DNA from: Paraeggerthella hongkongensis | GTDB taxonomy: Bacteria > Actinomycetota > Coriobacteriia > Coriobacteriales > Eggerthellaceae | Length of the DNA stretch: 64,000 bases | Direction of reading: 5' to 3' | Assembly (NCBI RefSeq): GCF_003340345.1 | Contig: NZ_PPTQ01000002.1 | Span: forward strand, 124,001 to 188,000 | Part shown: positions 1-64,000 of the stretch, piece after piece | How positions within the stretch are numbered: the stretch's first letter is position 1 | Layout: the number at the start of each line of letters is the position of its first letter | The notes under the pieces: model-generated | Database searches by the model: none | What the model was told of the DNA's origin: nothing | What the model saw: the letters and a program-made list of their open reading frames with translations, nothing else | Program-made: the position numbers and the translations under genes

Positions 1-194
1 TAAGAAGTTAGCTTTAGATCGCTATTCTTGAAGCTCCATACTAGAAGGTGCCTCATGGGCAAGAAGGGAGGGGTCGTTCCGAACGCGGCGGTGACGTCGC
101 AGGTGGCAGCGGCGAAAACGTACTGGCGAAGCGGCATGTCGAAGAAGGCCGACTCGGTGTAGTCGTGTATCTCGCGATTGATCTTGATCTTCAT
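1..194 (-). pseudogene. PrgI-family conjugation protein, N-terminal part, cut by the window edge
   Basis: The minus-strand frame starts at the ATG at 194-192 and stays open to base 3. The translation begins MKIKINREIHDYTESAFFDM and continues PLRQYVFA. This matches the opening of PrgI-family proteins of conjugative elements (pattern 'KINREIRDYTE..FF...LRQ'), which are small membrane proteins of the type IV secretion machinery of Gram-positive elements. After about residue 30 the sequence no longer looks like a membrane segment, so the gene may be degraded, or it may simply continue outside the window. Its closeness to a truncated ParA and to guaA suggests the remains of an integrative element. 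The family call rests on about 30 residues; whether the gene is broken cannot be decided here. Confidence 0.5.
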
Positions 195-282
195 ACATGC
201 GAAGCCTCCCGTCCGGTTGCGGGTTCAAAAGACGCGAATCGCGCTGATCTTGTTAACTGTAGTTGCTCTATCGTTCATATTG

Positions 283-314
283 AACCAAATAGGTTCCATG
301 GGGGCTATTTGGTT
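283..314. repeat. 10-bp perfect inverted repeat in the mobile-element remnant
   Basis: AACCAAATAG at 283-292 is followed after 12 bases by its exact reverse complement CTATTTGGTT at 305-314. It lies between the PrgI-like fragment and the truncated parA and abuts the first GTCTCAA repeat. It could be a transcription terminator, a recombinase site or a transposon end; nothing here distinguishes these. Confidence 0.5.
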
Positions 315-400
315 GTCTCAAAATGGTCTCAAGAGCCGTTATCCTCACTACTCACACGGAATGGTATTCGGTCTCAAACGCACTTTCAGATGGTCTCAAA
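313..400. repeat. Four direct copies of GTCTCAA with about 11-bp phasing
   Basis: GTCTCAA occurs at 315-321, 326-332, 371-377 and 393-399, three of them as GGTCTCAA. The start-to-start distances are 11, 45 and 22 bases, close to whole helical turns, so the copies face the same side of the DNA. Arrays like this are typical of protein-binding ends of transposons or of partition/replication sites. The array sits exactly where the ParA reading frame loses its family sequence, which fits the end of an inserted or partly deleted element. No transposase gene is present. Confidence 0.55.
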
Positions 401-965
401 TACCGCTTCTAGCTGGCACTTCAGTCATTATCTGTCTTTGGACGCGGGATACCGTCTTGATGAGCTGAGCCATGCCATTGGCGGGAAGGTACTGTGCCTG
501 CACGGGAATGATCACGCTGTCGGCCGCGGCGAGGGCGTTGATCGTGAGCATTCCGAGGGGCGAGTTGCAGTCGACGATCACGCTATCGTAGGCATCTTTC
601 ACCTTGGCTAGCCACAACTTCATAACGTGCTCCCGGCTCATGGCGTTCACCAGCCCTAATTCCATTCCCGACAATTCGATGTTTGCGGGCATGACGTCGA
701 AGCCTTCTTCATGGCGCAAGACTCCGCTGGTGGGAGGGTACGGCTCGTCCTCGACTATTTTCGCCATGTGCGTGCCCAACGTGACGTTCAGCTCGTCTGG
801 TCTTTTCCACCCAAGTGCTGTTGTCAGGTTGCCTTGAGGATCTGCGTCAACGAGCAGCACTTTCTTGCCCATTAAGGTTAATCCAGCACCTAGGTTGATA
901 GCCGTCGTCGTTTTTCCCGTGCCACCCTTTTGGTTTAGGACGGCCACTGTCTTGCCTTGCGGCAT
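396..965 (-). CDS. ParA/Soj-type ATPase, C-terminally truncated
   Basis: A deviant Walker A ATPase of the ParA/MinD superfamily, normally partitioning plasmids or integrative elements with a ParB partner. The P-loop NQKGGTGKTT lies at residues 11-20, the A' motif VDADPQGNLT near 39-48, and the Walker B region YDSVIVDCNSP near 126-136. The protein follows the family to about residue 174 (KTVSRVQRQI) and then ends after an unrelated 15-residue tail, giving 189 aa against roughly 250-270 for full members. The C-terminal helices are therefore missing. The start ATG has AAAGGAG about 11 bases upstream. No ParB gene follows; instead come phased repeats and a PrgI-like fragment. Probably a non-functional leftover of an integrated element, although the frame itself is intact. 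Confidence 0.75.
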   Translation of the reverse strand: MPQGKTVAVLNQKGGTGKTTTAINLGAGLTLMGKKVLLVDADPQGNLTTALGWKRPDELNVTLGTHMAKIVEDEPYPPTSGVLRHEEGFDVMPANIELSGMELGLVNAMSREHVMKLWLAKVKDAYDSVIVDCNSPLGMLTINALAAADSVIIPVQAQYLPANGMAQLIKTVSRVQRQIMTEVPARSGI

Positions 966-1047
966 AGGCGATCGCGCTCCTTTCGAAATTTGGTTTGTCC
1001 TGCCCTGCAGTTGCTATGAGGGCTTTTGCAAGTAGGGGGGGCGGATG

Positions 1048-1078
1048 AAGGGGCCTTGCGAGCGAATGGCCCCTTTAA
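1048..1078 (+). terminator. Hairpin with short T run
   Basis: AAGGGGCC at 1048-1055 pairs with GGCCCCTT at 1068-1075 across a 12-base loop, followed by TT. It could stop transcription leaving the element side or be a leader structure; no clear gene ends just before it. Confidence 0.35.
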
Positions 1079-1337
1079 TGGAGCCGCGTTGCGCTTGCGG
1101 CTATGCTCTTGACTGGCGTGCTGCAGTGACGAGGAAAGGCGTCTTATACCGACGCCCTTGTTGGGCCGATGCTGTACGCGAGGTCGGGTTGGAGTAGATG
1201 GGTGCGCGCATCTGGGCAGCCTGCTGATCGACGCAGGCTGAGTTGAACGTAGGTTTCCAGCAAGATCAATTTGGGTAGACGATCCTGCCAAGTGTTTGCG
1301 GTTTCCGGACTTTCTTGCGGACGACCTCACCCATGAA

Positions 1338-1365
1338 AGATGCCCCGGTTTAACCCGAGGCATCT
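1338..1365 (-). terminator. Likely guaA terminator hairpin
   Basis: On the minus strand AGATGCCTCGG pairs with CCGGGGCATCT (11 bp with one G-T pair) around a 6-base loop, followed by TTTC. It lies about 120 bases beyond the guaA stop codon in the direction of guaA transcription. Confidence 0.5.
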
Positions 1366-1481
1366 GATAATCGAGAGATAGAATTTTCCTTATGACACCA
1401 ATATGGAACCAACGGAGCCGGGGATGGCCTCAAAAAGGCCGATTAACCTGCATAAACTTTCTCTGTGCTATCCGATTTGTA

Positions 1482-2465
1482 CTATTCCCACTCGATCGTC
1501 CCGATCGGCTTCGGGGTCAGGTCGTAGCACACGCGGCAGATGCCGGGGACCTCGGCCAGAATCCGCGTGGTGATCTTCTTGAGCAGCGACCAATCCAGCT
1601 CCGGCACCTCGGCGGTCATGGCATCCACCGTGTTGACCGCGCGGACGATCGCCGGCCACTCGAAGGCGCGCACGCCGTCGCGCACGCCGGTCGCGCGGAA
1701 GTCGGGCACCGTCACGAAGTACTGCCACACCTTGCCCTCTAAGCCGGCCGCCGCGAACTCGTCGCGCAGGATGGCGTCGGCTTCGCGCAGCGCCTCCAGG
1801 CGATCGCGCGTGATGGCGCCCAGGCAGCGCACGCCCAAGCCGGGACCGGGGAACGGCTGGCGCTCAACCATGCCTTCGGGCAGTCCCAGCTCGCGGCCGA
1901 TGACGCGCACTTCGTCCTTGTACAGCAGCTTGACGGGCTCGCACAGCTCGAACTGCAGATCGTCGGGAAGGCCGCCCACGTTGTGGTGCGCCTTCACGCC
2001 GTCGGACTCCAGGATATCAGGGTAGATGGTGCCCTGCGCCAGGAAGCTCACTTCGTCGCCCACCTTGCGTGCCTCTTCCTCGAACACGCGGATGAACTCG
2101 GCGCCGATGATCTTGCGCTTGGCCTCGGGCTCTTCCACGCCGTCGAGAAGCGACAGGAAGCGATCGGTCGCGTCCACGTACACCAGGTTCGCATCCAACT
2201 GATTCTGGAACACGTCGACAACCTGCTCGCTTTCGCCCTTGCGCATGAGGCCGTGGTTCACGTGCACGCAGATGAGCTGCTTGCCGATAGCCTTGATCAA
2301 AAGCGCCGCCACGACCGACGAATCCACGCCGCCGGACAGGGCCAGCAGCACCTTCTGGTCGCCGACCTGCGCCTGAATGGCCTCCACCTGCTCGTCGATG
2401 AACGCCTTTGCCAGTTCGGGCGTGGTGATGCGCTCCATGTCGTCGGGACGCTTGTTGGGATCCAT
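1482..2465 (-). CDS. guaA: GMP synthase, ATP-pyrophosphatase half only
   Basis: Converts XMP to GMP using ATP and ammonia in purine synthesis. The N-type ATP-pyrophosphatase loop SGGVDSS lies at residues 44-50. The C-terminal dimerisation domain runs to the family-typical ending PKPIGTIEWE. At 327 aa it lacks the roughly 190-residue N-terminal glutamine amidotransferase domain of the usual bacterial enzyme of about 510 aa. The start is supported by AAAAAGGAGA just upstream. No amidotransferase gene is nearby, so the enzyme must use a separate subunit encoded elsewhere or free ammonia. The 3' end of guaA is a known integration hotspot for genomic islands, consistent with the element debris immediately downstream. 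A TATAAT on the minus strand at 2529-2534 is a plausible -10. Confidence 0.9.
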   Translation of the reverse strand: MDPNKRPDDMERITTPELAKAFIDEQVEAIQAQVGDQKVLLALSGGVDSSVVAALLIKAIGKQLICVHVNHGLMRKGESEQVVDVFQNQLDANLVYVDATDRFLSLLDGVEEPEAKRKIIGAEFIRVFEEEARKVGDEVSFLAQGTIYPDILESDGVKAHHNVGGLPDDLQFELCEPVKLLYKDEVRVIGRELGLPEGMVERQPFPGPGLGVRCLGAITRDRLEALREADAILRDEFAAAGLEGKVWQYFVTVPDFRATGVRDGVRAFEWPAIVRAVNTVDAMTAEVPELDWSLLKKITTRILAEVPGICRVCYDLTPKPIGTIEWE

Positions 2466-2724
2466 GCGGTCTCCTTTTTCTCGTCGGTAAGCCGGGCGCG
2501 CGGCCGCAGCCTTGGTTTCACTGGTGAGATTATAGCGGACGAACGGACGTCGAGAAACGGCGCATTGGCGGCGACGGCTCGTAACCGCCCTTTCTAAACG
2601 AAATCTTCGCTCTAATTCTCGTTGTGGATAAATTTCGCGCCGTGTTCCCGGTCGCGCGTCCGATGCGTTCGTTCCGCTTGAACCGATCGCGCAAGCGGGG
2701 CAGGGTGCCCGACGCGCGCCGGCT

Positions 2725-3102
2725 TCAACGGCGCGATGCGATGAGTCGATCGATGCGCTGGATAACGGGGTAGCCCACCAGCACTCCGGCAACAGAGCCG
2801 ATGGCGATGGCGAGCCAGGAGTCCGGCGAAAGCGCCAGCAGGTTCAAACCGCATGCCGCAATCGCGCCAACCAGGCATGCCCGCTTGAGCGGCATGTGCT
2901 GCCAGAGAGCATTGACCAAAAGGAAGGCGAGCCCTGCGGAGGCAAGAGACTGGGAAACGGCGCGCACGGGATCTTCGGCGCCGGGCTGAACGAGCGCGGA
3001 GAAGGCGAACCATCCGGCCACGAGCGCCCAGCGCAGAACGACTATGACGCACAGGGCAAGGTTGCGCTTCGCGGGAGGCTCGTTGTCTTCGAGGGCGTTC
3101 AT
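2725..3102 (-). CDS. Small membrane protein of unknown function
   Basis: A 125-aa protein with a short charged N-terminus (MNALEDNEPPAKR) and about four hydrophobic segments: roughly residues 14-35, 48-64, 74-88 and 92-108. It ends in a basic tail IQRIDRLIASRR. I do not recognise a family. It lies between guaA and the VF530 gene on the same strand. Codon use and the clean hydrophobic pattern support a real gene. A function cannot be given. Confidence 0.6.
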   Translation of the reverse strand: MNALEDNEPPAKRNLALCVIVVLRWALVAGWFAFSALVQPGAEDPVRAVSQSLASAGLAFLLVNALWQHMPLKRACLVGAIAACGLNLLALSPDSWLAIAIGSVAGVLVGYPVIQRIDRLIASRR

Positions 3103-3164
3103 GGCTTCATGCTACCTTGGGGAAGGCGGCTTCGTGATCTCGAATGAAAGCCGCATCCGTTTCG

Positions 3165-3440
3165 TTACCGGTAAGGAATAGGACTCTCGTCCTGCTCCTT
3201 CCTCCAGAGCCCCGATTCCTTGTACAGTTCCTCCACCTTGTTGCGCGCCCAAGGCGTCTTGCGCAGGAAGTTGAGCGAGCTTTTAAGGTTCGGGTTGTTG
3301 CTGAAGCAGTTGATGTGGATGCGTCGGGCAAGCTCGTTCCAGCCGTACTCGTCCACCAGCTCCTCGAGCATTGTCTTGAGCGTGATGCCGTGCAGCGGGT
3401 CGTTGGGATGCTCGCGCATCTTCGGGTTGTCGGAGGCCAT
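3165..3440 (-). CDS. VF530-family (DUF2132) DNA-binding protein
   Basis: A 91-aa protein carrying the VF530 domain: [20 protein letters not shown], then [20 protein letters not shown] and [18 protein letters not shown]. The family is small, all-helical and reported to bind DNA; its cellular role is not established. I chose the start MASDNP because AAGGA lies seven bases upstream. A longer in-frame start at 3515 adds 25 residues without family similarity. The C-terminal tail is acidic and basic mixed and lies outside the domain. Confidence 0.82.
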
Positions 3441-3545
3441 GGGTCGTCCTTCTCGTATTCGGTTTCGCAAGGTTCCATAGTACAAGAAAGGTCGCCCGCG
3501 CCAAAGCGCGAGCAACCTTTCGAATCAACGCGATAGGGAAAGCTC

Positions 3546-5477
3546 CTAGCGCTTCATGCTTCCCACGTTCATGGCGCGCATGGCGTTCAGGATGGCAAGA
3601 ACCGCCACGCCTACGTCGGCGAATACGGCCAGCCACATGTTGGCGAAGCCTATCGCAGCCAGGATCAGCACAAGGAACTTCACGCCCAGGGCGAACACGA
3701 TGTTCTGCCGCACGATCCTCATGGTCTTGCGCGCAAGGCGTATGGCTTGCGCGATGCTCGACGGCTTGTCGTCCATGAGCACCACGTCCGCGGCTTCGAT
3801 GGCCGCATCCGACCCCATGGCTCCCATGGCGATGCCGATGTCGGCGCGCGTGAGCACTGGCGCGTCGTTGATGCCGTCGCCCACGAACGCCAGCTTGCCC
3901 CGTCCTCGACCGTGCGCGTGCGTGCGGTCGAGCAGCTTCTCCACCTCGGCCACCTTGTCTTGGGGAAGCAGTTGTGCTCGGTACTCGTCGATTCCCAGCT
4001 TGCTGGCCACGGCGGCGGCTACGTCGGCGCGATCGCCCGTGAGCATGACGGTTTCGCGTACGCCCGCCGCGCGCAGATCGGCGACAGCTTGGGGGGCGTC
4101 GGGCTTGACGACGTCGGCTATGACGATGTGGCCGATATAGCTTCCGTCCAGCGACACGTGCAGGATGGTCCCCGTCAAGTCGCATTCGCGGAAGTCTACG
4201 CCGCACGAGTTCATGAGCTTGTCGTTTCCAACGTACACCACGTGCTCGTCGATGGTTGCGCGCACTCCGTGACCGCTTTGCTCTTCCGTATCCGCGATGC
4301 GCTGCCGATCAAGAGTCCCGCTGTATGCCTTCTTGACGGAAAGCGCAATGGGGTGGTCGGAGTACGCTTCGGCATGCGCTGCGATGGACAGCAGGCGGTC
4401 GGGGTCGATGTCGGCTTGCGGGTGCACGGCCACCACGTTGAACGATCCGTCGGTCAGCGTTCCCGTTTTGTCGAACACGACGGTTTCCGCGGATGCGAGC
4501 GCCTCCAGGTAGTTGCTGCCCTTCACCAAGATGCCCAGGCGCGACGCCCCGCCGATGCCGCCGAAAAACGAAAGCGGGACCGATATGACAAGCGCGCACG
4601 GGCATGACACGACTAGGAATACCAGGCCGCGCTGCACCCAGTCCGACCAGCTTGCGCCCGTGAGAAGCGGCGGAGCTACAGCCAGGAGCGCCGCGATGAT
4701 CACCACGGCGGGCGTGTAATAGCGCGCGAATCGGGTGATGAAATTCTCGGTGCGCGCCTTCTTCTCGGCCGCGTTCTCCACCAGTTCCAGAATGCGCGAC
4801 ACGGTGGACTCGCCGAACGGCTTGCTCACGCGCACGACCAGCTTGCCCGATAGGTTGACGCATCCCGAAATGATCTCGTCGCCGCTTTGCACCTCGCGCG
4901 GCACCGATTCTCCGGTAAGCGCCGCGGTGTCAAGCTGGCTTCGGCCGTCGACCACCACGCCGTCGAGCGGCACGCGCTCGCCAGGCTTGATCACGATCTC
5001 GTCGCCGACGTTCACTTCGTAGGGGTCCACCTGCGCAAGCGATCCGTCGCGTTCGACGTTCGCGTAATCGGGGGCGATGTCCATCATGTCGGCGATCGAC
5101 TTGCGGCTCTTTCCTACCGCGTAGCTTTGGAACAGCTCTCCTACCTGGTAGAACAGCATAACGGCGGCGCCTTCGGCCATGTGCGGGTCGCTGTCAGGAA
5201 ACAGCACGAGCGCGAACGCGCCAATGGTCGCCACCGTCATGAGGAAGTTCTCGTCGAACACCTGCCCGCGCCCGATGTTCCTGGCTGCGCGCAGCAGCAC
5301 GTCGTAGCCGGCGATAAGGTAGGGGACGAGGAACAAGATGAACTCGATCCAAAGGGCGTTCGTTTCGCTGCCGAGCCAGGTGGCTAGCGGAAGCGTTTCG
5401 ATGGCAGCGTAGACGAGGACGAACAGCACGATGGCTGCAACGATTCGGTTCCTTGTCCGTCTCTGCTTTTTGTTCAT
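3546..5477 (-). CDS. Zn/Cd/Pb-type heavy-metal P1B ATPase
   Basis: Membrane pump exporting divalent soft metals at the cost of ATP. The membrane metal site SCPCALVISVP lies near residue 290, the phosphorylation motif DKTGT near 334, and GDGINDAP near 530. CPC followed by ALVIS is typical of ZntA/CadA rather than of copper pumps (ALGLA). At 643 aa it lacks an N-terminal HMA domain and begins directly with a basic stretch MNKKQRRTRNR and the first membrane helix. The HMA domain is instead supplied by the separate small gene just upstream. GAAGGA precedes the ATG. Third gene of the arsR-HMA-ATPase unit and probably repressed by that ArsR protein. Confidence 0.9.
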   Translation of the reverse strand: MNKKQRRTRNRIVAAIVLFVLVYAAIETLPLATWLGSETNALWIEFILFLVPYLIAGYDVLLRAARNIGRGQVFDENFLMTVATIGAFALVLFPDSDPHMAEGAAVMLFYQVGELFQSYAVGKSRKSIADMMDIAPDYANVERDGSLAQVDPYEVNVGDEIVIKPGERVPLDGVVVDGRSQLDTAALTGESVPREVQSGDEIISGCVNLSGKLVVRVSKPFGESTVSRILELVENAAEKKARTENFITRFARYYTPAVVIIAALLAVAPPLLTGASWSDWVQRGLVFLVVSCPCALVISVPLSFFGGIGGASRLGILVKGSNYLEALASAETVVFDKTGTLTDGSFNVVAVHPQADIDPDRLLSIAAHAEAYSDHPIALSVKKAYSGTLDRQRIADTEEQSGHGVRATIDEHVVYVGNDKLMNSCGVDFRECDLTGTILHVSLDGSYIGHIVIADVVKPDAPQAVADLRAAGVRETVMLTGDRADVAAAVASKLGIDEYRAQLLPQDKVAEVEKLLDRTHAHGRGRGKLAFVGDGINDAPVLTRADIGIAMGAMGSDAAIEAADVVLMDDKPSSIAQAIRLARKTMRIVRQNIVFALGVKFLVLILAAIGFANMWLAVFADVGVAVLAILNAMRAMNVGSMKR

Positions 5478-5558
5478 AGGGTCCTTCTTTTCGCGTTTCG
5501 GGGCGCACGATGCCCGGCGTCGATCGGCGCCGTGGTGCCCCTGGGTTGTCTGGAGGGG

Positions 5559-5777
5559 CTAGCGCACGATCACGCAGTCAGGTTCGTACTTGCTGCAGAT
5601 GCGCTGGGCTTCGGCAAGGACGGCATCGAAGCGACCTTCGTCTGCTTCGATCACCAGCTTGGAGGTCATGAAGCTGATCGTGGCGCTTTGCACGCCGTCG
5701 ATTTCCTTGATTCCGTTTTCCATTTTAGCGGCGCAGTTCGCGCATTCGAGGTCTTGGAGTTTGAACGCTTTGCGCAT
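5559..5777 (-). CDS. Stand-alone HMA-domain metal-binding protein
   Basis: A 72-aa ferredoxin-fold HMA protein, MRKAFKLQDLECANCAAKME, with the metal-binding pair CANC at residues 13-16. It lies 29 bases after the ArsR stop and 81 bases before the ATPase start, all on the minus strand. The neighbouring ATPase has no HMA domain of its own, so this is probably its detached metal-delivery domain. AAAGGAC lies upstream of the start. The C-terminus (KYEPDCVIVR) has one further cysteine. Confidence 0.85.
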   Translation of the reverse strand: MRKAFKLQDLECANCAAKMENGIKEIDGVQSATISFMTSKLVIEADEGRFDAVLAEAQRICSKYEPDCVIVR

Positions 5778-5806
5778 GTCGCTGTCCTTTCGTTCTTGGT
5801 TCGGCT

Positions 5807-6187
5807 TTATTCGCAGATATGGGTCATGCCTTGGGCGAGCATCGTGTGTACGTGATCGTCCGAGAGCGAGTAGATGACGTTCTTGCCGTCGCGCTGGAAT
5901 TTCACCAGCCGCGCCTGCTTGAGCGTGCGCAGCTGATGCGACACCGCGCTGTGCGTGGCGCCGATCGCGTCGGCGATGTCCGCCACGCACAGTTCCTGGC
6001 CCATGAGGGCGTACAGGATCTTGATGCGGGTGGTGTCGCCGAATACCTTGAACAGGTCGGCCAGGTCGTAGAGCAGTTCCTCGTCGGGCATGCAGTCAAG
6101 CGTGGCGTCGATTGCATGTTCGGCATTGCCGCAGGCGCAGCCTCCGTCGTGGGAGCTGGCAAGATGCGGAGCTTCTTCCGTGGACAT
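5807..6187 (-). CDS. ArsR/SmtB-family metal-sensing repressor (CadC/ZiaR-like)
   Basis: A 126-aa winged-helix repressor. It has the winged-helix core TRIKILYALMGQELCVADIA and ATHSAVSHQLRTLKQARLVK, with ELCVAD at the alpha-3 metal site. The C-terminal helix SDDHVHTMLAQGMTHICE has the Asp/His pattern of the alpha-5 zinc site. An N-terminal GGCACGNAEH could be a further metal-binding arm, as in CadC. Metal binding would release it from DNA and switch on the metal pump. A perfect TGAACA-N2-TGTTCA operator lies upstream at 6205-6218. First gene of the minus-strand metal-export operon. Confidence 0.9.
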   Translation of the reverse strand: MSTEEAPHLASSHDGGCACGNAEHAIDATLDCMPDEELLYDLADLFKVFGDTTRIKILYALMGQELCVADIADAIGATHSAVSHQLRTLKQARLVKFQRDGKNVIYSLSDDHVHTMLAQGMTHICE

Positions 6188-6204
6188 GGTAACCTCTTTT
6201 CATG

Positions 6205-6218
6205 TGAACAACTGTTCA
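6205..6218. promoter_or_regulatory. ArsR/SmtB-type operator
   Basis: TGAACA at 6205-6210, a two-base spacer, then TGTTCA at 6213-6218: a perfect dyad. It matches the core of the ArsR/SmtB operator consensus and lies 18 bases upstream of the arsR-like start codon. It is the likely autoregulatory site of the metal-export operon. Confidence 0.8.
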
Positions 6219-6266
6219 TAAGTATACGGACGCATACGAGGCTGTCAAGCGTTCGTGAAGCAATCT

Positions 6267-6282
6267 GCAAAACTCGTCCGTT
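6267..6282 (+). repeat. Single copy of an arm of the 46-kb inverted-repeat element
   Basis: GCAAAACTCGTCCGTT is identical to the first 16 bases of the right arm of the inverted repeat at 46196-46217, and then diverges. A chance 16-base match in 64 kb is unlikely. It lies in the spacer between the arsR operator and the flavoprotein gene. Confidence 0.6.
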
Positions 6283-6375
6283 CTTTTCCGGTAACGGCAG
6301 TGGCGAGCGGGCTGCAAGCGCCTCGCAAGATGCGGTATCATGGCGGCGACCGCGGACAAGAGAGAAGGAGCTCGC

Positions 6376-6885
6376 ATGGCATTCGAAGAGATCGACGTCG
6401 CTCAGCTGCAGATGAACCCGTTCACCATGATCGGCGACCAATGGATGCTCGTGACCGCAGGCGACGAGCGCGGGTGCAACACGATGACTGCAAGTTGGGG
6501 CGGTTTCGGCGTGCTGTGGGGGATGAACGCGGTGACCGTCTACCTGCGTCCTCAGCGCTACACCAAAGAGTTCGTCGATGCCAACGACCGCTTCACGCTG
6601 TCGTTTCTGGGCGAGGAGCATCGCAAGGCGCTTGCGTACTGCGGCAAGGTGTCGGGACGCGATCAAGCCGACAAGCTTGCACGCGCCGGGTTGTCGCCCT
6701 ACTACATAGATGGCACGACGGGCATTCAAGAGGCTGATCTGGTGCTCGTGTGCCGCAAGCTCTACGCTGCGGACATGCCGCCCGAGAACTTCATCGCGAA
6801 GGAGAACGATGAGCGTTGGTATTCCCAGCACGACTACCATTGCATGTACGTCGCGCAGGTCGAGCGCGCCCTTGCCAAGCGTTGA
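6376..6885 (+). CDS. Flavin reductase-like (FMN-binding split-barrel) protein
   Basis: A 169-aa protein of the flavin-reductase-like split-barrel family. Characteristic stretches are NPFTMIGDQWMLVTAGD, NTMTASWGGFGVLWGMN, and then VYLRPQRYTKEFVDANDRFT and LSFLGEEHRKALAYCGKVSG. Family members bind FMN and act as NAD(P)H:flavin reductases or as small electron carriers; the substrate is not evident. The start MAFEEI has GAAGGAG seven bases upstream. It stands alone between divergently transcribed arsR and the ferredoxin-type gene. Confidence 0.85.
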   Translation: MAFEEIDVAQLQMNPFTMIGDQWMLVTAGDERGCNTMTASWGGFGVLWGMNAVTVYLRPQRYTKEFVDANDRFTLSFLGEEHRKALAYCGKVSGRDQADKLARAGLSPYYIDGTTGIQEADLVLVCRKLYAADMPPENFIAKENDERWYSQHDYHCMYVAQVERALAKR

Positions 6886-7051
6886 CGCCGCTGCGCTCCT
6901 CTGACGTCCGTTGCGCTGCCGTGAACGTGTGCAGAACGTGAATGAGGCGGCTCAGTGCGCTTTTTGTTGTGAATACAACGGAATAGAGCATAGCGTCCTG
7001 GTACGATCGGCGAACGCTAGACGGATTGTGCATGAGGAGAAAGATGCTGCC

Positions 7052-7786
7052 ATGATAAGACGAGTTATCCATATAGACGAAGCGGCCTGCAATGGCTGCG
7101 GAATATGCGTGAGCGCTTGCCACGAGGGCGCCATCGGCCTTGTGGACGGGAAGGCCCGCCTGTTGCGCGACGATTACTGCGACGGTCTGGGCGACTGTCT
7201 GCCGGCGTGCCCTACGGGCGCCATCACGTTCGTCGAGCGCGAGGCGGCCCCGTACGATGAAGCGGCCGTCAAAGCGCGGATGTCCGCCGCATCCGCAGGC
7301 GGCCGGTCGGGCGGATGCCCGGGGTCGCTCTCTCGGTTCTTCGCAGCCGAGGAGCCTGCTCCGGTTCGGCCTGCGTCGCAGCAGCCCGACGTCGCGCTTG
7401 AGGCCGATGCGTCCTCGACGCCCCCTTCGCAGCTGGCTCAATGGCCGGTCGAGATCAAGCTCGTGCCGGTTCGCGCGCCCTATTTCGAGGGGGCTCACGT
7501 GCTGGTGGCAGCGGATTGCACGGCCTTTGCCTACGCTGATTTCCATCGAAGGTTCATGCGCGGCCGTACCACGGTTATCGGGTGTCCGAAGCTCGATGCC
7601 GTGGATTACACCGAGAAGCTGGCTGCCATATTCGCTGGCAACGACATCGCGTCGGTGACCGTCGCGCGCATGGAGGTGCCGTGCTGCGGCGGAATCGAGC
7701 ATGCGGCGCGCGCGGCGCTGGAGCTCAGCGGCAAGGACGTGCCGTTCGAAGTCGTAACCGTGTCGGTGCGCGGAGAGCTGCTGTAG
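7052..7786 (+). CDS. Two-[4Fe-4S] ferredoxin-domain protein with cysteine-bearing C-terminal domain
   Basis: A 244-aa protein. The N-terminal half has CNGCGICVSACHEGAI (residues 12-27) and CDGLGDCLPACPTGAI (near 46-61), two clusters of a bacterial ferredoxin fold. A Pro/Ala-rich linker of about 60 residues follows, with GGCPGS. A C-terminal domain then carries ADCTAFAY, GCPKLDAVDY and VPCCGGIEHAA, cysteines positioned for a further metal or thiol site. This architecture is known in strict anaerobes without an assigned reaction. GAGGAGA lies 11 bases before the ATG. A weak TTGT-GAAT-ACAA dyad at about 6968-6979 might be a regulator site. Probably a redox protein; the partner is unknown. Confidence 0.8.
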   Translation: MIRRVIHIDEAACNGCGICVSACHEGAIGLVDGKARLLRDDYCDGLGDCLPACPTGAITFVEREAAPYDEAAVKARMSAASAGGRSGGCPGSLSRFFAAEEPAPVRPASQQPDVALEADASSTPPSQLAQWPVEIKLVPVRAPYFEGAHVLVAADCTAFAYADFHRRFMRGRTTVIGCPKLDAVDYTEKLAAIFAGNDIASVTVARMEVPCCGGIEHAARAALELSGKDVPFEVVTVSVRGELL

Positions 7787-7853
7787 CGATCGACGTTCTT
7801 GCCGCGCGCGGCGCAGGTTCGTGCTATCGTTCGTCTGCGACGAAAGGTGAAGC

Positions 7854-8825
7854 ATGAAGGCTGGCGCGCGCGGTGACGGGACGTCTAGAGGAAAACGGTT
7901 GGGAACTGCCGGCGGGTCGGGCGGTTCTCCCATTGCGCGCGGACATGCGGTTGCGCTCGTCACGGTGCTTATATGGGCGGTCACCTTCGTTTCGACGAAG
8001 GTGCTGCTGGAGCATTTCGCGCCTGTGGAAATCCTTTTCTTCCGCTTCGTCATGGGCTTTTTAGCGCTTGTTGCCCTAAGACCCCGACGGTTGTCGGTTC
8101 GCGGTTTCGCCGAGGAGCGCTGGTTTATCGCGGCCGGCGCTACGGGCGTCATGCTGTATTACCTGCTGGAGAATATTGCGCTCACATTCGTCACGGCATC
8201 GATCGTCGGCGTCGTGGTGGCGGCAGCGCCCCTGTTCACCGGTTTGCTTTCGGCGGTGGTTTTCAAGGAACGGTTGCACGCGCCCTTCTTCTTCGGCTTC
8301 TTGGTGGCCATGGCGGGCGTGTGCTTGGTCAGTTTCGGCGGCGCGGAGGCGCTTCCAGCGGATGCCGGAGCGAGGGCAGGGCTAGGGGAGGTTGTCGTAG
8401 GCGTGGCGCTTGCCCTTGCGGCCGCCGCTACATGGGCGGTTTACTCCCTGGTGTCGAAGAAGATCTCGACGTTTGGATACGACAGCGTGCTGGCAACGCG
8501 CCGGACGTTCGCCTGGGGCTTGGCGCTTATGGTGCCGACGCTGCCCCTGCTGGGCTTTTCGCCCGACTGGCCTGCGCTCCTTTTGCCGCAATCCTGGGCG
8601 AACCTGGCGTTTCTGGGCTTAGGGGCGAGCGCTTTATGCTTCGTGACTTGGAACGTTGCGGTGCGCGAATTGGGGCCGGTGCGCACGAGCCTCTACATCT
8701 ACCTGGTGCCGGCGTTGACCGTCATGGCGTCGGCGGTCGTACTGGGGGACCCGTTGACGCCGCCTGTTCTGGTGGGCGTCCTTCTTACGGTGGCGGGGCT
8801 TTTCCTGTCCGAGCGGGGAAAGTGA
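7854..8825 (+). CDS. EamA/DMT-family transporter
   Basis: A 323-aa protein with a basic cytoplasmic start (MKAGARGDGTSRGKR) and ten predicted membrane helices in two EamA halves. The first half begins HAVALVTVLIWAVTFVSTKV and includes FFRFVMGFLAL; the second begins ALALAAAATWAVYSLVSKK. Drug/metabolite transporters of this kind export amino acids, metabolites or drugs; the substrate cannot be read from sequence. AAGGTGAAGC precedes the ATG. It is convergent with the YedK-like gene. Confidence 0.88.
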   Translation: MKAGARGDGTSRGKRLGTAGGSGGSPIARGHAVALVTVLIWAVTFVSTKVLLEHFAPVEILFFRFVMGFLALVALRPRRLSVRGFAEERWFIAAGATGVMLYYLLENIALTFVTASIVGVVVAAAPLFTGLLSAVVFKERLHAPFFFGFLVAMAGVCLVSFGGAEALPADAGARAGLGEVVVGVALALAAAATWAVYSLVSKKISTFGYDSVLATRRTFAWGLALMVPTLPLLGFSPDWPALLLPQSWANLAFLGLGASALCFVTWNVAVRELGPVRTSLYIYLVPALTVMASAVVLGDPLTPPVLVGVLLTVAGLFLSERGK

Positions 8826-8911
8826 GCGCCGCTTGCGAGATCCTTGCGTCTGATCGGGAGGTTCGCCGGAGTTCTGAACTTCGTCTGCACGTTGGAGCAG
8901 CTCGAACAAGC

Positions 8912-9565
8912 TCAGTCTTCGGGCTTTGCGTGCAGGGGCACCTGGCTTCGATCGGCCAGGTCGGCGTATCGTCCGTTCAGCCATCGAGCCGCTTCCTGCG
9001 TATTCAGCACGAGCGGCATGCGGTTGTGCACGTCCGCCACGCATGAGCACGGCTTCGCGGTCACAAGGGCGAAGCGACCTTTTTCGTGAACTGCCGCAAG
9101 GAAAAGCGGCTCCCCGTCGGCGCGCTCGAACGCGTACTGGCGCTTCGCGCTTTTCCCCGTCGTCTTGTCGAGGACGGTTTCGCTTCGGTGGGTTTCGAAG
9201 AACGCACGCACGGCGACGATGCACCTTCGTCGGGCAGCGGCGTCCGCCCACATGCTATCTTGGCTTTCGAGGATCGATTCGATGCGCGCGTTGTACACGG
9301 TGCCCGACGAGGCCCAAGGAGCATCGAATCCCCAGACCATATCGGCGACGGCAAGCTGCGAGCCCCGACCCGTTGCCGCAATCACCGCAACGGTGGACGA
9401 AGGGTACGCTTCCGCTGCATCGACGGGGCGGGAGAGGTGCTGGCGATACGTTTCGAGCGCATCGAGCATGCTGAGGTCGATGCGCTCCCGCGCAAGCTCC
9501 GCTGCGATGGACTCGGCGGCTTTCATGATGTCTGCGCGCTTGAGCGTGGCGAATCGGTGGCACAT
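8912..9565 (-). CDS. SRAP/YedK-HMCES family protein
   Basis: A 217-aa SOS-response-associated peptidase family member, which crosslinks to abasic sites in single-stranded DNA. It has the catalytic Cys2 exposed after Met removal (MCHRFATL). YNARIES is the conserved Asn/Arg patch, and RCIVAVRAFFETHR carries the glutamate. HNRMPLVL near residue 183 replaces the usual HxRMP signature. The protein is at the usual length. AGGAG lies just upstream of the start. It protects cells from abasic-site damage; SOS control is not evident from the sequence here. Confidence 0.88.
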   Translation of the reverse strand: MCHRFATLKRADIMKAAESIAAELARERIDLSMLDALETYRQHLSRPVDAAEAYPSSTVAVIAATGRGSQLAVADMVWGFDAPWASSGTVYNARIESILESQDSMWADAAARRRCIVAVRAFFETHRSETVLDKTTGKSAKRQYAFERADGEPLFLAAVHEKGRFALVTAKPCSCVADVHNRMPLVLNTQEAARWLNGRYADLADRSQVPLHAKPED

Positions 9566-9608
9566 GGCTGCTCCTTGGCGGGTCGAGCTTTCCGGGCGAT
9601 GGCTGGCT

Positions 9609-10169
9609 TTACGCCTCGGCTTCCAGCTTGAACTTGCCGTGCTCGCGGTGGACCTTGAAGGGGTAGACGATAAGCTCGAGTCCCAGCAACAGCAGATGAT
9701 GCTCGATATTGGCGAAGGGGTTGAGGATCAAAAGCACCGCCAGCACCAGCTGGAACACGCATAGGCCGAGCGGCAGAAGGTAGGGTTCTTTCGCTTTGAT
9801 GGACGCTATGATCTGGTCGAACTCGCCGCCTGCTTTGTACAGGCCCAGCAAACCCCAGATGATTCCGATGAACATGGTGGACTTCGAGCCATGGACGATG
9901 GTCGTCATTCCCAGAATGCACAGCACGATGGCGGTCCCCACGCTGCTCTGCGCGGCATCGACGTTTCGCTCGCGCGCCACCGTGACGATGCTGCCCGCGC
10001 CCGAAAGGACCATGGGCACGCCGAGAAAATAGGGCAGTACCTCTTCGGCGATATCGGGAAACAGCAGGCATCCGACGCCCACCAAGGGAATGAGCAGCAT
10101 GGAGACGATGGCCACGCGCGCGCTCGGGCGGCTTTTCTTGATGTCTTGCACGGACTGCACGGTCGACAT
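9609..10169 (-). CDS. DUF308/HdeD-like membrane protein
   Basis: A 186-aa multi-pass membrane protein with about six hydrophobic segments: VAIVSMLLIPLVGVGCLLF, EEVLPYFLGVPMVLSGAGSI, VGTAIVLCILGMTTIV, TMFIGIIWGLLGLYKAG, LLPLGLCVFQLVLAVLLILN and HHLLLLGLELIVYPF. The repeated short helices and the WGLLGLYKAG motif resemble DUF308 (HdeD-type) proteins, linked elsewhere to acid stress. AAAGGAGCTGG precedes the ATG. The function is unproven. Confidence 0.7.
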   Translation of the reverse strand: MSTVQSVQDIKKSRPSARVAIVSMLLIPLVGVGCLLFPDIAEEVLPYFLGVPMVLSGAGSIVTVARERNVDAAQSSVGTAIVLCILGMTTIVHGSKSTMFIGIIWGLLGLYKAGGEFDQIIASIKAKEPYLLPLGLCVFQLVLAVLLILNPFANIEHHLLLLGLELIVYPFKVHREHGKFKLEAEA

Positions 10170-10360
10170 GGGTCCAGCTCCTTTCGAAGGTGGTCGAGCA
10201 TTGTATCACGAGCCTTCCGACGGTGGCGCGCATCGTTGAGGATTCGAGAAGTTCATCGTAAGCGCCGGTCTCCGGCATCTTGACGGATAGGGAGCCCGGG
10301 GCGTTTGCGTACGATTCAGCACTGCCGTGCGACGTATTCCGAAATTTCCCATAAGAATGC

Positions 10361-10388
10361 TTGACAATACCCCGTGCGGGTATATACT
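10361..10388 (+). promoter_or_regulatory. csoR promoter with CsoR operator in the spacer
   Basis: TTGACA at 10361-10366 and TATACT at 10383-10388 are separated by 16 bases. The dyad ATACCC-N5-GGGTAT (10367-10383) fills that spacer. This is the position and pattern of copper-responsive CsoR operators, so CsoR binding would block polymerase. Confidence 0.85.
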
Positions 10389-10399
10389 TCGCGTAATCG

Positions 10400-10418
10400 C
10401 ATGCCCCCTGGGGGTATG
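10400..10418. promoter_or_regulatory. Second CsoR-type dyad
   Basis: CATGCCCCC at 10400-10408, one central base, then GGGGGTATG at 10410-10418; one mismatch in nine pairs. It lies just downstream of the -10, near the expected transcription start. Together with the spacer dyad it gives two tandem operators. Confidence 0.75.
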
Positions 10419-10452
10419 TGCAGAATGGATGCGCCTTCGAGAAAGGACCGTC

Positions 10453-10794
10453 ATGGCAACCGATAAGCGCAACGGCGAAACAAGCGCGCCCGCCGCCGGT
10501 TCGTGCTGCTGTCGTCATAAGGACACGCCGCGATCGACTGAGTTGCAGGATGACTTGCAAAAGCGGCTCAATCGCGTGATAGGCCAGCTCAACGGCGTGA
10601 AATCAATGATCGACGATAACCGTTACTGCGGTGACGTGCTCACGCAGCTTGCGGCGGCGGAAAGCGCCGTGCACAGCGTTTCGGCCATTATGCTGCGCAA
10701 TCACCTGGAAACATGCGTGGTCGAGCAAATCGAGCGCGGCAACACGGAAGTTATCGACGAGGTCATGCAGCTGCTGAAGAAGTTCTCGCGTTAG
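10453..10794 (+). CDS. csoR: CsoR-family copper-sensing repressor
   Basis: A 113-aa all-helical repressor. The Cu(I) ligands are Cys in NRYCGDVL, His in RNHLETC and Cys in HLETCV (the C-H-C trio of CsoR). LQKRLNRVIGQLNGVKSMID is the family helix that contributes DNA-binding Arg/Lys residues. The N-terminus has an extra SCCCRHKD, possibly another copper-binding patch. AAAGG precedes the ATG. The gene sits behind two G/C-rich dyads and before copA, so copper would relieve repression of its own operon. Confidence 0.92.
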   Translation: MATDKRNGETSAPAAGSCCCRHKDTPRSTELQDDLQKRLNRVIGQLNGVKSMIDDNRYCGDVLTQLAAAESAVHSVSAIMLRNHLETCVVEQIERGNTEVIDEVMQLLKKFSR

Positions 10795-10869
10795 CGCGCA
10801 GGGCCGACGCGCAGGGCTGGCGCGAACGGCTGTCGTGAACATCCGCTGCGAACGGCCGGCGCGCGGGGT

Positions 10870-10927
10870 CATTGTCGCCCGAAACGTACGGAAAATAACT
10901 CGAAAGCGTACGTTTCGGGCGACAATG
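10870..10927. repeat. Perfect 21-bp inverted repeat between csoR and copA
   Basis: The left arm at 10870-10890 and right arm at 10907-10927 are exact reverse complements; the core of each is GTCGCCCGAAACGTACG or its complement. The 16-base AT-rich loop reads GAAAATAACTCGAAAG. There is no T run on either side, so it does not look like an ordinary terminator. It could be a mobile hairpin repeat, a regulatory mRNA structure between csoR and copA, or a cruciform-binding site. Confidence 0.7.
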
Positions 10928-11045
10928 GGCTCCGCCTCTGCCTCCGCTTCCGCCGAGTCCCTCACGCGGCGCTTCGGCGCCCTGTGTTCACGGAGCGTCG
11001 GGTTGCAAGGCGGGCGTTTCGGCATGTGCCGGAAAGGAATGCAAG

Positions 11046-13637
<2,592 letters not shown>

Positions 13638-13641
13638 CATT

Positions 13642-13680
13642 GCGGGAAGGGAGCCGCCGTTCGCAAGGCTCCCTTCCCGC
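13642..13680. terminator. Strong hairpin between copA and a convergent gene
   Basis: GCGGGAAGGGAGCC at 13642-13655 pairs perfectly with GGCTCCCTTCCCGC at 13667-13680 around an 11-base loop. It follows the copA stop by a few bases and lies beyond the stop of the opposite gene, so it can serve both directions. Confidence 0.8.
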
Positions 13681-13681
13681 G

Positions 13682-14812
13682 TTAGCAGCCTACGATGATC
13701 TCGCGCAGTGCGCTGATCAATTTCTCGTTGTCTTCGCGCGTGCGCACGGCCACGCAGAAGTAGCGGCCGTCTTCAAGGCCCGGCGTGCTTTCCAGCTTGC
13801 GAATCAGGAAGCCGGCAAGCTGCAGTCTGCTGGCAAGCTCTTCGGCGCTTGCGACGCCTAACGTCATGTCCGCTCCGGCATCGAAGGTGCACATGACGTA
13901 GTTCGCTTCCGCGGGGAAAATGTCGATACCGGGAATCAGGTTGAGCATGCACTGAAGCCAGGGAATCTCGGAATCCAGGAACTCGCGGGTGCGCTCCAGG
14001 TGCCCTACTTCGGTCAGGGTCAGCTCGCCGAGCACTTCGGCGAACATCGGAACCGCGGAGCTGTCGTAGAAGCGCGCGATCTGCGCGATGGTGTCGGGGT
14101 GCGCTATGCAGTAGCTGATGGGCACGCCCGGCATGGCGAAGGGCTCGCAGAAGGAGCGAACCACCACCAGGTTGCGATGTTCGGACGTGAGCTCGACCAT
14201 GCTCTCGCCGCCGAGCGTAAGCTCGATGGATCGTTCGTCCACCACCACCCACGTGCATGCCTCCAGATACGACAGCAGCGTCGGCTGCGGCAAGAGGCGG
14301 CTGGTGGGGTAGCCCGGGTTTGCCAGCACGGCGGCGTCGAAGTAGATGCCGTGCCGTTCGGCTGCGGCGGGATCGGGAATGACGAATCCTGCCGGGCTGG
14401 TTATCTCGACCACGCGATGCCCGGCGTTTCCCGCCGCCAGCGCATACTCGGCCGGTCCCGGCACGGTGACGCCGACTGTGCACGGCTGGTAGGTTTGGGC
14501 AACCGCCCGAACCATGTCGCCGACGGTCGATCCCACGAGAAACGATGCCACGGGCAGCCCGAACCTGCGCGCGAGCACGCTGCGCAGCGTATGAGCCTCG
14601 CGGTCGGGCGGATAGTTCAGCTGTCCGGCGGCAAGCGCCGCTTCCATAGCTCGTATGAACGTAGGGGGAGTGCCCAAGGGGTTCGCCGTGCCCGAAAAGT
14701 CTATCCAGTTCATTTCGGTGCGCAACTCGTAGGGCGGAGAGAGCAGCTGCTCGGGAAGCGCGGTCACGCAGTCGCGTACGCACCCGCGCGCGACGGTTTC
14801 ATGCAGCGCCAT
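13682..14812 (-). CDS. CobD/HisC-like aminotransferase-fold protein lacking the PLP lysine
   Basis: A 376-aa fold-type I aminotransferase-like protein resembling threonine-phosphate decarboxylase/histidinol-phosphate aminotransferase. It has WIDFSGTANPLGTPP near the start, NPGYPTSRL in place of NPNNPTG, and VVVDERSIELT in place of VVDEAF. At the Schiff-base position the family reads S-x-S/T-K-x-F; here it is RSFCEPFAMPG, so residue 223 is Glu (GAG at 14146-14144). Without the lysine a normal PLP reaction is not expected. Length and the rest of the fold are preserved, so this is not random decay; it may be a binding or regulatory relative. AAAGGAGGG lies before the ATG. The gene stands alone. 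Confidence 0.8.
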   Translation of the reverse strand: MALHETVARGCVRDCVTALPEQLLSPPYELRTEMNWIDFSGTANPLGTPPTFIRAMEAALAAGQLNYPPDREAHTLRSVLARRFGLPVASFLVGSTVGDMVRAVAQTYQPCTVGVTVPGPAEYALAAGNAGHRVVEITSPAGFVIPDPAAAERHGIYFDAAVLANPGYPTSRLLPQPTLLSYLEACTWVVVDERSIELTLGGESMVELTSEHRNLVVVRSFCEPFAMPGVPISYCIAHPDTIAQIARFYDSSAVPMFAEVLGELTLTEVGHLERTREFLDSEIPWLQCMLNLIPGIDIFPAEANYVMCTFDAGADMTLGVASAEELASRLQLAGFLIRKLESTPGLEDGRYFCVAVRTREDNEKLISALREIIVGC

Positions 14813-14977
14813 CGTCCCTCCTTTCCGACTGTCGTCAACGAACCGCAAATGGACTCGACGTCGAAATCCAGGTGAGCGTTTGAAGCGGGCGTTCGAATGC
14901 GGTCGCATCCATGCCTTCCTTAAGAGGCAGGGAATGAACATCCTAGCACAAGTTCCATACGCGCGCAGCGGACATGG

Positions 14978-14983
14978 TAGACT
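14978..14983 (+). promoter_or_regulatory. Likely -10 box for dinB
   Basis: TAGACT lies 10 bases before the proposed ATG of DNA polymerase IV, and there is no Shine-Dalgarno between. Transcription would begin at or next to the start codon, which suggests a leaderless mRNA. No good -35 is visible. Confidence 0.35.
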
Positions 14984-14993
14984 AATTGCGATC

Positions 14994-16319
14994 ATGAATC
15001 TCTCGGGCGAACATACCGATTCGGCTTGCAGCGGCGACCAGGGCGCCTCGATGCTGCTGGCCCCCTGGGAAGGCTCTGCCATCCTTCTGGTCGATCTGGA
15101 CGCGTTCTTCGCTTCGGTCGAGCAGCTGGACCATCCCGCCTGGCGCGGCAAGCCCGTTATCGTGGGCGGCGACCCCGACAAGCACGGCGTGGTGTCCACC
15201 GCATCCTACGAGGCCCGGCCGTTCGGCGTGCGCAGCGCCATGCCCTCGTCAACGGCGAAGCGCCTGTGCCCGCACGCTATCTGGACGCGCGGGCATTTCG
15301 ATCGCTATCGGACGGTCTCCAATCAGATCATGGACATCCTGAAGGCCGAAACCCCTCGCGTGCAGCAGGTGAGCATCGACGAGGCGTTCATGGACGTGAC
15401 GCCGACCGCCGTCAACTGCGAGCACCCGGTGCTCGTGGCGCAGCGCATCCAGACGCGCGTGGAAAAGCTCGGCGTGACCTGCTCGATTGGCGTTGGAACC
15501 TCCAAGACGGTGGCGAAGATCGCTTCCGACATGGACAAGCCGCGCGGCTTGACCGTGGTGTATCCGGGAAGCGAGCGGGACTTCCTGGCGCCGTTGCCCG
15601 TTCGGGTCATGAGCGGCATCGGGGCCGCGGCCGAGGAGAAGCTGCGCTCGCGCGGCATCGTCACGCTCGGGCAGCTGGCCGCAGCCGACGAGGCCATGCT
15701 GGTAAGGATGCTGGGCAAAAACGGTCGCGTCATGCACATCCGCTCGCTCGGCGGCGATGATGCGCCGGTCGAGCAGGACGATGCGGTGAAGTCGGTGTCC
15801 AACGAAATGACGTTCGCGCACGATCTGGTCGATCGGCAGGACGTGGAAGCGGCCATCGCCACCATGGCTGCCAAAGTGGGTCGTCGCTTACGTCGCAAAG
15901 GGCTTGTCGGACGCACGGTTGGCCTACGGGTCAAATTCGACGATCGGAGCGTGCGCTCGGTTCAGCGGCAGCTGCCGAACCCCTCCGACGACGAGCTGGC
16001 CTACACGCCGATCCTGTACCGCATGGTGGACGAAGTGTGGCGTCCGGGCATGCCGGTTCGCTTGATCGGCGTTGCGATGACCGGGTTCGACGCCGATGCC
16101 GCCGTGCAGGAGAGCTTGTTCGACCTGTCCGAGGCCGCGCCGTCGGACGACGATGCCGCGCCCGTCATCAAAGACGAGGGCAAGCGCCGGGGCCTTCTTG
16201 GCGCCACCGATCTTGTGCGCAACCGGTTCGGCGAATCGGCCGTGCGGTTCGGGCATGAGCTGCGCAACGAGAAGAACACCACCGGCTCGTCAAGCAAGAA
16301 CATCGCGGACTACAAGTAG
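14994..16319 (+). CDS. dinB: DNA polymerase IV (Y family)
   Basis: Error-prone translesion polymerase. It has LLVDLDAFFASVEQLDHPAW, VVSTASYEARPFGVRSAMP, and the catalytic acidic pair in VSIDEAFMDVT. SIGVGTSKTVAKIASDMDKP and the helix-hairpin-helix region MSGIGAAAEEKL follow. The little-finger domain runs to about residue 350. The tail (residues 350-441) is acidic and then basic, ending in GSSSKNIADYK, without the usual beta-clamp motif at the very end; QESLFDLSEA near residue 370 could be the clamp-binding box. Start chosen at MNLSGE because of the -10 box just upstream; alternatives lie at 14880 and 15051. Confidence 0.88.
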   Translation: MNLSGEHTDSACSGDQGASMLLAPWEGSAILLVDLDAFFASVEQLDHPAWRGKPVIVGGDPDKHGVVSTASYEARPFGVRSAMPSSTAKRLCPHAIWTRGHFDRYRTVSNQIMDILKAETPRVQQVSIDEAFMDVTPTAVNCEHPVLVAQRIQTRVEKLGVTCSIGVGTSKTVAKIASDMDKPRGLTVVYPGSERDFLAPLPVRVMSGIGAAAEEKLRSRGIVTLGQLAAADEAMLVRMLGKNGRVMHIRSLGGDDAPVEQDDAVKSVSNEMTFAHDLVDRQDVEAAIATMAAKVGRRLRRKGLVGRTVGLRVKFDDRSVRSVQRQLPNPSDDELAYTPILYRMVDEVWRPGMPVRLIGVAMTGFDADAAVQESLFDLSEAAPSDDDAAPVIKDEGKRRGLLGATDLVRNRFGESAVRFGHELRNEKNTTGSSSKNIADYK

Positions 16320-16392
16320 AAGCGCATCCGAAGCGCTGCGTCGAGGAAGGGCGGACGTAGCGGGCGGGTTCTCGTTGAAAAGCGGGCGAACG

Positions 16393-16425
16393 AAAAAGGC
16401 CGGCGGGGCGTCCCGTCGGCCTTTT
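16393..16425. terminator. Bidirectional terminator between dinB and degV
   Basis: AAAAAGGCCGGCGGG pairs with CCCGTCGGCCTTTT around a short loop. It has a T run on the plus strand and an A run that becomes a T run on the minus strand, and lies between two convergent genes. Confidence 0.85.
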
Positions 16426-16448
16426 GGCAGGTTGCGTTTCGCGAGGGG

Positions 16449-17333
16449 CTAGCGCGTGTCAGCCAAGAAGAACAGCGCCATCGTGCCCGGCCCGGAGTGC
16501 GCGCCGATCACCGGATCGACGTAGTTGATGACCACGTCGCGCACGCCGAAGCGCTCTTTGACCTGCGCGGCGACGTACTCCGCATCCTCCAGGCAGTCGC
16601 CGTGCGTGATGAACACCATCTGGTCCTCGATGGGCTTGATGGCCGTTTTCTCCATGTGGTCGACCAGGGCGTTGAGCGATTTCTTGCGCCCGCGCACCTT
16701 CTCCATAGGCACCAGATGCCCGTCGTCGTCCACGTGCATGACCGGCTTGATGTTGAGCATCGTGCCCGCCCAGGCGCTCGTTTTCGACACGCGCCCGCCG
16801 CGGAACAAGAACATGAGGTCGTCCACCGTGAACCAGTGGGCAAGCTTCAGCTTGTTGGCTTCGACCCAATCCCTGACTTCTTCGATGGCGGCGCCTGTGC
16901 GAGCGCGCTGCACCGCGTGCCACACCAGCAGGCCTTCGCCGCCGGAGGCCGCCAGCGTGTCCACGGAGAGCACCGTGCGGTCGGGGAACTCGCCGGCAAG
17001 CTGGCCCACCAGAAGCTCCACGGCTTCGTACGTGCCGGACAGGCCGCTCGAGAATCCCAGGTACAGGACGTCGCGACCCTGCTCCAGCAGGCCGCGCATC
17101 AGCTGCTCGGTATCGGCCAGGTTCGGCAGGGAGGTTTTGAACACCTTCCCCTCGCGCATCATGGTGTAGAACTGCGATAGGTCGGTGTGCTCGCCCTTGA
17201 GGTAGCTTTGGTACACTTCGTCCTCGCCGTCGACCATGAAGGTGAGGGGCAGGACGTGCAAGCCGAAATCGTCGATCATCTCTTCGACGAGGTTGCTGCT
17301 TGAATCGGTGACGATTTCGAAGTTCATCGACAT
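16449..17333 (-). CDS. DegV-family fatty-acid-binding protein
   Basis: A 294-aa DegV protein with the opening FEIVTDSSSNLVEE, FKTSLPNLADTEQLMRGLLE, YLGFSSGLSGTYEAVELL and VDTLAASGGEGLLVWHA. These are the conserved Ser/Thr patches that hold a fatty-acid carboxylate. Near the end are RGRKKSLNALVDHM and GAHSGPGTMALFFL. In Gram-positive bacteria DegV/FakB proteins present fatty acids to FakA kinase; no fakA is nearby. Start MSMNFEIV is chosen because GGAAGG lies upstream; an extended frame to 17408 lacks similarity. Confidence 0.88.
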   Translation of the reverse strand: MSMNFEIVTDSSSNLVEEMIDDFGLHVLPLTFMVDGEDEVYQSYLKGEHTDLSQFYTMMREGKVFKTSLPNLADTEQLMRGLLEQGRDVLYLGFSSGLSGTYEAVELLVGQLAGEFPDRTVLSVDTLAASGGEGLLVWHAVQRARTGAAIEEVRDWVEANKLKLAHWFTVDDLMFLFRGGRVSKTSAWAGTMLNIKPVMHVDDDGHLVPMEKVRGRKKSLNALVDHMEKTAIKPIEDQMVFITHGDCLEDAEYVAAQVKERFGVRDVVINYVDPVIGAHSGPGTMALFFLADTR

Positions 17334-17492
17334 AGTCGCTTCCTTCCTGAAAAGCCAAGCGAACGGCATGTTCGGAAACAAAAGCCGCTCGCTTTGAATT
17401 GCAAACACAAGAAGTATACCGGTTCGCGCGCTTTCCTATGTCGCAATTTTGAAAAGTGCGATCGAACTTGCCGTATCCTGCCTTGCTTCCAC

Positions 17493-17498
17493 TATACT
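17493..17498 (+). promoter_or_regulatory. -10 box of the ileS promoter
   Basis: TATACT at 17493-17498 with a TTGCCG at 17468-17473 as a possible -35 (spacer 19). It lies about 100 bases before the ileS start. I looked for a T-box specifier stem and antiterminator core in the leader and did not find a convincing one. Confidence 0.45.
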
Positions 17499-17600
17499 AT
17501 AGCGGTTTGCAACGATTGAAACGCGCGGCGGGCCGCAGGGGATTCTTTGGGTCCGCGCGCCGCATGCATCTTGGACTCTTGAGGAAAGGTACGGCATCCC

Positions 17601-20450
17601 GTGGCCAATACGTACAAGGAAACAATGAACCTGCCCAAGACCGACTTCGCAATGCGGGCGAACTTGCCCGAAAGCGAGCCGAAGCGTCTTGCGAAGTGGG
17701 AAGAGGAGCGCATCTACGAGCGCGTGCTGGAAAAGAACAAGGACGGCAAGCCCTTCATTCTGCACGACGGCCCCCCGTACGCCAACGGCCCCATTCACAT
17801 CGGTCATGCCTTCAACAAGATCCTCAAGGACTTCGTGAACAAGTCCCACGCGCAGCGCGGCTTCTTCACGCCGTACGTGCCCGGTTGGGACTGCCACGGC
17901 CAGCCGATCGAGCACATGGTGGAAAAGACCCTCGGGCCTGAGAAGATGGCCAAGATCGACCAGCCCACGCTGCGTCGCCTGTGCCGCGAATGGGCCGAGA
18001 AGTACGTCGACATCCAGCGCGACGGGTTCAAGCGCCTGGGCGTCAACGCCGACTGGGATCACCCCTACCTCACGTTCACGCCGAACTACGAGTCCGGCAA
18101 CGTGGAAGTGTTCAAGCAGATGTACCTGGACGGCTCGGTCTACCGCGGCCGCAAGCCCATTCACTGGTGCAAGCGCTGCCATACCGCGCTGGCCGAGGCT
18201 GAGATCGAGTACTCCGACGAAACGTCGCCGTCCATCTTCGTGAAGTTCAAGCTCGACGTGATGCCGGGCGTGTTCGAGGCCGCCGGAGCCGAGGGCGACG
18301 CCTACGTGCTCATCTGGACCACCACGCCCTGGACGCTGCCGGCCAACACGGCCGTGTCGCTTGCCCCCGACGCCGACTACGTCATGGTACGCGCCGACGG
18401 GTCCAACGTGATTTTCGCGCGCGAGCTGGTGGAGCAGGTGGCCGAGATCGCGGGTTGGGAAAGCTATGACCTGGTGCTCGGCGAAGACGGCGAGCCTGTT
18501 GCGCTCAAGGGCCGTCAGCTGACCGGCCTGACTTACACGTGCCCCATCCGCCAGGATCTCAAGGGCACCATCATCTACGGCGATCACGTCACGCTCGATT
18601 CGGGCACCGGCGCCGTGCATACGGCTCCCGGACACGGCCAGGACGACTACCTGGTGGCGCTCGAATTCGACGTGCCGCTGCTCATGCCGGTGGACGACAA
18701 CGGCGTGCTGACCGACGAGGCGGGCCCCTTCGCTGGCCTTGACGTCGAGGCGGCCAACCCGGTGATCATCGAGTGGCTGCGCGAGCGCGGCACGCTCGTG
18801 GCCCAGAAGACCATCTTGCACAGCTACCCGCATTGCTGGCGCTGCCACGAGCCGGTCATCTTCCGCGCCACCGACCAGTGGTTCGTGTCCATGGACAAGA
18901 ACGCGCTGCGCGAGAACGCCCTGAACGCCATCGAAAACACGGTGGAGTGGATCCCCGCGTGGGCGAAGAACCGTATCGGCAGCATGGTGGCCGACCGTCC
19001 CGACTGGTGCATTTCGCGCCAGCGCTCGTGGGGCGTGCCCATTCCCGTGTTCAAGTGCGCGAAGTGCGGCAGCACGGTTGCTACCGAGGAGACGTTTGAC
19101 GCGGTCATCGACCTGTTCAACCGCGAAGGGGCCGACGCGTGGTTCACGCGCAAGCCCTCCGAGTACTTGCCCCGCCACGTGAAGTGCGAAACGTGCGGAT
19201 GCAGCGAGCTCGTGCCTGAAAAGGACATCCTGGACGTGTGGTGGGAAAGCGGCGTGTCCCATACCTCCGTGCTCAAGCATCGCGAGGCCGAGGGCCTGCG
19301 CTTCCCGGCGGATATGTACCTGGAAGGCTCCGACCAGCATCGCGGTTGGTTCCAGTCGTCGCTTCTGACCAGCGTGGGCGCTTACGGCGTGCCGCCGTAC
19401 AAGTCCGTCATGCACTGCGGCTTCACGGTGGACGGCGAAGGCCGCAAGATGTCGAAGTCGCTGGGCAACGGCGTGGATCCGGCCGACGTGATGGCGAAGG
19501 CGGGCGCCGACGTGCTGCGCCTGTGGGTGGCCAGCGTCGACTACTCGCAGGACGTGAGCATTTCCGACGAGATCCTGCAGCGCACGAGCGAAGCGTACCG
19601 CCGCATTCGCAACACGTTCCGCTTCCTGCTGGGCAGCTTGGACGATTTCTGCTTCGAGCGCGACGCCGTTTCCGACTGGGAGGGGCTCGAGCCGATCGAC
19701 CAGTGGGCGATGGTGCGCACGCGGCATCTGCTTGCCGACGTCGAGGCGGCCTACGACAGCTACCGCTTCCATTACGTGTACCGCAGCGTGTACGACTACA
19801 TCGTGAACGATCTGTCGGCCGTCTACATGGACGCGACGAAGGACCGCCTGTACTCCGAGGCGCCGAACTCGCCGCGCCGCCGCGCCGTGCAGACCGTGCT
19901 CGCGAACATCCTCGAAGTGCTCGTGCGCGTGCTGGCGCCCGTCCTGACGTTCACGACCGACGAGGTGTGGGAGCACTATCCGCAGGCCGAGCGCATGAGC
20001 GAAGGCCGTCCCTCCAACGTGCAGCTGGCCGGTTGGCCTGAAGTCTCGGACTTCGTGCCCGCCATTCCCGCGGAAGGCGGCGAGCGCATGGCCGAGGACT
20101 TCGGCGTGGTGCTGGGCGTGCGCGAAGCGGTGACGAAGGCGCTTGAGGACGCCCGTGGCCAGAAGGTTGTGAACAAGAGCCAGGAAGCCGCCGTGACGGT
20201 GACGGCTCCGCGCAGCGTGCTCGACGTGCTGGAGCGCTACGACGCCGGCGTGTATGAAGAGCTGTTCATCGTGGCATCCGTGGCGTTCGTCGAAGGCGAC
20301 GAGCTTGCAGCCGCGGTTGCTCGCACGGATGCGGAGAAGTGCCCGCGTTGCTGGAACTATCGCGTGCTCGGCGGCAACGCGAGCCATCCTGACGTGTGCG
20401 ATCGTTGCGGCGACGCGCTCGACGCCATCGGCTTCACGGAAAGCGAGTAG
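17601..20450 (+). CDS. ileS: Isoleucyl-tRNA synthetase
   Basis: Charges tRNA-Ile. HIGH lies at residues 66-69 (GPIHIGHAF) and KMSKS near residue 616 (GRKMSKSLG). The editing domain contains WTTTPWTLPANTA, and the C-terminal zinc ribbon CPRCWNYR...CDRC lies near residue 913. Length 949 aa is normal. It starts with GTG at 17601, with AGGAAAGG about 12 bases upstream. The resulting MANTYKETMNLPKTDFAMRA matches the family start, so I prefer it over the ATG eight codons later. It heads an operon with lspA and an RluA-family gene. Confidence 0.96.
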   Translation: MANTYKETMNLPKTDFAMRANLPESEPKRLAKWEEERIYERVLEKNKDGKPFILHDGPPYANGPIHIGHAFNKILKDFVNKSHAQRGFFTPYVPGWDCHGQPIEHMVEKTLGPEKMAKIDQPTLRRLCREWAEKYVDIQRDGFKRLGVNADWDHPYLTFTPNYESGNVEVFKQMYLDGSVYRGRKPIHWCKRCHTALAEAEIEYSDETSPSIFVKFKLDVMPGVFEAAGAEGDAYVLIWTTTPWTLPANTAVSLAPDADYVMVRADGSNVIFARELVEQVAEIAGWESYDLVLGEDGEPVALKGRQLTGLTYTCPIRQDLKGTIIYGDHVTLDSGTGAVHTAPGHGQDDYLVALEFDVPLLMPVDDNGVLTDEAGPFAGLDVEAANPVIIEWLRERGTLVAQKTILHSYPHCWRCHEPVIFRATDQWFVSMDKNALRENALNAIENTVEWIPAWAKNRIGSMVADRPDWCISRQRSWGVPIPVFKCAKCGSTVATEETFDAVIDLFNREGADAWFTRKPSEYLPRHVKCETCGCSELVPEKDILDVWWESGVSHTSVLKHREAEGLRFPADMYLEGSDQHRGWFQSSLLTSVGAYGVPPYKSVMHCGFTVDGEGRKMSKSLGNGVDPADVMAKAGADVLRLWVASVDYSQDVSISDEILQRTSEAYRRIRNTFRFLLGSLDDFCFERDAVSDWEGLEPIDQWAMVRTRHLLADVEAAYDSYRFHYVYRSVYDYIVNDLSAVYMDATKDRLYSEAPNSPRRRAVQTVLANILEVLVRVLAPVLTFTTDEVWEHYPQAERMSEGRPSNVQLAGWPEVSDFVPAIPAEGGERMAEDFGVVLGVREAVTKALEDARGQKVVNKSQEAAVTVTAPRSVLDVLERYDAGVYEELFIVASVAFVEGDELAAAVARTDAEKCPRCWNYRVLGGNASHPDVCDRCGDALDAIGFTESE

Positions 20451-20454
20451 GTTT

Positions 20455-21048
20455 TTGATCGACGACAACAAAGCCCAAACCGACCGTCTTGAGGCGCAGG
20501 GGGCTGTTGCAGGCGCTGCGCCCTCGCATCGCCTGCGCAGCGCCCTGATTCTCGGGGCGGCCGGCTTGGCCTGGCTTGCGCTGGACGTGCTCACCAAAAG
20601 CTGGTTCACTGCGAACTACGCGGTGGGGGAGGCTTCGGCGAACTCGCTTTGGGGGATCGTGCGCTTTCATCTGGTTCATAACACCGGGGCGGCGTGGGGC
20701 ATGTTCGGCGACTCCACGTTCGCCTTGGGGATTATGTCGCTGGTCGTGTGCGCGGTTCTCGTCGTGTATTTGATCGGGTTCTCGCCGACCGCCTCGACGC
20801 TTGAGGCTTTGGGCCTTGCGCTGGTGGTTGCCGGAGGACTGGGCAACGCCATCGATCGGTTCGCGTTGGGCTACGTAGTGGATTTCATCGAACCGGTTTT
20901 CATCGACTTTCCGGTGTTCAACGTTGCCGACATCGGCGTGACCTGCGGGTTCGTTCTGTTTATTGTGGGCTTGCTGATACGCGAGCGGCGCATGGGCGCT
21001 TTGGCGGCCGCGCATGTCGATCAGGTGCAGGAGGGTGGCGATCGATGA
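20455..21048 (+). CDS. lspA: Lipoprotein signal peptidase
   Basis: Membrane aspartic peptidase removing signal peptides from prolipoproteins. It has four membrane segments, HNTGAAWGMF, and the two catalytic-Asp boxes GGLGNAIDRF and FNVADIGVTCG. The start is probably the TTG four bases after the ileS stop, giving about 197 aa with a hydrophilic N-terminal tail of some 25 residues; no ATG is available before the first helix. Translation is likely coupled to ileS. The last four bases overlap the next gene as ATGA. Confidence 0.9.
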   Translation: MIDDNKAQTDRLEAQGAVAGAAPSHRLRSALILGAAGLAWLALDVLTKSWFTANYAVGEASANSLWGIVRFHLVHNTGAAWGMFGDSTFALGIMSLVVCAVLVVYLIGFSPTASTLEALGLALVVAGGLGNAIDRFALGYVVDFIEPVFIDFPVFNVADIGVTCGFVLFIVGLLIRERRMGALAAAHVDQVQEGGDR

Positions 21049-22061
21049 CGCGCCTGCTGTCCCATATCGTCGCCCCCGAAGACGCTGGCCAGCGCTTGGA
21101 CGCTCTGCTGGCCGCTCGCGGGCTGTACCCGAGCCGCAGCGCTGCTGCGCGCGCGGTGGATGACGGCGCCGTGTACGTGAACGGCGCGTCCGTTGCGAAG
21201 AAGCACGCCGTGGCCGCTGGAGACACCATTGTCTACCAGGTAGAAGACGCAATCGAGGCGGGTCCGTTGGCGGGCCAGCCCATCGATTTGGACATTCGCT
21301 TCGAGGACGAGCATCTTATCGTGCTTTCGAAGCAGGCGGGGCTCGTGTGCCACCCTTCCGTCGATCACGATGACGGGACGTTGGTGAACGCGCTCGTGTT
21401 TCATTGCGGGGCTGAGAACCTCTGCAATGTGCAGGGCGAGGACGATCGGCTGGGCATCGTGCATCGCCTTGACCGCGATACGACCGGGCTCATGCTGGCT
21501 GCGAAAACCGACGAGGCGGGGTACGCCCTCATGGCCGACATCCGCGATCGCGCCGTCGATCGTCGGTACCTGGCGCTCGTGCATGGCATTGTCGCGCACG
21601 ACACGGGCATGGTGGACGCGCCCATCGCTCGCTCTGCGAACGAGCGCACGCGCATGGCCGTGCGCGTCGCGCCTTCTGCGCGCGAGGCCATTACCACGTT
21701 TCGCGTGCTCGAGCGGTTCGAGCCTCGCGCGAAAGACGACGGCTACACGCTTATCGACTGCAAGCTGTTTACGGGGCGAACGCACCAGATTCGCGTGCAC
21801 ATGGAGTACGCGAAGCATCCTTTGGTGGGAGATCCCGTGTACTCGTCCAGATCTCCGAAGGACGTTTCCGCCGATCTGGGGCTTGACCGGCAGTTCCTGC
21901 ATTCGTTCCAGCTTGGCTTCGCGCATCCGGAAACCGGCGAGGAGCTGCGCTTCTTCGATGCGTTGCCCGAGGATCTCCAGGCGGCTCTTGACGCGCTGTC
22001 CGACCGAAGCGAGGGCCGTACGGCGGCCGGCGAAGAGGTTTTCGAGCTGCTTTCGCACTAG
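21045..22061 (+). CDS. RluA/RluD-family 23S rRNA pseudouridine synthase
   Basis: A 338-aa protein with an N-terminal S4 RNA-binding domain (GQRLDALLAARGLYPSRSAA) and a catalytic domain. That domain has the signature HRLDRDTTGLML near residues 138-149 (catalytic Asp in RLD) and GRTHQIRVHMEYAKHPLVGD. Most like RluD, which modifies helix 69 of 23S rRNA, but the exact uridine is not certain from sequence. It overlaps lspA by four bases (ATGA). The lspA-rluD pair is a frequent bacterial arrangement. Confidence 0.92.
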   Translation: MTRLLSHIVAPEDAGQRLDALLAARGLYPSRSAAARAVDDGAVYVNGASVAKKHAVAAGDTIVYQVEDAIEAGPLAGQPIDLDIRFEDEHLIVLSKQAGLVCHPSVDHDDGTLVNALVFHCGAENLCNVQGEDDRLGIVHRLDRDTTGLMLAAKTDEAGYALMADIRDRAVDRRYLALVHGIVAHDTGMVDAPIARSANERTRMAVRVAPSAREAITTFRVLERFEPRAKDDGYTLIDCKLFTGRTHQIRVHMEYAKHPLVGDPVYSSRSPKDVSADLGLDRQFLHSFQLGFAHPETGEELRFFDALPEDLQAALDALSDRSEGRTAAGEEVFELLSH

Positions 22062-22098
22062 AGCCGGGCGCACGATCCGGGTGCGGGGTCGGCTCTAG
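22058..22098. terminator. Hairpin between convergent genes
   Basis: CTAGAGCCG at 22058-22066 pairs with CGGCTCTAG at 22090-22098, with an inner GCAC/GTGC pairing. It overlaps the rluD stop codon and has no T run, so termination strength is uncertain. Confidence 0.45.
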
Positions 22099-22115
22099 CG
22101 CCCGTTCGCTTCGCA

Positions 22116-22838
22116 TCACTTTCCGTAGACGCTCATATTATGGAAGTGCTCCTGCATGTAGGGTTGCGGGAACCACTCGTCTAAAGCGCGCTGCTCCCAG
22201 GTGACGGCGGGCACGCCCTGCGCCCGCTGGCTTTCGCGATCGAGGGCGAGCACGGTGACGGCAATGTTCAGCGCCATAAGCACGCTTGCTGTGGCGGTCA
22301 GCGCTTTTGCCGTCGTGGTTCGCGCGTTCACGTGGGAGAACGCGCGCTTGACGAGCGGCATTGCGCTGCGAACCCATAGAAGCCCCAGAAGGCCCCACAT
22401 GACGCCGAACGCGAAGTTCGTGCGTCCTCCGATGCTCCCGAACGTGCCAGCGTAATCCCAGGCTATGGCTCCCCAAAGCATTTCCATGAGCCAGCTTGCC
22501 GTGTATTCGATCGCCGATCCCAGGACCATCGACACGATGAAGATGATCAAGTTGTGGGAATGGTGGAAGCGATTCAGGCTCACCGTGAGCAGCACGGCCC
22601 CCATGCCGTAAATGGGGGAAAACGGACCCCAGACCAGACCGGCGCGGCTTTCGTAGCCTCCGTACACGATTGCATGGAAGATGGTTTCCACGGCAAGTCC
22701 AAACATGCTGCCGGCCACGAACAGCCAGAACAATGTGAAGTAGTCGATCTTCAAATAGCCGAAATTCGGCTTGACCTGTTCGCGGACTTCCTGACCTATC
22801 TCCTTGAAGACGCTTGAATTTTGAGGTTCTTTCTCCAT
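22116..22838 (-). CDS. Putative ABC-transporter permease-like membrane protein (CmpB type)
   Basis: A 240-aa membrane protein with about six helices. Typical stretches are FWLFVAGSMFGLAVETIFHA, SRAGLVWGPFSPIYGMGAVL, IVSMVLGSAIEYTASWLMEM and RTNFAFGVMWGLLGLLWV. These match the family annotated as putative ABC permease (PF06541 type). No ATPase partner is encoded nearby, so the transporter label is doubtful. The N-terminus (NSSVFKEIGQEVREQVKP) is cytoplasmic, and the C-terminal 40 residues are hydrophilic. GGAGGGCAGGTG lies just upstream of the ATG. Confidence 0.75.
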   Translation of the reverse strand: MEKEPQNSSVFKEIGQEVREQVKPNFGYLKIDYFTLFWLFVAGSMFGLAVETIFHAIVYGGYESRAGLVWGPFSPIYGMGAVLLTVSLNRFHHSHNLIIFIVSMVLGSAIEYTASWLMEMLWGAIAWDYAGTFGSIGGRTNFAFGVMWGLLGLLWVRSAMPLVKRAFSHVNARTTTAKALTATASVLMALNIAVTVLALDRESQRAQGVPAVTWEQRALDEWFPQPYMQEHFHNMSVYGK

Positions 22839-22933
22839 TCACCTGCCCTCCGATAAGTCAATGGGCTAAACTATATCAGATTTAGGGGGCTTGAAATTAA
22901 ACCGTTACACCCCATGTCAATTGCAGGAAGGTG

Positions 22934-23965
22934 ATGAGCATCGTGTCAGCCGGTAGTCGCTGCGGGGTTCTCCTCGTGAATACCGGGACGCCGGCCGAGC
23001 CGCGTCCTCGTGCTGTTCGTGCGTATTTGGCCAGGTTTCTGATGGACAAGCGCATAGCTCCGATGAATCGCGTGGCTTGGTGGTTCATTCTGCATCTGTT
23101 CATTCTGCCCAAGCGCGGGCGCGCGTCAGGCGAGAAGTACGCGAAGATCTGGACTGACGAAGGGTCGCCGTTCACCGTGGCGCATGAGAAGCTGGAATCG
23201 GGGCTGAACGCATCGCTTCAGCAAGAGGACTTCGACGTGATGGTTCGCTGCGCCATGAGTTACAGCGATCCTACGGTTCGACACTGCGTGAAGCAGATGA
23301 AGGCGGCCGGATGCACGCGTTTGGTGGTTCTGCCCCTGTACCCGCAGAGCGCTTACTCCACCACCGGGTCGGTCTCCGACAGCGTTGAGCGCGCGCTCAA
23401 GAAAACGCGCTGGAAGGTCCCGTGCGATTTCATCGACAACTACCACGATCACGTCACGTATATCCGCGCGATAGCGGCTTCCATCGAACATGCGGGCTTT
23501 CAGATCGAATCAGACGATCGCCTACTGTTCTCGTATCATTCGATCCCCCTTGTCGACATCGAGGCGGGGGACACCTACGAGCTGCAAACGGGCGCCTCGA
23601 GCCTGCAGATAGCCAGCGAGCTGGGCCTTGATCGCAACCGTTGGACTATCGGCTATCAGTGCCAGTTCGATAAGGGCAGGGAATGGCTCAAGCCGTTTTC
23701 GCGCGACACGCTGGCTCGATGGGCGGAAGCCGATGTGGGGCGCGTTTTCTACGTTTGCCCGAACTTCGCCGTCGATTGCCTGGAGACGCTTTACGATATC
23801 GAATACGAGTTGAAACCTTTTTATTTTGATCATATTCGCCAGGCGGGGAGGACGCCTGGCTCCGATAGTTTCGTATACGTGCCTTGCCTCGACCGCAGCC
23901 GAGCGCATTTGCGCGTTTTATCCGACGTGCTGCGGCCGCATATCGAGGAGGCTAACCATGGGTAA
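22934..23965 (+). CDS. hemH: Ferrochelatase
   Basis: Inserts Fe2+ into a porphyrin in haem synthesis. The family start GVLLVNTGTPAEP, the region RRAYLARFLMDKR, YPQSAYSTTGSV, the catalytic His in LLFSYHSIP and PNFAVDCLETLYDIEYE are present. Length 343 aa is normal for the monomeric bacterial enzyme. The exact start is open: AGGAAGG is very close to the ATG at 22934, and a GTG at 22943 has better spacing. It overlaps coaBC by eight bases. No other haem genes are in the window. Confidence 0.9.
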   Translation: MSIVSAGSRCGVLLVNTGTPAEPRPRAVRAYLARFLMDKRIAPMNRVAWWFILHLFILPKRGRASGEKYAKIWTDEGSPFTVAHEKLESGLNASLQQEDFDVMVRCAMSYSDPTVRHCVKQMKAAGCTRLVVLPLYPQSAYSTTGSVSDSVERALKKTRWKVPCDFIDNYHDHVTYIRAIAASIEHAGFQIESDDRLLFSYHSIPLVDIEAGDTYELQTGASSLQIASELGLDRNRWTIGYQCQFDKGREWLKPFSRDTLARWAEADVGRVFYVCPNFAVDCLETLYDIEYELKPFYFDHIRQAGRTPGSDSFVYVPCLDRSRAHLRVLSDVLRPHIEEANHG

Positions 23966-25181
23966 AGACGAGGGCCGCTCTGCGGTCGAGCCCGCGCAAA
24001 AAACGGTGTTGTTGGGGGTTACGGGGTGCATCGCCGTCTACAAGTCCTGCGAGATCGTTCGCGCATTGCAGAAAGCCGGCGTACGCGTGAAGGTCGTCAT
24101 GACCGAGCACGCAACCGAGTTCGTGGGCCCTACGACGTTTCGCGCGCTTACGCATGAGCCGGTGGCTGTTGGGCTGTTCGACGATCCGTCGGATCCCATC
24201 CATCATATCTCGCTTGCTCAAGAGGCGGACGTGTTCTTGATTGCTCCGTGCACGGCCAACGTCATTGCGAAAATTGCGAACGGGATTGCCGACGACCTGC
24301 TGACCACGACCGCGCTTGCCACCACGGCGCCGTTGGTCATAGCACCCGCCATGAACGTGAACATGTACGAGAACGGCGCCACGCGTTACAACATCGGCAA
24401 GCTTCACATCCGCGGGACGCGCATCATCGAAGCCGGAGACGGCTACCTTGCTTGCGGCGACGTGGGCCGCGGTCGTTTGGCGGAGATCGACGACATTGTG
24501 ACGGCGGTGCTCGAGGAACTGGGCATGAGCCGTGATCTGTCGGGCAGGCACGTCATGGTGACGGCCGGCCCCACGGTGGAGCCCATCGATCCGGTGCGCT
24601 ACATTTCCAACCATTCTTCCGGCAAGACCGGATACGCCGTGGCACGTGCTGCTGCCTTGCGCGGCGCGGACGTGACGCTGATTTCCGGCCCGGTGTCCAT
24701 TCCGGTTCCCGAGGGCGTGCGCGTCGTTCATGTGAAGACGGCGCGCGACATGTTCGCAGCAGCTGAGGAGGCGTTCGAAAGCGCCGATATCGCCGTGTTC
24801 GCGGCTGCGGTGGCCGATATGCGCCCGAAGCTGGCGGCCGACCGAAAGCTGAAGAAGGGCCAGTCGGACGCGGAGCTGGGCGTGCTGGAGCTGATCGAGA
24901 ACCCGGATATCCTGGCGACCCTCGGTGCGCGGAAAACGCACCAGGTGGTCGTAGGGTTTGCGGCTGAAACGAACGACGTGGTGGCGAACGCCGAGAAGAA
25001 GCTGGTGTCGAAGCACGCCGATCTTGTGGTGGCGAACCAGGTGGGCGAGGGCAAGGCCTTCGGCACCGACGACAACGAGGTGTGGTTCGTTGACGACGAG
25101 GATATCGAGGAGCTTCCGCGCATGTCGAAAGCCCGCTTGGCCGACGCGATCCTGAACAAGGCGGTCGAGTTCCTGCGGTAA
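23958..25181 (+). CDS. coaBC: Bifunctional phosphopantothenoylcysteine decarboxylase/synthetase
   Basis: Two consecutive steps of coenzyme A synthesis. The N-terminal CoaC flavoprotein domain shows LLGVTGCIAVYKSCEIVRAL, PIHHISLAQEADVFLIAPCT, the PAMNVNMYEN loop and the Cys in GYLACGDVGRGRLAE. The C-terminal CoaB domain begins near residue 200 with GRHVMVTAGPTVEPIDPVRY and contains SNHSSGKTGYAVA and KLKK. Length 407 aa is normal. GAGGAGG precedes the ATG. Translationally coupled to hemH and followed by a strong terminator. Confidence 0.95.
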   Translation: MGKDEGRSAVEPAQKTVLLGVTGCIAVYKSCEIVRALQKAGVRVKVVMTEHATEFVGPTTFRALTHEPVAVGLFDDPSDPIHHISLAQEADVFLIAPCTANVIAKIANGIADDLLTTTALATTAPLVIAPAMNVNMYENGATRYNIGKLHIRGTRIIEAGDGYLACGDVGRGRLAEIDDIVTAVLEELGMSRDLSGRHVMVTAGPTVEPIDPVRYISNHSSGKTGYAVARAAALRGADVTLISGPVSIPVPEGVRVVHVKTARDMFAAAEEAFESADIAVFAAAVADMRPKLAADRKLKKGQSDAELGVLELIENPDILATLGARKTHQVVVGFAAETNDVVANAEKKLVSKHADLVVANQVGEGKAFGTDDNEVWFVDDEDIEELPRMSKARLADAILNKAVEFLR

Positions 25182-25190
25182 AGCGTCGGG

Positions 25191-25236
25191 AGCTCGAGCT
25201 TCCCTGGCCTGCGGGCAAGGGAAGCTCGAGCTTTTT
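25191..25236 (+). terminator. coaBC terminator
   Basis: AGCTCGAGCTTCCCT pairs with AGGGAAGCTCGAGCT (15 bp) around a 12-base loop, followed by TTTT. It lies ten bases after the coaBC stop. Confidence 0.92.
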
Positions 25237-25354
25237 AGTGCAAGCGCCAGAAATTTTCAAAAGATGAAAATTCGGGCTTGCAAAGCCTGGGCGATACGGT
25301 TAATATAATCTGCGCTGCTTCGGAAGAGCGCGAGTTCGAAGAAGCGAGTATGAA

Positions 25355-25431
<77 letters not shown>

Positions 25432-25441
25432 GCTATTACAG

Positions 25442-25475
25442 CAGGTCAGAGGCTTAAGAGCTTCTGACCTGTTTT
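25442..25475 (+). terminator. tRNA-Pro terminator
   Basis: CAGGTCAGA pairs with TCTGACCTG around a loop, followed by TTTTT. Confidence 0.85.
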
Positions 25476-25756
25476 TCGTTTGGGGTGATTCGCATGTCGA
25501 CTTTCTTCTCGTAGAATCCTCCCATGACGGTCTCCTTCGGATAGGCTCGTCCTCCGAGGCTGCGGGGACCGGGGGATATGCAGCCTCATCGATGCGGGCA
25601 AGGCTGGTTGTTGGCCCATGGTCGCGGGATGGCTCCTGTCCGACCTCTCGGGCTTCTGGATGCATGCACGGGTCGTCGCGGCCAAGCCCCCCGCGCACAT
25701 TGCGCTGCCCGCTCGCTAGGGCTCGGCCCGGTTCCGCCCCGCCCGCTCTCGGCCCG
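25476..25756. other. Gene-free spacer between tRNA-Pro and the diguanylate cyclase gene
   Basis: About 280 bases (325 counting from the tRNA) with no supported gene. A short minus-strand frame here is rich in Pro, Arg and Ser and has no family resemblance. There is no second copy of the tRNA 3' end that would mark an integrated element. Confidence 0.5.
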
Positions 25757-26617
25757 TCAGGACTGCGGGCCGGCGGGGGCGAGGACCACGCGGTCCTTGC
25801 CTTCCTTAGCGCGGTAGAGGGCCTCGTCGGCGCGCGCTACAAGCTGCTCGATCCCGCCGGCTCCGCAGGCGCCGCCGATGCTGACCGACACCCGAAGGTC
25901 CGGGGTCTCGGGGAACCTCAGCGCCGCGACCTTGCGGCGCGCCTCCTCGAGCCTGCCGGCCAACGCCGCCGGGGGCATTCCTCGAAACGCTATGACGAAC
26001 TCGTCTCCTCCGAGGCGGACGAGCGGGTCGGAGGGCCTGACGGACGAGGCCAGAGCGGATGCGATCTCCTTCAGGGCGTAGTCGCCAGCTGCATGGCCGA
26101 ACGAGTCGTTGACCGACTTGAAGTCGTCGACGTCGACGAACGCCGCTGCGTCGAAGCCCTCGAGGCTCTTGATCTGCTCGTCGAAGTACCTCCTGTTGCA
26201 TGCTCCGGTAAGCTGGTCGAGCCAAAGCCTTTTGCTGTAGGTTTCGACCATCTCGAGGAAGCGGCTTTTGCCGTTGGCGCCGAACAGGGCGTCTTCGCCC
26301 ACTTTCCTCACGGTCTCGAGCACGTAGGGCGAGCCGTCGACCTCGACGTACGTGGACACGACGAAGAACGCCTCGTTGTCCGCGATCTCGAACTTGGACG
26401 CCTGCCCTTTGGACGAGAGCGCCCTTGCGGACGTGCAATCGCGGCAACGCCTGCTCTTTCCCCAGATCGCGTGGCATCGTCCCTCGCACGCGACGAGCCT
26501 GCCGTCCTCTGACACGTCCCAGGCCTCGGCTGCCGATGCGTCGACAAGCCTGGCTACGTCGAACAGCTCCCGCAGACCGGCCATGAAGCCCGGCAGCTGG
26601 TTCTCGGTCAGTTTCAT
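25757..26617 (-). CDS. Diguanylate cyclase with a cysteine-rich N-terminal sensor
   Basis: Would make cyclic di-GMP. The C-terminal GGDEF domain (from about residue 122) has LDQLTGACNRRYFDEQ, AFVDVDDFKSVNDSFGHAAG, and the active site RLGGDEFVIAF near residue 205. The N-terminal 120 residues form a small sensor-like domain with CEGRCHAIWGKSRRCRDCTS, spaced like a metal or Fe-S/redox site, followed by a PAS-like FFVVSTYVEVDGSPYVLETV. The protein is soluble (286 aa), unlike the membrane-bound GGDEF protein at 31.7 kb. Start MKLTENQ has GAGGGGG upstream. The product inhibition site RxxD is not obvious. Confidence 0.87.
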   Translation of the reverse strand: MKLTENQLPGFMAGLRELFDVARLVDASAAEAWDVSEDGRLVACEGRCHAIWGKSRRCRDCTSARALSSKGQASKFEIADNEAFFVVSTYVEVDGSPYVLETVRKVGEDALFGANGKSRFLEMVETYSKRLWLDQLTGACNRRYFDEQIKSLEGFDAAAFVDVDDFKSVNDSFGHAAGDYALKEIASALASSVRPSDPLVRLGGDEFVIAFRGMPPAALAGRLEEARRKVAALRFPETPDLRVSVSIGGACGAGGIEQLVARADEALYRAKEGKDRVVLAPAGPQS

Positions 26618-26765
26618 GGAGACCCCCTCTTTCCCGGATGAAGGCGCACGCGAGCCGTGCGGACGGCTGTTTCCTTTGCGCGCGCCGAGGCGACCGGCAA
26701 GCGATGGTGCACGGTTTTTGGATTCCCGCAACCTGCGGAAAGGGCGGCGCCCGTCGCTAGGCGAT

Positions 26766-26784
26766 ATAAGTTAGTCTTATCTAA
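26766..26784. promoter_or_regulatory. DtxR/IdeR-like metal-responsive operator candidate
   Basis: ATAAGTTAGTCTTATCTAA agrees at 14 of 19 positions with the IdeR/DtxR consensus TTAGGTTAGSCTAACCTAA, including TTAG and CTAA. It lies upstream of the diguanylate cyclase (minus strand) and about 300 bases before the methyltransferase-ABC transporter genes (plus strand). It suggests iron or manganese control; which side it controls is unclear. Confidence 0.45.
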
Positions 26785-27024
26785 TTAAAGTAGTTCCAAG
26801 GTAGTCGAAGCTCGGTTCACGCTGGGCGGATCCATGAATTCTCCATCGTGAAGGCATGAAGGGCCCGTCTTTGCAGCCCGTTCGCGGCGAGGGGAACCCC
26901 CTTCAGCCCGAAACCGGGTCCGAGCTCGGGCGAAAGAGCCTCGACGGGACGCGCCCTGCCTGTCTGTGCAGCCCGTCGCGGGAGTTCGCTTTCCCTGACT
27001 TTTTTGCCGATCGCGCTGCTCGAG

Positions 27025-27052
27025 TTGTGATATTCTCAATTAAGAATATATC
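27025..27052 (+). promoter_or_regulatory. Candidate promoter of the methyltransferase-ABC transporter operon
   Basis: TTGTGA at 27025-27030 and TATATC at 27047-27052 with 16 bases between. The spacer contains a near-palindrome TATTCTCAATTAAGAATA that could bind a repressor. The operon's first start codon follows at 27090. Confidence 0.45.
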
Positions 27053-27089
27053 AGTTAAAGAATAATTAGACAAAATCGAAAGAGGCGAT

Positions 27090-27857
27090 ATGGACGATAT
27101 CCTGCCGAACGCCGCGCTCCTCGAGCGTTCACACGCATACTGGTCGCAACGGGCGGAGGAGTACTCGGCGCTGCATGCGGCGTCCCGCCACGAGGCCCTT
27201 CGCGATGCTCTCCGCGCTCTTCTGCGCGATCTCACGCCACACGTCGAGGAGCGCCCCCTGCGCGCGCTCGACGCGGGCTGCGGCTCGGGCTTCATGTCCC
27301 TCATCCTGGCCGAGCTGGGATGCGATGTGACGGCCGTCGATTTCTCCGAGGATATGCTGGCCGAGGCGGCCCGCAACGTCGCGCGCGCAGGCGCTTCGGG
27401 CATCGAGCTCGTTCATGCCGACGTTCAGCATCTCTCCTTCGACGAGGGCTCCTTCGACTTCGCTGTCTCGCGCAACGTGCTGTGGGTGCTGCCCGATGCG
27501 GCCGCCGCCTACGCGGGTATCTTCCGCGCGCTCGGGCCGGGCGGCGTGCTCGTGAACCTCGACGCGAACTACGGGCGGGCCTTCAACGCGGCCGCCGAGG
27601 CGGGGGAGGAGCCCGTGCATCCCACGCAGAGCGCCGCGCAGCTGCGCGAGCGCAACGCCATCGCCGCCGATCTGCCGGTCACGCGCGCGCAGCGGCCGGC
27701 CTGGGACGCGGGCGTGCTGCTCGGCTTGGGCGCGCAGGAGGTGCGGTGCATCCGGGACGCGGAGCGCTTGCTCGGCATCGACGGCGGCGACCGCTTCTCG
27801 GCGCGAGCGAGCGCGAGCGAGCGCGCCGCGCTGTTCGTCGTGAGCGCGCGCAAGTGA
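27090..27857 (+). CDS. Class I SAM-dependent methyltransferase
   Basis: A 255-aa methyltransferase with SAM motif I RALDAGCGSGFMSLILAELG (near residues 57-76), VTAVDFSEDMLAEAARNV, motif II DFAVSRNVLWVLPD and GPGGVLVNLDANYGRAF. The target is not evident. It is the first gene of a run with a metal-chelate ABC transporter; methyltransferases sometimes accompany such transporters in metallophore or corrinoid gene clusters, so it may act on a chelator. AAAGAGGCG lies upstream of the ATG. The gene is more GC-rich than its AT-rich leader. Confidence 0.85.
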   Translation: MDDILPNAALLERSHAYWSQRAEEYSALHAASRHEALRDALRALLRDLTPHVEERPLRALDAGCGSGFMSLILAELGCDVTAVDFSEDMLAEAARNVARAGASGIELVHADVQHLSFDEGSFDFAVSRNVLWVLPDAAAAYAGIFRALGPGGVLVNLDANYGRAFNAAAEAGEEPVHPTQSAAQLRERNAIAADLPVTRAQRPAWDAGVLLGLGAQEVRCIRDAERLLGIDGGDRFSARASASERAALFVVSARK

Positions 27858-27934
27858 CGCAAGGCCTCTCGACCGGCGAAAGCCGGCTGAACGCATAAAA
27901 GTGCAGGCAACCTCCAAACGAAAGTAGGAAAACC

Positions 27935-29068
27935 ATGGAAATGCTCTCTCGTCGCACGTTCCTGAAGGGCGTGCTCGTAGGCATCGGAAGCGCGGCGGCC
28001 TTCGGCTTCGCCGGCTGCTCGGGCGCATCGCAGGGCGACGCCTCCGGCGACGTCGGCGCCAAGACCGCCGAGGCTCCGTCGCAGCAAGATTGGACCTTCG
28101 AGGACCAAGCTGGCAACACGGTGACCGTCGGCGTGCCCGTGCAGCGCATGGTGGTCATGCAGCATCACTCCCTCGACATGCTCGCCCAGCTGGGCCAGCA
28201 GGGCAAAGTGGTGGGCGTCGAGAAGAACTGGGAAGGCGACCTCGGCTCCTACATGCGCGACGTGTTCCCCGGCATCGACGATCTGCCCGCCCCGGGCGAC
28301 TTGACGGACTGGAGCGTCGAGGCCATCGCTGCCCTCAAGCCCGACGTGGTGATCGCTGCGTCGCAGGCCAACCCCGACGCGATGAAGCAGGTGACCGACC
28401 TGGGCATTCCCGTGGTCGTGGTTTCGCTGCGAGGAGAGGGCAAGCAGGCCGAGGCCCAGAACCCTCGCCTCGCCGACGCCGACGCCGCCTACACGGAGGG
28501 CTGCCAGTGGGCCATTTCCACGCTGGGCCGTCTGACCGGCACCGAGCAGAAGGCCTCCGACATCTGGAAGATGTGCCTGGAGAGCCGGGCCATCGTCGAC
28601 CGCGCCATAGGCAAGATGGACGATGCCGACCGCGTCCGCGTATTCGTCGCCAACGAGAAGGAGAAGACCTACGGCAACGACAAGTACGTGGGCTGCCAGC
28701 TTCTGCGCGCCGGCGCGAAGAACGTGGCCGCCGAGGCCATCCAGGGCTACAAGCCCTACACGTTCGAGATGCTGGCTTCGTGGGACCCCGAAGTCATCAT
28801 CGTCCAGGACCGCTACATGGACGTCTACGACGCCGTCACCACCGATCCGAGGTACCGGGAGCTCTCTGCGGTGAAGAACGGCAAGGTGCTGCTGGCGCCG
28901 TACTGGACGAAGCCGTGGGGCAATCCCGATACCGATTCCATCGCCTTGGGCGAACTGTGGCTGGCCAACCGGTTCTATCCGGAGAAGGTGAGCGCCGACA
29001 CGGTGCGCGAGTACGCCGAGCGGTTCTACCGCGACTTCTACGGCGTCGAGTTCGCGGGCACCGTGTAA
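27935..29068 (+). CDS. ABC transporter substrate-binding lipoprotein (iron-chelate/B12 type)
   Basis: Captures a metal chelate outside the membrane. The N-terminus has a twin-arginine motif SRRTFLKG, a hydrophobic stretch and a lipobox FAGC (Cys near residue 28), so export by Tat and lipid anchoring are likely. The mature part is a type III (FepB/BtuF-like) binding fold: VQRMVVMQHHSLDMLAQLGQ, ALKPDVVIAASQANPDAMKQ and SWDPEVIIVQDRYMDVY. AGGAAAA precedes the ATG. The ligand may be a ferric siderophore, haem or a corrinoid; the nearby DtxR-like box favours iron. Confidence 0.87.
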   Translation: MEMLSRRTFLKGVLVGIGSAAAFGFAGCSGASQGDASGDVGAKTAEAPSQQDWTFEDQAGNTVTVGVPVQRMVVMQHHSLDMLAQLGQQGKVVGVEKNWEGDLGSYMRDVFPGIDDLPAPGDLTDWSVEAIAALKPDVVIAASQANPDAMKQVTDLGIPVVVVSLRGEGKQAEAQNPRLADADAAYTEGCQWAISTLGRLTGTEQKASDIWKMCLESRAIVDRAIGKMDDADRVRVFVANEKEKTYGNDKYVGCQLLRAGAKNVAAEAIQGYKPYTFEMLASWDPEVIIVQDRYMDVYDAVTTDPRYRELSAVKNGKVLLAPYWTKPWGNPDTDSIALGELWLANRFYPEKVSADTVREYAERFYRDFYGVEFAGTV

Positions 29069-29070
29069 GC

Positions 29071-30108
29071 GTGCGCGCTGCGAAAGCAAAGGCCGGCAGC
29101 GGCCTCGACGCGGTGACGGCGGCGGCGCTCGTTGCGCTGCCGCTCGTTTTCGCGACGGGGTCGCTTGCGCTGGGCGCCTACGCCGTCGACCCGATCGAAG
29201 TGTGCCGGATCCTGCTCGCGCGCATCGTCGGGCGGGATCTTGGCGCGGATGCGATGGCGGCGAACCTCGTGTGGGAGGTTCGCGTGCCCCGCGTGCTGGC
29301 GGCTGCCGTGGTGGGCGCCGGCCTGTCGGTCACGGGCGCCATGTTCCAAGGGCTGTTCAAGAACCCGCTGGCAGCGCCTGATACTCTCGGCGTCTCGAAC
29401 GGCGCGGGCTTCGGCGCGGCGCTGGCCATCGTGGCGGGGCTGTCGGGCTTCGGCACGCAGGTCGGGGCCATTGCGTTCGGCTTGGCGGCCGTGGCGCTGG
29501 CCTTCGCCATCGTGGCGCGGGGCCGCGCGTCCACGGTGACGCTTATCCTGTCGGGCATGCTCGTCGGCTCCCTGTTCTCGTCGCTCGTGTCGCTGCTCAA
29601 ATTCGTGGCCGACCCCACCGAGAAGCTGCCGCAGATCGTCTACTGGCTCATGGGGTCGCTGTCGGGCGTGGGCTACGACGCCCTTTCGGGCGTGCTGCCG
29701 CCGTACCTTGCGTTCATGGGCGTGCTGTTCCTGTTCCGCTGGAGGGCGAACGTGTTGAGCATGGGCGACGCGGAGGCGCGCTCGTTCGGTATCGACGTGG
29801 CGCGCGACCGCGGCATCATCATCGCGTCGTGCTCGGTGGTGACCGCGCTCACGGTGAGCCTGTCGGGCATCATCGGCTGGGTGGGCATCGTGGTGCCGCA
29901 TCTGGCTCGCATGCTGGTGGGGCCCGATTTCCGACGGCTCCTGCCGGCCTCTGCGTCGCTGGGCATGTGCTACCTCATCGCGATCGACGACCTGTGCCGC
30001 ACGGTTTCCGCGTTCGAGATTCCCATCGGCGTGATCACGGGCATCATCGGCGCGCCCATGTTCCTGTACTTCATCTACCGCAGAAAGGTCGCATGGTGGT
30101 GCGCATAG
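29071..30108 (+). CDS. FecCD/BtuC-family ABC permease
   Basis: A 345-aa permease with about ten helices. It has the family features WEVRVPRVLAAAVVGAGLSV, TGAMFQGLFKNPLAAPDTLG, the cytoplasmic coupling region AEARSFGIDV and GWVGIVVPHLARMLVGPDFR. It starts with GTG two bases after the stop of the binding-protein gene, so translation is probably coupled. It overlaps the ATPase gene by 16 bases. Together with the flanking genes it forms a complete importer. Confidence 0.9.
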   Translation: MRAAKAKAGSGLDAVTAAALVALPLVFATGSLALGAYAVDPIEVCRILLARIVGRDLGADAMAANLVWEVRVPRVLAAAVVGAGLSVTGAMFQGLFKNPLAAPDTLGVSNGAGFGAALAIVAGLSGFGTQVGAIAFGLAAVALAFAIVARGRASTVTLILSGMLVGSLFSSLVSLLKFVADPTEKLPQIVYWLMGSLSGVGYDALSGVLPPYLAFMGVLFLFRWRANVLSMGDAEARSFGIDVARDRGIIIASCSVVTALTVSLSGIIGWVGIVVPHLARMLVGPDFRRLLPASASLGMCYLIAIDDLCRTVSAFEIPIGVITGIIGAPMFLYFIYRRKVAWWCA

Positions 30109-30878
30109 ACATCGACAACCTGAGATTCTCCTACGGCAGGGGTCGGCCGGTCATCGACGGCTTGTCCCTGACGTACGAGTCGCCCGACGTGTTGTGCATC
30201 CTCGGCTCGAACGGCGCGGGGAAGAGCACGCTTCTGCAGTGCGTCGTCGGCGCGCTCGAGCCCGCGGGCGGCACGGTGCTCATCGACGGCAGGCCCGTGG
30301 GGTCGTATGCGCCGCGCGACCTCGCGCGGCGCATGGCTTACATCCCGCAGGCGCACGCCCCGACCTTCGAGTACCCGGTCGTCGACGTGGTGGCCATGGG
30401 GCGCACGTCCGCCATCGGGAGGTTCTCCTCTCCGGGCGCGGCGGACGAGGCCGCGGCGCTCGAGAAGCTGGACTTCCTCGGCATCGCGCATCTGAGCGCC
30501 GAGCCGTACACGCGGATCTCGGGAGGCGAGCGCCAGCTCGTGATGATCGCGTCGGCCTTGGCCCAGGAGCCCGAGGCGCTCGTGCTCGACGAGCCGACGG
30601 CGCACCTCGACTTCGGCAACCAGCACCGCTTCCTCAAGCTGGTGGAGCAGCTGCGCGCGCAGGGCATGGGCGTGATCATGACCACGCACTTTCCGGACCA
30701 CGCGCTCAGCCTGGGGGGTTCGACTGCCATCATGGACGGCGGCGTCGTAAGCCATGCGGGGCCCGCGCACGAGGTGGTCACCGCTGCAAGCATGCGCGCC
30801 CTTTACGGCATCGAGGCGAGCATCGAGAGCGTCGGTGGGAGGAGGGTCTGCATCCCCGGGCCCGTGAAGGGCCCGTAG
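30093..30878 (+). CDS. ABC transporter ATPase for the iron-chelate-type importer
   Basis: A 261-aa ATPase. Walker A LGSNGAGKSTLL lies near residues 32-43. The Q-loop is in MAYIPQAHAPTFEYPV, the signature is ISGGERQLVMIASALAQEP, Walker B is ALVLDEPTAHLDFGNQ and the switch His is in MTTHFPDHAL. AAAGG lies before the ATG, inside the end of the permease gene. Last gene of the transporter unit. Confidence 0.92.
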   Translation: MVVRIDIDNLRFSYGRGRPVIDGLSLTYESPDVLCILGSNGAGKSTLLQCVVGALEPAGGTVLIDGRPVGSYAPRDLARRMAYIPQAHAPTFEYPVVDVVAMGRTSAIGRFSSPGAADEAAALEKLDFLGIAHLSAEPYTRISGGERQLVMIASALAQEPEALVLDEPTAHLDFGNQHRFLKLVEQLRAQGMGVIMTTHFPDHALSLGGSTAIMDGGVVSHAGPAHEVVTAASMRALYGIEASIESVGGRRVCIPGPVKGP

Positions 30879-30998
30879 AGCTTGGCTGCTGCACGGCGCG
30901 CTTGCGCTCGGCCTCCTCTGGTTTTTCCGGTTCGCAGGGCAGGGCGGCCGCTCTACGGTTATGATAAGCGCGGAGTTCAAGAAGGAGGCGCACCCGTC

Positions 30999-31481
30999 AT
31001 GCAAACCATGTATTTCGCCGGAGGCTGTCTGTGGGGCGTTCAGGCATATATGAAGACCTTGCCGGGCGTCGTCGAAACGGAAGCGGGCCGCGCAAACGGC
31101 AGCACCGACACGCTCGACGGTCCCTACGACGGGTACGCGGAATGCGTCAGGACCGTCTTCGACGAGCGCGTCGTATCCGTTCCTCGGCTTATGGGGTACT
31201 TCTTCGAGATCATCGATCCGTACAGCTTGAACAAGCAGGGGATCGACGTCGGCAAGAAGTACCGTACCGGCGTGTACAGCAAGGATCCTCGCCATCTTGA
31301 TGAAGCAAGGGCCTTCATCGAAGCGCGCGACGATGCGGCGAGGATCGTCGTCGAGGTGGAGCCGTTGTCGAGGTACGTCAGAAGCGCCGACGAGCATCAG
31401 GACAGGCTCGATCGATGCCCGGACGATTACTGCCATATTCCCGCCGAGCTACTGGCCAAGCACAAGCGAGTTGTTCCCTAG
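30999..31481 (+). CDS. msrA: Peptide-methionine (S)-S-oxide reductase
   Basis: Repairs oxidised methionine. It has the catalytic YFAGGCLWGVQAYM near residues 5-18 (Cys in GGCLWG, with Leu replacing the usual Phe), GYAECVRTVFD and the region YFFEIIDPYSLNKQGIDVGK with YRTGVY. At 160 aa it is a short, single-domain enzyme. ADEHQDRLDRCPDDYCHIP near the C-terminus holds two cysteines that may resolve the sulfenic acid. GAAGGAGG precedes the ATG. TATGAT at 30960-30965 is a possible -10, so it may be transcribed separately from the transporter. Confidence 0.9.
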   Translation: MQTMYFAGGCLWGVQAYMKTLPGVVETEAGRANGSTDTLDGPYDGYAECVRTVFDERVVSVPRLMGYFFEIIDPYSLNKQGIDVGKKYRTGVYSKDPRHLDEARAFIEARDDAARIVVEVEPLSRYVRSADEHQDRLDRCPDDYCHIPAELLAKHKRVVP

Positions 31482-31722
31482 CGCTCGCTTTGCCCGCGCG
31501 TCGCGGAGCTAGCTTGATTAGCGGGATCGATGCGATTCGCGCCCGTAAAATACGCGACAGGGTGCGCAGCGCGCGAAAAACCGTCGACTCTGCGCGGTTT
31601 CTTTGGCGGCGTTGGTTTACCATGGGAACCGCACCGCGGATATGCGGATGCCGGCTAGGGAAGCGCATCGGTCCAGCGACGGGCCAAGCGTCAGCTGTTT
31701 CGCGTATCGAAGGGGGAGCCAG

Positions 31723-33648
31723 GTGAGGCGAGGGATTCTCATGCGGACCAACGTCTTGGTCTGCTTGATCATCGTCGGGGGATTCGTCGTCACGTCTGCG
31801 CTGAGCTACCAGGCCAACTACGGAGCCTCCCTTCAAAACATCGAGCAAGTGTCCCGCCTTGCGTCGGGCAGCATGTACCACCAGCTCAACACCACGTTTT
31901 CGAAGCCGCTCAACGTGTCGCTCACCATGGCGAACGACAGCCTGCTCAAACTTCTGCTCTCCGAAGAGCGCGACCGCGAGGACGATCCTAGCTACGATGA
32001 GACGATCCGAACCTACCTGGGGGAGTACCACGAGCTGTACGGCTACGAATCCGTGTTCCTGGTGTCGGCGGATACCGGGCGTTACTACAGCTATACCGGG
32101 TCGGATCGCACGATGAATCCTGAAGATCCTGCCAACGATTGGTATTACGACCTGTTGAAAAGCGGCGAAGCCTACGCGGCGAACGTGGATAACGACGACG
32201 CAGCGAACGGCGAAGTCACCCTGTTCGCGAACTGCGTGATCCGCGATGCGCAAGGCAACGCGCTCGGCGTCGTTGGCGTGGGCATGCGCATCGAGCATCT
32301 GCAATCGCTTTTCAGGCAGTACCACGACGACTTCGGCGTGGACGCCTACCTTGTAGACGCCGCGGGCACGGTGGAAGTGTCCGCGAACCACGACGTCGGG
32401 GAGAACCTGAACTACTTCGACGTGCATCCGTTCACGGAGGAGCAGAAGGCGGAGCTGACGAGCTGGGATTCCGCAACCGAATCTCTCGGGTTCTGGGCGG
32501 GTGAGAGCTCGGGCGTCATCCCGGTGGAATCCGACTACGTGGTCGCGCGCTTCTTGCCCGATGCCGGCTGGCATTTGGTTGTCGAAAGGGACACGAGCGA
32601 GCTTTTGACGGATCTGCGCTTGCAGCTTGCCGAGACGCTTGCCGTGATCGTCCTCATCGTGGGCGTCATCTTGTTCGTCATCACGTCGGTCATCCGCAAC
32701 TTCAACCGCAAGATCGTGAACCTGACGCAGTCGATCGAGCGAGAGCGCCGAACCGCGTTCGAGAAAGCCACGCAGCACCTGTTCGAGGACATCTACGAGC
32801 TGGACGTGACGAACGACCGCCCTGCGAACGAAGCGGCCGAAGATTATTTCGAAAGCCTGGGCGCGCCTCGGGGCGCTTCGTTCAGCGAAGGGTTGGCCAT
32901 CATCGCAGAGAAGCAGATCAAAGAGGAATTCCGCGACGGCTACCTGAACACGTTCTCTCCTGACAAGGTGCTCGAAGCGTACGAGGCCGGGCGCGAGGAG
33001 CTGCGCTACGAGTGCATGATATCGAGCGGCGGGGAGTACTACTGGCTGCGCATCACGGGGCGCATCGTGAAAAACGACGAAGACGGCGCGGTGCACATGC
33101 TGGTGTATCGCCAGAACGTCAACGCCGAGAAGCTGCGCGAGGGCCACATGCGCCGCCTTGCGATGACGGACGAGATGACGGGGCTGTACACCAAGTCTGC
33201 GACGGAGCGCGTCATAGAGCAGGCGCTCGAAGAGGATCGTGCGGGCCTGTTCGCGTTCTTCATCTTCGATATCGACGTGTTCAAGCAGGCGAACGACCGG
33301 TTCGGCCACGCCTTCGGCGACACGGTCATCAAGTCCTTCACCGGCTCCATCCGCTCGGCGTTCAGGAAAGACGACGTCATCGGCCGTATCGGCGGCGACG
33401 AGTTCGTGGCGTTCGCCTCCGTGCCCAACGAGGCGTGGGCCAGGAGGAAGGCCGAGGAGCTTTCGCGCGAGCTGGATCGCGACCATGTCAGCAACGGTAA
33501 GACGTGGCACATGTCGGCGAGCATCGGCATCGCGTTCGCCCCTCGCGACGGCTCGGACTTCGATACGCTGTACAAGCACGCCGACCAGGCTTTGTACCGC
33601 ACGAAGGAGAAGGGTCGAAACGGGTTGACGGTGTACGGGGAGGACTAG
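31723..33648 (+). CDS. Membrane-bound diguanylate cyclase with extracellular dCache sensor
   Basis: A 641-aa signalling protein. The N-terminal helix ILMRTNVLVCLIIVGGFVVT is followed by a large outer domain of about 270 residues. Its features (YESVFLVSADTGRYYSYTGS, NDWYYDLLKSG, ALGVVGVGMRIEHLQSLF) are typical of a double Cache ligand sensor. A second helix ETLAVIVLIVGVILFVITSV lies near residue 310. A PAS-like segment (ELRYECMISSGGEYYWLRIT) follows, then the GGDEF domain with MTDEMTGLYTKSATERVIEQ and GRIGGDEFVAF near residue 556. GTG at 31723 with GGGGGA upstream is preferred; the ATG six codons later is the alternative. Makes cyclic di-GMP in response to an outside ligand. Confidence 0.9.
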   Translation: MRRGILMRTNVLVCLIIVGGFVVTSALSYQANYGASLQNIEQVSRLASGSMYHQLNTTFSKPLNVSLTMANDSLLKLLLSEERDREDDPSYDETIRTYLGEYHELYGYESVFLVSADTGRYYSYTGSDRTMNPEDPANDWYYDLLKSGEAYAANVDNDDAANGEVTLFANCVIRDAQGNALGVVGVGMRIEHLQSLFRQYHDDFGVDAYLVDAAGTVEVSANHDVGENLNYFDVHPFTEEQKAELTSWDSATESLGFWAGESSGVIPVESDYVVARFLPDAGWHLVVERDTSELLTDLRLQLAETLAVIVLIVGVILFVITSVIRNFNRKIVNLTQSIERERRTAFEKATQHLFEDIYELDVTNDRPANEAAEDYFESLGAPRGASFSEGLAIIAEKQIKEEFRDGYLNTFSPDKVLEAYEAGREELRYECMISSGGEYYWLRITGRIVKNDEDGAVHMLVYRQNVNAEKLREGHMRRLAMTDEMTGLYTKSATERVIEQALEEDRAGLFAFFIFDIDVFKQANDRFGHAFGDTVIKSFTGSIRSAFRKDDVIGRIGGDEFVAFASVPNEAWARRKAEELSRELDRDHVSNGKTWHMSASIGIAFAPRDGSDFDTLYKHADQALYRTKEKGRNGLTVYGED

Positions 33649-33780
33649 GCCGCACCGATTCCGATCGCCGCGTCGCAGCGGCAACGATTCCATAACGACG
33701 GGGTTACCTTTAACCGCTTGACGGGCGGTCGCCCCCTGCCTTTCCTATGCTTATGGTGCAGTCGATGGAAAGGAGCGATC

Positions 33781-34032
33781 ATGAGCATCATCGTGTGGAT
33801 AGTCATCGGCGGACTGGCGGGTTGGATTGCAAGCCTCATCATGAAAACCGACGGAGGCTTTCTCAAGAACATCGTTACCGGAGTGGTGGGCGCGCTCGTC
33901 GGCGGGTTCCTCATGGACTTCCTCGGGCAAGCGGGGTTCACCGGCCTCAACGTGTGGTCGTTCGTCGTCGCGCTGATTGGGTCCATCGTTCTTTTGGCGG
34001 CGATCAACCTGATCACGGGAAAGAAGTCATAG
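33781..34032 (+). CDS. GlsB/YeaQ/YmgE-family membrane protein
   Basis: An 83-aa protein of the transglycosylase-associated (GlsB) family: MSIIVWIVIGGLAGWIASLI, glycine-rich MKTDGGFLKNIVTGVVGALV and a third helix SFVVALIGSIVLLAAINLIT. Family members are small stress-linked membrane proteins without enzymatic activity of their own. AAAGGAG lies before the ATG. Transcribed alone and followed by a GC-rich hairpin. Confidence 0.9.
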   Translation: MSIIVWIVIGGLAGWIASLIMKTDGGFLKNIVTGVVGALVGGFLMDFLGQAGFTGLNVWSFVVALIGSIVLLAAINLITGKKS

Positions 34033-34040
34033 CAAAAGCA

Positions 34041-34068
34041 CGGCCCGCCTCGCAGATCGGGCGGGCCG
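34041..34068. terminator. GC-rich hairpin after the GlsB-like gene
   Basis: CGGCCCGCC pairs with GGCGGGCCG. It lies between convergent genes. There is no clear T run. Confidence 0.5.
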
Positions 34069-34088
34069 CATGCGCGGGGCTTGCCGCC

Positions 34089-35186
34089 CTACGGAAAGGC
34101 AACCTCCGCATTCCCGATCGTGACCGACGCCACCTCTTCAAGGTTGAGGAAGGCATCGAACATGAACGTCTTGCTGCATGCCGTGGCCGAGCCCTGCTCG
34201 CGCATGCTGCTTGCGGCGTTGGACGCGTCGATCGACGTTCCGTCCTTCAGGCGCACCGTCATCCTCACGTCGCGGAATCGATCCAGTTCCTCGGACCGCA
34301 TTGCGGGATCCTGCTCGAAAGCGCCCCCGCCTTGCCCGATCGTCCCTTGCACCGTGTAGTCCACGGCAAGCGAAAGGGGAGAAAGGGAGATCGCCTCGAC
34401 GGTGGCGTCCATGCCGTCGACGTCGAGCGCCTGCCCGGCGGGCAGGGCGACGGATGTGTCCTCGTAGTCGATGGCGAACTTCATTTTCCACGTCCCTTCG
34501 GCCACCATTCGCCTGTCGCCTTCCGGACCGAGCGCGCAGAGATCGCTCAGCTCGACGTGCGCCGTCTTGCCCGCGATGGTGCCGTCGGAGGTGTTCACGG
34601 TCATTCGCTGCACGAATCGAAGGGCGTTGTCGGCGGGATCGGGATCGTGGAAGCTGGAGCTGCCTCCGCTTCCCGTAAAGCCCGGTACATGCAGCATGGA
34701 GCCGTTTTCGAACCAGAGCGGCAGCAGACCGTTTTCGAGAGGCTCGATGCCTTCGAACGCCGTGCCGTCGTTCTTCTCGACGCGAAACACCAGCGCGTAG
34801 CTGCGCGCATCCCCTACGATCGCCTCGGCCGTGATGGTAATGCCGTTCGTCGTGGCGCTTACGCCAAGCGGACGCCCTATCTTGTCGATCACCTCGGTTT
34901 GCGCAGGAGGCCCCCCGAACACGTCGTCGAACACGTCTTCCATGCTCGAAAGCGCGCCGGACGCGTACGCGCCGCCGCAGATCGCAGCCGTCAAGCACGC
35001 GGCAGCCGCTACGGCGACGATCGTCCGGCGGGTCCGCTTTCCACCGGGTTGCGCCGAGGCTGCGAAGGCGCGCTTCCCCGAGCGCTCGGGTTCTTCGCAG
35101 GCGGCCGCGAGGTTGCGTGCCAAGCGCGCTTTCTCGTCGTCGGAGAATCGCAGGTCGTCCAGTGCGCGTCGAAGCTCATCGTTCAT
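34089..35186 (-). CDS. DUF4179 membrane protein, probable anti-sigma factor
   Basis: A 365-aa protein. The cytoplasmic N-terminus of about 50 residues (MNDELRRALDDLRFSDDEKA) is the likely sigma-binding part. One membrane helix TIVAVAAAACLTAAICGGAY lies near residues 55-74. The outer part follows the DUF4179 pattern (VIDKIGRPLGVSATTNGITI, YALVFRVE, MVAEGTWKMKFAIDYE). DUF4179 proteins are typically encoded right after an ECF sigma factor and hold it inactive. Here the two genes overlap by 11 bases, supporting that role. No protease site is evident. Confidence 0.85.
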   Translation of the reverse strand: MNDELRRALDDLRFSDDEKARLARNLAAACEEPERSGKRAFAASAQPGGKRTRRTIVAVAAAACLTAAICGGAYASGALSSMEDVFDDVFGGPPAQTEVIDKIGRPLGVSATTNGITITAEAIVGDARSYALVFRVEKNDGTAFEGIEPLENGLLPLWFENGSMLHVPGFTGSGGSSSFHDPDPADNALRFVQRMTVNTSDGTIAGKTAHVELSDLCALGPEGDRRMVAEGTWKMKFAIDYEDTSVALPAGQALDVDGMDATVEAISLSPLSLAVDYTVQGTIGQGGGAFEQDPAMRSEELDRFRDVRMTVRLKDGTSIDASNAASSMREQGSATACSKTFMFDAFLNLEEVASVTIGNAEVAFP

Positions 35187-35670
35187 CGGATTCCTCCTTC
35201 AACATGGCGCGCAGCTTCGCGCGGCCGCGGCTTGCGTGCGCCGCTACGGCCGACTCGCTGCGTCCGGTCATCTCGGCTATCTCTTTCAGGGAGTATCCCT
35301 CGTAGTAATGCAGGTAGATGGCTTCGCGGTAGTTCTGCGGCAGCCGCATGACCTGGTCGAGCACGTTGCTTTCGGGCGGTTCGGGCGCGGGCGGGTCCGC
35401 CATCTCGTCAAGCGGCGCCGACGTTCGCCGAAACCCGCTGCGCAGCACGTCTTTGCAGGCGTTCGCTGCGGCGCGAATCACCCAGGACCTCTCGTGCTCG
35501 GCGCTTTCGAAGGGATCCGTGCGGCTCATGAGCTTGAACAGCACGTTTTGGCAGATGTCCTCGGCGTCGTGCGTGGATTTCAGGTACGTGTAGCTCAACC
35601 TCAGGATAAGGTCCGCGTACGCGTCCACTAGCCGTTCGGCTTCGGCTTGCGCCGGCCGTCTTTTGTCCAT
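35176..35670 (-). CDS. ECF-type RNA polymerase sigma factor
   Basis: A 164-aa sigma-70 family factor with only regions 2 and 4. Region 2 is VDAYADLILRLSYTYLKSTH, with AEDICQNVLFKLM and HERSWVIRAAANACKDVLRS. Region 4 is MRLPQNYREAIYLHYYEGYS, then LKEIAEMTGRSESAVAAHAS. It directs polymerase to a small regulon, held in check by the overlapping DUF4179 gene. Start MDKRRP is chosen on family length; its ribosome binding site is weak, and an alternative start 22 codons upstream adds unrelated sequence. A -24/-10 pattern for its own promoter was not identified. Confidence 0.88.
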   Translation of the reverse strand: MDKRRPAQAEAERLVDAYADLILRLSYTYLKSTHDAEDICQNVLFKLMSRTDPFESAEHERSWVIRAAANACKDVLRSGFRRTSAPLDEMADPPAPEPPESNVLDQVMRLPQNYREAIYLHYYEGYSLKEIAEMTGRSESAVAAHASRGRAKLRAMLKEESDER

Positions 35671-35817
35671 GATCCGGTTCGCTTCCTGTCGTGTGGGCCC
35701 GATCGTCGCCGGGCGGCAACGCTGCTTCACCGACAATACGAACGAGATGCGCGAATCCTGACACCCGCGCGAAAGATTTCGAGAAGACGCGCCGAGGATT
35801 CCGCGCTCCCGAAGGGT

Positions 35818-36789
35818 TTAAGAGAACTCCCAGAAATCCTGCATGAGCTCTTTGCGGTTCGCTTTGCCCGTCTTGCGCAGAATATGGTGCATGTGCACCT
35901 TCACGGTACCGGGCGCCAGGCTCATGGCGGTGGCGATGTTCTGGTTGTCTTTTCCCAAGAGCACCAGCCGCAAAACCTCTTCCTCGCGTTTGGACAGGTT
36001 GCGCGCGGCGCTGTACGCGCCCAGGTTGTGCTCGATGAACGCTTGAAGCGAGTCTCCGCCTTGCGTGGGCGGGTCGGCATGGCGCAGCGAAAGGTTCTTC
36101 CATGATCCGCGGCATGCCACGAACGCACAGCAAAGAACCAGCAGGTTTTCTGCGAAGTTGCGTTGCGGCAGGAAGGGGAACAGCCCGTCGGCCACCATGC
36201 TCGGTCCGATGACCAGCAGGAAGGTGACGTTTTCCAGCAGCACGAGCGTCACCAGGATCCACAGCGCAAGGTAGAGCTTGCGGAACCGGCGCATGCGAAG
36301 GCGCAGCACCTCGTCCTGCGCGCCCACGTACATCACGGCAACGTAGGCCAGCATCCAATACATCATCAGCTCGCGCATGCTGTAGAAGAGGAACTCCTGG
36401 ACGTTCCCTTCTTCGACCAACAGCAGCACCGCGATGCTTCCCAGTACGAAAGCGGCTCCCGGAATCCATTGCGCGAACAGCCGGCGCTCCTCGATGTACT
36501 CGCACACCACCAACCAAAAAGCCATCAACGCTCCGCCTCCGATGACGATGGACGCGGCGGGGCTGCCGATGAAAAACGGCGTGGACAGCACGTCGGCGGC
36601 TCTGCGCATCATGAAGTCGTCCTGAAAGACCAAGGCGACGTCGAAGAAGTAGAACAGGAAGCCGAAGAACGCGTACAGCAGCGCTTTCGTCCGCGAAACC
36701 AAATACGAGGCAAGACACGCCGCCGCCGTCAGAATCACGGCAAGCAGCACGAACAGCGTGTAGTAGAAAAGCACGAGACCCATGTCCAT
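35818..36789 (-). CDS. LuxR-family regulator with a multi-pass membrane sensor half
   Basis: A 323-aa protein. The first 240 residues form about seven helices (VLFYYTLFVLLAVILTAAAC, ALLYAFFGFLFYFFDVALVF and others). The C-terminal 65 residues are a LuxR helix-turn-helix: LSKREEEVLRLVLLGKDNQN, then IATAMSLAPGTVKVHMHHIL. This membrane-LuxR architecture is numerous in Eggerthellaceae and is thought to sense small metabolites. It is divergent from the YfcC transporter gene, whose promoter region carries phased repeats, so it probably controls that transporter. GGAGA lies before the ATG. Confidence 0.88.
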   Translation of the reverse strand: MDMGLVLFYYTLFVLLAVILTAAACLASYLVSRTKALLYAFFGFLFYFFDVALVFQDDFMMRRAADVLSTPFFIGSPAASIVIGGGALMAFWLVVCEYIEERRLFAQWIPGAAFVLGSIAVLLLVEEGNVQEFLFYSMRELMMYWMLAYVAVMYVGAQDEVLRLRMRRFRKLYLALWILVTLVLLENVTFLLVIGPSMVADGLFPFLPQRNFAENLLVLCCAFVACRGSWKNLSLRHADPPTQGGDSLQAFIEHNLGAYSAARNLSKREEEVLRLVLLGKDNQNIATAMSLAPGTVKVHMHHILRKTGKANRKELMQDFWEFS

Positions 36790-36910
36790 AAAGCGTTCTC
36801 CATCGTCGGCCACCTCGGTCGAGCAGAATGGCAACAGTATAGGCTATGCTGCAACGCTGCGCGCGCAAACTCCCGCTGCATCAGCCCTGATCGAGCATCG
36901 TCCTTTGGGT

Positions 36911-36951
36911 GTATTACCGAATTATACCCGCCTATATCCCCGCGTTATACC
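36911..36951. promoter_or_regulatory. Phased TATACC-like repeats between luxR-type gene and yfcC-type gene
   Basis: TATTACC (from 36912), TTATACCC (36922), TATATCCC (36933) and TTATACC (36945) follow one another at 10-12 base steps, one helical turn each. They sit in the divergent intergenic region, about 70 bases before the transporter start, and are the best candidates for binding sites of the neighbouring LuxR-type protein. Confidence 0.5.
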
Positions 36952-37019
36952 TGTTCGGATGAGCGCTGACGGTACATCATGTGCCGCAGCAAGGTCCAAT
37001 GCCTACGAAAGGGGTCCCC

Positions 37020-38603
37020 ATGTCGACGGAAGCGACTGCACCCGCCCGATCCGTCGGGCAGCGCGAGGGAAAGCCGAAGAAGAGCCGCAAGCTCAGCTTT
37101 CCCACCGCGTTCACCATCCTGTTCGCGCTCACTATTGTTGCGGTAGCTGCAACGTGGTTCGTGCCCGCGGGCCAGTACGCGAAGCTCGCGTACAACGCGG
37201 ATGACAACGTGCTGCAGATCACCAGTCCTCAGAAGCAGGTTACGGAAGTGGCTGCCACGCAAGAGGAGCTTGACAAGATCGGCGTGAACATCGACATCGA
37301 GCAATTCACGTCGGGCGCGCTATCCAAGCCCATTTCCGTTCCGGGCACTTACGAACAGCTCGAACAGCAGCCTAAGGGCATCGCCGACATCACGGTGAGC
37401 ATGGTGTCGGGAACCATCGAAGCGGCGGACATCATGGTGTTCATCCTGGTGCTCGGCGGCCTTATCGGCGTGGTCAACGCCAGCGGTGCTTTCGAATCGG
37501 GTCTCATGGCTCTCACCAAGAAGACGAAGGGACGCGAGTTTCTGCTCGTGTTCTTGGTGAGCGTTCTCATGGTGCTCGGTGGCACCACCTGCGGTTTGGA
37601 GGAGGAGGCTGTCGCCTTCTACCCGATCCTCGTGCCCATATTCCTGGCGCTCGGCTACGACTCCATCATCTGCGTGGGCGCCATCTTCTTGGCCGGGTCG
37701 ATGGGAACGACGTTCTCGACCATCAACCCGTTCTCGGTCGTTATCGCATCGAACGCGGCGGGCATCAACTTCACGCAGGGCATCGAATGGCGCGTGGCGG
37801 GCTGCATCGTGGGCGCGCTCGTGGTCATCGGCTACCTGTATTGGTACAGCCGCAAGATCAAGGCCGACCCTACGTTTTCCTACACGTACGAAGATCGTGA
37901 GAAGTTCGCGCAGCTTTACAACGTGGAAGCGGGCGAGACCGAAGAGGCCAAGGAAAGCGGGTTCACGCTTCGCAAGAAGACCATCCTGGTGCTGTTCGTG
38001 ATAGCGTTTCCCATCATGGTGTGGGGCGTCGTCAGCCAAGGCTGGTGGTTCCCCCAGATGGCGGCCTCGTTCTTGGCGATCGCCATCATTATCATGTTCC
38101 TTTCCGGCATAGCCGAGAAGCAGGTGGTTGACGCCTTCATCAACGGAGCGTCCAGCTTGGTGGGCGTGTCGCTGATCATCGGCCTGGCGCGCGGAATCAA
38201 CCTCATCATGGAGCAGGGGCTCATCTCCGATACCCTTCTGCACTGGTCTTCGGGCTTGGTGCAGGGCATGCAGGGCCCCGTGTTCATCATCGTCATGATG
38301 CTCGTGTTCTTCTTCCTGGGCTTCGTGGTTCCCTCGTCGTCGGGTCTTGCGGTTCTGTCCATGCCCATCATGGCGCCGCTGGCCGACACCGTGGGCATCC
38401 CTCGCTCGGTGGTCGTGTGCGCCTACCAGTGGGGCCAGTACGCCATGCTCTACCTTGCGCCAACGGGCTTGGTGCTGGCAACGCTTACCATGCTGGACAT
38501 GAAGTACTCGAAGTGGCTGAAGTTCGTGTGGCCCATGGTGGTGTTCGTGCTCGTGTTCGGCGGCATCCTGCTGGTTGCGCAGGTCCTCATGTACAGCGCG
38601 TGA
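37020..38603 (+). CDS. YfcC-family transporter
   Basis: A 527-aa membrane transporter of the YfcC/ArcD-like group within the ion-transporter superfamily. A basic N-terminal tail of about 35 residues is followed by some 12 helices. Typical stretches are FPTAFTILFALTIVAVAATW with FVPAGQYAKL, LGGTTCGLEEEAVAFYPILV, GSMGTTFSTINPFSVVIASN and FVVPSSSGLAVLSMPIMAPL. An outer insert of about 60 residues follows the first helix. Family members move amino acids, peptides or short carboxylic acids; the substrate is unknown. AAAGGGG precedes the ATG. Probably controlled by the divergent LuxR-type regulator. Confidence 0.85.
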   Translation: MSTEATAPARSVGQREGKPKKSRKLSFPTAFTILFALTIVAVAATWFVPAGQYAKLAYNADDNVLQITSPQKQVTEVAATQEELDKIGVNIDIEQFTSGALSKPISVPGTYEQLEQQPKGIADITVSMVSGTIEAADIMVFILVLGGLIGVVNASGAFESGLMALTKKTKGREFLLVFLVSVLMVLGGTTCGLEEEAVAFYPILVPIFLALGYDSIICVGAIFLAGSMGTTFSTINPFSVVIASNAAGINFTQGIEWRVAGCIVGALVVIGYLYWYSRKIKADPTFSYTYEDREKFAQLYNVEAGETEEAKESGFTLRKKTILVLFVIAFPIMVWGVVSQGWWFPQMAASFLAIAIIIMFLSGIAEKQVVDAFINGASSLVGVSLIIGLARGINLIMEQGLISDTLLHWSSGLVQGMQGPVFIIVMMLVFFFLGFVVPSSSGLAVLSMPIMAPLADTVGIPRSVVVCAYQWGQYAMLYLAPTGLVLATLTMLDMKYSKWLKFVWPMVVFVLVFGGILLVAQVLMYSA

Positions 38604-38633
38604 TCCAACGCACATCCGCGGGCGCTTCGCAAC

Positions 38634-38642
38634 TGTCGGACA
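38634..38642. repeat. TGTCGGACA palindrome, copy 1
   Basis: TGTC-G-GACA, a dyad. A second copy overlaps the -35 box of the MATE promoter at 38716-38724, so both may bind a repressor. Confidence 0.4.
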
Positions 38643-38667
38643 ACGGTACGCGCGCCCGATATTCGTC

Positions 38668-38698
38668 ACGGCCCGGCAGCGTTTCGCCGGGCCGTTTT
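38668..38698 (+). terminator. Terminator of the YfcC-family gene
   Basis: ACGGCCCGGC pairs with GCCGGGCCGT around an 8-base loop, followed by TTT. Confidence 0.88.
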
Positions 38699-38714
38699 CC
38701 TGCGCTCGGCCGGG

Positions 38715-38743
38715 TTGTCGGACAAAGTTCGTTCCCGTATACT
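38715..38743 (+). promoter_or_regulatory. Promoter of the MATE gene with overlapping palindrome
   Basis: TTGTCG at 38715-38720 and TATACT at 38738-38743 with a 17-base spacer. The 11-base dyad TTGTC-G-GACAA (38715-38725) covers the -35 box. Transcription should start near 38750, just before the first leader hairpin. Confidence 0.7.
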
Positions 38744-38749
38744 GATGCC

Positions 38750-38889
38750 TGCTCGGGATGACCCGAGACTCGATGCGTCGAGCCCTTTCGAGGAAGCTCC
38801 GCAGCCGAGATCCCGTTAGCCGGGACAACCCGGAACGTTTATCGACCACGTATACGCCCAGATCGTCCGGGCGTATACGTGGTCGTTTT
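38750..38889 (+). ncRNA. Structured leader with terminator before a MATE exporter (riboswitch/attenuator candidate)
   Basis: Three hairpins follow the predicted transcription start: CTCGGG-ATGA-CCCGAG (38752-38767), CTCGA-TGCG-TCGAG (38769-38782) and CCGGG-ACAA-CCCGG (38820-38833). Then comes a perfect 17-bp stem (38843-38859 with 38869-38885) ending in TTTT, which is an intrinsic terminator 20 bases before the coding start. A terminator in the leader of an exporter gene implies ligand- or factor-controlled readthrough. Guanidine-IV (mepA) riboswitches precede MATE genes in other bacteria, but I could not match their conserved bases here, so the class is open. Confidence 0.55.
38843..38889 (+). 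terminator. Leader terminator of the MATE gene
   Basis: Seventeen consecutive base pairs including ACCACGTATACGCCC and its complement, a 9-base loop, then TTTT. It lies inside the 5' leader, so it must be bypassed for expression. Confidence 0.85.
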
Positions 38890-38909
38890 ATCGAAAGCGA
38901 CGAGCACCT

Positions 38910-40358
38910 ATGAGCAAGACCGTACATGAATCGGGCGCGGAGGCGCCCTCGCTCTGCGAAAGCGCCGGATCGGCGGATCGCAAGATCGACCGCATGGGCA
39001 CCGAGAGCACGTTCAAGCTGCTCCTGGAGTTTTCCGTGCCTGCCGTGGTGGGCGTCATCGTGCAGATGCTCTACAACGTCATCGACGCGGTGTACGTGGG
39101 CCATGCCGTGGGCGCGGACGGCCTTGCCGCCACCACGGTGGCAACCCCGATGATGACCGCCATGGCGGCGGCTTCCATGTTGGTGGGCGTCGGCGGCAAC
39201 GCGCTTGCCGCCATCAGGCTGGGGGAGGGCCGAAAAGACGTCGCCCGACAGGTGCTGGGGAACAGTTTCGTGCTCCTGCTGATCGCGGCTGCGGTGCTCT
39301 GGATCGTGGCGCCGTTCGCGCTCGAGCCGGTCTTGCGCTACTCCGGCGCCGATGACGCCGTTTTGCCTCTGGCGATGGACTTCATGGTAGTTATCGTGGC
39401 GGGCTGCCCCCTTCAGTTCATCGCGTTCGGCATGAACAACTTCATCCGCACTGCCGGGCATCCGAACCGTGCGCTTGGATCCATGCTGGTGGGCACCGGC
39501 GCGAACGTGGTTTTCGGCTACCTGTTCATTGTTGTCTTGGATGGAGGCATGCGCGGCGCGGGCCTTGCCACCGTGTGCTCGTGGGCTCTGTCGGCCCTGT
39601 TCGTCATGCAGTTCTTCTTGAAGAAGAGCTCGCCCATGCCCATGACCGTGCCGTCCCTCAAGCTTCGGCCTCGGCTCGCCCTGCGCATTTGCGCGCTCGG
39701 CGTGGCCCCCTCCGTCATGCAGCTGGGCTTCGCCGTGTCGTCGGCCGTCGAGAACAACCTGCTCGTGTTCTACGGCGCTTCCGACCCTCTGGGCGTGGAC
39801 GGTGCGCTGGCTATCATGCGCGTGCTTTCCGCCGTGGGGCTGTTCACGTTCATGCCGGCTATGGGCATTGCCATGGGCGCGCAGCCCATCATCGGGTACA
39901 ACTACGGCGCGCGCAAGTTCAAGCGCATGAAGCGCGTGCTGGGGCAGGCCATTCTCATGGGCGTGGCCATCACCGTGCCGCTGTGGCTGACCGTCATCGT
40001 CGCGCCGAACATGTACGCCCATCTGTTCGGCCTGCCGGAAGCCTACCTGTCCGAAACCGCGTGGGCGCTTGTGCTGTACCTGGTGTTCGTTCCCATCTTG
40101 CCTGTTCAGGCTATTGGGTCGAACTACTTCGATGCAACGGGGCAAGCCGTGAAGGCCACCGTGCTCACGTTGACGCGCCAGATACTGTTCTTGATACCGC
40201 TGCTGGTGTTCTGCCCGGTATTCCTTCCGTCCGTGCTGCCGATCACCCCGCTGGAAAGCGTTTGGTTCGCGCCGTCTTTGTCGGACATCACCTCGACGTT
40301 GTTGGTGTCGCTGTTCCTGTTCTTCGAGATGAAGCGGCTGCGCACGCTGGAAGGGTAG
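38910..40358 (+). CDS. MATE-family multidrug/metabolite exporter
   Basis: A 482-aa exporter with an N-terminal hydrophilic tail of about 35 residues and 12 predicted helices. Family features are ESTFKLLLEFSVPAVVGVIV, VIDAVYVGHAVGADGLAATT, MLVGVGGNALAAIRLGEGRK, GAQPIIGYNYGARKFKRMKR and ATGQAVKATVLTLTRQI. MATE proteins expel cationic drugs or metabolites using Na+ or H+. The Shine-Dalgarno is weak (GACGAGC). Expression is probably controlled by the leader terminator and the TGTCGGACA dyads. A hairpin follows the stop. Confidence 0.93.
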   Translation: MSKTVHESGAEAPSLCESAGSADRKIDRMGTESTFKLLLEFSVPAVVGVIVQMLYNVIDAVYVGHAVGADGLAATTVATPMMTAMAAASMLVGVGGNALAAIRLGEGRKDVARQVLGNSFVLLLIAAAVLWIVAPFALEPVLRYSGADDAVLPLAMDFMVVIVAGCPLQFIAFGMNNFIRTAGHPNRALGSMLVGTGANVVFGYLFIVVLDGGMRGAGLATVCSWALSALFVMQFFLKKSSPMPMTVPSLKLRPRLALRICALGVAPSVMQLGFAVSSAVENNLLVFYGASDPLGVDGALAIMRVLSAVGLFTFMPAMGIAMGAQPIIGYNYGARKFKRMKRVLGQAILMGVAITVPLWLTVIVAPNMYAHLFGLPEAYLSETAWALVLYLVFVPILPVQAIGSNYFDATGQAVKATVLTLTRQILFLIPLLVFCPVFLPSVLPITPLESVWFAPSLSDITSTLLVSLFLFFEMKRLRTLEG

Positions 40359-40359
40359 G

Positions 40360-40402
40360 GTTTTTTCAGGGGGCGGGCGCCCTGTGCGGCTCCCTGAAAC
40401 CG
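40360..40402 (+). terminator. Hairpin after the MATE gene
   Basis: GGGTTTTTTCAGGG pairs with CCCTGAAACC, with a small bulge of unpaired T; it begins at the stop codon of the MATE gene. Confidence 0.5.
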
Positions 40403-40526
40403 TTCGCCTAAGACGTGTTGCCGCTTGCGCTGTCGCCGTTTTCCCAAAACGCCCTTTTACCGAGCAAACGCCCCCGACGCGGCCCTAGATACGACCTCCC
40501 TGCTTTTCTTTGATAGAGTGCTAGGC

Positions 40527-40549
40527 AAGCGACACGGGTCGCTTTTATT
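40527..40549 (+). terminator. Small hairpin with T-rich tail in the ech leader
   Basis: AAGCGAC pairs with GTCGCTT around the tetraloop ACGG, followed by TTATT. It sits about 40 bases before the echA start, so it may attenuate the operon or end a transcript arriving from upstream. Confidence 0.45.
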
Positions 40550-40587
40550 GTTCGCAAGCAATCGGTAAAGGTGAAGGGGGAAGTTAC

Positions 40588-42507
40588 GTGGCTATGCTCG
40601 GGTTTTTAATCCTTTTCCCGCTGGTTGTTGCAGGCGTCCTGTTGGTCGTGCGCAACAATCGAGCGAGAAACGTGATTGTGGGAGCCTCGGCCCTGGTCAT
40701 CGGACTAGTGTCCGTGTGGCTGGTGGTGGCCTACCTAGGAGCTCCGTGGATAACGTACGAATTCTACTCGCCCGTGGCGGATTACGCGTGCATGGCGATC
40801 AGCGTGCTTATCGCGGTCGTCATCTTGTACTTCGGCATCAAGTACAAGAACGTGTGGGCATGCGTCCTGGCCGGTGTGCAGGTGGTCGGGTCGCTCGTGT
40901 TCGAGTTCGGGTTCGCCCATGACATCTTGGTGACCGAAGGTTTGTACCTCGACTCGCTGTCGCTGCTCATGGCGTTCATCATCGGCGTGGTGGGCTCCGG
41001 CATCTGCGTGTACGCGCTCGGGTACATGGAAGACTTCCAGGCGCATGAGCCGGAAGGCGCCAAGGACCGCCGACCGATGTTCTTCGCGCTCATGTTCGCC
41101 TTCTTGTCCGCCATGTTCCTGATCGTGTTCTCGAACAACATGATGTGGGTGTTCACGGGCTGGGAGATCACCACGGTGTGCTCGTTCTTGCTCATTGGGT
41201 TCACCCGTACCGAAGAGGCTATCAAGAACGCGTTTCGCCAGATCATCATGAACCTTCTGGGTGGCATCGCCTTCTTGGTGGCGCTGTTTGTCATGGCAAT
41301 CCAGTTCCAGACGCTGTCGTTTTTGGAGTTCTTGCAGATCGGCATCCAGAACCCTGCGATGGTGGCCCTGCCGGTGACCGCGCTTGCGTTCGCGGGCCTT
41401 ACCAAGGCCGCTCAAATGCCGTTCCACACCTGGCTTCTGGGCGCTATGGTGGCGCCTACGCCCACCTCGGCGCTGCTGCACTCGTCCACCATGGTGAAGG
41501 CCGGCGTGTTCATGCTCATCAAGCTGGCTCCCATCATGATGGCATGCCCCGTTCCGGCGGTCATGGTCATCCTCGTGGGCGGCTTCACGTTCCTGTTCTG
41601 CTCGTGCATGGCCATTTCGCAGAGCAACGCAAAGCGCGTGCTGGCGTATTCGACCATCGCCAACCTGGGCCTGATCGTAGCGTGCGCCGGCGTTGGCACC
41701 CCCGAGGCCGTGTGGGCCGCATCGTTTCTGGTGCTGTTCCATGCTATTGCGAAATCGCTGCTGTTCCTGTGCGTCGGCACCGCCGAGCACCACATCGGCA
41801 GCCGCGACATCGAGGACATGGACCTTCTGTTCGAGCGCATGCCCCGCTTGGCGCGCTTCATGATGCTGGGCATCATGGTCATGTTCATCGCTCCGTTCGG
41901 CATGCTCATCGCCAAATGGGCAACGCTCGTGTCGTTCGCCGAAACCGGCCAGGTGGCGCTTATCATCATCTTGGCGTTCGGCTCGGCCGCCACGTTCATG
42001 TTCTGGGCGAAATGGCTGGGCAAGCTTTCCGGCATTGCCGCGCAGCCTGAGAACGTCGAGGTCAGCGTGCATAAGAGCGAGTGGGTCTCCATCATGGTCA
42101 TGGCCGTGCTCGTCATCCTGTGCTGCGTGGGCCTGCCCGTGATCTCCTGGACCGTCATCGATCCGTACGTCTACAGCGTGTTCGGGACCATCGGCCAGGA
42201 CATTTCCACCACGAACCTGTGGATCGGCTCCATCCTGTCGGCGCTCGTGGTCGTGGTGCTGTTCGCGGGCCTGGGTCGCAGCAAAGCCAAGAAGGCCGAC
42301 ATCTACCTTGCCGGCGTGAGCCGCGACAACGAGGCGCGCACGTTCCGCAACTCGCTGTCGGGCGAATCCACGGCAACCGCGCGCAACTGGTACATGGAGG
42401 ACTACTTCGGCGAGAAGCGTCTCTCTCCGGTTGGCACCGCGCTGTGCACCGTCGTCATCATCGTGGCGTTCGCGGCTTCGGCCGTGGCCGTTCCGGGACT
42501 GTTCTAG
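40588..42507 (+). CDS. echA: Ech-type hydrogenase, NuoL-like ion-translocating membrane subunit
   Basis: A 639-aa integral membrane subunit of a group 4 [NiFe] hydrogenase, related to complex I NuoL/antiporter proteins and presumed to carry H+ or Na+. It has some 16 helices. The antiporter core is GSGICVYALGYMEDFQAHEP, FSNNMMWVFTGWEITTVCSF with Glu, AFAGLTKAAQMPFHTWLLGA with the helix-breaking Lys/Pro, and TPTSALLHSSTMVKAGVFML. It starts with GTG after GGGGGA. First gene of a six-gene unit whose order (A, B, C, D, E, F) equals the ech operon of methanogens and clostridia-like anaerobes. Confidence 0.9.
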   Translation: MAMLGFLILFPLVVAGVLLVVRNNRARNVIVGASALVIGLVSVWLVVAYLGAPWITYEFYSPVADYACMAISVLIAVVILYFGIKYKNVWACVLAGVQVVGSLVFEFGFAHDILVTEGLYLDSLSLLMAFIIGVVGSGICVYALGYMEDFQAHEPEGAKDRRPMFFALMFAFLSAMFLIVFSNNMMWVFTGWEITTVCSFLLIGFTRTEEAIKNAFRQIIMNLLGGIAFLVALFVMAIQFQTLSFLEFLQIGIQNPAMVALPVTALAFAGLTKAAQMPFHTWLLGAMVAPTPTSALLHSSTMVKAGVFMLIKLAPIMMACPVPAVMVILVGGFTFLFCSCMAISQSNAKRVLAYSTIANLGLIVACAGVGTPEAVWAASFLVLFHAIAKSLLFLCVGTAEHHIGSRDIEDMDLLFERMPRLARFMMLGIMVMFIAPFGMLIAKWATLVSFAETGQVALIIILAFGSAATFMFWAKWLGKLSGIAAQPENVEVSVHKSEWVSIMVMAVLVILCCVGLPVISWTVIDPYVYSVFGTIGQDISTTNLWIGSILSALVVVVLFAGLGRSKAKKADIYLAGVSRDNEARTFRNSLSGESTATARNWYMEDYFGEKRLSPVGTALCTVVIIVAFAASAVAVPGLF

Positions 42508-42525
42508 GAAAGGGTGTGATTCGAC

Positions 42526-43413
42526 ATGTCTTTGCTTTTCGTTCTCATCGGCACCCTTGCCTTCGCCATTCTGGCTCCCATCCTGGGCTGTCTGCTCGCG
42601 GGCCTCGACCGTAAGATCTCGGCGCGCATGCAGGGACGCGTAGGCCCTCCGCTGCTTCAGCCGTACTACGACGTGCGCAAGCTCATCGAGAAGGACAACG
42701 TGTCCGTCAACTCCACCGAGGGCACGTACGTGACCTGCGCTCTCGTGTTCACGCTCATCGCCGGCGGCATCTTCTTCTCCGGCGGCAACCTGCTGATGAG
42801 CGTGTTCGTGATAACGCTGTCGGCCCTGTTCTTCATCGTGGCCGCGTACTCCACGCGCAGCCCCTATGCCGAGATCGGCGCGGGTCGCGAGATGTTGCAG
42901 GTCATGGCGTACGAGCCCATGATCCTGTTCATGGCCGTGGCGTTCTTCATGTCCACCAGCCTGATCGGCCCCATCGGCACGTTCAGCTCGGCCGGCGCCC
43001 TGCTACTCGACGCGCCCGTCATCACGAATATATGGCTTGTGTTCCTGGGCTTCCTGTTCGTGCTGACCATCAAGTTGCGCAAGTCTCCGTTCGACCTGTC
43101 GTACTCCCACCATGCCCACCAGGAGATCGTCAAGGGCATCACCACCGAGATGAGCGGCAAGACGCTTGCCAAGGTCGAGGTCATGCACTGGTGCGAGAAC
43201 ATCCTGTTCCTGGGTTGGACCGGCCTGTTCTTCGTCTGGAGCAACCCGCTGTCCATCCTGCTCGCGGTGGTCGTGGCCCTGCTCGTGTACTTCCTGGAGA
43301 TCTGGATCGACAACAACTTCGCCCGCGTGAAGTGGCAGTTCATGCTCAAGTCGGCTTGGATCGTGGCCTTCGTGGCGGGCGGCGTGAACATCGCGGTCCT
43401 GGCGTACCTGTAA
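42526..43413 (+). CDS. echB: Ech-type hydrogenase, NuoH-like membrane subunit
   Basis: A 295-aa membrane protein with about eight helices, homologous to NuoH/HycD. RKISARMQGRVGPPLLQPYY with DVRKLIEKD is the conserved loop facing the hydrogenase module. RSPYAEIGAGREMLQVMAYE has the conserved glutamates, and KSPFDLSYSHHAHQEIVKGI follows. It anchors the hydrophilic subunits and forms the link to ion pumping. AAGGG lies upstream; the gene is 18 bases after echA. Confidence 0.93.
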   Translation: MSLLFVLIGTLAFAILAPILGCLLAGLDRKISARMQGRVGPPLLQPYYDVRKLIEKDNVSVNSTEGTYVTCALVFTLIAGGIFFSGGNLLMSVFVITLSALFFIVAAYSTRSPYAEIGAGREMLQVMAYEPMILFMAVAFFMSTSLIGPIGTFSSAGALLLDAPVITNIWLVFLGFLFVLTIKLRKSPFDLSYSHHAHQEIVKGITTEMSGKTLAKVEVMHWCENILFLGWTGLFFVWSNPLSILLAVVVALLVYFLEIWIDNNFARVKWQFMLKSAWIVAFVAGGVNIAVLAYL

Positions 43414-43426
43414 AGGAGCTGCAGCT

Positions 43427-43870
43427 ATGACGTATGCAACCAAATCACCCTGGGTCATCCACTACGACGGCTCCAGCTGCAACGGCTGCGACATCGAAGT
43501 GCTGGCCGCGCTCTGCCCGGGCTACGATGTCGAGCGCTTCGGCATCATCAACACCGGCAATCCCAAGCACGCCGACATCTTCCTTGTCACCGGCAGCGTG
43601 AACGAGCAGAACATCAAGGTAGTGCAAGAGATCTACGACCAGATGATCGAGCCGAAGGTGGTCATCGCCTGCGGCATCTGCGCGTGCTCTGCGGGCATCT
43701 TCCATGACTGCTACAACGTGATCGGCGGCGTTGACCAGGCCATTCCGGTTGACGTGTACGCACCGGGCTGCGCTGTGCGCCCCGAAGCCATCATCGACGC
43801 CGTGGTGCAGGGCCTGGGTATCCTGGAAGAGAAGTCCAAGGCGCTCCAGGCGCAGAAGAAGGGGGCGTGA
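43427..43870 (+). CDS. echC: Ech-type hydrogenase small subunit (NuoB-like)
   Basis: A 147-aa protein carrying the proximal [4Fe-4S] cluster. Cysteines occur in SSCNGCDIEVLAALCPGYDV, in ACGICACSAGIFHDC and in YAPGCAVRPE. This is the reduced small subunit of group 4 hydrogenases, lacking the extra clusters of uptake enzymes. AAAGGAGCTG precedes the ATG. It passes electrons from the ferredoxin-like EchF to the Ni-Fe site in EchE. Confidence 0.93.
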   Translation: MTYATKSPWVIHYDGSSCNGCDIEVLAALCPGYDVERFGIINTGNPKHADIFLVTGSVNEQNIKVVQEIYDQMIEPKVVIACGICACSAGIFHDCYNVIGGVDQAIPVDVYAPGCAVRPEAIIDAVVQGLGILEEKSKALQAQKKGA

Positions 43871-43871
43871 C

Positions 43872-44558
43872 ATGACGCTTGCAACCGAGTTCATCCCGTT
43901 GACCGTCGAGGGCCTGCCCGCCCTCGCGGCCGAGAAGAAGGCCGAAGGCTGGCGCTTCGTGCAGCTGCTGGCAGTGAACACCGATGACGGCATCGACCTC
44001 ATCTACTCCTTCATGAAGGACAGCCTGCTGGTCAACTACGAGATCAAGGGCGTGCAGAAGGGCACGGTCGTTCCCAGCATCACCGACCAGTTCCTGGCCG
44101 CGTTCGTGTTCGAGAACGAGACGCACGACCTGTTCGGCGTGGACATCAAGGGCATCGCCATCGATTTCGGCGGCAACTTCTACGCCGTTTCGCAGAAGGA
44201 GCCCATGACCATCATCTCGCCCGAGCAGAAAGCTGCGCGCGAGAAGGCTGCGAAGATCGCGGCCGCGAAAGCCGCCAAGGAGAAGGCGGCGGCGGGGGAC
44301 AAGCCTGCTGCTGCCGACGATGCGGCGGCTATGGAGGCCAAGCTGGCCGGGATGGATCCCGAAAAAGCCGCGAAGGTGCGCGCCGCCATGGAGGCCAAGG
44401 CCAAGAAGGAAGCTGCAGCCAAGCAGGCTGCAGCCGAAGACAAGTTGAAGGACCTCGATCCCGAAAAGGCCGCTAAGGTCAAGGCGGCGCTCGAGGCCAA
44501 GGCTGCGCGCGAGAAGGCGAAAGCCGACGCCGAGGCAGCGGGAAAGGAAGGTGAGTAG
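43872..44558 (+). CDS. echD: Ech-type hydrogenase NuoC-like subunit with long Ala/Lys-rich tail
   Basis: A 228-aa protein. Residues 1-115 are the NuoC/EchD domain: IPLTVEGLPALAAEKKAEGW, FVQLLAVNTDDGIDLIYSF and ENETHDLFGVDIKGIAIDFG. From about residue 116 a 110-residue Ala/Lys/Glu-rich tail follows. It contains two copies of a roughly 23-residue unit built on DPEKAAKV.AA.EAKA (near residues 161-183 and 197-219), predicted to form long charged helices or a coiled coil. Typical EchD proteins are near 120 aa, so the tail is an addition. The ATG follows the echC stop by one base. The tail could bind a partner or the membrane surface. Confidence 0.88.
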   Translation: MTLATEFIPLTVEGLPALAAEKKAEGWRFVQLLAVNTDDGIDLIYSFMKDSLLVNYEIKGVQKGTVVPSITDQFLAAFVFENETHDLFGVDIKGIAIDFGGNFYAVSQKEPMTIISPEQKAAREKAAKIAAAKAAKEKAAAGDKPAAADDAAAMEAKLAGMDPEKAAKVRAAMEAKAKKEAAAKQAAAEDKLKDLDPEKAAKVKAALEAKAAREKAKADAEAAGKEGE

Positions 44559-44559
44559 C

Positions 44560-45648
44560 ATGGGAAAGGCGACCGTCATCCCGTTCGGACCGCAGCACCC
44601 GGTGCTGCCCGAGCCGCTGCACCTCGATTTGGTGGTGGAGGACGAAACCGTTATCGAGGCGATCCCTCAGATCGGCTTCATCCACCGCGGTCTTGAGAAG
44701 CTCGTCGAAACGCGCGACTACAACCAGTTCATCTACGTGGCCGAGCGCATCTGCGGCATCTGCGCCTTCGGGCATTCCATGGGCTACGCCGAAACCGTCG
44801 AGAAGCTCATGGGCGTCGAGATTCCCACGCGCGCCGAGTACCTGCGCGTCATCTGGCACGAGCTGAGCCGAATCCACTCGCACGTGCTGTGGATGGGCCT
44901 TGCCGCCGACGCATTCGGCTTCGAGAGCCTGTTCATGCACTGCTGGCGCTTACGCGAGCGCGTGCTCGACGTGTTCGAGAAGACCACCGGCGGCCGCGTC
45001 ATCTTCTCGGTCGTCAAGGTGGGCGGCGTGGTCCGCGACATCGACGACGCCCAGTTCGCCGAGATGCGGCGCGTGCTCGAGGGCATCAAGGACGACTACG
45101 CGCAGCTGTGCAACGCGTTCCTCAAAGACACGTCGGTGAAGAACCGCACCGTGGGCGTGGGCTACATCAGCCACGAGGACGCCCTTGCGCAGAGCATGGT
45201 GGGCCCCTTCGCCCGCGCATCCAACGTCAACTACGACGCTCGCATGCTCGGTGGCGGCGGGTACAGGTACCTGTCCGATTTCCAGCCTATTCTGGACGGC
45301 CAGGGCGATTGCTACGCGCGCGTCAAGGTGCGCGCGCTCGAAGTGCTGCAGTCCATCGACATCATCGAGGAGATGATCGCCAAGATTCCCGCGGGCGAGA
45401 TCGCCGTCGACGTGAAGGGCGCCCCGGCGGCCGGGTCGCAAGCGGCCAACGTGGTGGAGCAACCGCGCGGAGAATGCTACTACTATGCGCGCGGCAACGG
45501 CTCGAAGAACCTGGAGCGCATGCGCATGCGCACGCCAACGTCGCAGAACCTGGCCGGCATGACCACGGCGCTCGCGGGCTGCGACCTGGCGGACGTGAAC
45601 ATGATCGTGCTGACCATCGACCCCTGCATCAGCTGCACGGAAAGGTAG
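44560..45648 (+). CDS. echE: Ech-type [NiFe] hydrogenase large subunit
   Basis: Catalytic subunit producing or consuming H2. The two Ni-binding pairs are present: ERICGICAFGHSMGYAE near residues 64-80 and DPCISCTER at the C-terminus. This identifies a true hydrogenase and not a complex I NuoD, which lacks them. The protein ends three residues after the last Cys, so there is no C-terminal peptide for a maturation protease, as in Ech and CooH enzymes. GAAAGGAAGG precedes the ATG at 44560; a GTG nine bases earlier overlaps echD. Length 362 aa is typical for EchE. Confidence 0.94.
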   Translation: MGKATVIPFGPQHPVLPEPLHLDLVVEDETVIEAIPQIGFIHRGLEKLVETRDYNQFIYVAERICGICAFGHSMGYAETVEKLMGVEIPTRAEYLRVIWHELSRIHSHVLWMGLAADAFGFESLFMHCWRLRERVLDVFEKTTGGRVIFSVVKVGGVVRDIDDAQFAEMRRVLEGIKDDYAQLCNAFLKDTSVKNRTVGVGYISHEDALAQSMVGPFARASNVNYDARMLGGGGYRYLSDFQPILDGQGDCYARVKVRALEVLQSIDIIEEMIAKIPAGEIAVDVKGAPAAGSQAANVVEQPRGECYYYARGNGSKNLERMRMRTPTSQNLAGMTTALAGCDLADVNMIVLTIDPCISCTER

Positions 45649-45656
45649 GAGGGACC

Positions 45657-46013
45657 ATGGGAAGCTTCAAGCTTGGAAAGATGACCCTCGGGGGGCTGTT
45701 CAAGCAGCCCGAGACCATCCAGTACCCGGTTCAGACCAAAACGCCGCCGCCGGGACTCAAGGGGCATGTGGCCAACGACGTGGCGAACTGTATCCTGTGC
45801 GGCATCTGCCAGAAGCGCTGCCCGTGCGGCGCCATCACGGTGGACAAGCCCGGCCGCACGTGGACCATCGACCGCTTCCGCTGCGTGCAGTGCGGCAGCT
45901 GCGTGCGCGAGTGCCCGAAGGACTGCCTGACGATGGAGCCTTCGTATGCTCCGCCGGCGGCCAAAAAGCACGTGGACGCCTTCGAGGTGCCCGACACCAA
46001 GAAGACGGCGTAG
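45657..46013 (+). CDS. echF: Ech-type hydrogenase polyferredoxin subunit (NuoI-like)
   Basis: A 118-aa protein with two [4Fe-4S] motifs, NCILCGICQKRCPCGAI and RCVQCGSCVRECPKDCL. It takes electrons from soluble ferredoxin and hands them to EchC. AGGAGGGACC precedes the ATG. Last gene of the ech unit, followed by a 13-bp terminator stem. Confidence 0.93.
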   Translation: MGSFKLGKMTLGGLFKQPETIQYPVQTKTPPPGLKGHVANDVANCILCGICQKRCPCGAITVDKPGRTWTIDRFRCVQCGSCVRECPKDCLTMEPSYAPPAAKKHVDAFEVPDTKKTA

Positions 46014-46044
46014 CATCGAAACCAAGGCGAAACGTTCGAACATG

Positions 46045-46076
46045 AGGAGCCGCATCGAAGACGATGCGGCTCCTTT
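46045..46076 (+). terminator. ech operon terminator
   Basis: AGGAGCCGCATCG pairs with CGATGCGGCTCCT (13 bp) around AAGA, followed by TT. Confidence 0.85.
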
Positions 46077-46217
46077 GTCAAAACGGACGAGTTTTGCTGG
46101 TCCTCGAACCAGGATAATAGTAGGCGGCAAGCTTTTGACCAGGCATGATGGAAAACGCCTTGCGCGAAGCTGCTCCGTTCGGGCGAAAAACCGCCGCAAA
46201 ACTCGTCCGTTTTGACA
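46076..46217. repeat. 142-bp element with perfect 22-bp terminal inverted repeats
   Basis: The left arm 46076-46097 (core AAAACGGACGAGTTTTGC) and right arm 46196-46217 (core GCAAAACTCGTCCGTTTT) are exact reverse complements. The 98-base interior has no coding frame. The size and terminal repeats resemble a miniature inverted-repeat element. Sixteen bases of the right arm recur alone at 6267-6282. I see no clear target-site duplication. Confidence 0.65.
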
Positions 46218-46355
46218 TGGGAAGCCGTCGCTTCGCCCGTTAGCCCAGCGAACGTCGATACCGGCTTTGCACCGGCGCTCGTGGACCTCTGCCCGGCAGC
46301 GCCTGATGGAAAACCTGTCGAAGCGCGAAACCCTGCGAGGGCCTGAATGAAACCT

Positions 46356-46363
46356 GCTAAAAT
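46356..46363 (+). promoter_or_regulatory. Extended -10 promoter upstream of pgsA
   Basis: TGCTAAAAT (46355-46363) is an extended -10 box. Transcription would start near 46370, about 85 bases before pgsA. Confidence 0.4.
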
Positions 46364-46387
46364 GATCCAGTGAATTCAAAGGAAAAG

Positions 46388-46416
46388 CCGGGCTGCCTTA
46401 AACGCGCCCGGTTTTT
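46388..46416 (+). terminator. Terminator-like hairpin in the pgsA leader
   Basis: CCGGGC at 46388-46393 pairs with GCCCGG at 46406-46411, followed by TTTTT. It lies between the candidate promoter and pgsA, so it may act as an attenuator or end a short RNA. Confidence 0.6.
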
Positions 46417-46453
46417 GTTGAAGCGCGATCGGCAAGCGACGAGGGAAGAGGAT

Positions 46454-47113
46454 ATGGCGAAACGCAGCGAGGAAGCAACGATCGAGGACGTGCAGGTTTC
46501 TGACAAGATATTCACCGTGCCGAACGTCATATCGTTCATCCGGCTGTGTCTCGTCCCCGTTTTCTTCGTCCTGCTCATGAATGGCTACAACCTGGTAGCC
46601 ACGCTGCTGTACGCCCTGGCCGCCGGCACCGACTGGGTCGACGGGCAGATCGCCCGTCGCACGAACCAGGTGTCGAAGCTCGGCCAGCTGCTCGACCCCG
46701 CCGTCGACCGCATCCTCATGATATCGGGCGTTTTGGGCCTGTTCTTGGTGGGCCGCCTTCCCTTGTGGATCATCCTCGTGGTAATCGTGCGCGACCTGTT
46801 TCTTCTTGTTGGAGGCGCGTGCCTCATCAAGCGTTTCCGTATTCGCGTCGCGGTCGTCTATCCCGGCAAGGTTGCTACCACGCTTTTGTTCATCGGGTTC
46901 GCCGGCTTGCTTTTGAACTGGCCTTTGCTGCCCGGCCTGGGAATCGTCGACGTCGCCTGGTTGCCCGGATTCAACGCCGACGCCTGCTCGTGGGGCATCT
47001 GGTTCGTGTACGCCGGCCTTGTCCTGGCGTTAGCTACCACGGCTTACTACATCGCGTCGGCGCTTCGACAGCTGCGCGAGGCCAAAGGCGCAACGCCGGA
47101 GGGCGGACGATAG
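46454..47113 (+). CDS. pgsA: CDP-alcohol phosphatidyltransferase (PgsA-like)
   Basis: A 219-aa membrane enzyme joining CDP-diacylglycerol to an alcohol, most likely glycerol-3-phosphate, for phosphatidylglycerol synthesis. The signature D-x2-DG-x2-AR-x8-G-x3-D-x3-D is present as DWVDGQIARRTNQVSKLGQL then LDPAVDR. About six helices follow a hydrophilic N-terminus of 20 residues. Start MAKRSEEA has AAGAGGA upstream; an in-frame start at 46370 would place the leader hairpin inside the gene. The exact alcohol is inferred. The VanW gene starts four bases after its stop. Confidence 0.87.
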   Translation: MAKRSEEATIEDVQVSDKIFTVPNVISFIRLCLVPVFFVLLMNGYNLVATLLYALAAGTDWVDGQIARRTNQVSKLGQLLDPAVDRILMISGVLGLFLVGRLPLWIILVVIVRDLFLLVGGACLIKRFRIRVAVVYPGKVATTLLFIGFAGLLLNWPLLPGLGIVDVAWLPGFNADACSWGIWFVYAGLVLALATTAYYIASALRQLREAKGATPEGGR

Positions 47114-47116
47114 CGG

Positions 47117-49384
47117 ATGGATCGACGTACGCCCAGAGAACCAGCGCGCAGGCAGGGAGGCGCTCCAAGGCAGCCGCGTCCGAATCGCGCACCAGATCGC
47201 CGCGAGGCTTCCCGGCGATCGTCGCGCCCGCAGACGGGCCGAGATGCCGGGCGTTCGCCGCGTTCGTCCCGAGCGTCTTCAGGCCGACCTGCTTCTTCCC
47301 ATCGATCTCGAAGCAGAAGCGCGGGCGCTTACAACGCCCCCTCGCTTTGGACAAAGGATGCGCCGCGCTCCTCGTCGAGCGAAAGCCTCGTTCTGCGAAT
47401 CTTGCGCGTTCTCGGGCGCGCGTTGCTTGCCCTGGTCAGCCTGCTGGGCACGGCTTTGCTCGCCCTTCTGCGCGCGACGATCTCGCTTGCGTCGCGCAGT
47501 CGCGTTGCGCTCGTCTGCCTGGTGGCCGCCGCCGTCATCCTTGTGGGAGGCGTTGTCGATTTCGGCTTGAACTACGGCAAGGCCTATCCGGGGGTTCGCG
47601 TGGGCGAGGTTGACGCTTCGGGAAAGACCGCAGGCGAGATCGAGGCGTTGATCGATCAAACCTACGCCCCGCGCCTGGCTTCGAGCAGCGCGGTCGTCTA
47701 CGCAAACGAAGATGCGGAAGCGCGCGTCAACGACGAAATGGCCGCAGCCCAAAACGCGGCGCTTGCCGAACAGCTTGCGGTCGAGGAGGCTCAGGCGAAC
47801 AAGCTCGCGTGGCCGACCGACGCGTCGAGCCTGGGGGCGACGCTTCCCGCGCGCGCTCTAGCCGAAGAGGCTGTCGAGGTCGGGCGCAGCGACGGCGGAT
47901 TCTTCGCGCGCATCGCGGCGCTTTTCGCCGGACGCTCGATCGACCCTCGCGCCGACTACGGCGCAGACCCTTTGGAGCAGCTTGCTTCCGACATCGACGC
48001 AACCATAGGAAAGCCGCGCGTGGACTTCAACGTGGCCGTCACCGACGGAGTCGCATCGGTGACCGAAGGCTACGACGGATCCATGGTCGATCGCGCCGCT
48101 TTCAAAAAGGAGCTCGACCGGGTGCTGCTGGCTCAGGAAAACGGGCAGGGCTCCTTTATCGCGCACGCGGAGCATGCGCCGCTGCGCATTGACGCTCAGG
48201 CTGCTCAACGGGTGGCCGATGCGGTGAACCGCGCCATCGGCGACGGGGCGCGCTTCGCCTACGGGGATTCTGCTTGGAGCGCTTCTGCGGCCGACATGGG
48301 AGACTGGATCGCAACGCGCATCGACGAGCGCGAAGGGGGATTCGCGCTGACCGCGTTCGTGGACGAATCGCGCGCAAAGCCCTCGTTGCTCATGCATGTG
48401 GAAAAGATCGACAAGAGCGATCCGGTTCACGTGACCTTCGAAGCGAACGGCAGCGACGTAACCGTCAAAACGGACGGAACCGGCACCATGCCCTTGGTTT
48501 CCGATGCGGTTCGCCAGCTCAACGACGCGCTCTTCGGCGAACACGGCAAAGCTTCGGCGGAGCCTCAGGACTCATCGGCTGCAGACGCTGCCGTGCAAGT
48601 TCCCATTGCCGAAGGCCCGGCCCCCGCAACGCTGTCGTTCGACGAGGCCGTAGACCTCGGCATTGTGGGAACGATAGCGTCCTACACCACCGAGTTCACC
48701 ACCGGAGTCGGCACCGAGAACCGCAACCATAACATCAACTTGGTTTCCCAGCTGCTGTCGAACTCCATCGTCAAGCCCGGAAGTTCGTGGTCGTTCAACC
48801 AGACGGCGGGGGAGTGCAACGAGGAGAAGGGCTTTTTGGGAGCCGGCGCCATCATAGACGGGCAGTACAACGATGCGGTCGGCGGCGGCATCTGCCAGGT
48901 TGCCACCACTATGTTCAACGCGGTGTACGAAGCCGGCTACCCCGTGAAAACCCGTCACAACCACTCGCTGTACATATCGAGCTATCCCGCCGGTCGCGAT
49001 GCGGCCGTCAGCTGGCCCGATTTGGATCTCGTGTGGGAAAACGACGGCGCAAGCGATGTTTTAGTTCGTCTTTCTTGTGCGGATGGGTCCGTAACGGCTA
49101 CACTGTATGGTGTTGATCCCGGCTACCAGGTCGTTTCGACCACGGGCGAATGGAGCGAAGGCAAGCACTACGCGACCAAGACAAAGGTCGACGAGTCGCT
49201 CGCACCCGGTTCGAGCTACGTCAAAACGCGCGGAACCGACGGACGCAAGATCACGGTTGTTCGCACGGTGAAGAGCGAAGACGGCGGCATCCTGCACGAG
49301 GACCCGTTCTATTCCGTGTACGATCCCGTGACGGAAGTCGTGGTGAAGGGCCCCGAGTCCCCAAGCGACGAGACCAACGCCTAA
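47117..49384 (+). CDS. VanW-family cell-envelope protein with membrane anchor
   Basis: A 755-aa protein. The first 100 residues are Arg/Ser/Pro-rich and positively charged (cytoplasmic). Helices lie near residues 92-150 (ALLALVSLLGTALLALLRAT; VALVCLVAAAVILVGGVVDF). The outer part has the PG-binding-4/YoaR-like domain (YPGVRVGEVDASGKTAGEIE). The VanW domain follows near residue 530: ASYTTEFTTGVGTENRNHNI, NQTAGECNEEKGFLGAGAII and AVGGGICQVATTMFNAVYEA. A G5-like tail ends the protein. VanW proteins occur with glycopeptide resistance but also widely without it; the function is unknown, probably peptidoglycan-related. No vanHAX genes are present. Confidence 0.87.
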   Translation: MDRRTPREPARRQGGAPRQPRPNRAPDRREASRRSSRPQTGRDAGRSPRSSRASSGRPASSHRSRSRSAGAYNAPSLWTKDAPRSSSSESLVLRILRVLGRALLALVSLLGTALLALLRATISLASRSRVALVCLVAAAVILVGGVVDFGLNYGKAYPGVRVGEVDASGKTAGEIEALIDQTYAPRLASSSAVVYANEDAEARVNDEMAAAQNAALAEQLAVEEAQANKLAWPTDASSLGATLPARALAEEAVEVGRSDGGFFARIAALFAGRSIDPRADYGADPLEQLASDIDATIGKPRVDFNVAVTDGVASVTEGYDGSMVDRAAFKKELDRVLLAQENGQGSFIAHAEHAPLRIDAQAAQRVADAVNRAIGDGARFAYGDSAWSASAADMGDWIATRIDEREGGFALTAFVDESRAKPSLLMHVEKIDKSDPVHVTFEANGSDVTVKTDGTGTMPLVSDAVRQLNDALFGEHGKASAEPQDSSAADAAVQVPIAEGPAPATLSFDEAVDLGIVGTIASYTTEFTTGVGTENRNHNINLVSQLLSNSIVKPGSSWSFNQTAGECNEEKGFLGAGAIIDGQYNDAVGGGICQVATTMFNAVYEAGYPVKTRHNHSLYISSYPAGRDAAVSWPDLDLVWENDGASDVLVRLSCADGSVTATLYGVDPGYQVVSTTGEWSEGKHYATKTKVDESLAPGSSYVKTRGTDGRKITVVRTVKSEDGGILHEDPFYSVYDPVTEVVVKGPESPSDETNA

Positions 49385-49440
49385 ACGAGCGGCCCGCCGC
49401 TCGATATCCGTTTGCAACAGCAGGAGAGGTGATTCCCAAG

Positions 49441-50751
49441 GTGTACTACCAGCCCGAAATCGAGACCATGCCCTTCGAGCGGCTCCGCGAGCTGCAGCTC
49501 GAGCGCATGAAGAAAACCGTTCAGCACGCCTACGACAACGTCGAGTTCTATCAGAAGTCCTTTAAGGAAGCCGGCATCGAGCCGGGCGATCTCAAGAGCC
49601 TCGCAGACCTGTCGCACTTCCCCTTCGTCGTCAAGCAGGACATGCGCGACGCCTATCCTCGCGGCTTGTTCGCCGTCGGCCAGAAAGAGGTGTCCCGCAT
49701 CCACGCGTCTTCCGGCACCACCGGTCAGGCGACCGTGGTCGGGCATACGGCGAACGACCTCAAGAACTGGGGAGACTGCTTCGCGCGCGGAATCTACATG
49801 GCGGGCGGCGGCCCGGAATCCACCATCCAGGTATCGTACGGATACGGCCTGTTCACCGGTGGCTTGGGCGCGCATTACGGCGGCGAGGCGGCTGGTTGCA
49901 CGGTCATCCCCACGTCTTCGGGCAACACCAAGCGGCAAATCCAAATGATGAAGGACCTCGGTACCGACATCCTGGCCTGCACCCCCTCCTACGCGCTGCT
50001 CATAGCGGACACGGCGCGGGAGATGGGCTACGATCCCGCGACCGACTTCAAGATTTCCGCCGGCATCTTCGGCGCCGAGCCGTGCTCTGAGAACATGCGC
50101 CAGGAAATCCGCGAGAAGCTGGGCATTCGCTATTGCGACATCTACGGGCTTTCGGAGGTCATGGGGCCGGGCGTAGCCGTGGAGTGCTCCGAATCGAACG
50201 GCCTGCACCTTGCCGAAGACCAGTTCTACGCCGAGATCGTGGATCCGGACACGCTCGAGCCCTTGCCCGACGGCGAATGGGGCGAGCTCGTGTTCACCAC
50301 GCTCGTGCGCGAATGCTGCCCGCTCGTGCGCTATCGCACGCGCGACATCACGCGCATCATACCCGAGACGTGCGCATGCGGACGCACCCATCGCAAGATC
50401 GACCGCATCGTCGGCCGCTCCGACGACATGCTCATCCTGCGCGGCGTCAACGTGTTCCCGTCGCAGATCGAGCAGGTCATCACGGAATTCCCGGAGATCG
50501 CGGCGCAGTACCAGATCGTCCTGACCACGCGCGGTGCACTCGATCACGTGGAGCTCAACGTCGAGACCGTTCCCGAGTTCCCGTTCGACGAGATCCGCAA
50601 GCTCCAGGACCTCAAGCGCCGTCTGGCCTCCGAGCTGAAGAGCAACCTGCAGATTGCCGTCGAGATCAAGATCGTCGAGCCCAAGACCATCGAGCGCAGC
50701 GAGGGCAAGGCGAAGCGCATCATCGACCTGAGAGAAGGGAAGAAGGCATGA
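49441..50751 (+). CDS. paaK: Phenylacetate-CoA ligase family enzyme (PaaK), first copy
   Basis: A 436-aa AMP-forming acyl-CoA ligase for aryl-acetates. It has the PaaK-type P-loop HASSGTTGQATVVGHT, VSYGYGLFTGGLGAHYGGEA, CDIYGLSEVMGPGVAVEC, RYRTRDITRI and the zinc-like CACGRTHRKIDRI, then GRSDDMLILRGVNVFPSQIE. It starts with GTG at 49441; a GTG four codons earlier is nearer to GGAG, so the start is open. It overlaps the next gene, a double-ACT protein, as ATGA. In amino-acid-fermenting anaerobes such ligases work with indolepyruvate oxidoreductase, encoded 3.8 kb downstream. Confidence 0.9.
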   Translation: MYYQPEIETMPFERLRELQLERMKKTVQHAYDNVEFYQKSFKEAGIEPGDLKSLADLSHFPFVVKQDMRDAYPRGLFAVGQKEVSRIHASSGTTGQATVVGHTANDLKNWGDCFARGIYMAGGGPESTIQVSYGYGLFTGGLGAHYGGEAAGCTVIPTSSGNTKRQIQMMKDLGTDILACTPSYALLIADTAREMGYDPATDFKISAGIFGAEPCSENMRQEIREKLGIRYCDIYGLSEVMGPGVAVECSESNGLHLAEDQFYAEIVDPDTLEPLPDGEWGELVFTTLVRECCPLVRYRTRDITRIIPETCACGRTHRKIDRIVGRSDDMLILRGVNVFPSQIEQVITEFPEIAAQYQIVLTTRGALDHVELNVETVPEFPFDEIRKLQDLKRRLASELKSNLQIAVEIKIVEPKTIERSEGKAKRIIDLREGKKA

Positions 50752-51173
50752 TCTCCCAGCTGACCGTTTTTCTCGAGAACGAGAAAGGCCGCTTGGCGGC
50801 CGCTTGCCGCGCCGTTTCCGACGCAGGCATCAACATGCACGCGCTGAACCTGGCCGACACCACCGAGTTCGGCGTGGTGCGCATGCTGTGCGACACGCCC
50901 GAAGCCGCCGCCGAAGCGTTGAAGGCGCAGGGCTGGCGCGCCGGCGTCACGCCCGTGCTGGCCGTGCGCGTTCCCAACGAGCCCGGCGGCCTTGCCAAGC
51001 TCTTGGAGTTCCTAGACGAGCAGAGCGTGAACGTGGAGTACGGCTACTGCTTCTCGGTCAATCAGGACACTGCCGTCGACGTGCTTAAAGTAAGCGACGA
51101 CGCCGTGGAGCAGAAGCTGACCGATGCCGGCTTCCAGCCGGTTCGACCGGAGGATATCTACCGCATTGACTAG
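50748..51173 (+). CDS. Stand-alone double-ACT-domain protein, first copy
   Basis: A 141-aa protein with two ACT domains: QLTVFLENEKGRLAAACRAV with SDAGINMHALNLAD, and TPVLAVRVPNEPGGLAKLLE with FLDEQSVNVEYGY. ACT domains bind amino acids; this one is coupled (ATGA) to paaK and is paralogous to the ACT protein at 55.6 kb, so it probably senses an aromatic amino acid and tunes the pathway. It overlaps the start region of the following peptidase gene. Confidence 0.9.
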   Translation: MISQLTVFLENEKGRLAAACRAVSDAGINMHALNLADTTEFGVVRMLCDTPEAAAEALKAQGWRAGVTPVLAVRVPNEPGGLAKLLEFLDEQSVNVEYGYCFSVNQDTAVDVLKVSDDAVEQKLTDAGFQPVRPEDIYRID

Positions 51174-52581
51174 CACCGTTCAACATATCGCCCAGAGCGG
51201 GCGCACGCGCATCCTCGCGTGCGCCCTGGCGCTTTTGCTTGCGTTCGCGAGCGCTGCGGCCTTTCCGGCCGTTGCAGCGGCGGACGTGCGCAAAGCGGAC
51301 GTCGTTTACGGCCAAACCGTCGACGCGCGCGGCTTGTCGGTCGCGCAAAGCCCCAACATCGATGCCGAGTACGCCATCGTGATGGACTCTGCGGGAACCG
51401 TGTACTTCGAGCGCAACGCGTCCTCGCCCACGCAGATCGCCTCTATCACCAAGGTCATGACGGGCGTGGTGGCTCTTGATGCGGTGTCCAGCGGCATCGT
51501 ATCGCTCGACACCCCGATCACGGTGTCCGCAACCGCCGCCGCTGCGGGCGAATCGTCGGCCGGGCTGCAAGAAGGCGATGTCATGAGTCTGCGCACGGCC
51601 CTGACGGCGCTGCTCGTCCCGTCGGGCAACGACGCGGCCGTCGCCATCGCCGAGACGGTGGGCGCCGCGCTTCAATCAAGCGGCACGGCATCGGGCGACA
51701 GCGCTCAAGGCGCGTTCGTTGCCCAGATGAACGCGAAGGCCGCAGAGCTCGGCTGCACCGATACGGTCTACGAGAACCCCCACGGCCTGGACTTCGACGC
51801 GTACGCGGGCAACCTGCACAGCACGGCTGCCGACGTGGCCAAGGTGGTGCAGTACGCCATGAAGAACGAGACGTTCCGCGCGGACGTTTCCCAGGGCGAT
51901 ACCGTCATCCAGGTGACGCGCGGCGGCGCGAAGGCGGACATCAGCCTCGAGACCACGGACGGCTTCCTCGACATCTACGAGTACGCCATCGGCGTCAAAA
52001 CCGGGTTCACCGCGCTTGCAGGGTTCTCGTTCGCAGGCGCTGCCAACAACGGCGAGAAAGAGCTGTACGCCATCGTCATCAACTCCTCGTCCGAGCCCCA
52101 GCGCTTCAGGGATGCGCAGGCGCTTTGCGAGTGGGTGTACCAGCACGAGGTGAAGTACCCGTTGGCCCACAGCAACCAGACCGCCACCATGAACGGAGCC
52201 GAGGTTCCCGTGATCGCCGAAGTGGCGCACGAGGGATGGATCGACAAGACCGTGAAGGCCACGCTTGCGGATCCTGCAGCTTCTGCCACGATCTTCGACC
52301 TGAACGGCAACGTCAGCCAGTCGCTTTCGTTCGATCAGCTGACCACCGACGTGCGCGCAGGCGACAAGGTGGGCACCATCACGTTCAAGCAGCGCAACGC
52401 CGAAATAGCCACCATGGACTTGGTCGCATGCGAAGACGTTGCAGCCCCCAATTTCTTCGAAAGCGTGGGAATCTGGTGGGATCGCTTGTTCAGAGGGTTC
52501 TCCGGGCAGAGCACCGTGGCCCAATCCGTGACGATCAACGAAACGCCGCTGGTCGTAGACAAGACGGCCCCCGCCGCGTAA
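51166..52581 (+). CDS. D-alanyl-D-alanine carboxypeptidase (S11/PBP5 family)
   Basis: Trims the terminal D-Ala of peptidoglycan stem peptides. Family motifs are ASITKVMTG (SxxK), VPSGNDAAVAIAE (SxN) and GVKTGFTALAG (KTG). An N-terminal signal region RILACALALLLAFASAAAFP precedes the mature part, and a C-terminal PBP5-like beta domain extends to the end without an obvious membrane helix; WWDRLFRGFSGQ near residue 450 could be an amphipathic anchor. The start is uncertain: TTG at 51166 has GGAGG 12 bases upstream, and an ATG at 51124 would overlap the ACT gene by 50 bases. Confidence 0.9.
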   Translation: MTSTVQHIAQSGRTRILACALALLLAFASAAAFPAVAAADVRKADVVYGQTVDARGLSVAQSPNIDAEYAIVMDSAGTVYFERNASSPTQIASITKVMTGVVALDAVSSGIVSLDTPITVSATAAAAGESSAGLQEGDVMSLRTALTALLVPSGNDAAVAIAETVGAALQSSGTASGDSAQGAFVAQMNAKAAELGCTDTVYENPHGLDFDAYAGNLHSTAADVAKVVQYAMKNETFRADVSQGDTVIQVTRGGAKADISLETTDGFLDIYEYAIGVKTGFTALAGFSFAGAANNGEKELYAIVINSSSEPQRFRDAQALCEWVYQHEVKYPLAHSNQTATMNGAEVPVIAEVAHEGWIDKTVKATLADPAASATIFDLNGNVSQSLSFDQLTTDVRAGDKVGTITFKQRNAEIATMDLVACEDVAAPNFFESVGIWWDRLFRGFSGQSTVAQSVTINETPLVVDKTAPAA

Positions 52582-52605
52582 GGCGCGCCGCAGAGAGGAA
52601 TTGCC

Positions 52606-53046
52606 ATGAGCACCATGTGCCCCGTTTGCAACAATCCGGTTGACGCCCAGGCAGCCGCATGCCCGACCTGCGGGTTCAAGCTTCTTGGCAGCACGCAGCG
52701 CTTCGAGCCGGTGGCGCTGTCGGACGACCCGTTGACTTCGGCAGCCCAGCCCCAGGCGAGCGCCGTGCTGCATGTGGTGCGCGGTCCGCAGACCGGCGTC
52801 AGCTTTCACCTTGCCGACGCGCCGCTGTCCATCGGCCGCAGCCCCCAGTGCGACGTGTTTCTCAACGATATGACCGTGTCGCGCTCCCATGCCTGCGTGG
52901 AGCCCGCCGAAGGAGGCTACGTCATCAGGGACGCCAACTCCTTCAACGGAGTGTGGGTGAACAATGCGAGCATCGACGAGCGCCGGCTCGAAAACGGCGA
53001 CGTCATCCAGATCGGCGCGTTCTGCCTGGTCTACAAAGAAGAGTAA
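52606..53046 (+). CDS. Zinc-ribbon plus FHA-domain protein
   Basis: A 146-aa soluble protein. The N-terminal zinc ribbon is MCPVCNNPVDAQAAACPTCG. An FHA domain follows from about residue 50: FHLADAPLSIGRSPQCDVFL, NDMTVSRSHACVEPAEGGYV and DANSFNGVWVNNASI. FHA domains bind phosphothreonine, so it likely takes part in Ser/Thr kinase signalling, but no kinase or phosphatase partner is adjacent. AGAGAGGAA precedes the ATG. Confidence 0.9.
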   Translation: MSTMCPVCNNPVDAQAAACPTCGFKLLGSTQRFEPVALSDDPLTSAAQPQASAVLHVVRGPQTGVSFHLADAPLSIGRSPQCDVFLNDMTVSRSHACVEPAEGGYVIRDANSFNGVWVNNASIDERRLENGDVIQIGAFCLVYKEE

Positions 53047-53196
53047 CGCGCCTTTTCGCGCATCGCCGCCCGAACCCGAGCCGAAGCAGGCTTTGCGTTT
53101 CGGGGCGACGATGCGCCGTCGGGCGCCCAGCGTCGAATAGCGCGCCGCTCGGAACGGTCTTCCCTCTTTGACCGGGCCGCGCGGCGCGCTTTGCCG

Positions 53197-53202
53197 TATA
53201 AT
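53197..53202 (+). promoter_or_regulatory. -10 box of the iorAB promoter
   Basis: TATAAT at 53197-53202. TTGACC lies at 53168-53173, too far (23 bases) for an ordinary -35, so the promoter may depend on an activator. Confidence 0.45.
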
Positions 53203-53237
53203 TCCCTGCGGGTCAGCATTCAAGGAAGGTTCGTCTA

Positions 53238-54992
53238 ATGGAATTGATGTCAGGTAACGAGGCAATCGCCCAAGGGGCGTGGGAGGCCGGCGCCCGCATC
53301 GGCGTGGCATACCCCGGTACGCCTTCGACGGAAACGCTCGAGGCATTCGCGAAGAAAGACGGCGTGTACGCCGAATGGGCCGTGAACGAGAAAGTGGCTG
53401 TGGAAGTGGGCATTGGCGCATCCGCTGCCGGCGCGCGCGTCCTTACCACGATGAAGCATGTGGGCGTGAACGTGGCGGCAGACCCGCTGTTCACCGCTGC
53501 GTACGCGGGCGTAGGGGGCGGCCTGGTCGTGCTCGCCGCCGACGATCCGGGCATGTACTCGTCGCAAAACGAGCAGGACTCGCATTGGTACGCTCGCGCA
53601 GCGCATATTCCCATGCTCGATCCCGCGGATTCCGCCGAAGCCCTCAGCTTCACGCGCGACGCCTTCGAGCTGTCCGAGCGCTTCGACGTGCCCGTGTTCA
53701 TTCGCTCTACCGTGCGCGTTTCGCACACGAAGACCCCGGTGGAGCCGGGTTCGCGCGCCGATATCGCACTCAAGCCCTACGAGAGCAATCCTGCCAAGTG
53801 GGTCATGATGCCCGCATTCGCAAAGCCGCGCCGCAAGGTGCAGCTCGATCGCATCGACGCGTTGCGTGCGTGGGTCGAGGAATGCCCGTACAACACGGTG
53901 ACGCGTCAAGGCGATGCGATCGGCATCGTGTGCGCCGGCGCGACGTACCAGCACGTGACCGAGGCGCTGCCTGACGCGTCGGTGTTCAAGCTCGGCGTCA
54001 CATGGCCGCTGCCCGCCCGTGCGCTGCGCGACTTCGCTGCCAGCGTCGATGCGCTGTACGTGGTCGAGGAAGCGTCCGAATACCTGACCGACTCCGTGCG
54101 AGCGCTCGGAATAGCGGTTGCCGAGTTCGCCAATCCCATTCCGCGAGACGGCGAGCTTTCGCCCGGCCTGATTCGCGCCGCGTTCGGGTTCGAAGAGCCC
54201 GCGCACGCGCCCATGCCCGAGGGCCTTCCGGGCCGTCCGCCCGCGCTGTGCGCCGGATGCCCTCACCGTTTGGTGTTCAAGGAGCTTTCGCGCATGAAAG
54301 CCGTAGTCACGGGTGATATCGGATGTTATACGCTTGGTGCGTTGCCGCCCCTTTCCGCCATGGACACCACCATCGACATGGGCGCGTCCGTTTCGATGTC
54401 GCACGGCTTCGAGCTGGCGTGGGCTGGAACCGATCATCGTCCCGTCGTGGGCGTGATCGGCGATTCGACCTTCGCGCATTCGGGGCTTTCGGCGCTCATC
54501 TCCACCGTGTACAACCAGGGCGGCGGAACCGTTTGCGTGCTCGACAACCGCACGACCGCCATGACGGGCCGTCAGGGAAACCCGTTCAACGGCGAAACGC
54601 TTCAGGGACGCCCGTCGCGCGAGATGGACTTGGAGGGCATCGTGCGCGCGCTCGGCGTGGAGGACGTTCGCACGATCGATCCCAACGATGCGAAGGCCGT
54701 GCGCCGCACGCTCAAAGAGGCCGTGGCGAACGAGGACCTTTCCGTACTGGTGTTCCGCAGCCCGTGCGTGCTCATCGATCGCATCAAGAATCCGGTGTAC
54801 GCCGTAAGCGACGCCTGCACGGCGTGCGGCGTTTGCTCGACCTTGGGCTGTCCGGCCATATCGAAGGATTCCGAAACGGATCATGCGATCATCGATGCAG
54901 GTCAGTGCGTCGGGTGCGGCCAGTGCGCGCAGTACTGCGCCTGGAAGGCCATCGCGCAACCCGCTGCGGCGAAAGGGGGCTGTCATGAATAA
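53238..54992 (+). CDS. iorA: Indolepyruvate:ferredoxin oxidoreductase, alpha subunit
   Basis: Oxidatively decarboxylates aryl-pyruvates (indole-, phenyl-, hydroxyphenylpyruvate) to aryl-acetyl-CoA with ferredoxin as acceptor. The N-terminal pyrimidine-binding domain (GARIGVAYPGTPSTETLEAF) and SSQNEQDSHWYARAAHIPML are present. The TPP domain follows, with CAGCPHRLVFKEL, GDIGCYTLGALPPLSAMDTT and IGDSTFAHSGLSAL. Two C-terminal [4Fe-4S] motifs are CTACGVCSTLGCPAI and CVGCGQCAQYCAWKAI. Length 584 aa is normal. AAGGAAGG precedes the ATG. It overlaps iorB by eight bases. Confidence 0.95.
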   Translation: MELMSGNEAIAQGAWEAGARIGVAYPGTPSTETLEAFAKKDGVYAEWAVNEKVAVEVGIGASAAGARVLTTMKHVGVNVAADPLFTAAYAGVGGGLVVLAADDPGMYSSQNEQDSHWYARAAHIPMLDPADSAEALSFTRDAFELSERFDVPVFIRSTVRVSHTKTPVEPGSRADIALKPYESNPAKWVMMPAFAKPRRKVQLDRIDALRAWVEECPYNTVTRQGDAIGIVCAGATYQHVTEALPDASVFKLGVTWPLPARALRDFAASVDALYVVEEASEYLTDSVRALGIAVAEFANPIPRDGELSPGLIRAAFGFEEPAHAPMPEGLPGRPPALCAGCPHRLVFKELSRMKAVVTGDIGCYTLGALPPLSAMDTTIDMGASVSMSHGFELAWAGTDHRPVVGVIGDSTFAHSGLSALISTVYNQGGGTVCVLDNRTTAMTGRQGNPFNGETLQGRPSREMDLEGIVRALGVEDVRTIDPNDAKAVRRTLKEAVANEDLSVLVFRSPCVLIDRIKNPVYAVSDACTACGVCSTLGCPAISKDSETDHAIIDAGQCVGCGQCAQYCAWKAIAQPAAAKGGCHE

Positions 54993-55596
54993 GGCGACCA
55001 CGGTTCTTCTATGCGGCGTCGGCGGGCAGGGAACCATTCTCGCCGCCGATCTGCTTGCCCATGCGGCTTTGGAATCCGGCTTCGACGCCAAGGTTTCGGA
55101 GATTCACGGCATGTCTCAGCGCGGCGGCGCGGTTACCACGGTGGTGCGCTTCAGCCGGGAAGGCGTGCAGTCCATGGTGGCTGACGAGGGGTGCGCCGAT
55201 TGCGTCGTGTCGTTCGAGACGACCGAGGCGCTGCGCAACCTTTCCTTCGTGCGCGAAGGCGGGTACCTGCTGGTGGCCGACGAGTCCATCCAGCCTTTGC
55301 CCGTGCTCATCGGACGTGCGTCTATGCCCGAGAACCCCCGGGAAACGCTGGTCGACGCGGGTGCCACGCTCATTTCCGCTGGTGACATAGCCGCAGGCGT
55401 CGGCAGCCCGAAGTCGGTCAACGTCGTGCTGCTGGGCGCGCTTGCCACGCGCTTGGAGTTCCCGCAGGACGCATGGGAGCGGGTCGTTGCAAAGCGCGTG
55501 CCGCCCAAAACCGTCGAAGCGAACCTGGCCGCGTTTCGCGCCGGCTTCGCCTTCGCCAAGGAAGCGGCCGAGAGCAGGGAAGGGGATCGAGCATGA
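54985..55596 (+). CDS. iorB: Indolepyruvate:ferredoxin oxidoreductase, beta subunit
   Basis: The gamma-type partner of IorA, 203 aa: LLCGVGGQGTILAADLLAHA, EIHGMSQRGGAVTTVVRFS and SVNVVLLGALATRLEF. It forms the heterodimer that binds CoA and completes the reaction. AAAGGGGG precedes the ATG. It overlaps iorA and the next ACT gene, so the three are translated together. Confidence 0.94.
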   Translation: MNKATTVLLCGVGGQGTILAADLLAHAALESGFDAKVSEIHGMSQRGGAVTTVVRFSREGVQSMVADEGCADCVVSFETTEALRNLSFVREGGYLLVADESIQPLPVLIGRASMPENPRETLVDAGATLISAGDIAAGVGSPKSVNVVLLGALATRLEFPQDAWERVVAKRVPPKTVEANLAAFRAGFAFAKEAAESREGDRA

Positions 55597-56030
55597 GCGT
55601 ACAGCAGATCAGCGTGTTTCTTGAGAGCAGGCCGGGGCATCTGCGGCGCGTGCTGGACGCCTTCGAGGCTGCGCACGTCAGCGTTCGCGGATACAGCGCG
55701 TCCGACACGGGGGACTACGGCATCGTGCGCTTCATCGTGAGCGATCCGGACAAGGCTTTGGCCGTGCTGACCGACATGGGCGCCGCCGCTACGAAATCGG
55801 AGGTGCTGTGCGCGCGTTTGGACGACACTCCCGGCGAGTTGGCGCGCGTCATGGGCGTCATGGCCGACTGCGGCATCAACGTCACGTACAGCTATTCCCT
55901 CATCTCCACCTACATCGCGCTGTCCGTCAAGGATCTGGCGCGTGCCGAGGAGCTGCTTGCTGGCGGCCCGGTGGAGCTTATCGGGCAGGACGACCTCGCG
56001 CAGCCGCTTGCGCCCGCCGAAGGGCGGTGA
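55593..56030 (+). CDS. Stand-alone double-ACT-domain protein, second copy
   Basis: A 145-aa protein with two ACT domains: QISVFLESRPGHLRRVLDAF with EAAHVSVRGYSASD, and LCARLDDTPGELARVMGVMA with DCGINVTYSYSL. Paralogue of the ACT protein at 50.7 kb. Encoded between iorB (overlap of four bases) and paaK, so it is probably an amino-acid sensor of the aryl-pyruvate pathway. Confidence 0.9.
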   Translation: MSVQQISVFLESRPGHLRRVLDAFEAAHVSVRGYSASDTGDYGIVRFIVSDPDKALAVLTDMGAAATKSEVLCARLDDTPGELARVMGVMADCGINVTYSYSLISTYIALSVKDLARAEELLAGGPVELIGQDDLAQPLAPAEGR

Positions 56031-56035
56031 ACGTT

Positions 56036-57400
56036 ATGGCCGATATGACCGTCAAGGGCGCGGCTTTGGCTGCCGCCAAGGCCGGGGATTTCTCCAGCCT
56101 GCCCATCCACAACCCTGCCGTCGAGTGCGCCTCGCGCGAGGAGATTCGCGCGCTGCAGCTCGAGCGCTTGATCGAGCAGGTGCGCTGGACGTACGACCGT
56201 GTTGCCTGGTATCGCAAGCGCATGGACCGCGACGGCGTGAGCCCCGATGACATCAAGACGCTCGAAGACGTTCGCAAGCTGCCGTTCACGGATAAGTCGG
56301 TTCTGCGCGACACGTTCCCGTACGGGCTGTTCGCCGTACCGCTCGATCAGGTGAAGGAGCTCCACTCGTCCTCGGGCACCACGGGCAAACCCATCGTGGT
56401 GGGCTACAACGAGCACGACATGGAGCTGTGGGCCGACTGCATCATGCGCCTTGTGCAGATGGCGGGCGTCGTGCCGGGCGACCGGGCGCAGATGGCGTTC
56501 GGATACGGCATGTTCACCGGCGGCTTCGGCTTGCACTACGGGCTGCAGAAGCTTGGCTGCATGATGATTCCCGCAGGGTCGGGCAACACCGAGCGCCACA
56601 TTGCCATGATCCAGGACTACGGCACCACCGTGCTCGTGGCTACGCCTTCCTACGCCCTGCACATGTGCGAGGTGGGGGAGCGCATGGGCTTCGACTGGAA
56701 GCAGTCCACCCTGCGCGTGGGCCTGTTCGGCGGCGAACCGTGCCCGCCGGGCCTGAAGGCCGAGATCGAAAGCCGTATGCACATCGTTTGCACCGACAAC
56801 TACGGCCTGACCGAGGTCATGGGCCCGGGCGTGTCGGGCGAGTGCCTAGCGGCGCGCGACATGCAGCACATCGCGGAGGACCACTTCCTGTGGGAGGTCA
56901 TCGATCCCGAAACGGGCGAGCCCGTTGCCGACGGGCAGATGGGCGAGCTGGTGCTCACGCCCCTTGGCAAGCAGGCTATTCCCGTGCTGCGCTACCGCAC
57001 GCACGACCTGACGCGCGTGGTCACGGAGCCGTGCGCGTGCGGGCGCACGACGGCGCGCATGCAGAAGGTGCGCGCTCGCTCGGACGATATGCTGATCATT
57101 CGCGGCACGAACGTGTTCCCCAGCCAGGTGGAGGACGTCCTCACCGGTATCGAAGGGGTCACGCCGCACTACCGCATCGTGGTGGACAACGAGGGCGGGC
57201 TCGACCGCATGGCGGTGCACGTGGAGCTCAAGCCCGAGGCGTTCAGCGATTCTTTCGAGGAGATGGATCACTTCCGCCGCGCTATCGAGGAGAAGCTCAA
57301 GGGCGTGCTTCTGGTGGGCGTGCGCGTGAAGCTGGTCGAGCCCGGCGGCATCGAGAGGTCCCTGGGCAAGACGAAGCACGTCGAGGATCGACGCAAGTAG
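56036..57400 (+). CDS. paaK: Phenylacetate-CoA ligase family enzyme (PaaK), second copy
   Basis: A 454-aa paralogue of the enzyme at 49.4 kb. It has HSSSGTTGKPIVVGY, QMAFGYGMFTGGFGLHYGLQ, TDNYGLTEVMGPGVSGEC, RYRTHDLTRV, CACGRTTARMQKV and RSDDMLIIRGTNVFPSQVED. It carries an extra N-terminal segment of about 20 residues. It follows iorAB-ACT directly, so it probably handles the aryl-acetyl-CoA made by IorAB; whether it runs towards CoA ester or towards ATP cannot be read from sequence. A GTG at 56027 is an alternative start. A hairpin follows. Confidence 0.92.
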   Translation: MADMTVKGAALAAAKAGDFSSLPIHNPAVECASREEIRALQLERLIEQVRWTYDRVAWYRKRMDRDGVSPDDIKTLEDVRKLPFTDKSVLRDTFPYGLFAVPLDQVKELHSSSGTTGKPIVVGYNEHDMELWADCIMRLVQMAGVVPGDRAQMAFGYGMFTGGFGLHYGLQKLGCMMIPAGSGNTERHIAMIQDYGTTVLVATPSYALHMCEVGERMGFDWKQSTLRVGLFGGEPCPPGLKAEIESRMHIVCTDNYGLTEVMGPGVSGECLAARDMQHIAEDHFLWEVIDPETGEPVADGQMGELVLTPLGKQAIPVLRYRTHDLTRVVTEPCACGRTTARMQKVRARSDDMLIIRGTNVFPSQVEDVLTGIEGVTPHYRIVVDNEGGLDRMAVHVELKPEAFSDSFEEMDHFRRAIEEKLKGVLLVGVRVKLVEPGGIERSLGKTKHVEDRRK

Positions 57401-57409
57401 ATCGAACGC

Positions 57410-57439
57410 GGGAGGCCCGTGCATGCACGTCGGCCTCCC
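57410..57439 (+). terminator. Hairpin after the ior-paaK operon
   Basis: GGGAGGCC pairs with GGCCTCCC around a loop that itself contains GTGCATGCAC. There is no T run. Confidence 0.55.
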
Positions 57440-57495
57440 ACCGGCATTGCGGTGCGGTAGCCCGCACGCGGGAAGGACCAACGGGAGATCAGCCC

Positions 57496-58437
57496 ATGCA
57501 AGCAGCCCCTTCGCATACCGAGGTCGTCGGGAGGTTCGCTCCTTCTCCGACTGGGCGCATGCATGCGGGCAACGTGTTCGCGGCGCTCGTGGCGTGGCTT
57601 GCGGCGAAATCGCAAGGCGGACGGATTGTCCTGCGCATAGAGGATCTTGATGCCGAACGATCGAAACCGCAGTTCATCGATGCCGTGCAACGCGATTTCG
57701 AGGCGTTAGGACTCACCTGGGACGAAGGGCCGTACTTCCAGCATGATCGCACGGAGGCGTATCGGGCCGCCTTCGATTCGCTGGCTGCGCGCGGGCTCGT
57801 GTACCCCTGTTTCTGCACGCGCGCCGATCTGCATGCGGCATCAGCGCCTCATCGTGGCGAAAAGCCCGTGTACCCGGGAACCTGTCGTGCGTTGACGGCT
57901 GAAGAGCGCGCCGCTCGGCGCTCCCAGCGCGTCCCGGCGCAACGTCTGTCGGTTCCCGATCAAACCGTATCCTTCGACGATCAGATACAGGAGACGTACC
58001 GTCAGAACCTGGATCGCGAGTGCGGCGATTTCCTTATACAGCGCTCGGACGGGGCGTTCGCGTACCAGCTGGCCGTGGTCGTAGACGATGCGGAGCAAGG
58101 GGTGAACTCGGTCGTGCGCGGCGTCGATCTGCTTTGCTCCACGCCGCAGCAGCTGTATCTGCAGGAACTGCTCGGTCTGGGGCATCCTGTGTACGCCCAT
58201 GTGCCGCTTATCGTTGCGGAAGAGGGGCGGCGCCTTTCGAAGCGCGATCACGACGCGGCGCTCGATGCTCTTTTGGATCGGTTCAAAACGCCCGAGGGAG
58301 TTATCGGCCATATTGCGGGAATCACGGGGCTTGCCCCCACGTGCGATCCGGCGTCGCCCGAAGAGTTGCTGGCCTTGTTCGATCTCGACAGGATTTCAAC
58401 CGACCTGAAGGATCTTACCCAGATACGCTGGCGATAG
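57496..58437 (+). CDS. gluQ: Glutamyl-Q tRNA(Asp) synthetase-like enzyme
   Basis: A 313-aa paralogue of the GluRS catalytic core without the anticodon-binding domain. It has GRFAPSPTGRMHAGNVFAAL (HIGH-like motif in MHAGN), RIEDLDAERSKPQFI, the zinc-binding cysteines in YPCFCTRADL with YPGTC, and RRLSKRDHDAAL (KMSKS-like). GluQ adds glutamate to queuosine of tRNA-Asp. Loss of tRNA anticodon recognition agrees with its length. GGGAGA precedes the ATG. No queuosine genes lie in the window. Confidence 0.88.
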   Translation: MQAAPSHTEVVGRFAPSPTGRMHAGNVFAALVAWLAAKSQGGRIVLRIEDLDAERSKPQFIDAVQRDFEALGLTWDEGPYFQHDRTEAYRAAFDSLAARGLVYPCFCTRADLHAASAPHRGEKPVYPGTCRALTAEERAARRSQRVPAQRLSVPDQTVSFDDQIQETYRQNLDRECGDFLIQRSDGAFAYQLAVVVDDAEQGVNSVVRGVDLLCSTPQQLYLQELLGLGHPVYAHVPLIVAEEGRRLSKRDHDAALDALLDRFKTPEGVIGHIAGITGLAPTCDPASPEELLALFDLDRISTDLKDLTQIRWR

Positions 58438-58445
58438 AGCGTATC
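58422..58445. terminator. Hairpin overlapping the gluQ stop
   Basis: GATACGC pairs with GCGTATC around ten bases that include the end of gluQ; it lies before a convergent gene. Confidence 0.35.
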
Positions 58446-58470
58446 GGCTTGGCGCGGAGGGCGCAGGTGC

Positions 58471-59109
58471 TTAGAACCCGTAAAGCAGTTTCGCAATACC
58501 CATCTCGTTGAACAAAAAGAAATGCCCCGCAAAGGTGACGGCCAGGTACAGGGCGGGTTCGCGTGCGCTCGGAAGACGCTCTGAGACGAAAACATGCTTG
58601 CTGCGCGCCGCATTCGCGCGATTCGACCAAAGTCGATACAGCGCGAAGCCCAAAAGCGCGCCGAGCGTGTTCAGTATCAGGTCGTCGATGTCGGTCGCGC
58701 GATGGTTGAGAAGCTGGCTCAGCTCGATGGCGAGCGAAAAGAAGAAGCCCATCGCTCCTATGGTGAACGCCCGGTCAACTCGCTTCCAGACGAGCGGGAT
58801 CGAAAAGCCCAAGGGGAGGAACAGCACGACATTGAGAGCGCATCCGATCGGGTCGGCGGCAAGAAACGGAATCAAGTATAGGTCATTCGGCCCCCAGCTG
58901 GCCGTTTGCCGCAGCAGGTCGTACAGCGTGCCCGATCCCGTGACGTACAGCACGGCAAACACGTACAGCACGAACGCGAAAGCGGGCGCGAACTCAACGG
59001 GAATGGAGCCCGTTCGTCGTGCGTGGGCATGCCGTATCGCGTAGGCTACAAGAAACGGCGCGAGCACCGTCGCCAGCTCGTACGCGGCCAGCAGCGCGCT
59101 TTCGACCAT
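58471..59109 (-). CDS. VanZ-family membrane protein
   Basis: A 212-aa membrane protein. VanZ features are NVVLFLPLGFSIPLVWKR, GFFFSLAIELSQLLNHRATD and IDDLILNTLGALLGFALYRL. About five helices are predicted. VanZ itself gives low teicoplanin resistance in Gram-positive bacteria, but family members are common without resistance genes. AAGGTACGG lies upstream of the ATG. It is convergent with gluQ. Confidence 0.87.
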   Translation of the reverse strand: MVESALLAAYELATVLAPFLVAYAIRHAHARRTGSIPVEFAPAFAFVLYVFAVLYVTGSGTLYDLLRQTASWGPNDLYLIPFLAADPIGCALNVVLFLPLGFSIPLVWKRVDRAFTIGAMGFFFSLAIELSQLLNHRATDIDDLILNTLGALLGFALYRLWSNRANAARSKHVFVSERLPSAREPALYLAVTFAGHFFLFNEMGIAKLLYGF

Positions 59110-59312
59110 CGTGTCCGTACCTTTCGACCAGATTCATCTCTCGAACACCGTATCCTAGCAGCTTGCTTCGACGTTTGAAGGGGCGGGTGCCGCAACGTTG
59201 AGGATCGTTAAGGATTTCGTTGCCGAAACCGTCGCGGGAACGCTCTTCAAGATCCGGACGCAAACCAGGGCTGATGGTTTCGGCTGTGCGATAGGAGGCT
59301 GGCTTGCAACCC

Positions 59313-59350
59313 CGCGTCAACTCCCGCCGAACGCGGCGGGAGTTGACGCG
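59313..59350. terminator. Perfect 17-bp hairpin after a minus-strand gene
   Basis: CGCGTCAACTCCCGCCG pairs completely with CGGCGGGAGTTGACGCG around AACG. It lies next to the stop of the following minus-strand gene. There is no T run on that strand, so its role as terminator is likely but not certain. Confidence 0.6.
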
Positions 59351-59351
59351 A

Positions 59352-59789
59352 CTACGCGAACAGGAGCGACACGAGCGTAAGTACCACGCAGCTTCCCAGC
59401 AGCAGAAGCGTCAGGCGCACGTTGTCGCCGCCGAAGTTCAACTTGCCGTCTGCGCCTTTCGAGCGGGAAAACAGGGTCCATACCGCCAGAATGCAGAATC
59501 CAACCAGCATTACGTTGCACAGTACCGAAGCGATCTGCGCGAACAGGACGAGCCCGGTCATCTTCGCCATCTCGAACGCCATGAGCGTTCCGACCACCGC
59601 GAAGCAAGCGACCATGACCCAGGCTGCGCGCTGTCCTGATTTGCGGGTGCCTTCAGGATAAAACGTTCCCTTCTTCGTGGTCGTAGGCTTTGCGATCAGC
59701 GACAGCCAGTTGCCGTTCCACAACTGCACCGTCAACGCGCCCGACGCAATCAACAGCACCAGCCCTACGCCGAAACGAACGATTTCCAT
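59352..59789 (-). CDS. Small membrane protein of unknown function
   Basis: A 145-aa protein with four helices: FGVGLVLLIASGALTVQLW, AAWVMVACFAVVGTLMAFE, LVLFAQIASVLCNVMLVGFC and VRLTLLLLGSCVVLTLVSLL. A cytoplasmic or outer loop PTTTKKGTFYPEGTRKSGQR lies between the first two. I do not recognise a specific family. AAAGGAG precedes the ATG. It is the last gene of a minus-strand run with the PatB-like gene. Confidence 0.65.
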   Translation of the reverse strand: MEIVRFGVGLVLLIASGALTVQLWNGNWLSLIAKPTTTKKGTFYPEGTRKSGQRAAWVMVACFAVVGTLMAFEMAKMTGLVLFAQIASVLCNVMLVGFCILAVWTLFSRSKGADGKLNFGGDNVRLTLLLLGSCVVLTLVSLLFA

Positions 59790-59800
59790 AGCGTGCTCCT

Positions 59801-61006
59801 TTATCTTTCCCGGTTGACCGCACGCTGTGCGCGCAGCTTTCCGACAGCTGATTCCATCTGCTCGAGGGCGCGTTCGAGGGTGGCGCGCGGGCAGGCTATG
59901 TTCACGCGCTCGAACTGCCCCGAACATGGTCCGAACATGCTGCCGGAATCAAGCCACACGCGCGCGTCGTCCACCATGAGCTTTTCAAGCCGCGCGTCGT
60001 CCAGGCCCAAGCCCGAGCAATCGAGCCATGCAAGATACGTGCCCTGCGGCTCGACCAACGCGATCTCAGGCATCCGTTCGCGCAGGAAGTCCCTTAAAAA
60101 GCTCAGGTTCTGCGCCAGGTAGTCCTTCAACTCGTCCAGCCAAGGGCCGCCGTGAGTGTAGCACGAACGGCATGCTTCCAGCGAGAACGGACTTGCTCCG
60201 AAGTAGCCGATCCGCTCCAAAACCTTGCGATACTGCGCGCGCAGCTTCTCGTTCGGGATGACGATGTTCGCTATCTGCAGCCCGGCGATGTTGAACGTCT
60301 TGCTCGGCGCCGTGCATACTACGCAGCGTTCGGCGAACGAAGGATCCACCGTAGGGAACACGTGATGGCGATGCCCCGGGTAGGTGAAGTCGGCGTGGAT
60401 CTCGTCCGAGATGACCAGCACGTCGTGCGCGCGGCAGATGCGCCCGATCCGCTCCAGCTCGTCGTGCGTCCATACCCGGCCGACCGGGTTGTGGGGACTG
60501 CATAAAATGAACGCCTTCACTCGAGAGGACGTGATCTTCTTCTCGAAATCATCGAAGTCTATCCGGTATCGCCCCTGCTCGTAGACAAGCGGGCTGTCAA
60601 CAAGCTTGCGTCCGTTCGATTCGATGAGCTGCGCGAACGGGTAGTAAACGGGCTGCTGAATCAGCACGGCATCGCCTGGATCGGTGAACGCCTGCAGGGC
60701 GATTCCCAGCGCGAACACCACGCCGGGAGTTTGCGTGAGCCACGAGCGCTCCACGGTCCAGTCGAAACGATCCGAGTACCAAGCTAGAACCGATTCGTAG
60801 TACGCGGCTCCTGCGAACCCGTAGCCGAACACGCCGTGGTCCACGGCTGTGTGCATATCGTCAAGCACCTCATCGGGCAGCGCGAAGTCCATATCGGCGA
60901 CCCAGAGCGGCAGCAGATCGTCGCGCCCTTTGAGTTGCGGTCCGCAATCCCATTTCTCGCTATTGGTTCCGCGTCGCTCGATCACTCGATCGAAGTCGTA
61001 CGTCAT
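59801..61006 (-). CDS. PatB/MalY-type PLP enzyme (cystathionine beta-lyase-like)
   Basis: A 401-aa fold-type I PLP enzyme. It has the start FDRVIERRGTNSEKWD, LPLWVADMDFALP, LCSPHNPVGRVWTHDEL, VISDEIHADFTYPGH and the PLP lysine in TAPSKTFNIAGLQ. MalY/PatB proteins cleave C-S bonds of cystathionine or cysteine and some are aminotransferases; the substrate is inferred. It stands ten bases after the menA stop in the same direction. Unlike the protein at 13.7-14.8 kb it retains the lysine. Confidence 0.9.
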   Translation of the reverse strand: MTYDFDRVIERRGTNSEKWDCGPQLKGRDDLLPLWVADMDFALPDEVLDDMHTAVDHGVFGYGFAGAAYYESVLAWYSDRFDWTVERSWLTQTPGVVFALGIALQAFTDPGDAVLIQQPVYYPFAQLIESNGRKLVDSPLVYEQGRYRIDFDDFEKKITSSRVKAFILCSPHNPVGRVWTHDELERIGRICRAHDVLVISDEIHADFTYPGHRHHVFPTVDPSFAERCVVCTAPSKTFNIAGLQIANIVIPNEKLRAQYRKVLERIGYFGASPFSLEACRSCYTHGGPWLDELKDYLAQNLSFLRDFLRERMPEIALVEPQGTYLAWLDCSGLGLDDARLEKLMVDDARVWLDSGSMFGPCSGQFERVNIACPRATLERALEQMESAVGKLRAQRAVNRER

Positions 61007-61015
61007 GGCAGCCTC

Positions 61016-61990
61016 CTACACGAGCAGGGAAAAGCCGCTTGCGAACAACGCCGCCGCGTAAAACGCGCCCAACGCGATGTTCAAGCTGCATACCTGCGCC
61101 ATGGCGCCTATGCGCGACGCAGGCGCGAGCGGGTTGGCTATGAGCGCTTTCACCAGCGGATACGACGCAAGCAACATGAACGGAACCACGATGACGCCGC
61201 TCGTGAAGAACAGGGCCACCAGCGCTACGATCGAGATCATCCAAGCCGCCACCACGCCGTGGTACAGCTTGCGCGCGCGGTCTCGTCCCAGCAGCACCGA
61301 CAGAGTGCGACGTCCCGATTCGACGTCCTTTTCGATATCGCACGTGTTGTTCGTGAACATGATCAGCCCAACGCCCAGCACGGTGGGCACCGCCCACAGC
61401 AGCGCGCGCAGGTCGAACGCTCCGGTCAATGCTTGGTAGCAGGCAAGGGGAATGAGCCCGCCCATGACGAACCCGCTGACAAGCTCGCCAATGGGCAGGT
61501 AGGAGATGGGCGTTTTCCCCGCGGAATACAAAACCACGATGATCGCGCCGACGACGCCCAGAGCCAGCGGAATCCATCCGGCCTGCCAGATAACGTAAAC
61601 GCCCAGCCCGAACGCCGCAACCAGAAACCCGACGGCAAGCCCGAGCGCTGCGCGCGGATTCACGTTGTTGTACACCAGCACGGCATCGGTCGGATCCACG
61701 TTGTCGTCGGCCGAGTCCGCGCCTTTCACGTAATCGTAGTAGTCGTTGAACGTGTTGACCGAGGCTTGCATCAGCACGCAGATGACCAGCAGCACGCACG
61801 CCATCACGGCGGAAATGGCTCCCGTTGTGGCAGCGGCCGCTGCGGTTGCCACCAGTACGGGCAGAATGGCCGCCGGCCACGTATGAGGAGCCGCCAGCTG
61901 CACCGCCATGCGCAGCGTAAACCTTCCGTATGCGCTCTTCGTTTCCGCGTCCCTTTCGTCAGCCGTCCTTGCGGGCGCTTCTGCGCTCAT
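61016..61990 (-). CDS. menA: 1,4-dihydroxy-2-naphthoate prenyltransferase
   Basis: Attaches the polyprenyl chain in menaquinone synthesis. A 324-aa membrane protein with about nine helices. The two Mg-prenyl-diphosphate motifs are SVNTFNDYYDYVKGADSADD and FTNNTCDIEKDVESGRRTLS. PHTWPAAILPVLV near the start is typical of MenA. It overlaps the upstream hydrolase-like gene by 32 bases, so it is probably cotranscribed. It supplies the quinone for anaerobic respiration. Confidence 0.92.
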   Translation of the reverse strand: MSAEAPARTADERDAETKSAYGRFTLRMAVQLAAPHTWPAAILPVLVATAAAAATTGAISAVMACVLLVICVLMQASVNTFNDYYDYVKGADSADDNVDPTDAVLVYNNVNPRAALGLAVGFLVAAFGLGVYVIWQAGWIPLALGVVGAIIVVLYSAGKTPISYLPIGELVSGFVMGGLIPLACYQALTGAFDLRALLWAVPTVLGVGLIMFTNNTCDIEKDVESGRRTLSVLLGRDRARKLYHGVVAAWMISIVALVALFFTSGVIVVPFMLLASYPLVKALIANPLAPASRIGAMAQVCSLNIALGAFYAAALFASGFSLLV

Positions 61991-63224
61991 GCTTCGCTTC
62001 CTTCCTCGTCTTCATTGTTGCGTACGCTTCGCGACGACGCGGTAGCCACATGGGCGGCGACGACTTGAAGCGCTTGATGGCTTCTTCCTTCAGCACGCTG
62101 CCCAATCCTCCCAGCGTCTTCCAGATGAAACTCTTGGTTTCCGCGTCCAGCTTGGATCCCGATCCCAAAAGCTGCCGGGTGTTCGCGAACAGGTTTTCCT
62201 GGAACTCGGCCCAAGTGTTCGCCTCGGTCGAGGCGAACAAGTCGTAGATCGAATCGATGAACCGCTCGCGCTCGGACGCGTTCCTGCTGCGCAGCCATGC
62301 GTCGAGCGTTTCGTCGAAGAACACGGCCGATGCGTTGAGCTCGTCCTGGTACAGGAAGTCCGATCCTTCGGTCTGCCAGGTGAACGGCTCATGCTGAAAC
62401 ACCGAAAGCGCTGATGATCTTACCACGCGGTAGTCGGCGCGCCGTTCCAATATCATGCCGAACGCGGAAGATTCGGGGACGCTCTTGTGCAGGAGCGAGC
62501 AGAACGCCGGATCGTCGATGCGCGGGGAAGGGTTGTCCAAAAACGACGGGCCGTCGTGGTTGAACACGCCTTCAAGGCGCGAGAACGTGCCGTCGTCTGC
62601 AACCAGAGCCGCGTACTCGGCAAGGTTTCCGCCCTTCGAGTGGCCGCCAACCAGAAGCGGGCACGCGCAGGCCGACGCCACGCCCGAAAGATAGGCCGCC
62701 GCCGTGCACTGCGACGGGATGACGTCTTTGAAGCACAGGTTGAAGTCTTCTTTCCAACCGGCGAAGCTGCCGTCCGTGCCTCGAAACGCCAGGTAAGCAC
62801 GCTCTCCCTCAATGGCGGGGAAGAACAAGGTTACGGCGCTGAACTGCTTCTCAACCACCTCGGATCGTTCGTTGGCATAGAAGGATACCCGCACGTCGCG
62901 CAAACGACGGCTCGCCATTGCCACGTGCAAAAAAGCCACGGTGTCCCGTGCATCCTCCATCCAGCTGTGCGCGGTAAGGGCCTCCCAGTCCGACAAGGCC
63001 AAAACGTCGTGCAAGCGCACGCGCCGGGGGCCGCTTGCGTCGAGCAGCGCCTCCCAGGGGGCGGCGATCGAGCCGTCCGAGCGCAAGGCGTCAGCCTGGT
63101 CGCGTCCGGCTTCTTCGTAGTTGAGGTAAGCCAGGGTCGAGAATACGAGGGAGTCCACCGGGTTGAACGGTAATTCGGAGAAAGTCCGCTGCTCTTCTGC
63201 TATATACGATACGATATTGCGCAT
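61959..63224 (-). CDS. Mbeg1-like alpha/beta-hydrolase-fold protein
   Basis: A 421-aa protein of the Mbeg1-like (DUF2974) family. The nucleophile elbow is LLVGGHSKGGNLAEYAAL near residue 195, with AYLAFRGTDGSFAGWKEDFN before it and FNHDGPSFLDNP after. These suggest a lipase/esterase-like enzyme of unknown substrate. The last 100 residues are charged and end in a basic tail. The start at 63224 is chosen because TACAAT (minus strand, 63231-63236) lies seven bases upstream, which suggests a leaderless message; an in-frame GTG two codons earlier is an alternative. Confidence 0.85.
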   Translation of the reverse strand: MRNIVSYIAEEQRTFSELPFNPVDSLVFSTLAYLNYEEAGRDQADALRSDGSIAAPWEALLDASGPRRVRLHDVLALSDWEALTAHSWMEDARDTVAFLHVAMASRRLRDVRVSFYANERSEVVEKQFSAVTLFFPAIEGERAYLAFRGTDGSFAGWKEDFNLCFKDVIPSQCTAAAYLSGVASACACPLLVGGHSKGGNLAEYAALVADDGTFSRLEGVFNHDGPSFLDNPSPRIDDPAFCSLLHKSVPESSAFGMILERRADYRVVRSSALSVFQHEPFTWQTEGSDFLYQDELNASAVFFDETLDAWLRSRNASERERFIDSIYDLFASTEANTWAEFQENLFANTRQLLGSGSKLDAETKSFIWKTLGGLGSVLKEEAIKRFKSSPPMWLPRRREAYATMKTRKEAKHERRSARKDG

Positions 63225-63265
63225 ACTCACATTGTAGCCGATTGCGAAAGGCAGGGCCGCCACCC

Positions 63266-63712
63266 ATGCGCGTCTGCACGCCAATAACCATACGCTATGC
63301 TGAAACCGACATGATGGGCATCGTCTATCATGCAAACTACCTGCTGTACTTCGAAGATGCGCGCACCTCGTTTCTGGAGGCGATCGGATTTCCGTACGCG
63401 CGCATCGAAGAGGCAGGCTACCTTTCTCCCGTCACGCATTTCGAATGCGACTACGGCATGCCCTTGCGCTACGGGGACACGGCCATCGTGCGCACGCGCG
63501 TCGTGCTGTCGCGGCCGACGAAGACCGTGTACGCCTACGAGGTGTTCAGGGAAGGGCAGGACATGGAAACGGAGAAGCCGTGCTGCACGGGGCGCAGCAC
63601 CCATTGCCTGGTCGATGCGACTACGTTCAAGCCCGTTAGCATCAAGCGCGTCATGCCCGACCTGCTTGCCTGCTACGAAGAAGTGCTCGAGCCCGAGGAG
63701 GCCGCTCGATGA
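63266..63712 (+). CDS. Acyl-CoA thioesterase, 4HBT/YbgC-FadM type
   Basis: A 148-aa hot-dog-fold thioesterase: TIRYAETDMMGIVYHANYLL, YFEDARTSFLEAIGFPYARI and ECDYGMPLRYGDTAIVRTRV. The Asp and Tyr-His in the first stretch are the family active site. Divergent from the Mbeg1-menA unit; a DHNA-CoA thioesterase (menI) role is possible because menA is next door, but that is inference. A TTG at 63242 is an alternative start. It overlaps the next gene as ATGA. Confidence 0.87.
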   Translation: MRVCTPITIRYAETDMMGIVYHANYLLYFEDARTSFLEAIGFPYARIEEAGYLSPVTHFECDYGMPLRYGDTAIVRTRVVLSRPTKTVYAYEVFREGQDMETEKPCCTGRSTHCLVDATTFKPVSIKRVMPDLLACYEEVLEPEEAAR

Positions 63713-64000
63713 GCGCGCCGTACCGCATCCTGTTCGTGTGCCATGGCAACATCTGTCGCTCTACCATGGCGGAGTTCGTCATGAAGGACCTAGTTGCCAA
63801 GCGCGGTTTGGCCGATGCGTTCGTCATCGAGTCGGCGGCCACCCACGATGACGAGATAGGAAGCCCCGTGCATTCGGGAACGCGCGCCGTGCTCGCGGCG
63901 CAGGGGATCGACTGCGCTGGCAAGAGGGCGCGACGCCTCAAGCGGGCAGACGCGGGGGAGTGGGACCTGTTCGTGGGCATGGACGAGGCGAATATGCGCG
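63709..64000 (+). CDS. Low-molecular-weight protein tyrosine phosphatase, cut by the window edge
   Basis: The first 97 residues of a phosphatase with the P-loop ILFVCHGNICRSTMAEFVMK (CxxxxxR: Cys at residue 11), followed by VIESAATHDDEIGSPVHSGT and RRLKRADAGEWDLFVGMDEA. The catalytic Asp loop near the C-terminus lies outside the window. It starts at the ATGA overlap with the thioesterase gene. Confidence 0.93.
   Translation, partial: MSAPYRILFVCHGNICRSTMAEFVMKDLVAKRGLADAFVIESAATHDDEIGSPVHSGTRAVLAAQGIDCAGKRARRLKRADAGEWDLFVGMDEANMR

Follow-up and report, generated by a model that had tools for sequence, protein, structure and literature searches.

Conserved leader RNA of a MATE exporter gene in Eggerthellaceae, a possible kissing-loop riboswitch variant related to guanidine-II

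The leader of a MATE exporter gene in Paraeggerthella hongkongensis is almost certainly a conserved cis-regulatory RNA. It is located between this gene and a gene for a YfcC-like antiporter in the 64-kb stretch of contig NZ_PPTQ01000002.1 that was analysed as a whole and is called the window below. By analogy, a kissing-loop architecture of the guanidine-II kind is likely for this RNA. For the complete reading, a guanidine-II-like kissing-loop riboswitch variant controlling the MATE exporter, the arguments on both sides appear evenly balanced, and the same comparison gives guanidinium or one of its relatives about even prospects of being the ligand.

Location and parts of the leader

A promoter, three hairpins, a terminator and the start of a MATE gene had been proposed in this order in the initial annotation, and this arrangement was borne out (Table 1). 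The upstream gene ends at position 38603, and its product matched PRK11588 with 275 bits (cut-off 500). The MATE reading frame reached 156.6 bits with TIGR00797 (cut-off 147.4), and the nearest solved structure of its product is BH2163 (E 1e-60). A scan for promoters produced one match with 1.2 expected, which is no better than chance; of 20 orthologous MATE genes, however, 19 are preceded by a TATACT box and the remaining one by TATGCT.

Table 1 Features of the MATE leader and its surroundings (positions within the window)
Feature	Position	Strand	Remarks
Promoter-like site TTGTCG-17 nt-TATACT	38715..38743	+	Transcript start expected at ~38750; TATACT upstream of MATE orthologues
P1 hairpin CUCGGG-AUGA-CCCGAG	38752..38767	+	Loop at 38758-38761, proposed kissing partner 1; loop invariant in 12/12
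P2 hairpin	38769..38809	+	Variable outer stem; near-invariant core GCGU(N)GAGC ... GYUCCGC; missing in G004
Joining segment GUYNG	38815..38819	+	Conserved; GUUAG here, GUCUG in most
P3 hairpin CCGGG-ACAA-CCCGG	38820..38833	+	Loop at 38825-38828, proposed kissing partner 2; invariant in 12/12
17-bp terminator-like hairpin and UUUU	38843..38889	+	Likely expression platform in Paraeggerthella
MATE-family efflux transporter, 482 aa	38910..40358	+	Presumed regulated gene; TIGR00797; PDB relative BH2163

The loops of P1 and P3, AUGA and ACAA, are invariant in all 12 examples of the element, and their centres, UG and CA, are complementary. Including the flanks they read GGGA-UG-ACCC in P1 and GGGA-CA-ACCC in P3. 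P2 is inserted in the linker between these hairpins in 11 of the 12 examples, while a genome designated G004 harbors a minimal natural form consisting of P1, a linker of 13 nt and P3. The P2 core and the GUYNG segment are conserved nearly as well as the loops. The stem of the terminator-like hairpin is perfect over 17 bp (38843-38859/38869-38885) and is followed by UUUU (38886-38889). On both strands of the window, GGGANNACCC occurs three times, and two of the three copies are in the MATE leader.

Several further repeats were noted. P1 and P3 correspond to near-palindromes in the DNA (CTCGGGATGACCCGAG and CCGGGACAACCCGG). Another near-palindrome, TTGTCGGACAA, covers the -35 box (38715-38725) and has a near copy 82 bp upstream (38633-38643). 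Allowing up to one mismatch, four matches to it were found in the window with 0.9 expected, one site being counted on both strands; judged by its sequence, it could be an operator. An additional GC-rich inverted repeat, with TTTT behind it, was seen by eye at 38668-38698, 3' of the antiporter gene, and is probably the terminator of that gene.

Distribution of the element

A covariance model, R1, was built from 11 sequences, and matches were accepted at E ≤ 1e-5. Applying this model, the element, which comprises the first ~88 nt of the leader, was detected in 12 of 138 Eggerthellaceae genomes with E values from 8.6e-17 to 1e-5, in all cases between a TATACT box and the orthologous MATE gene. 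What had been called a structured leader is indeed a conserved, co-varying RNA associated with one MATE gene. Samples of 395 genomes of the order and 396 genomes of the phylum, which overlap with each other and with the family sample, contained the same 12 carriers and four of them, respectively, and no carrier outside Eggerthellaceae. With genus names inferred from the contigs, the carriers represent five genera: two are Paraeggerthella, three Eggerthella, one Enteroscipio, five belong to the Gordonibacter group, and G004 to another genus.

A number of other matches were not accepted. The R1 match in G151 (25.9 bits, E 0.022) was above the E limit, and three reverse-strand matches of 20-22 bits coincide with the near-palindromic element itself and were left out of the counts. 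A first, loose DNA pattern matched in 20 of the 138 genomes; 11 of these matches are the motif, and none of the other nine places was picked by R1. In viral contigs, four stretches fitting a strict two-hairpin pattern were obtained, all in long open frames and three of them identical, indicating chance or coding sequence, and a looser pattern yielded 38 stretches, three in common with the strict set. If other kissing combinations are allowed, GGGANNACCC occurs twice in 40 of the 395 order genomes. Among the places listed, many of these pairs are GGGAGTACCC repeats, a dispersed palindromic type abundant in genomes of the order (e.g. G545, G575, and G608). Outside G004, six such places from five genomes (G072, G155, G643 twice, G139, and G448) appeared by eye to be repeats or long open frames, and none of the six was recognised as a MATE leader.

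Orthologues of the MATE gene were found in 19 of the 138 Eggerthellaceae genomes at E ≤ 1e-180. A twentieth, in G105, has the motif and a match below this threshold; in the assembly (L055/L066), its reading frame is interrupted near residue 155 behind an intact element. Altogether, the motif precedes 12 of the 20 orthologues, and eight are without it. In E. sinensis (G031), P1 and P2 are absent, and a decayed remnant of P3 was seen by eye right after the -10 box. In five motif-less genes (G102, G118, G119, G157, and G158), the -10 box is followed after 6-8 nt by an ATG in frame, as if their mRNAs were leaderless. In G023, the first in-frame start past the box is a GTG 38 nt on and there is no close in-frame ATG; in G090, no in-frame start is present from the box to the match. 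The loci of motif-less orthologues include L040, L164, L165, L166, L171, and L173. In a tree of the MATE proteins, genes with and without the motif are interspersed, several forks being weakly supported, and this mixture suggests that the motif was inherited and repeatedly lost.

A description of the element was not found in the open-access literature, several searches covering the top-ranked results only, and subscription papers and supplements being outside the scope of the search. The main texts of two reports on genome-wide RNA discovery (PMC11109978, PMC8632094) do not mention Eggerthella or Gordonibacter.

Covariation and folding

In an alignment of the 12 sequences, which was fitted to the model structure and is therefore biased towards it, the model pairs are formed in 98.7% of the cells, compared to 28-53% with the partners slid. 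Over the whole structure, changes on both sides were counted in five cells, a value matched by none of 500 shuffles. Such changes affect three pairs, of which P1 contains two and the P2 core one, with none in P3, and 13 of 500 shuffles scored as high. The outer P2 stem had been left out of R1. Its strands fit their own partners better than permuted ones; with 8 of 11 rows kept, the fraction of permutations as good was 0.0002 of 40320, and with all 11 rows it was 0 of 20000. Aligning Eggerthellaceae leaders, which the initial annotation had named as a check, revealed covariation in P1 and the outer P2 stem. For the P3 stem, there is no such evidence, because it is invariant in all 12 sequences.

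The leader from 38750 to 38889 is predicted to fold with -71.8 kcal/mol and a z-score of -7.3, and none of 200 shuffles was as good. Much of this is due to the terminator, since the conserved 88-nt part alone has a z-score of -2.9, with three of 200 shuffles as good. Folded one by one, the 12 sequences exceed shuffles only to a moderate degree (z -1.1 to -3.6), and for three of them (L069, L070, and L073) energy folding does not give the whole model structure. Conservation is stronger evidence than these folding statistics.

Comparison with guanidine riboswitches

Among guanidine riboswitches, guanidine-II is the smallest, and for its function it depends on a pair of ACGR loops that are self-complementary. 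It is also the family to which the element comes closest. At gathering scores, no Rfam 15 family was detected in the leader, consistent with the initial annotation, which could not match a known consensus, and the window contains only a tRNA elsewhere. The minimal form of G004 was compared to 4227 Rfam families, and the best was Guanidine-II (RF01068) with 20.6 bits (gathering score 32). Each hairpin is aligned with its counterpart, AUGA taking the place of ACGA in one loop and ACAA in the other. The window leader reached 10.0 bits, through one hairpin only. Elsewhere in the G004 genome, RF01068 has matches of 24, 24, and 21 bits; the sequence match alone is therefore modest, with an estimate of ~1e-4 for this place. 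In a genome-wide RF01068 search of G004 (E ≤ 1, strict filters), the element was not listed. Guanidine-II was not found above the cut-off in 60 relatives, only four of the 12 carriers being among them.

The similarities to guanidine-II (mini-ykkC, RF01068) concern the overall architecture. P1 and P3 are GC-rich stem-loops in 12/12 and resemble each other in sequence (GGGANNACCC twice), the tetraloops are of the A-NN-A type, closed by G-C and complementary in their centres, the linker is of variable length (13 nt in G004), and the RNA lies in the leader of an efflux-pump gene. On the other hand, clear differences exist. While guanidine-II has ACGR in both loops, AUGA and ACAA are found here in all 12 examples, the kissing pairs are CG:CG there but proposed to be UG:CA here, and the third position, a G in both loops there, is G in P1 and A in P3. 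The P2 domain in the linker of 11 of the 12 examples adds a core that, together with GUYNG, is unexplained by guanidine-II. The genes differ as well, SMR or carboxylase genes there and MATE here, never SMR or a guanidine enzyme, and both scores of the element are under the Rfam cut-off of 32. Guanidine-II is described as mostly proteobacterial (PMC12186494), whereas the element is known from one actinobacterial family. Because of its loops, which are not ACGR, and its Rfam scores, the element is not filed as a member of guanidine-II. A divergent guanidine riboswitch or a new class, as suggested in the initial annotation, agrees with these data; in both sequence and architecture, guanidine-II is closest.

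In the guanidine-II crystal structure as described in PMC5486947, loop positions 2 and 3 pair across the loops, the first loop A contacts the other stem, and the fourth base is extruded. The G at loop position 3 (through O6 and N7) and loop phosphates bind guanidinium, which is stacked on the closing G (PMC5486947). ACGA loops are reported as the best binders, and one ligand seems sufficient (PMC9300104); isolated P1 is reported to change from a duplex to the kissing form upon addition of guanidinium (PMC7544219). Measured against the crystal structure as described there, the element keeps the positions except that, of the two cross pairs, one is U:A instead of C:G, and the second pocket consequently has A for G. 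Judged by sequence, UG:CA is a compensatory change relative to guanidine-II. Since the loops are fixed in 12/12, covariation within the motif does not support the kiss, which we infer.

Other guanidine riboswitches were also considered. Guanidine-I (RF00442) did not match the window leader and, at E ≤ 0.01, was absent from all 12 carriers. Guanidine-III (RF01763) did not match the window leader either; at E ≤ 1e-4, it was found in five of the 12 carriers (three above the cut-off), each time directly before an SMR gene, and in none of the other seven, Paraeggerthella and G004 included. Judging from this arrangement in 5/12, several carriers live with guanidine. Such guanidine-III/SMR loci were noted in genomes of the Gordonibacter group, Enteroscipio, and Eggerthella (L104, L105, and L107; also G105 and G107). 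SMR genes (PF00893) are present in 10 of the 12 carriers; 15 genomes were searched, and 13 were positive. Guanidine-IV is described as a two-hairpin aptamer joined by a pseudoknot, with the 3' hairpin, which contains conserved bases, as the terminator, and MATE genes are common to it and the orphan variant Gd4v (PMC9788692). By this description, the leader shares with both a MATE gene as a regulated gene and a terminator-type output, but its terminal hairpin is outside the element and varies in sequence and size between genera. No match named as guanidine-IV was among the Rfam results for the leader, and the comparison with this class follows its published description. An Rfam match to sX7 (37.2 bits, gathering score 55) rests largely on the 17-bp terminator stem and was rejected.

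Output and possible switching

A strong hairpin is predicted closely 3' of the element in 12/12 leaders, but its sequence is not conserved between genera. A run of at least four U within 140 nt after P3 was found in two of the 12, both from Paraeggerthella. The very stable terminator of the initial annotation is thus present here as a 17-bp stem with UUUU, but it is not the general output. Folding of growing transcripts, performed for the window only, revealed no antiterminator, and the 17-bp hairpin was formed whether P3 was blocked or free. Masking of the Shine-Dalgarno sequence was considered by eye, with GCUCC of the P2 core pairing to GGAGC in Eggerthella leaders; this fails for G004, which has no P2, and for Paraeggerthella, which has a weak ribosome site. 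The minimum-energy fold of the G004 element is a long P1:P3 duplex. This duplex and the separate kissing hairpins could represent the two states of a switch.

Proposed mechanism and alternatives

In the favored reading, a kissing-loop riboswitch variant of the guanidine-II type, the GC stems of P1 and P3 would present A-N-N-A tetraloops closed by G-C, and UG of P1 would kiss CA of P3 via one U-A and one G-C pair. By analogy to guanidine-II, the P1 loop would keep the guanidinium pocket, with the position-3 G paired to C of the other loop and the closing G available for stacking, and in the P3 loop A would replace the ligand-contacting G. As one pocket is kept and the other altered, one guanidinium or guanidino compound would be bound, and the second site may accept a different group. 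P2 would be an accessory domain. Ligand binding would favor the kissing form over a rival pairing, e.g. the long P1:P3 duplex, and would alter MATE expression, with induction as the most likely direction; the adjoining terminator would be the output in Paraeggerthella. Against this reading count, besides the loops and Rfam scores, the regulated gene itself, a MATE rather than an SMR or guanidine-enzyme gene, and the seven of 12 carriers in which no guanidine-III was found. In a more specific version, which we regard as improbable, the switch is asymmetric with two sites, guanidinium in the P1 pocket and another group in the P3 pocket. The latter might suit a ureido or amide group, since A offers a donor and an acceptor (N6, N7).

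The pockets of guanidine-I variants have been re-aimed at other ligands, and the same has been proposed for Gd4v. A similar change could apply here: the fold would still be the kissing-loop fold, but C to U in P1 and G to A in P3 would retarget the pockets to another small molecule exported by the MATE protein. We consider this a tentative alternative of clearly lower probability. It is favored by the changed P3 base, the ligand-contacting base in guanidine-II as described (PMC5486947), and by MATE genes being also under guanidine-IV and the orphan Gd4v (PMC9788692). Furthermore, five of the 12 carriers already have guanidine-III/SMR and would have no obvious need for another guanidine system. 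However, the whole guanidinium site is retained in the P1 loop, and Paraeggerthella and G004 have neither a guanidine-III (E ≤ 1e-4) nor a guanidine-I (E ≤ 0.01) match.

It is unlikely that the leader is an unrelated new riboswitch or a protein-binding leader centred on the P2 core, with P1 and P3 as a scaffold and a coincidental likeness to guanidine-II. The strong conservation of GCGU(N)GAGC/GYUCCGC and GUYNG, both absent from guanidine-II, would be accounted for in this way. Yet G004 manages without P2 and still has P1, GUCUG, and P3, and the A-NN-A type, the closing G-C pair, and the complementary centres are kept in both loops.

Two further explanations are very unlikely. At the DNA level, P1 and P3 could be palindromic operators, located 3' of the promoter and bound by a repressor, as their near-palindromes and the nearly palindromic TTGTCGGACAA at -35 would allow, but the palindrome centres are the invariant part, substitutions in the P1 flanks compensate each other, the outer P2 stem shows RNA covariation, and the spacing of the two sites is quite different in G004. 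A ligand-free leader, acting as a constitutive attenuator or stabilising the mRNA, would agree with the hairpin after the element in every leader and with the window terminator forming irrespective of P3, but would not require the loops and joining segments to be invariant across five genera, nor is the downstream hairpin sequence conserved between them.

Implications

If the asymmetric two-site version is true, two chemical groups would be read, either as two ligands or as one two-headed molecule, in the control of a MATE exporter in gut Eggerthellaceae. A variant that keeps the loop pairing with unequal pockets would show how a kissing-loop switch can change its specificity and would directly test whether one guanidinium site suffices. 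It would also point to a substrate for an uncharacterised MATE exporter of gut bacteria.
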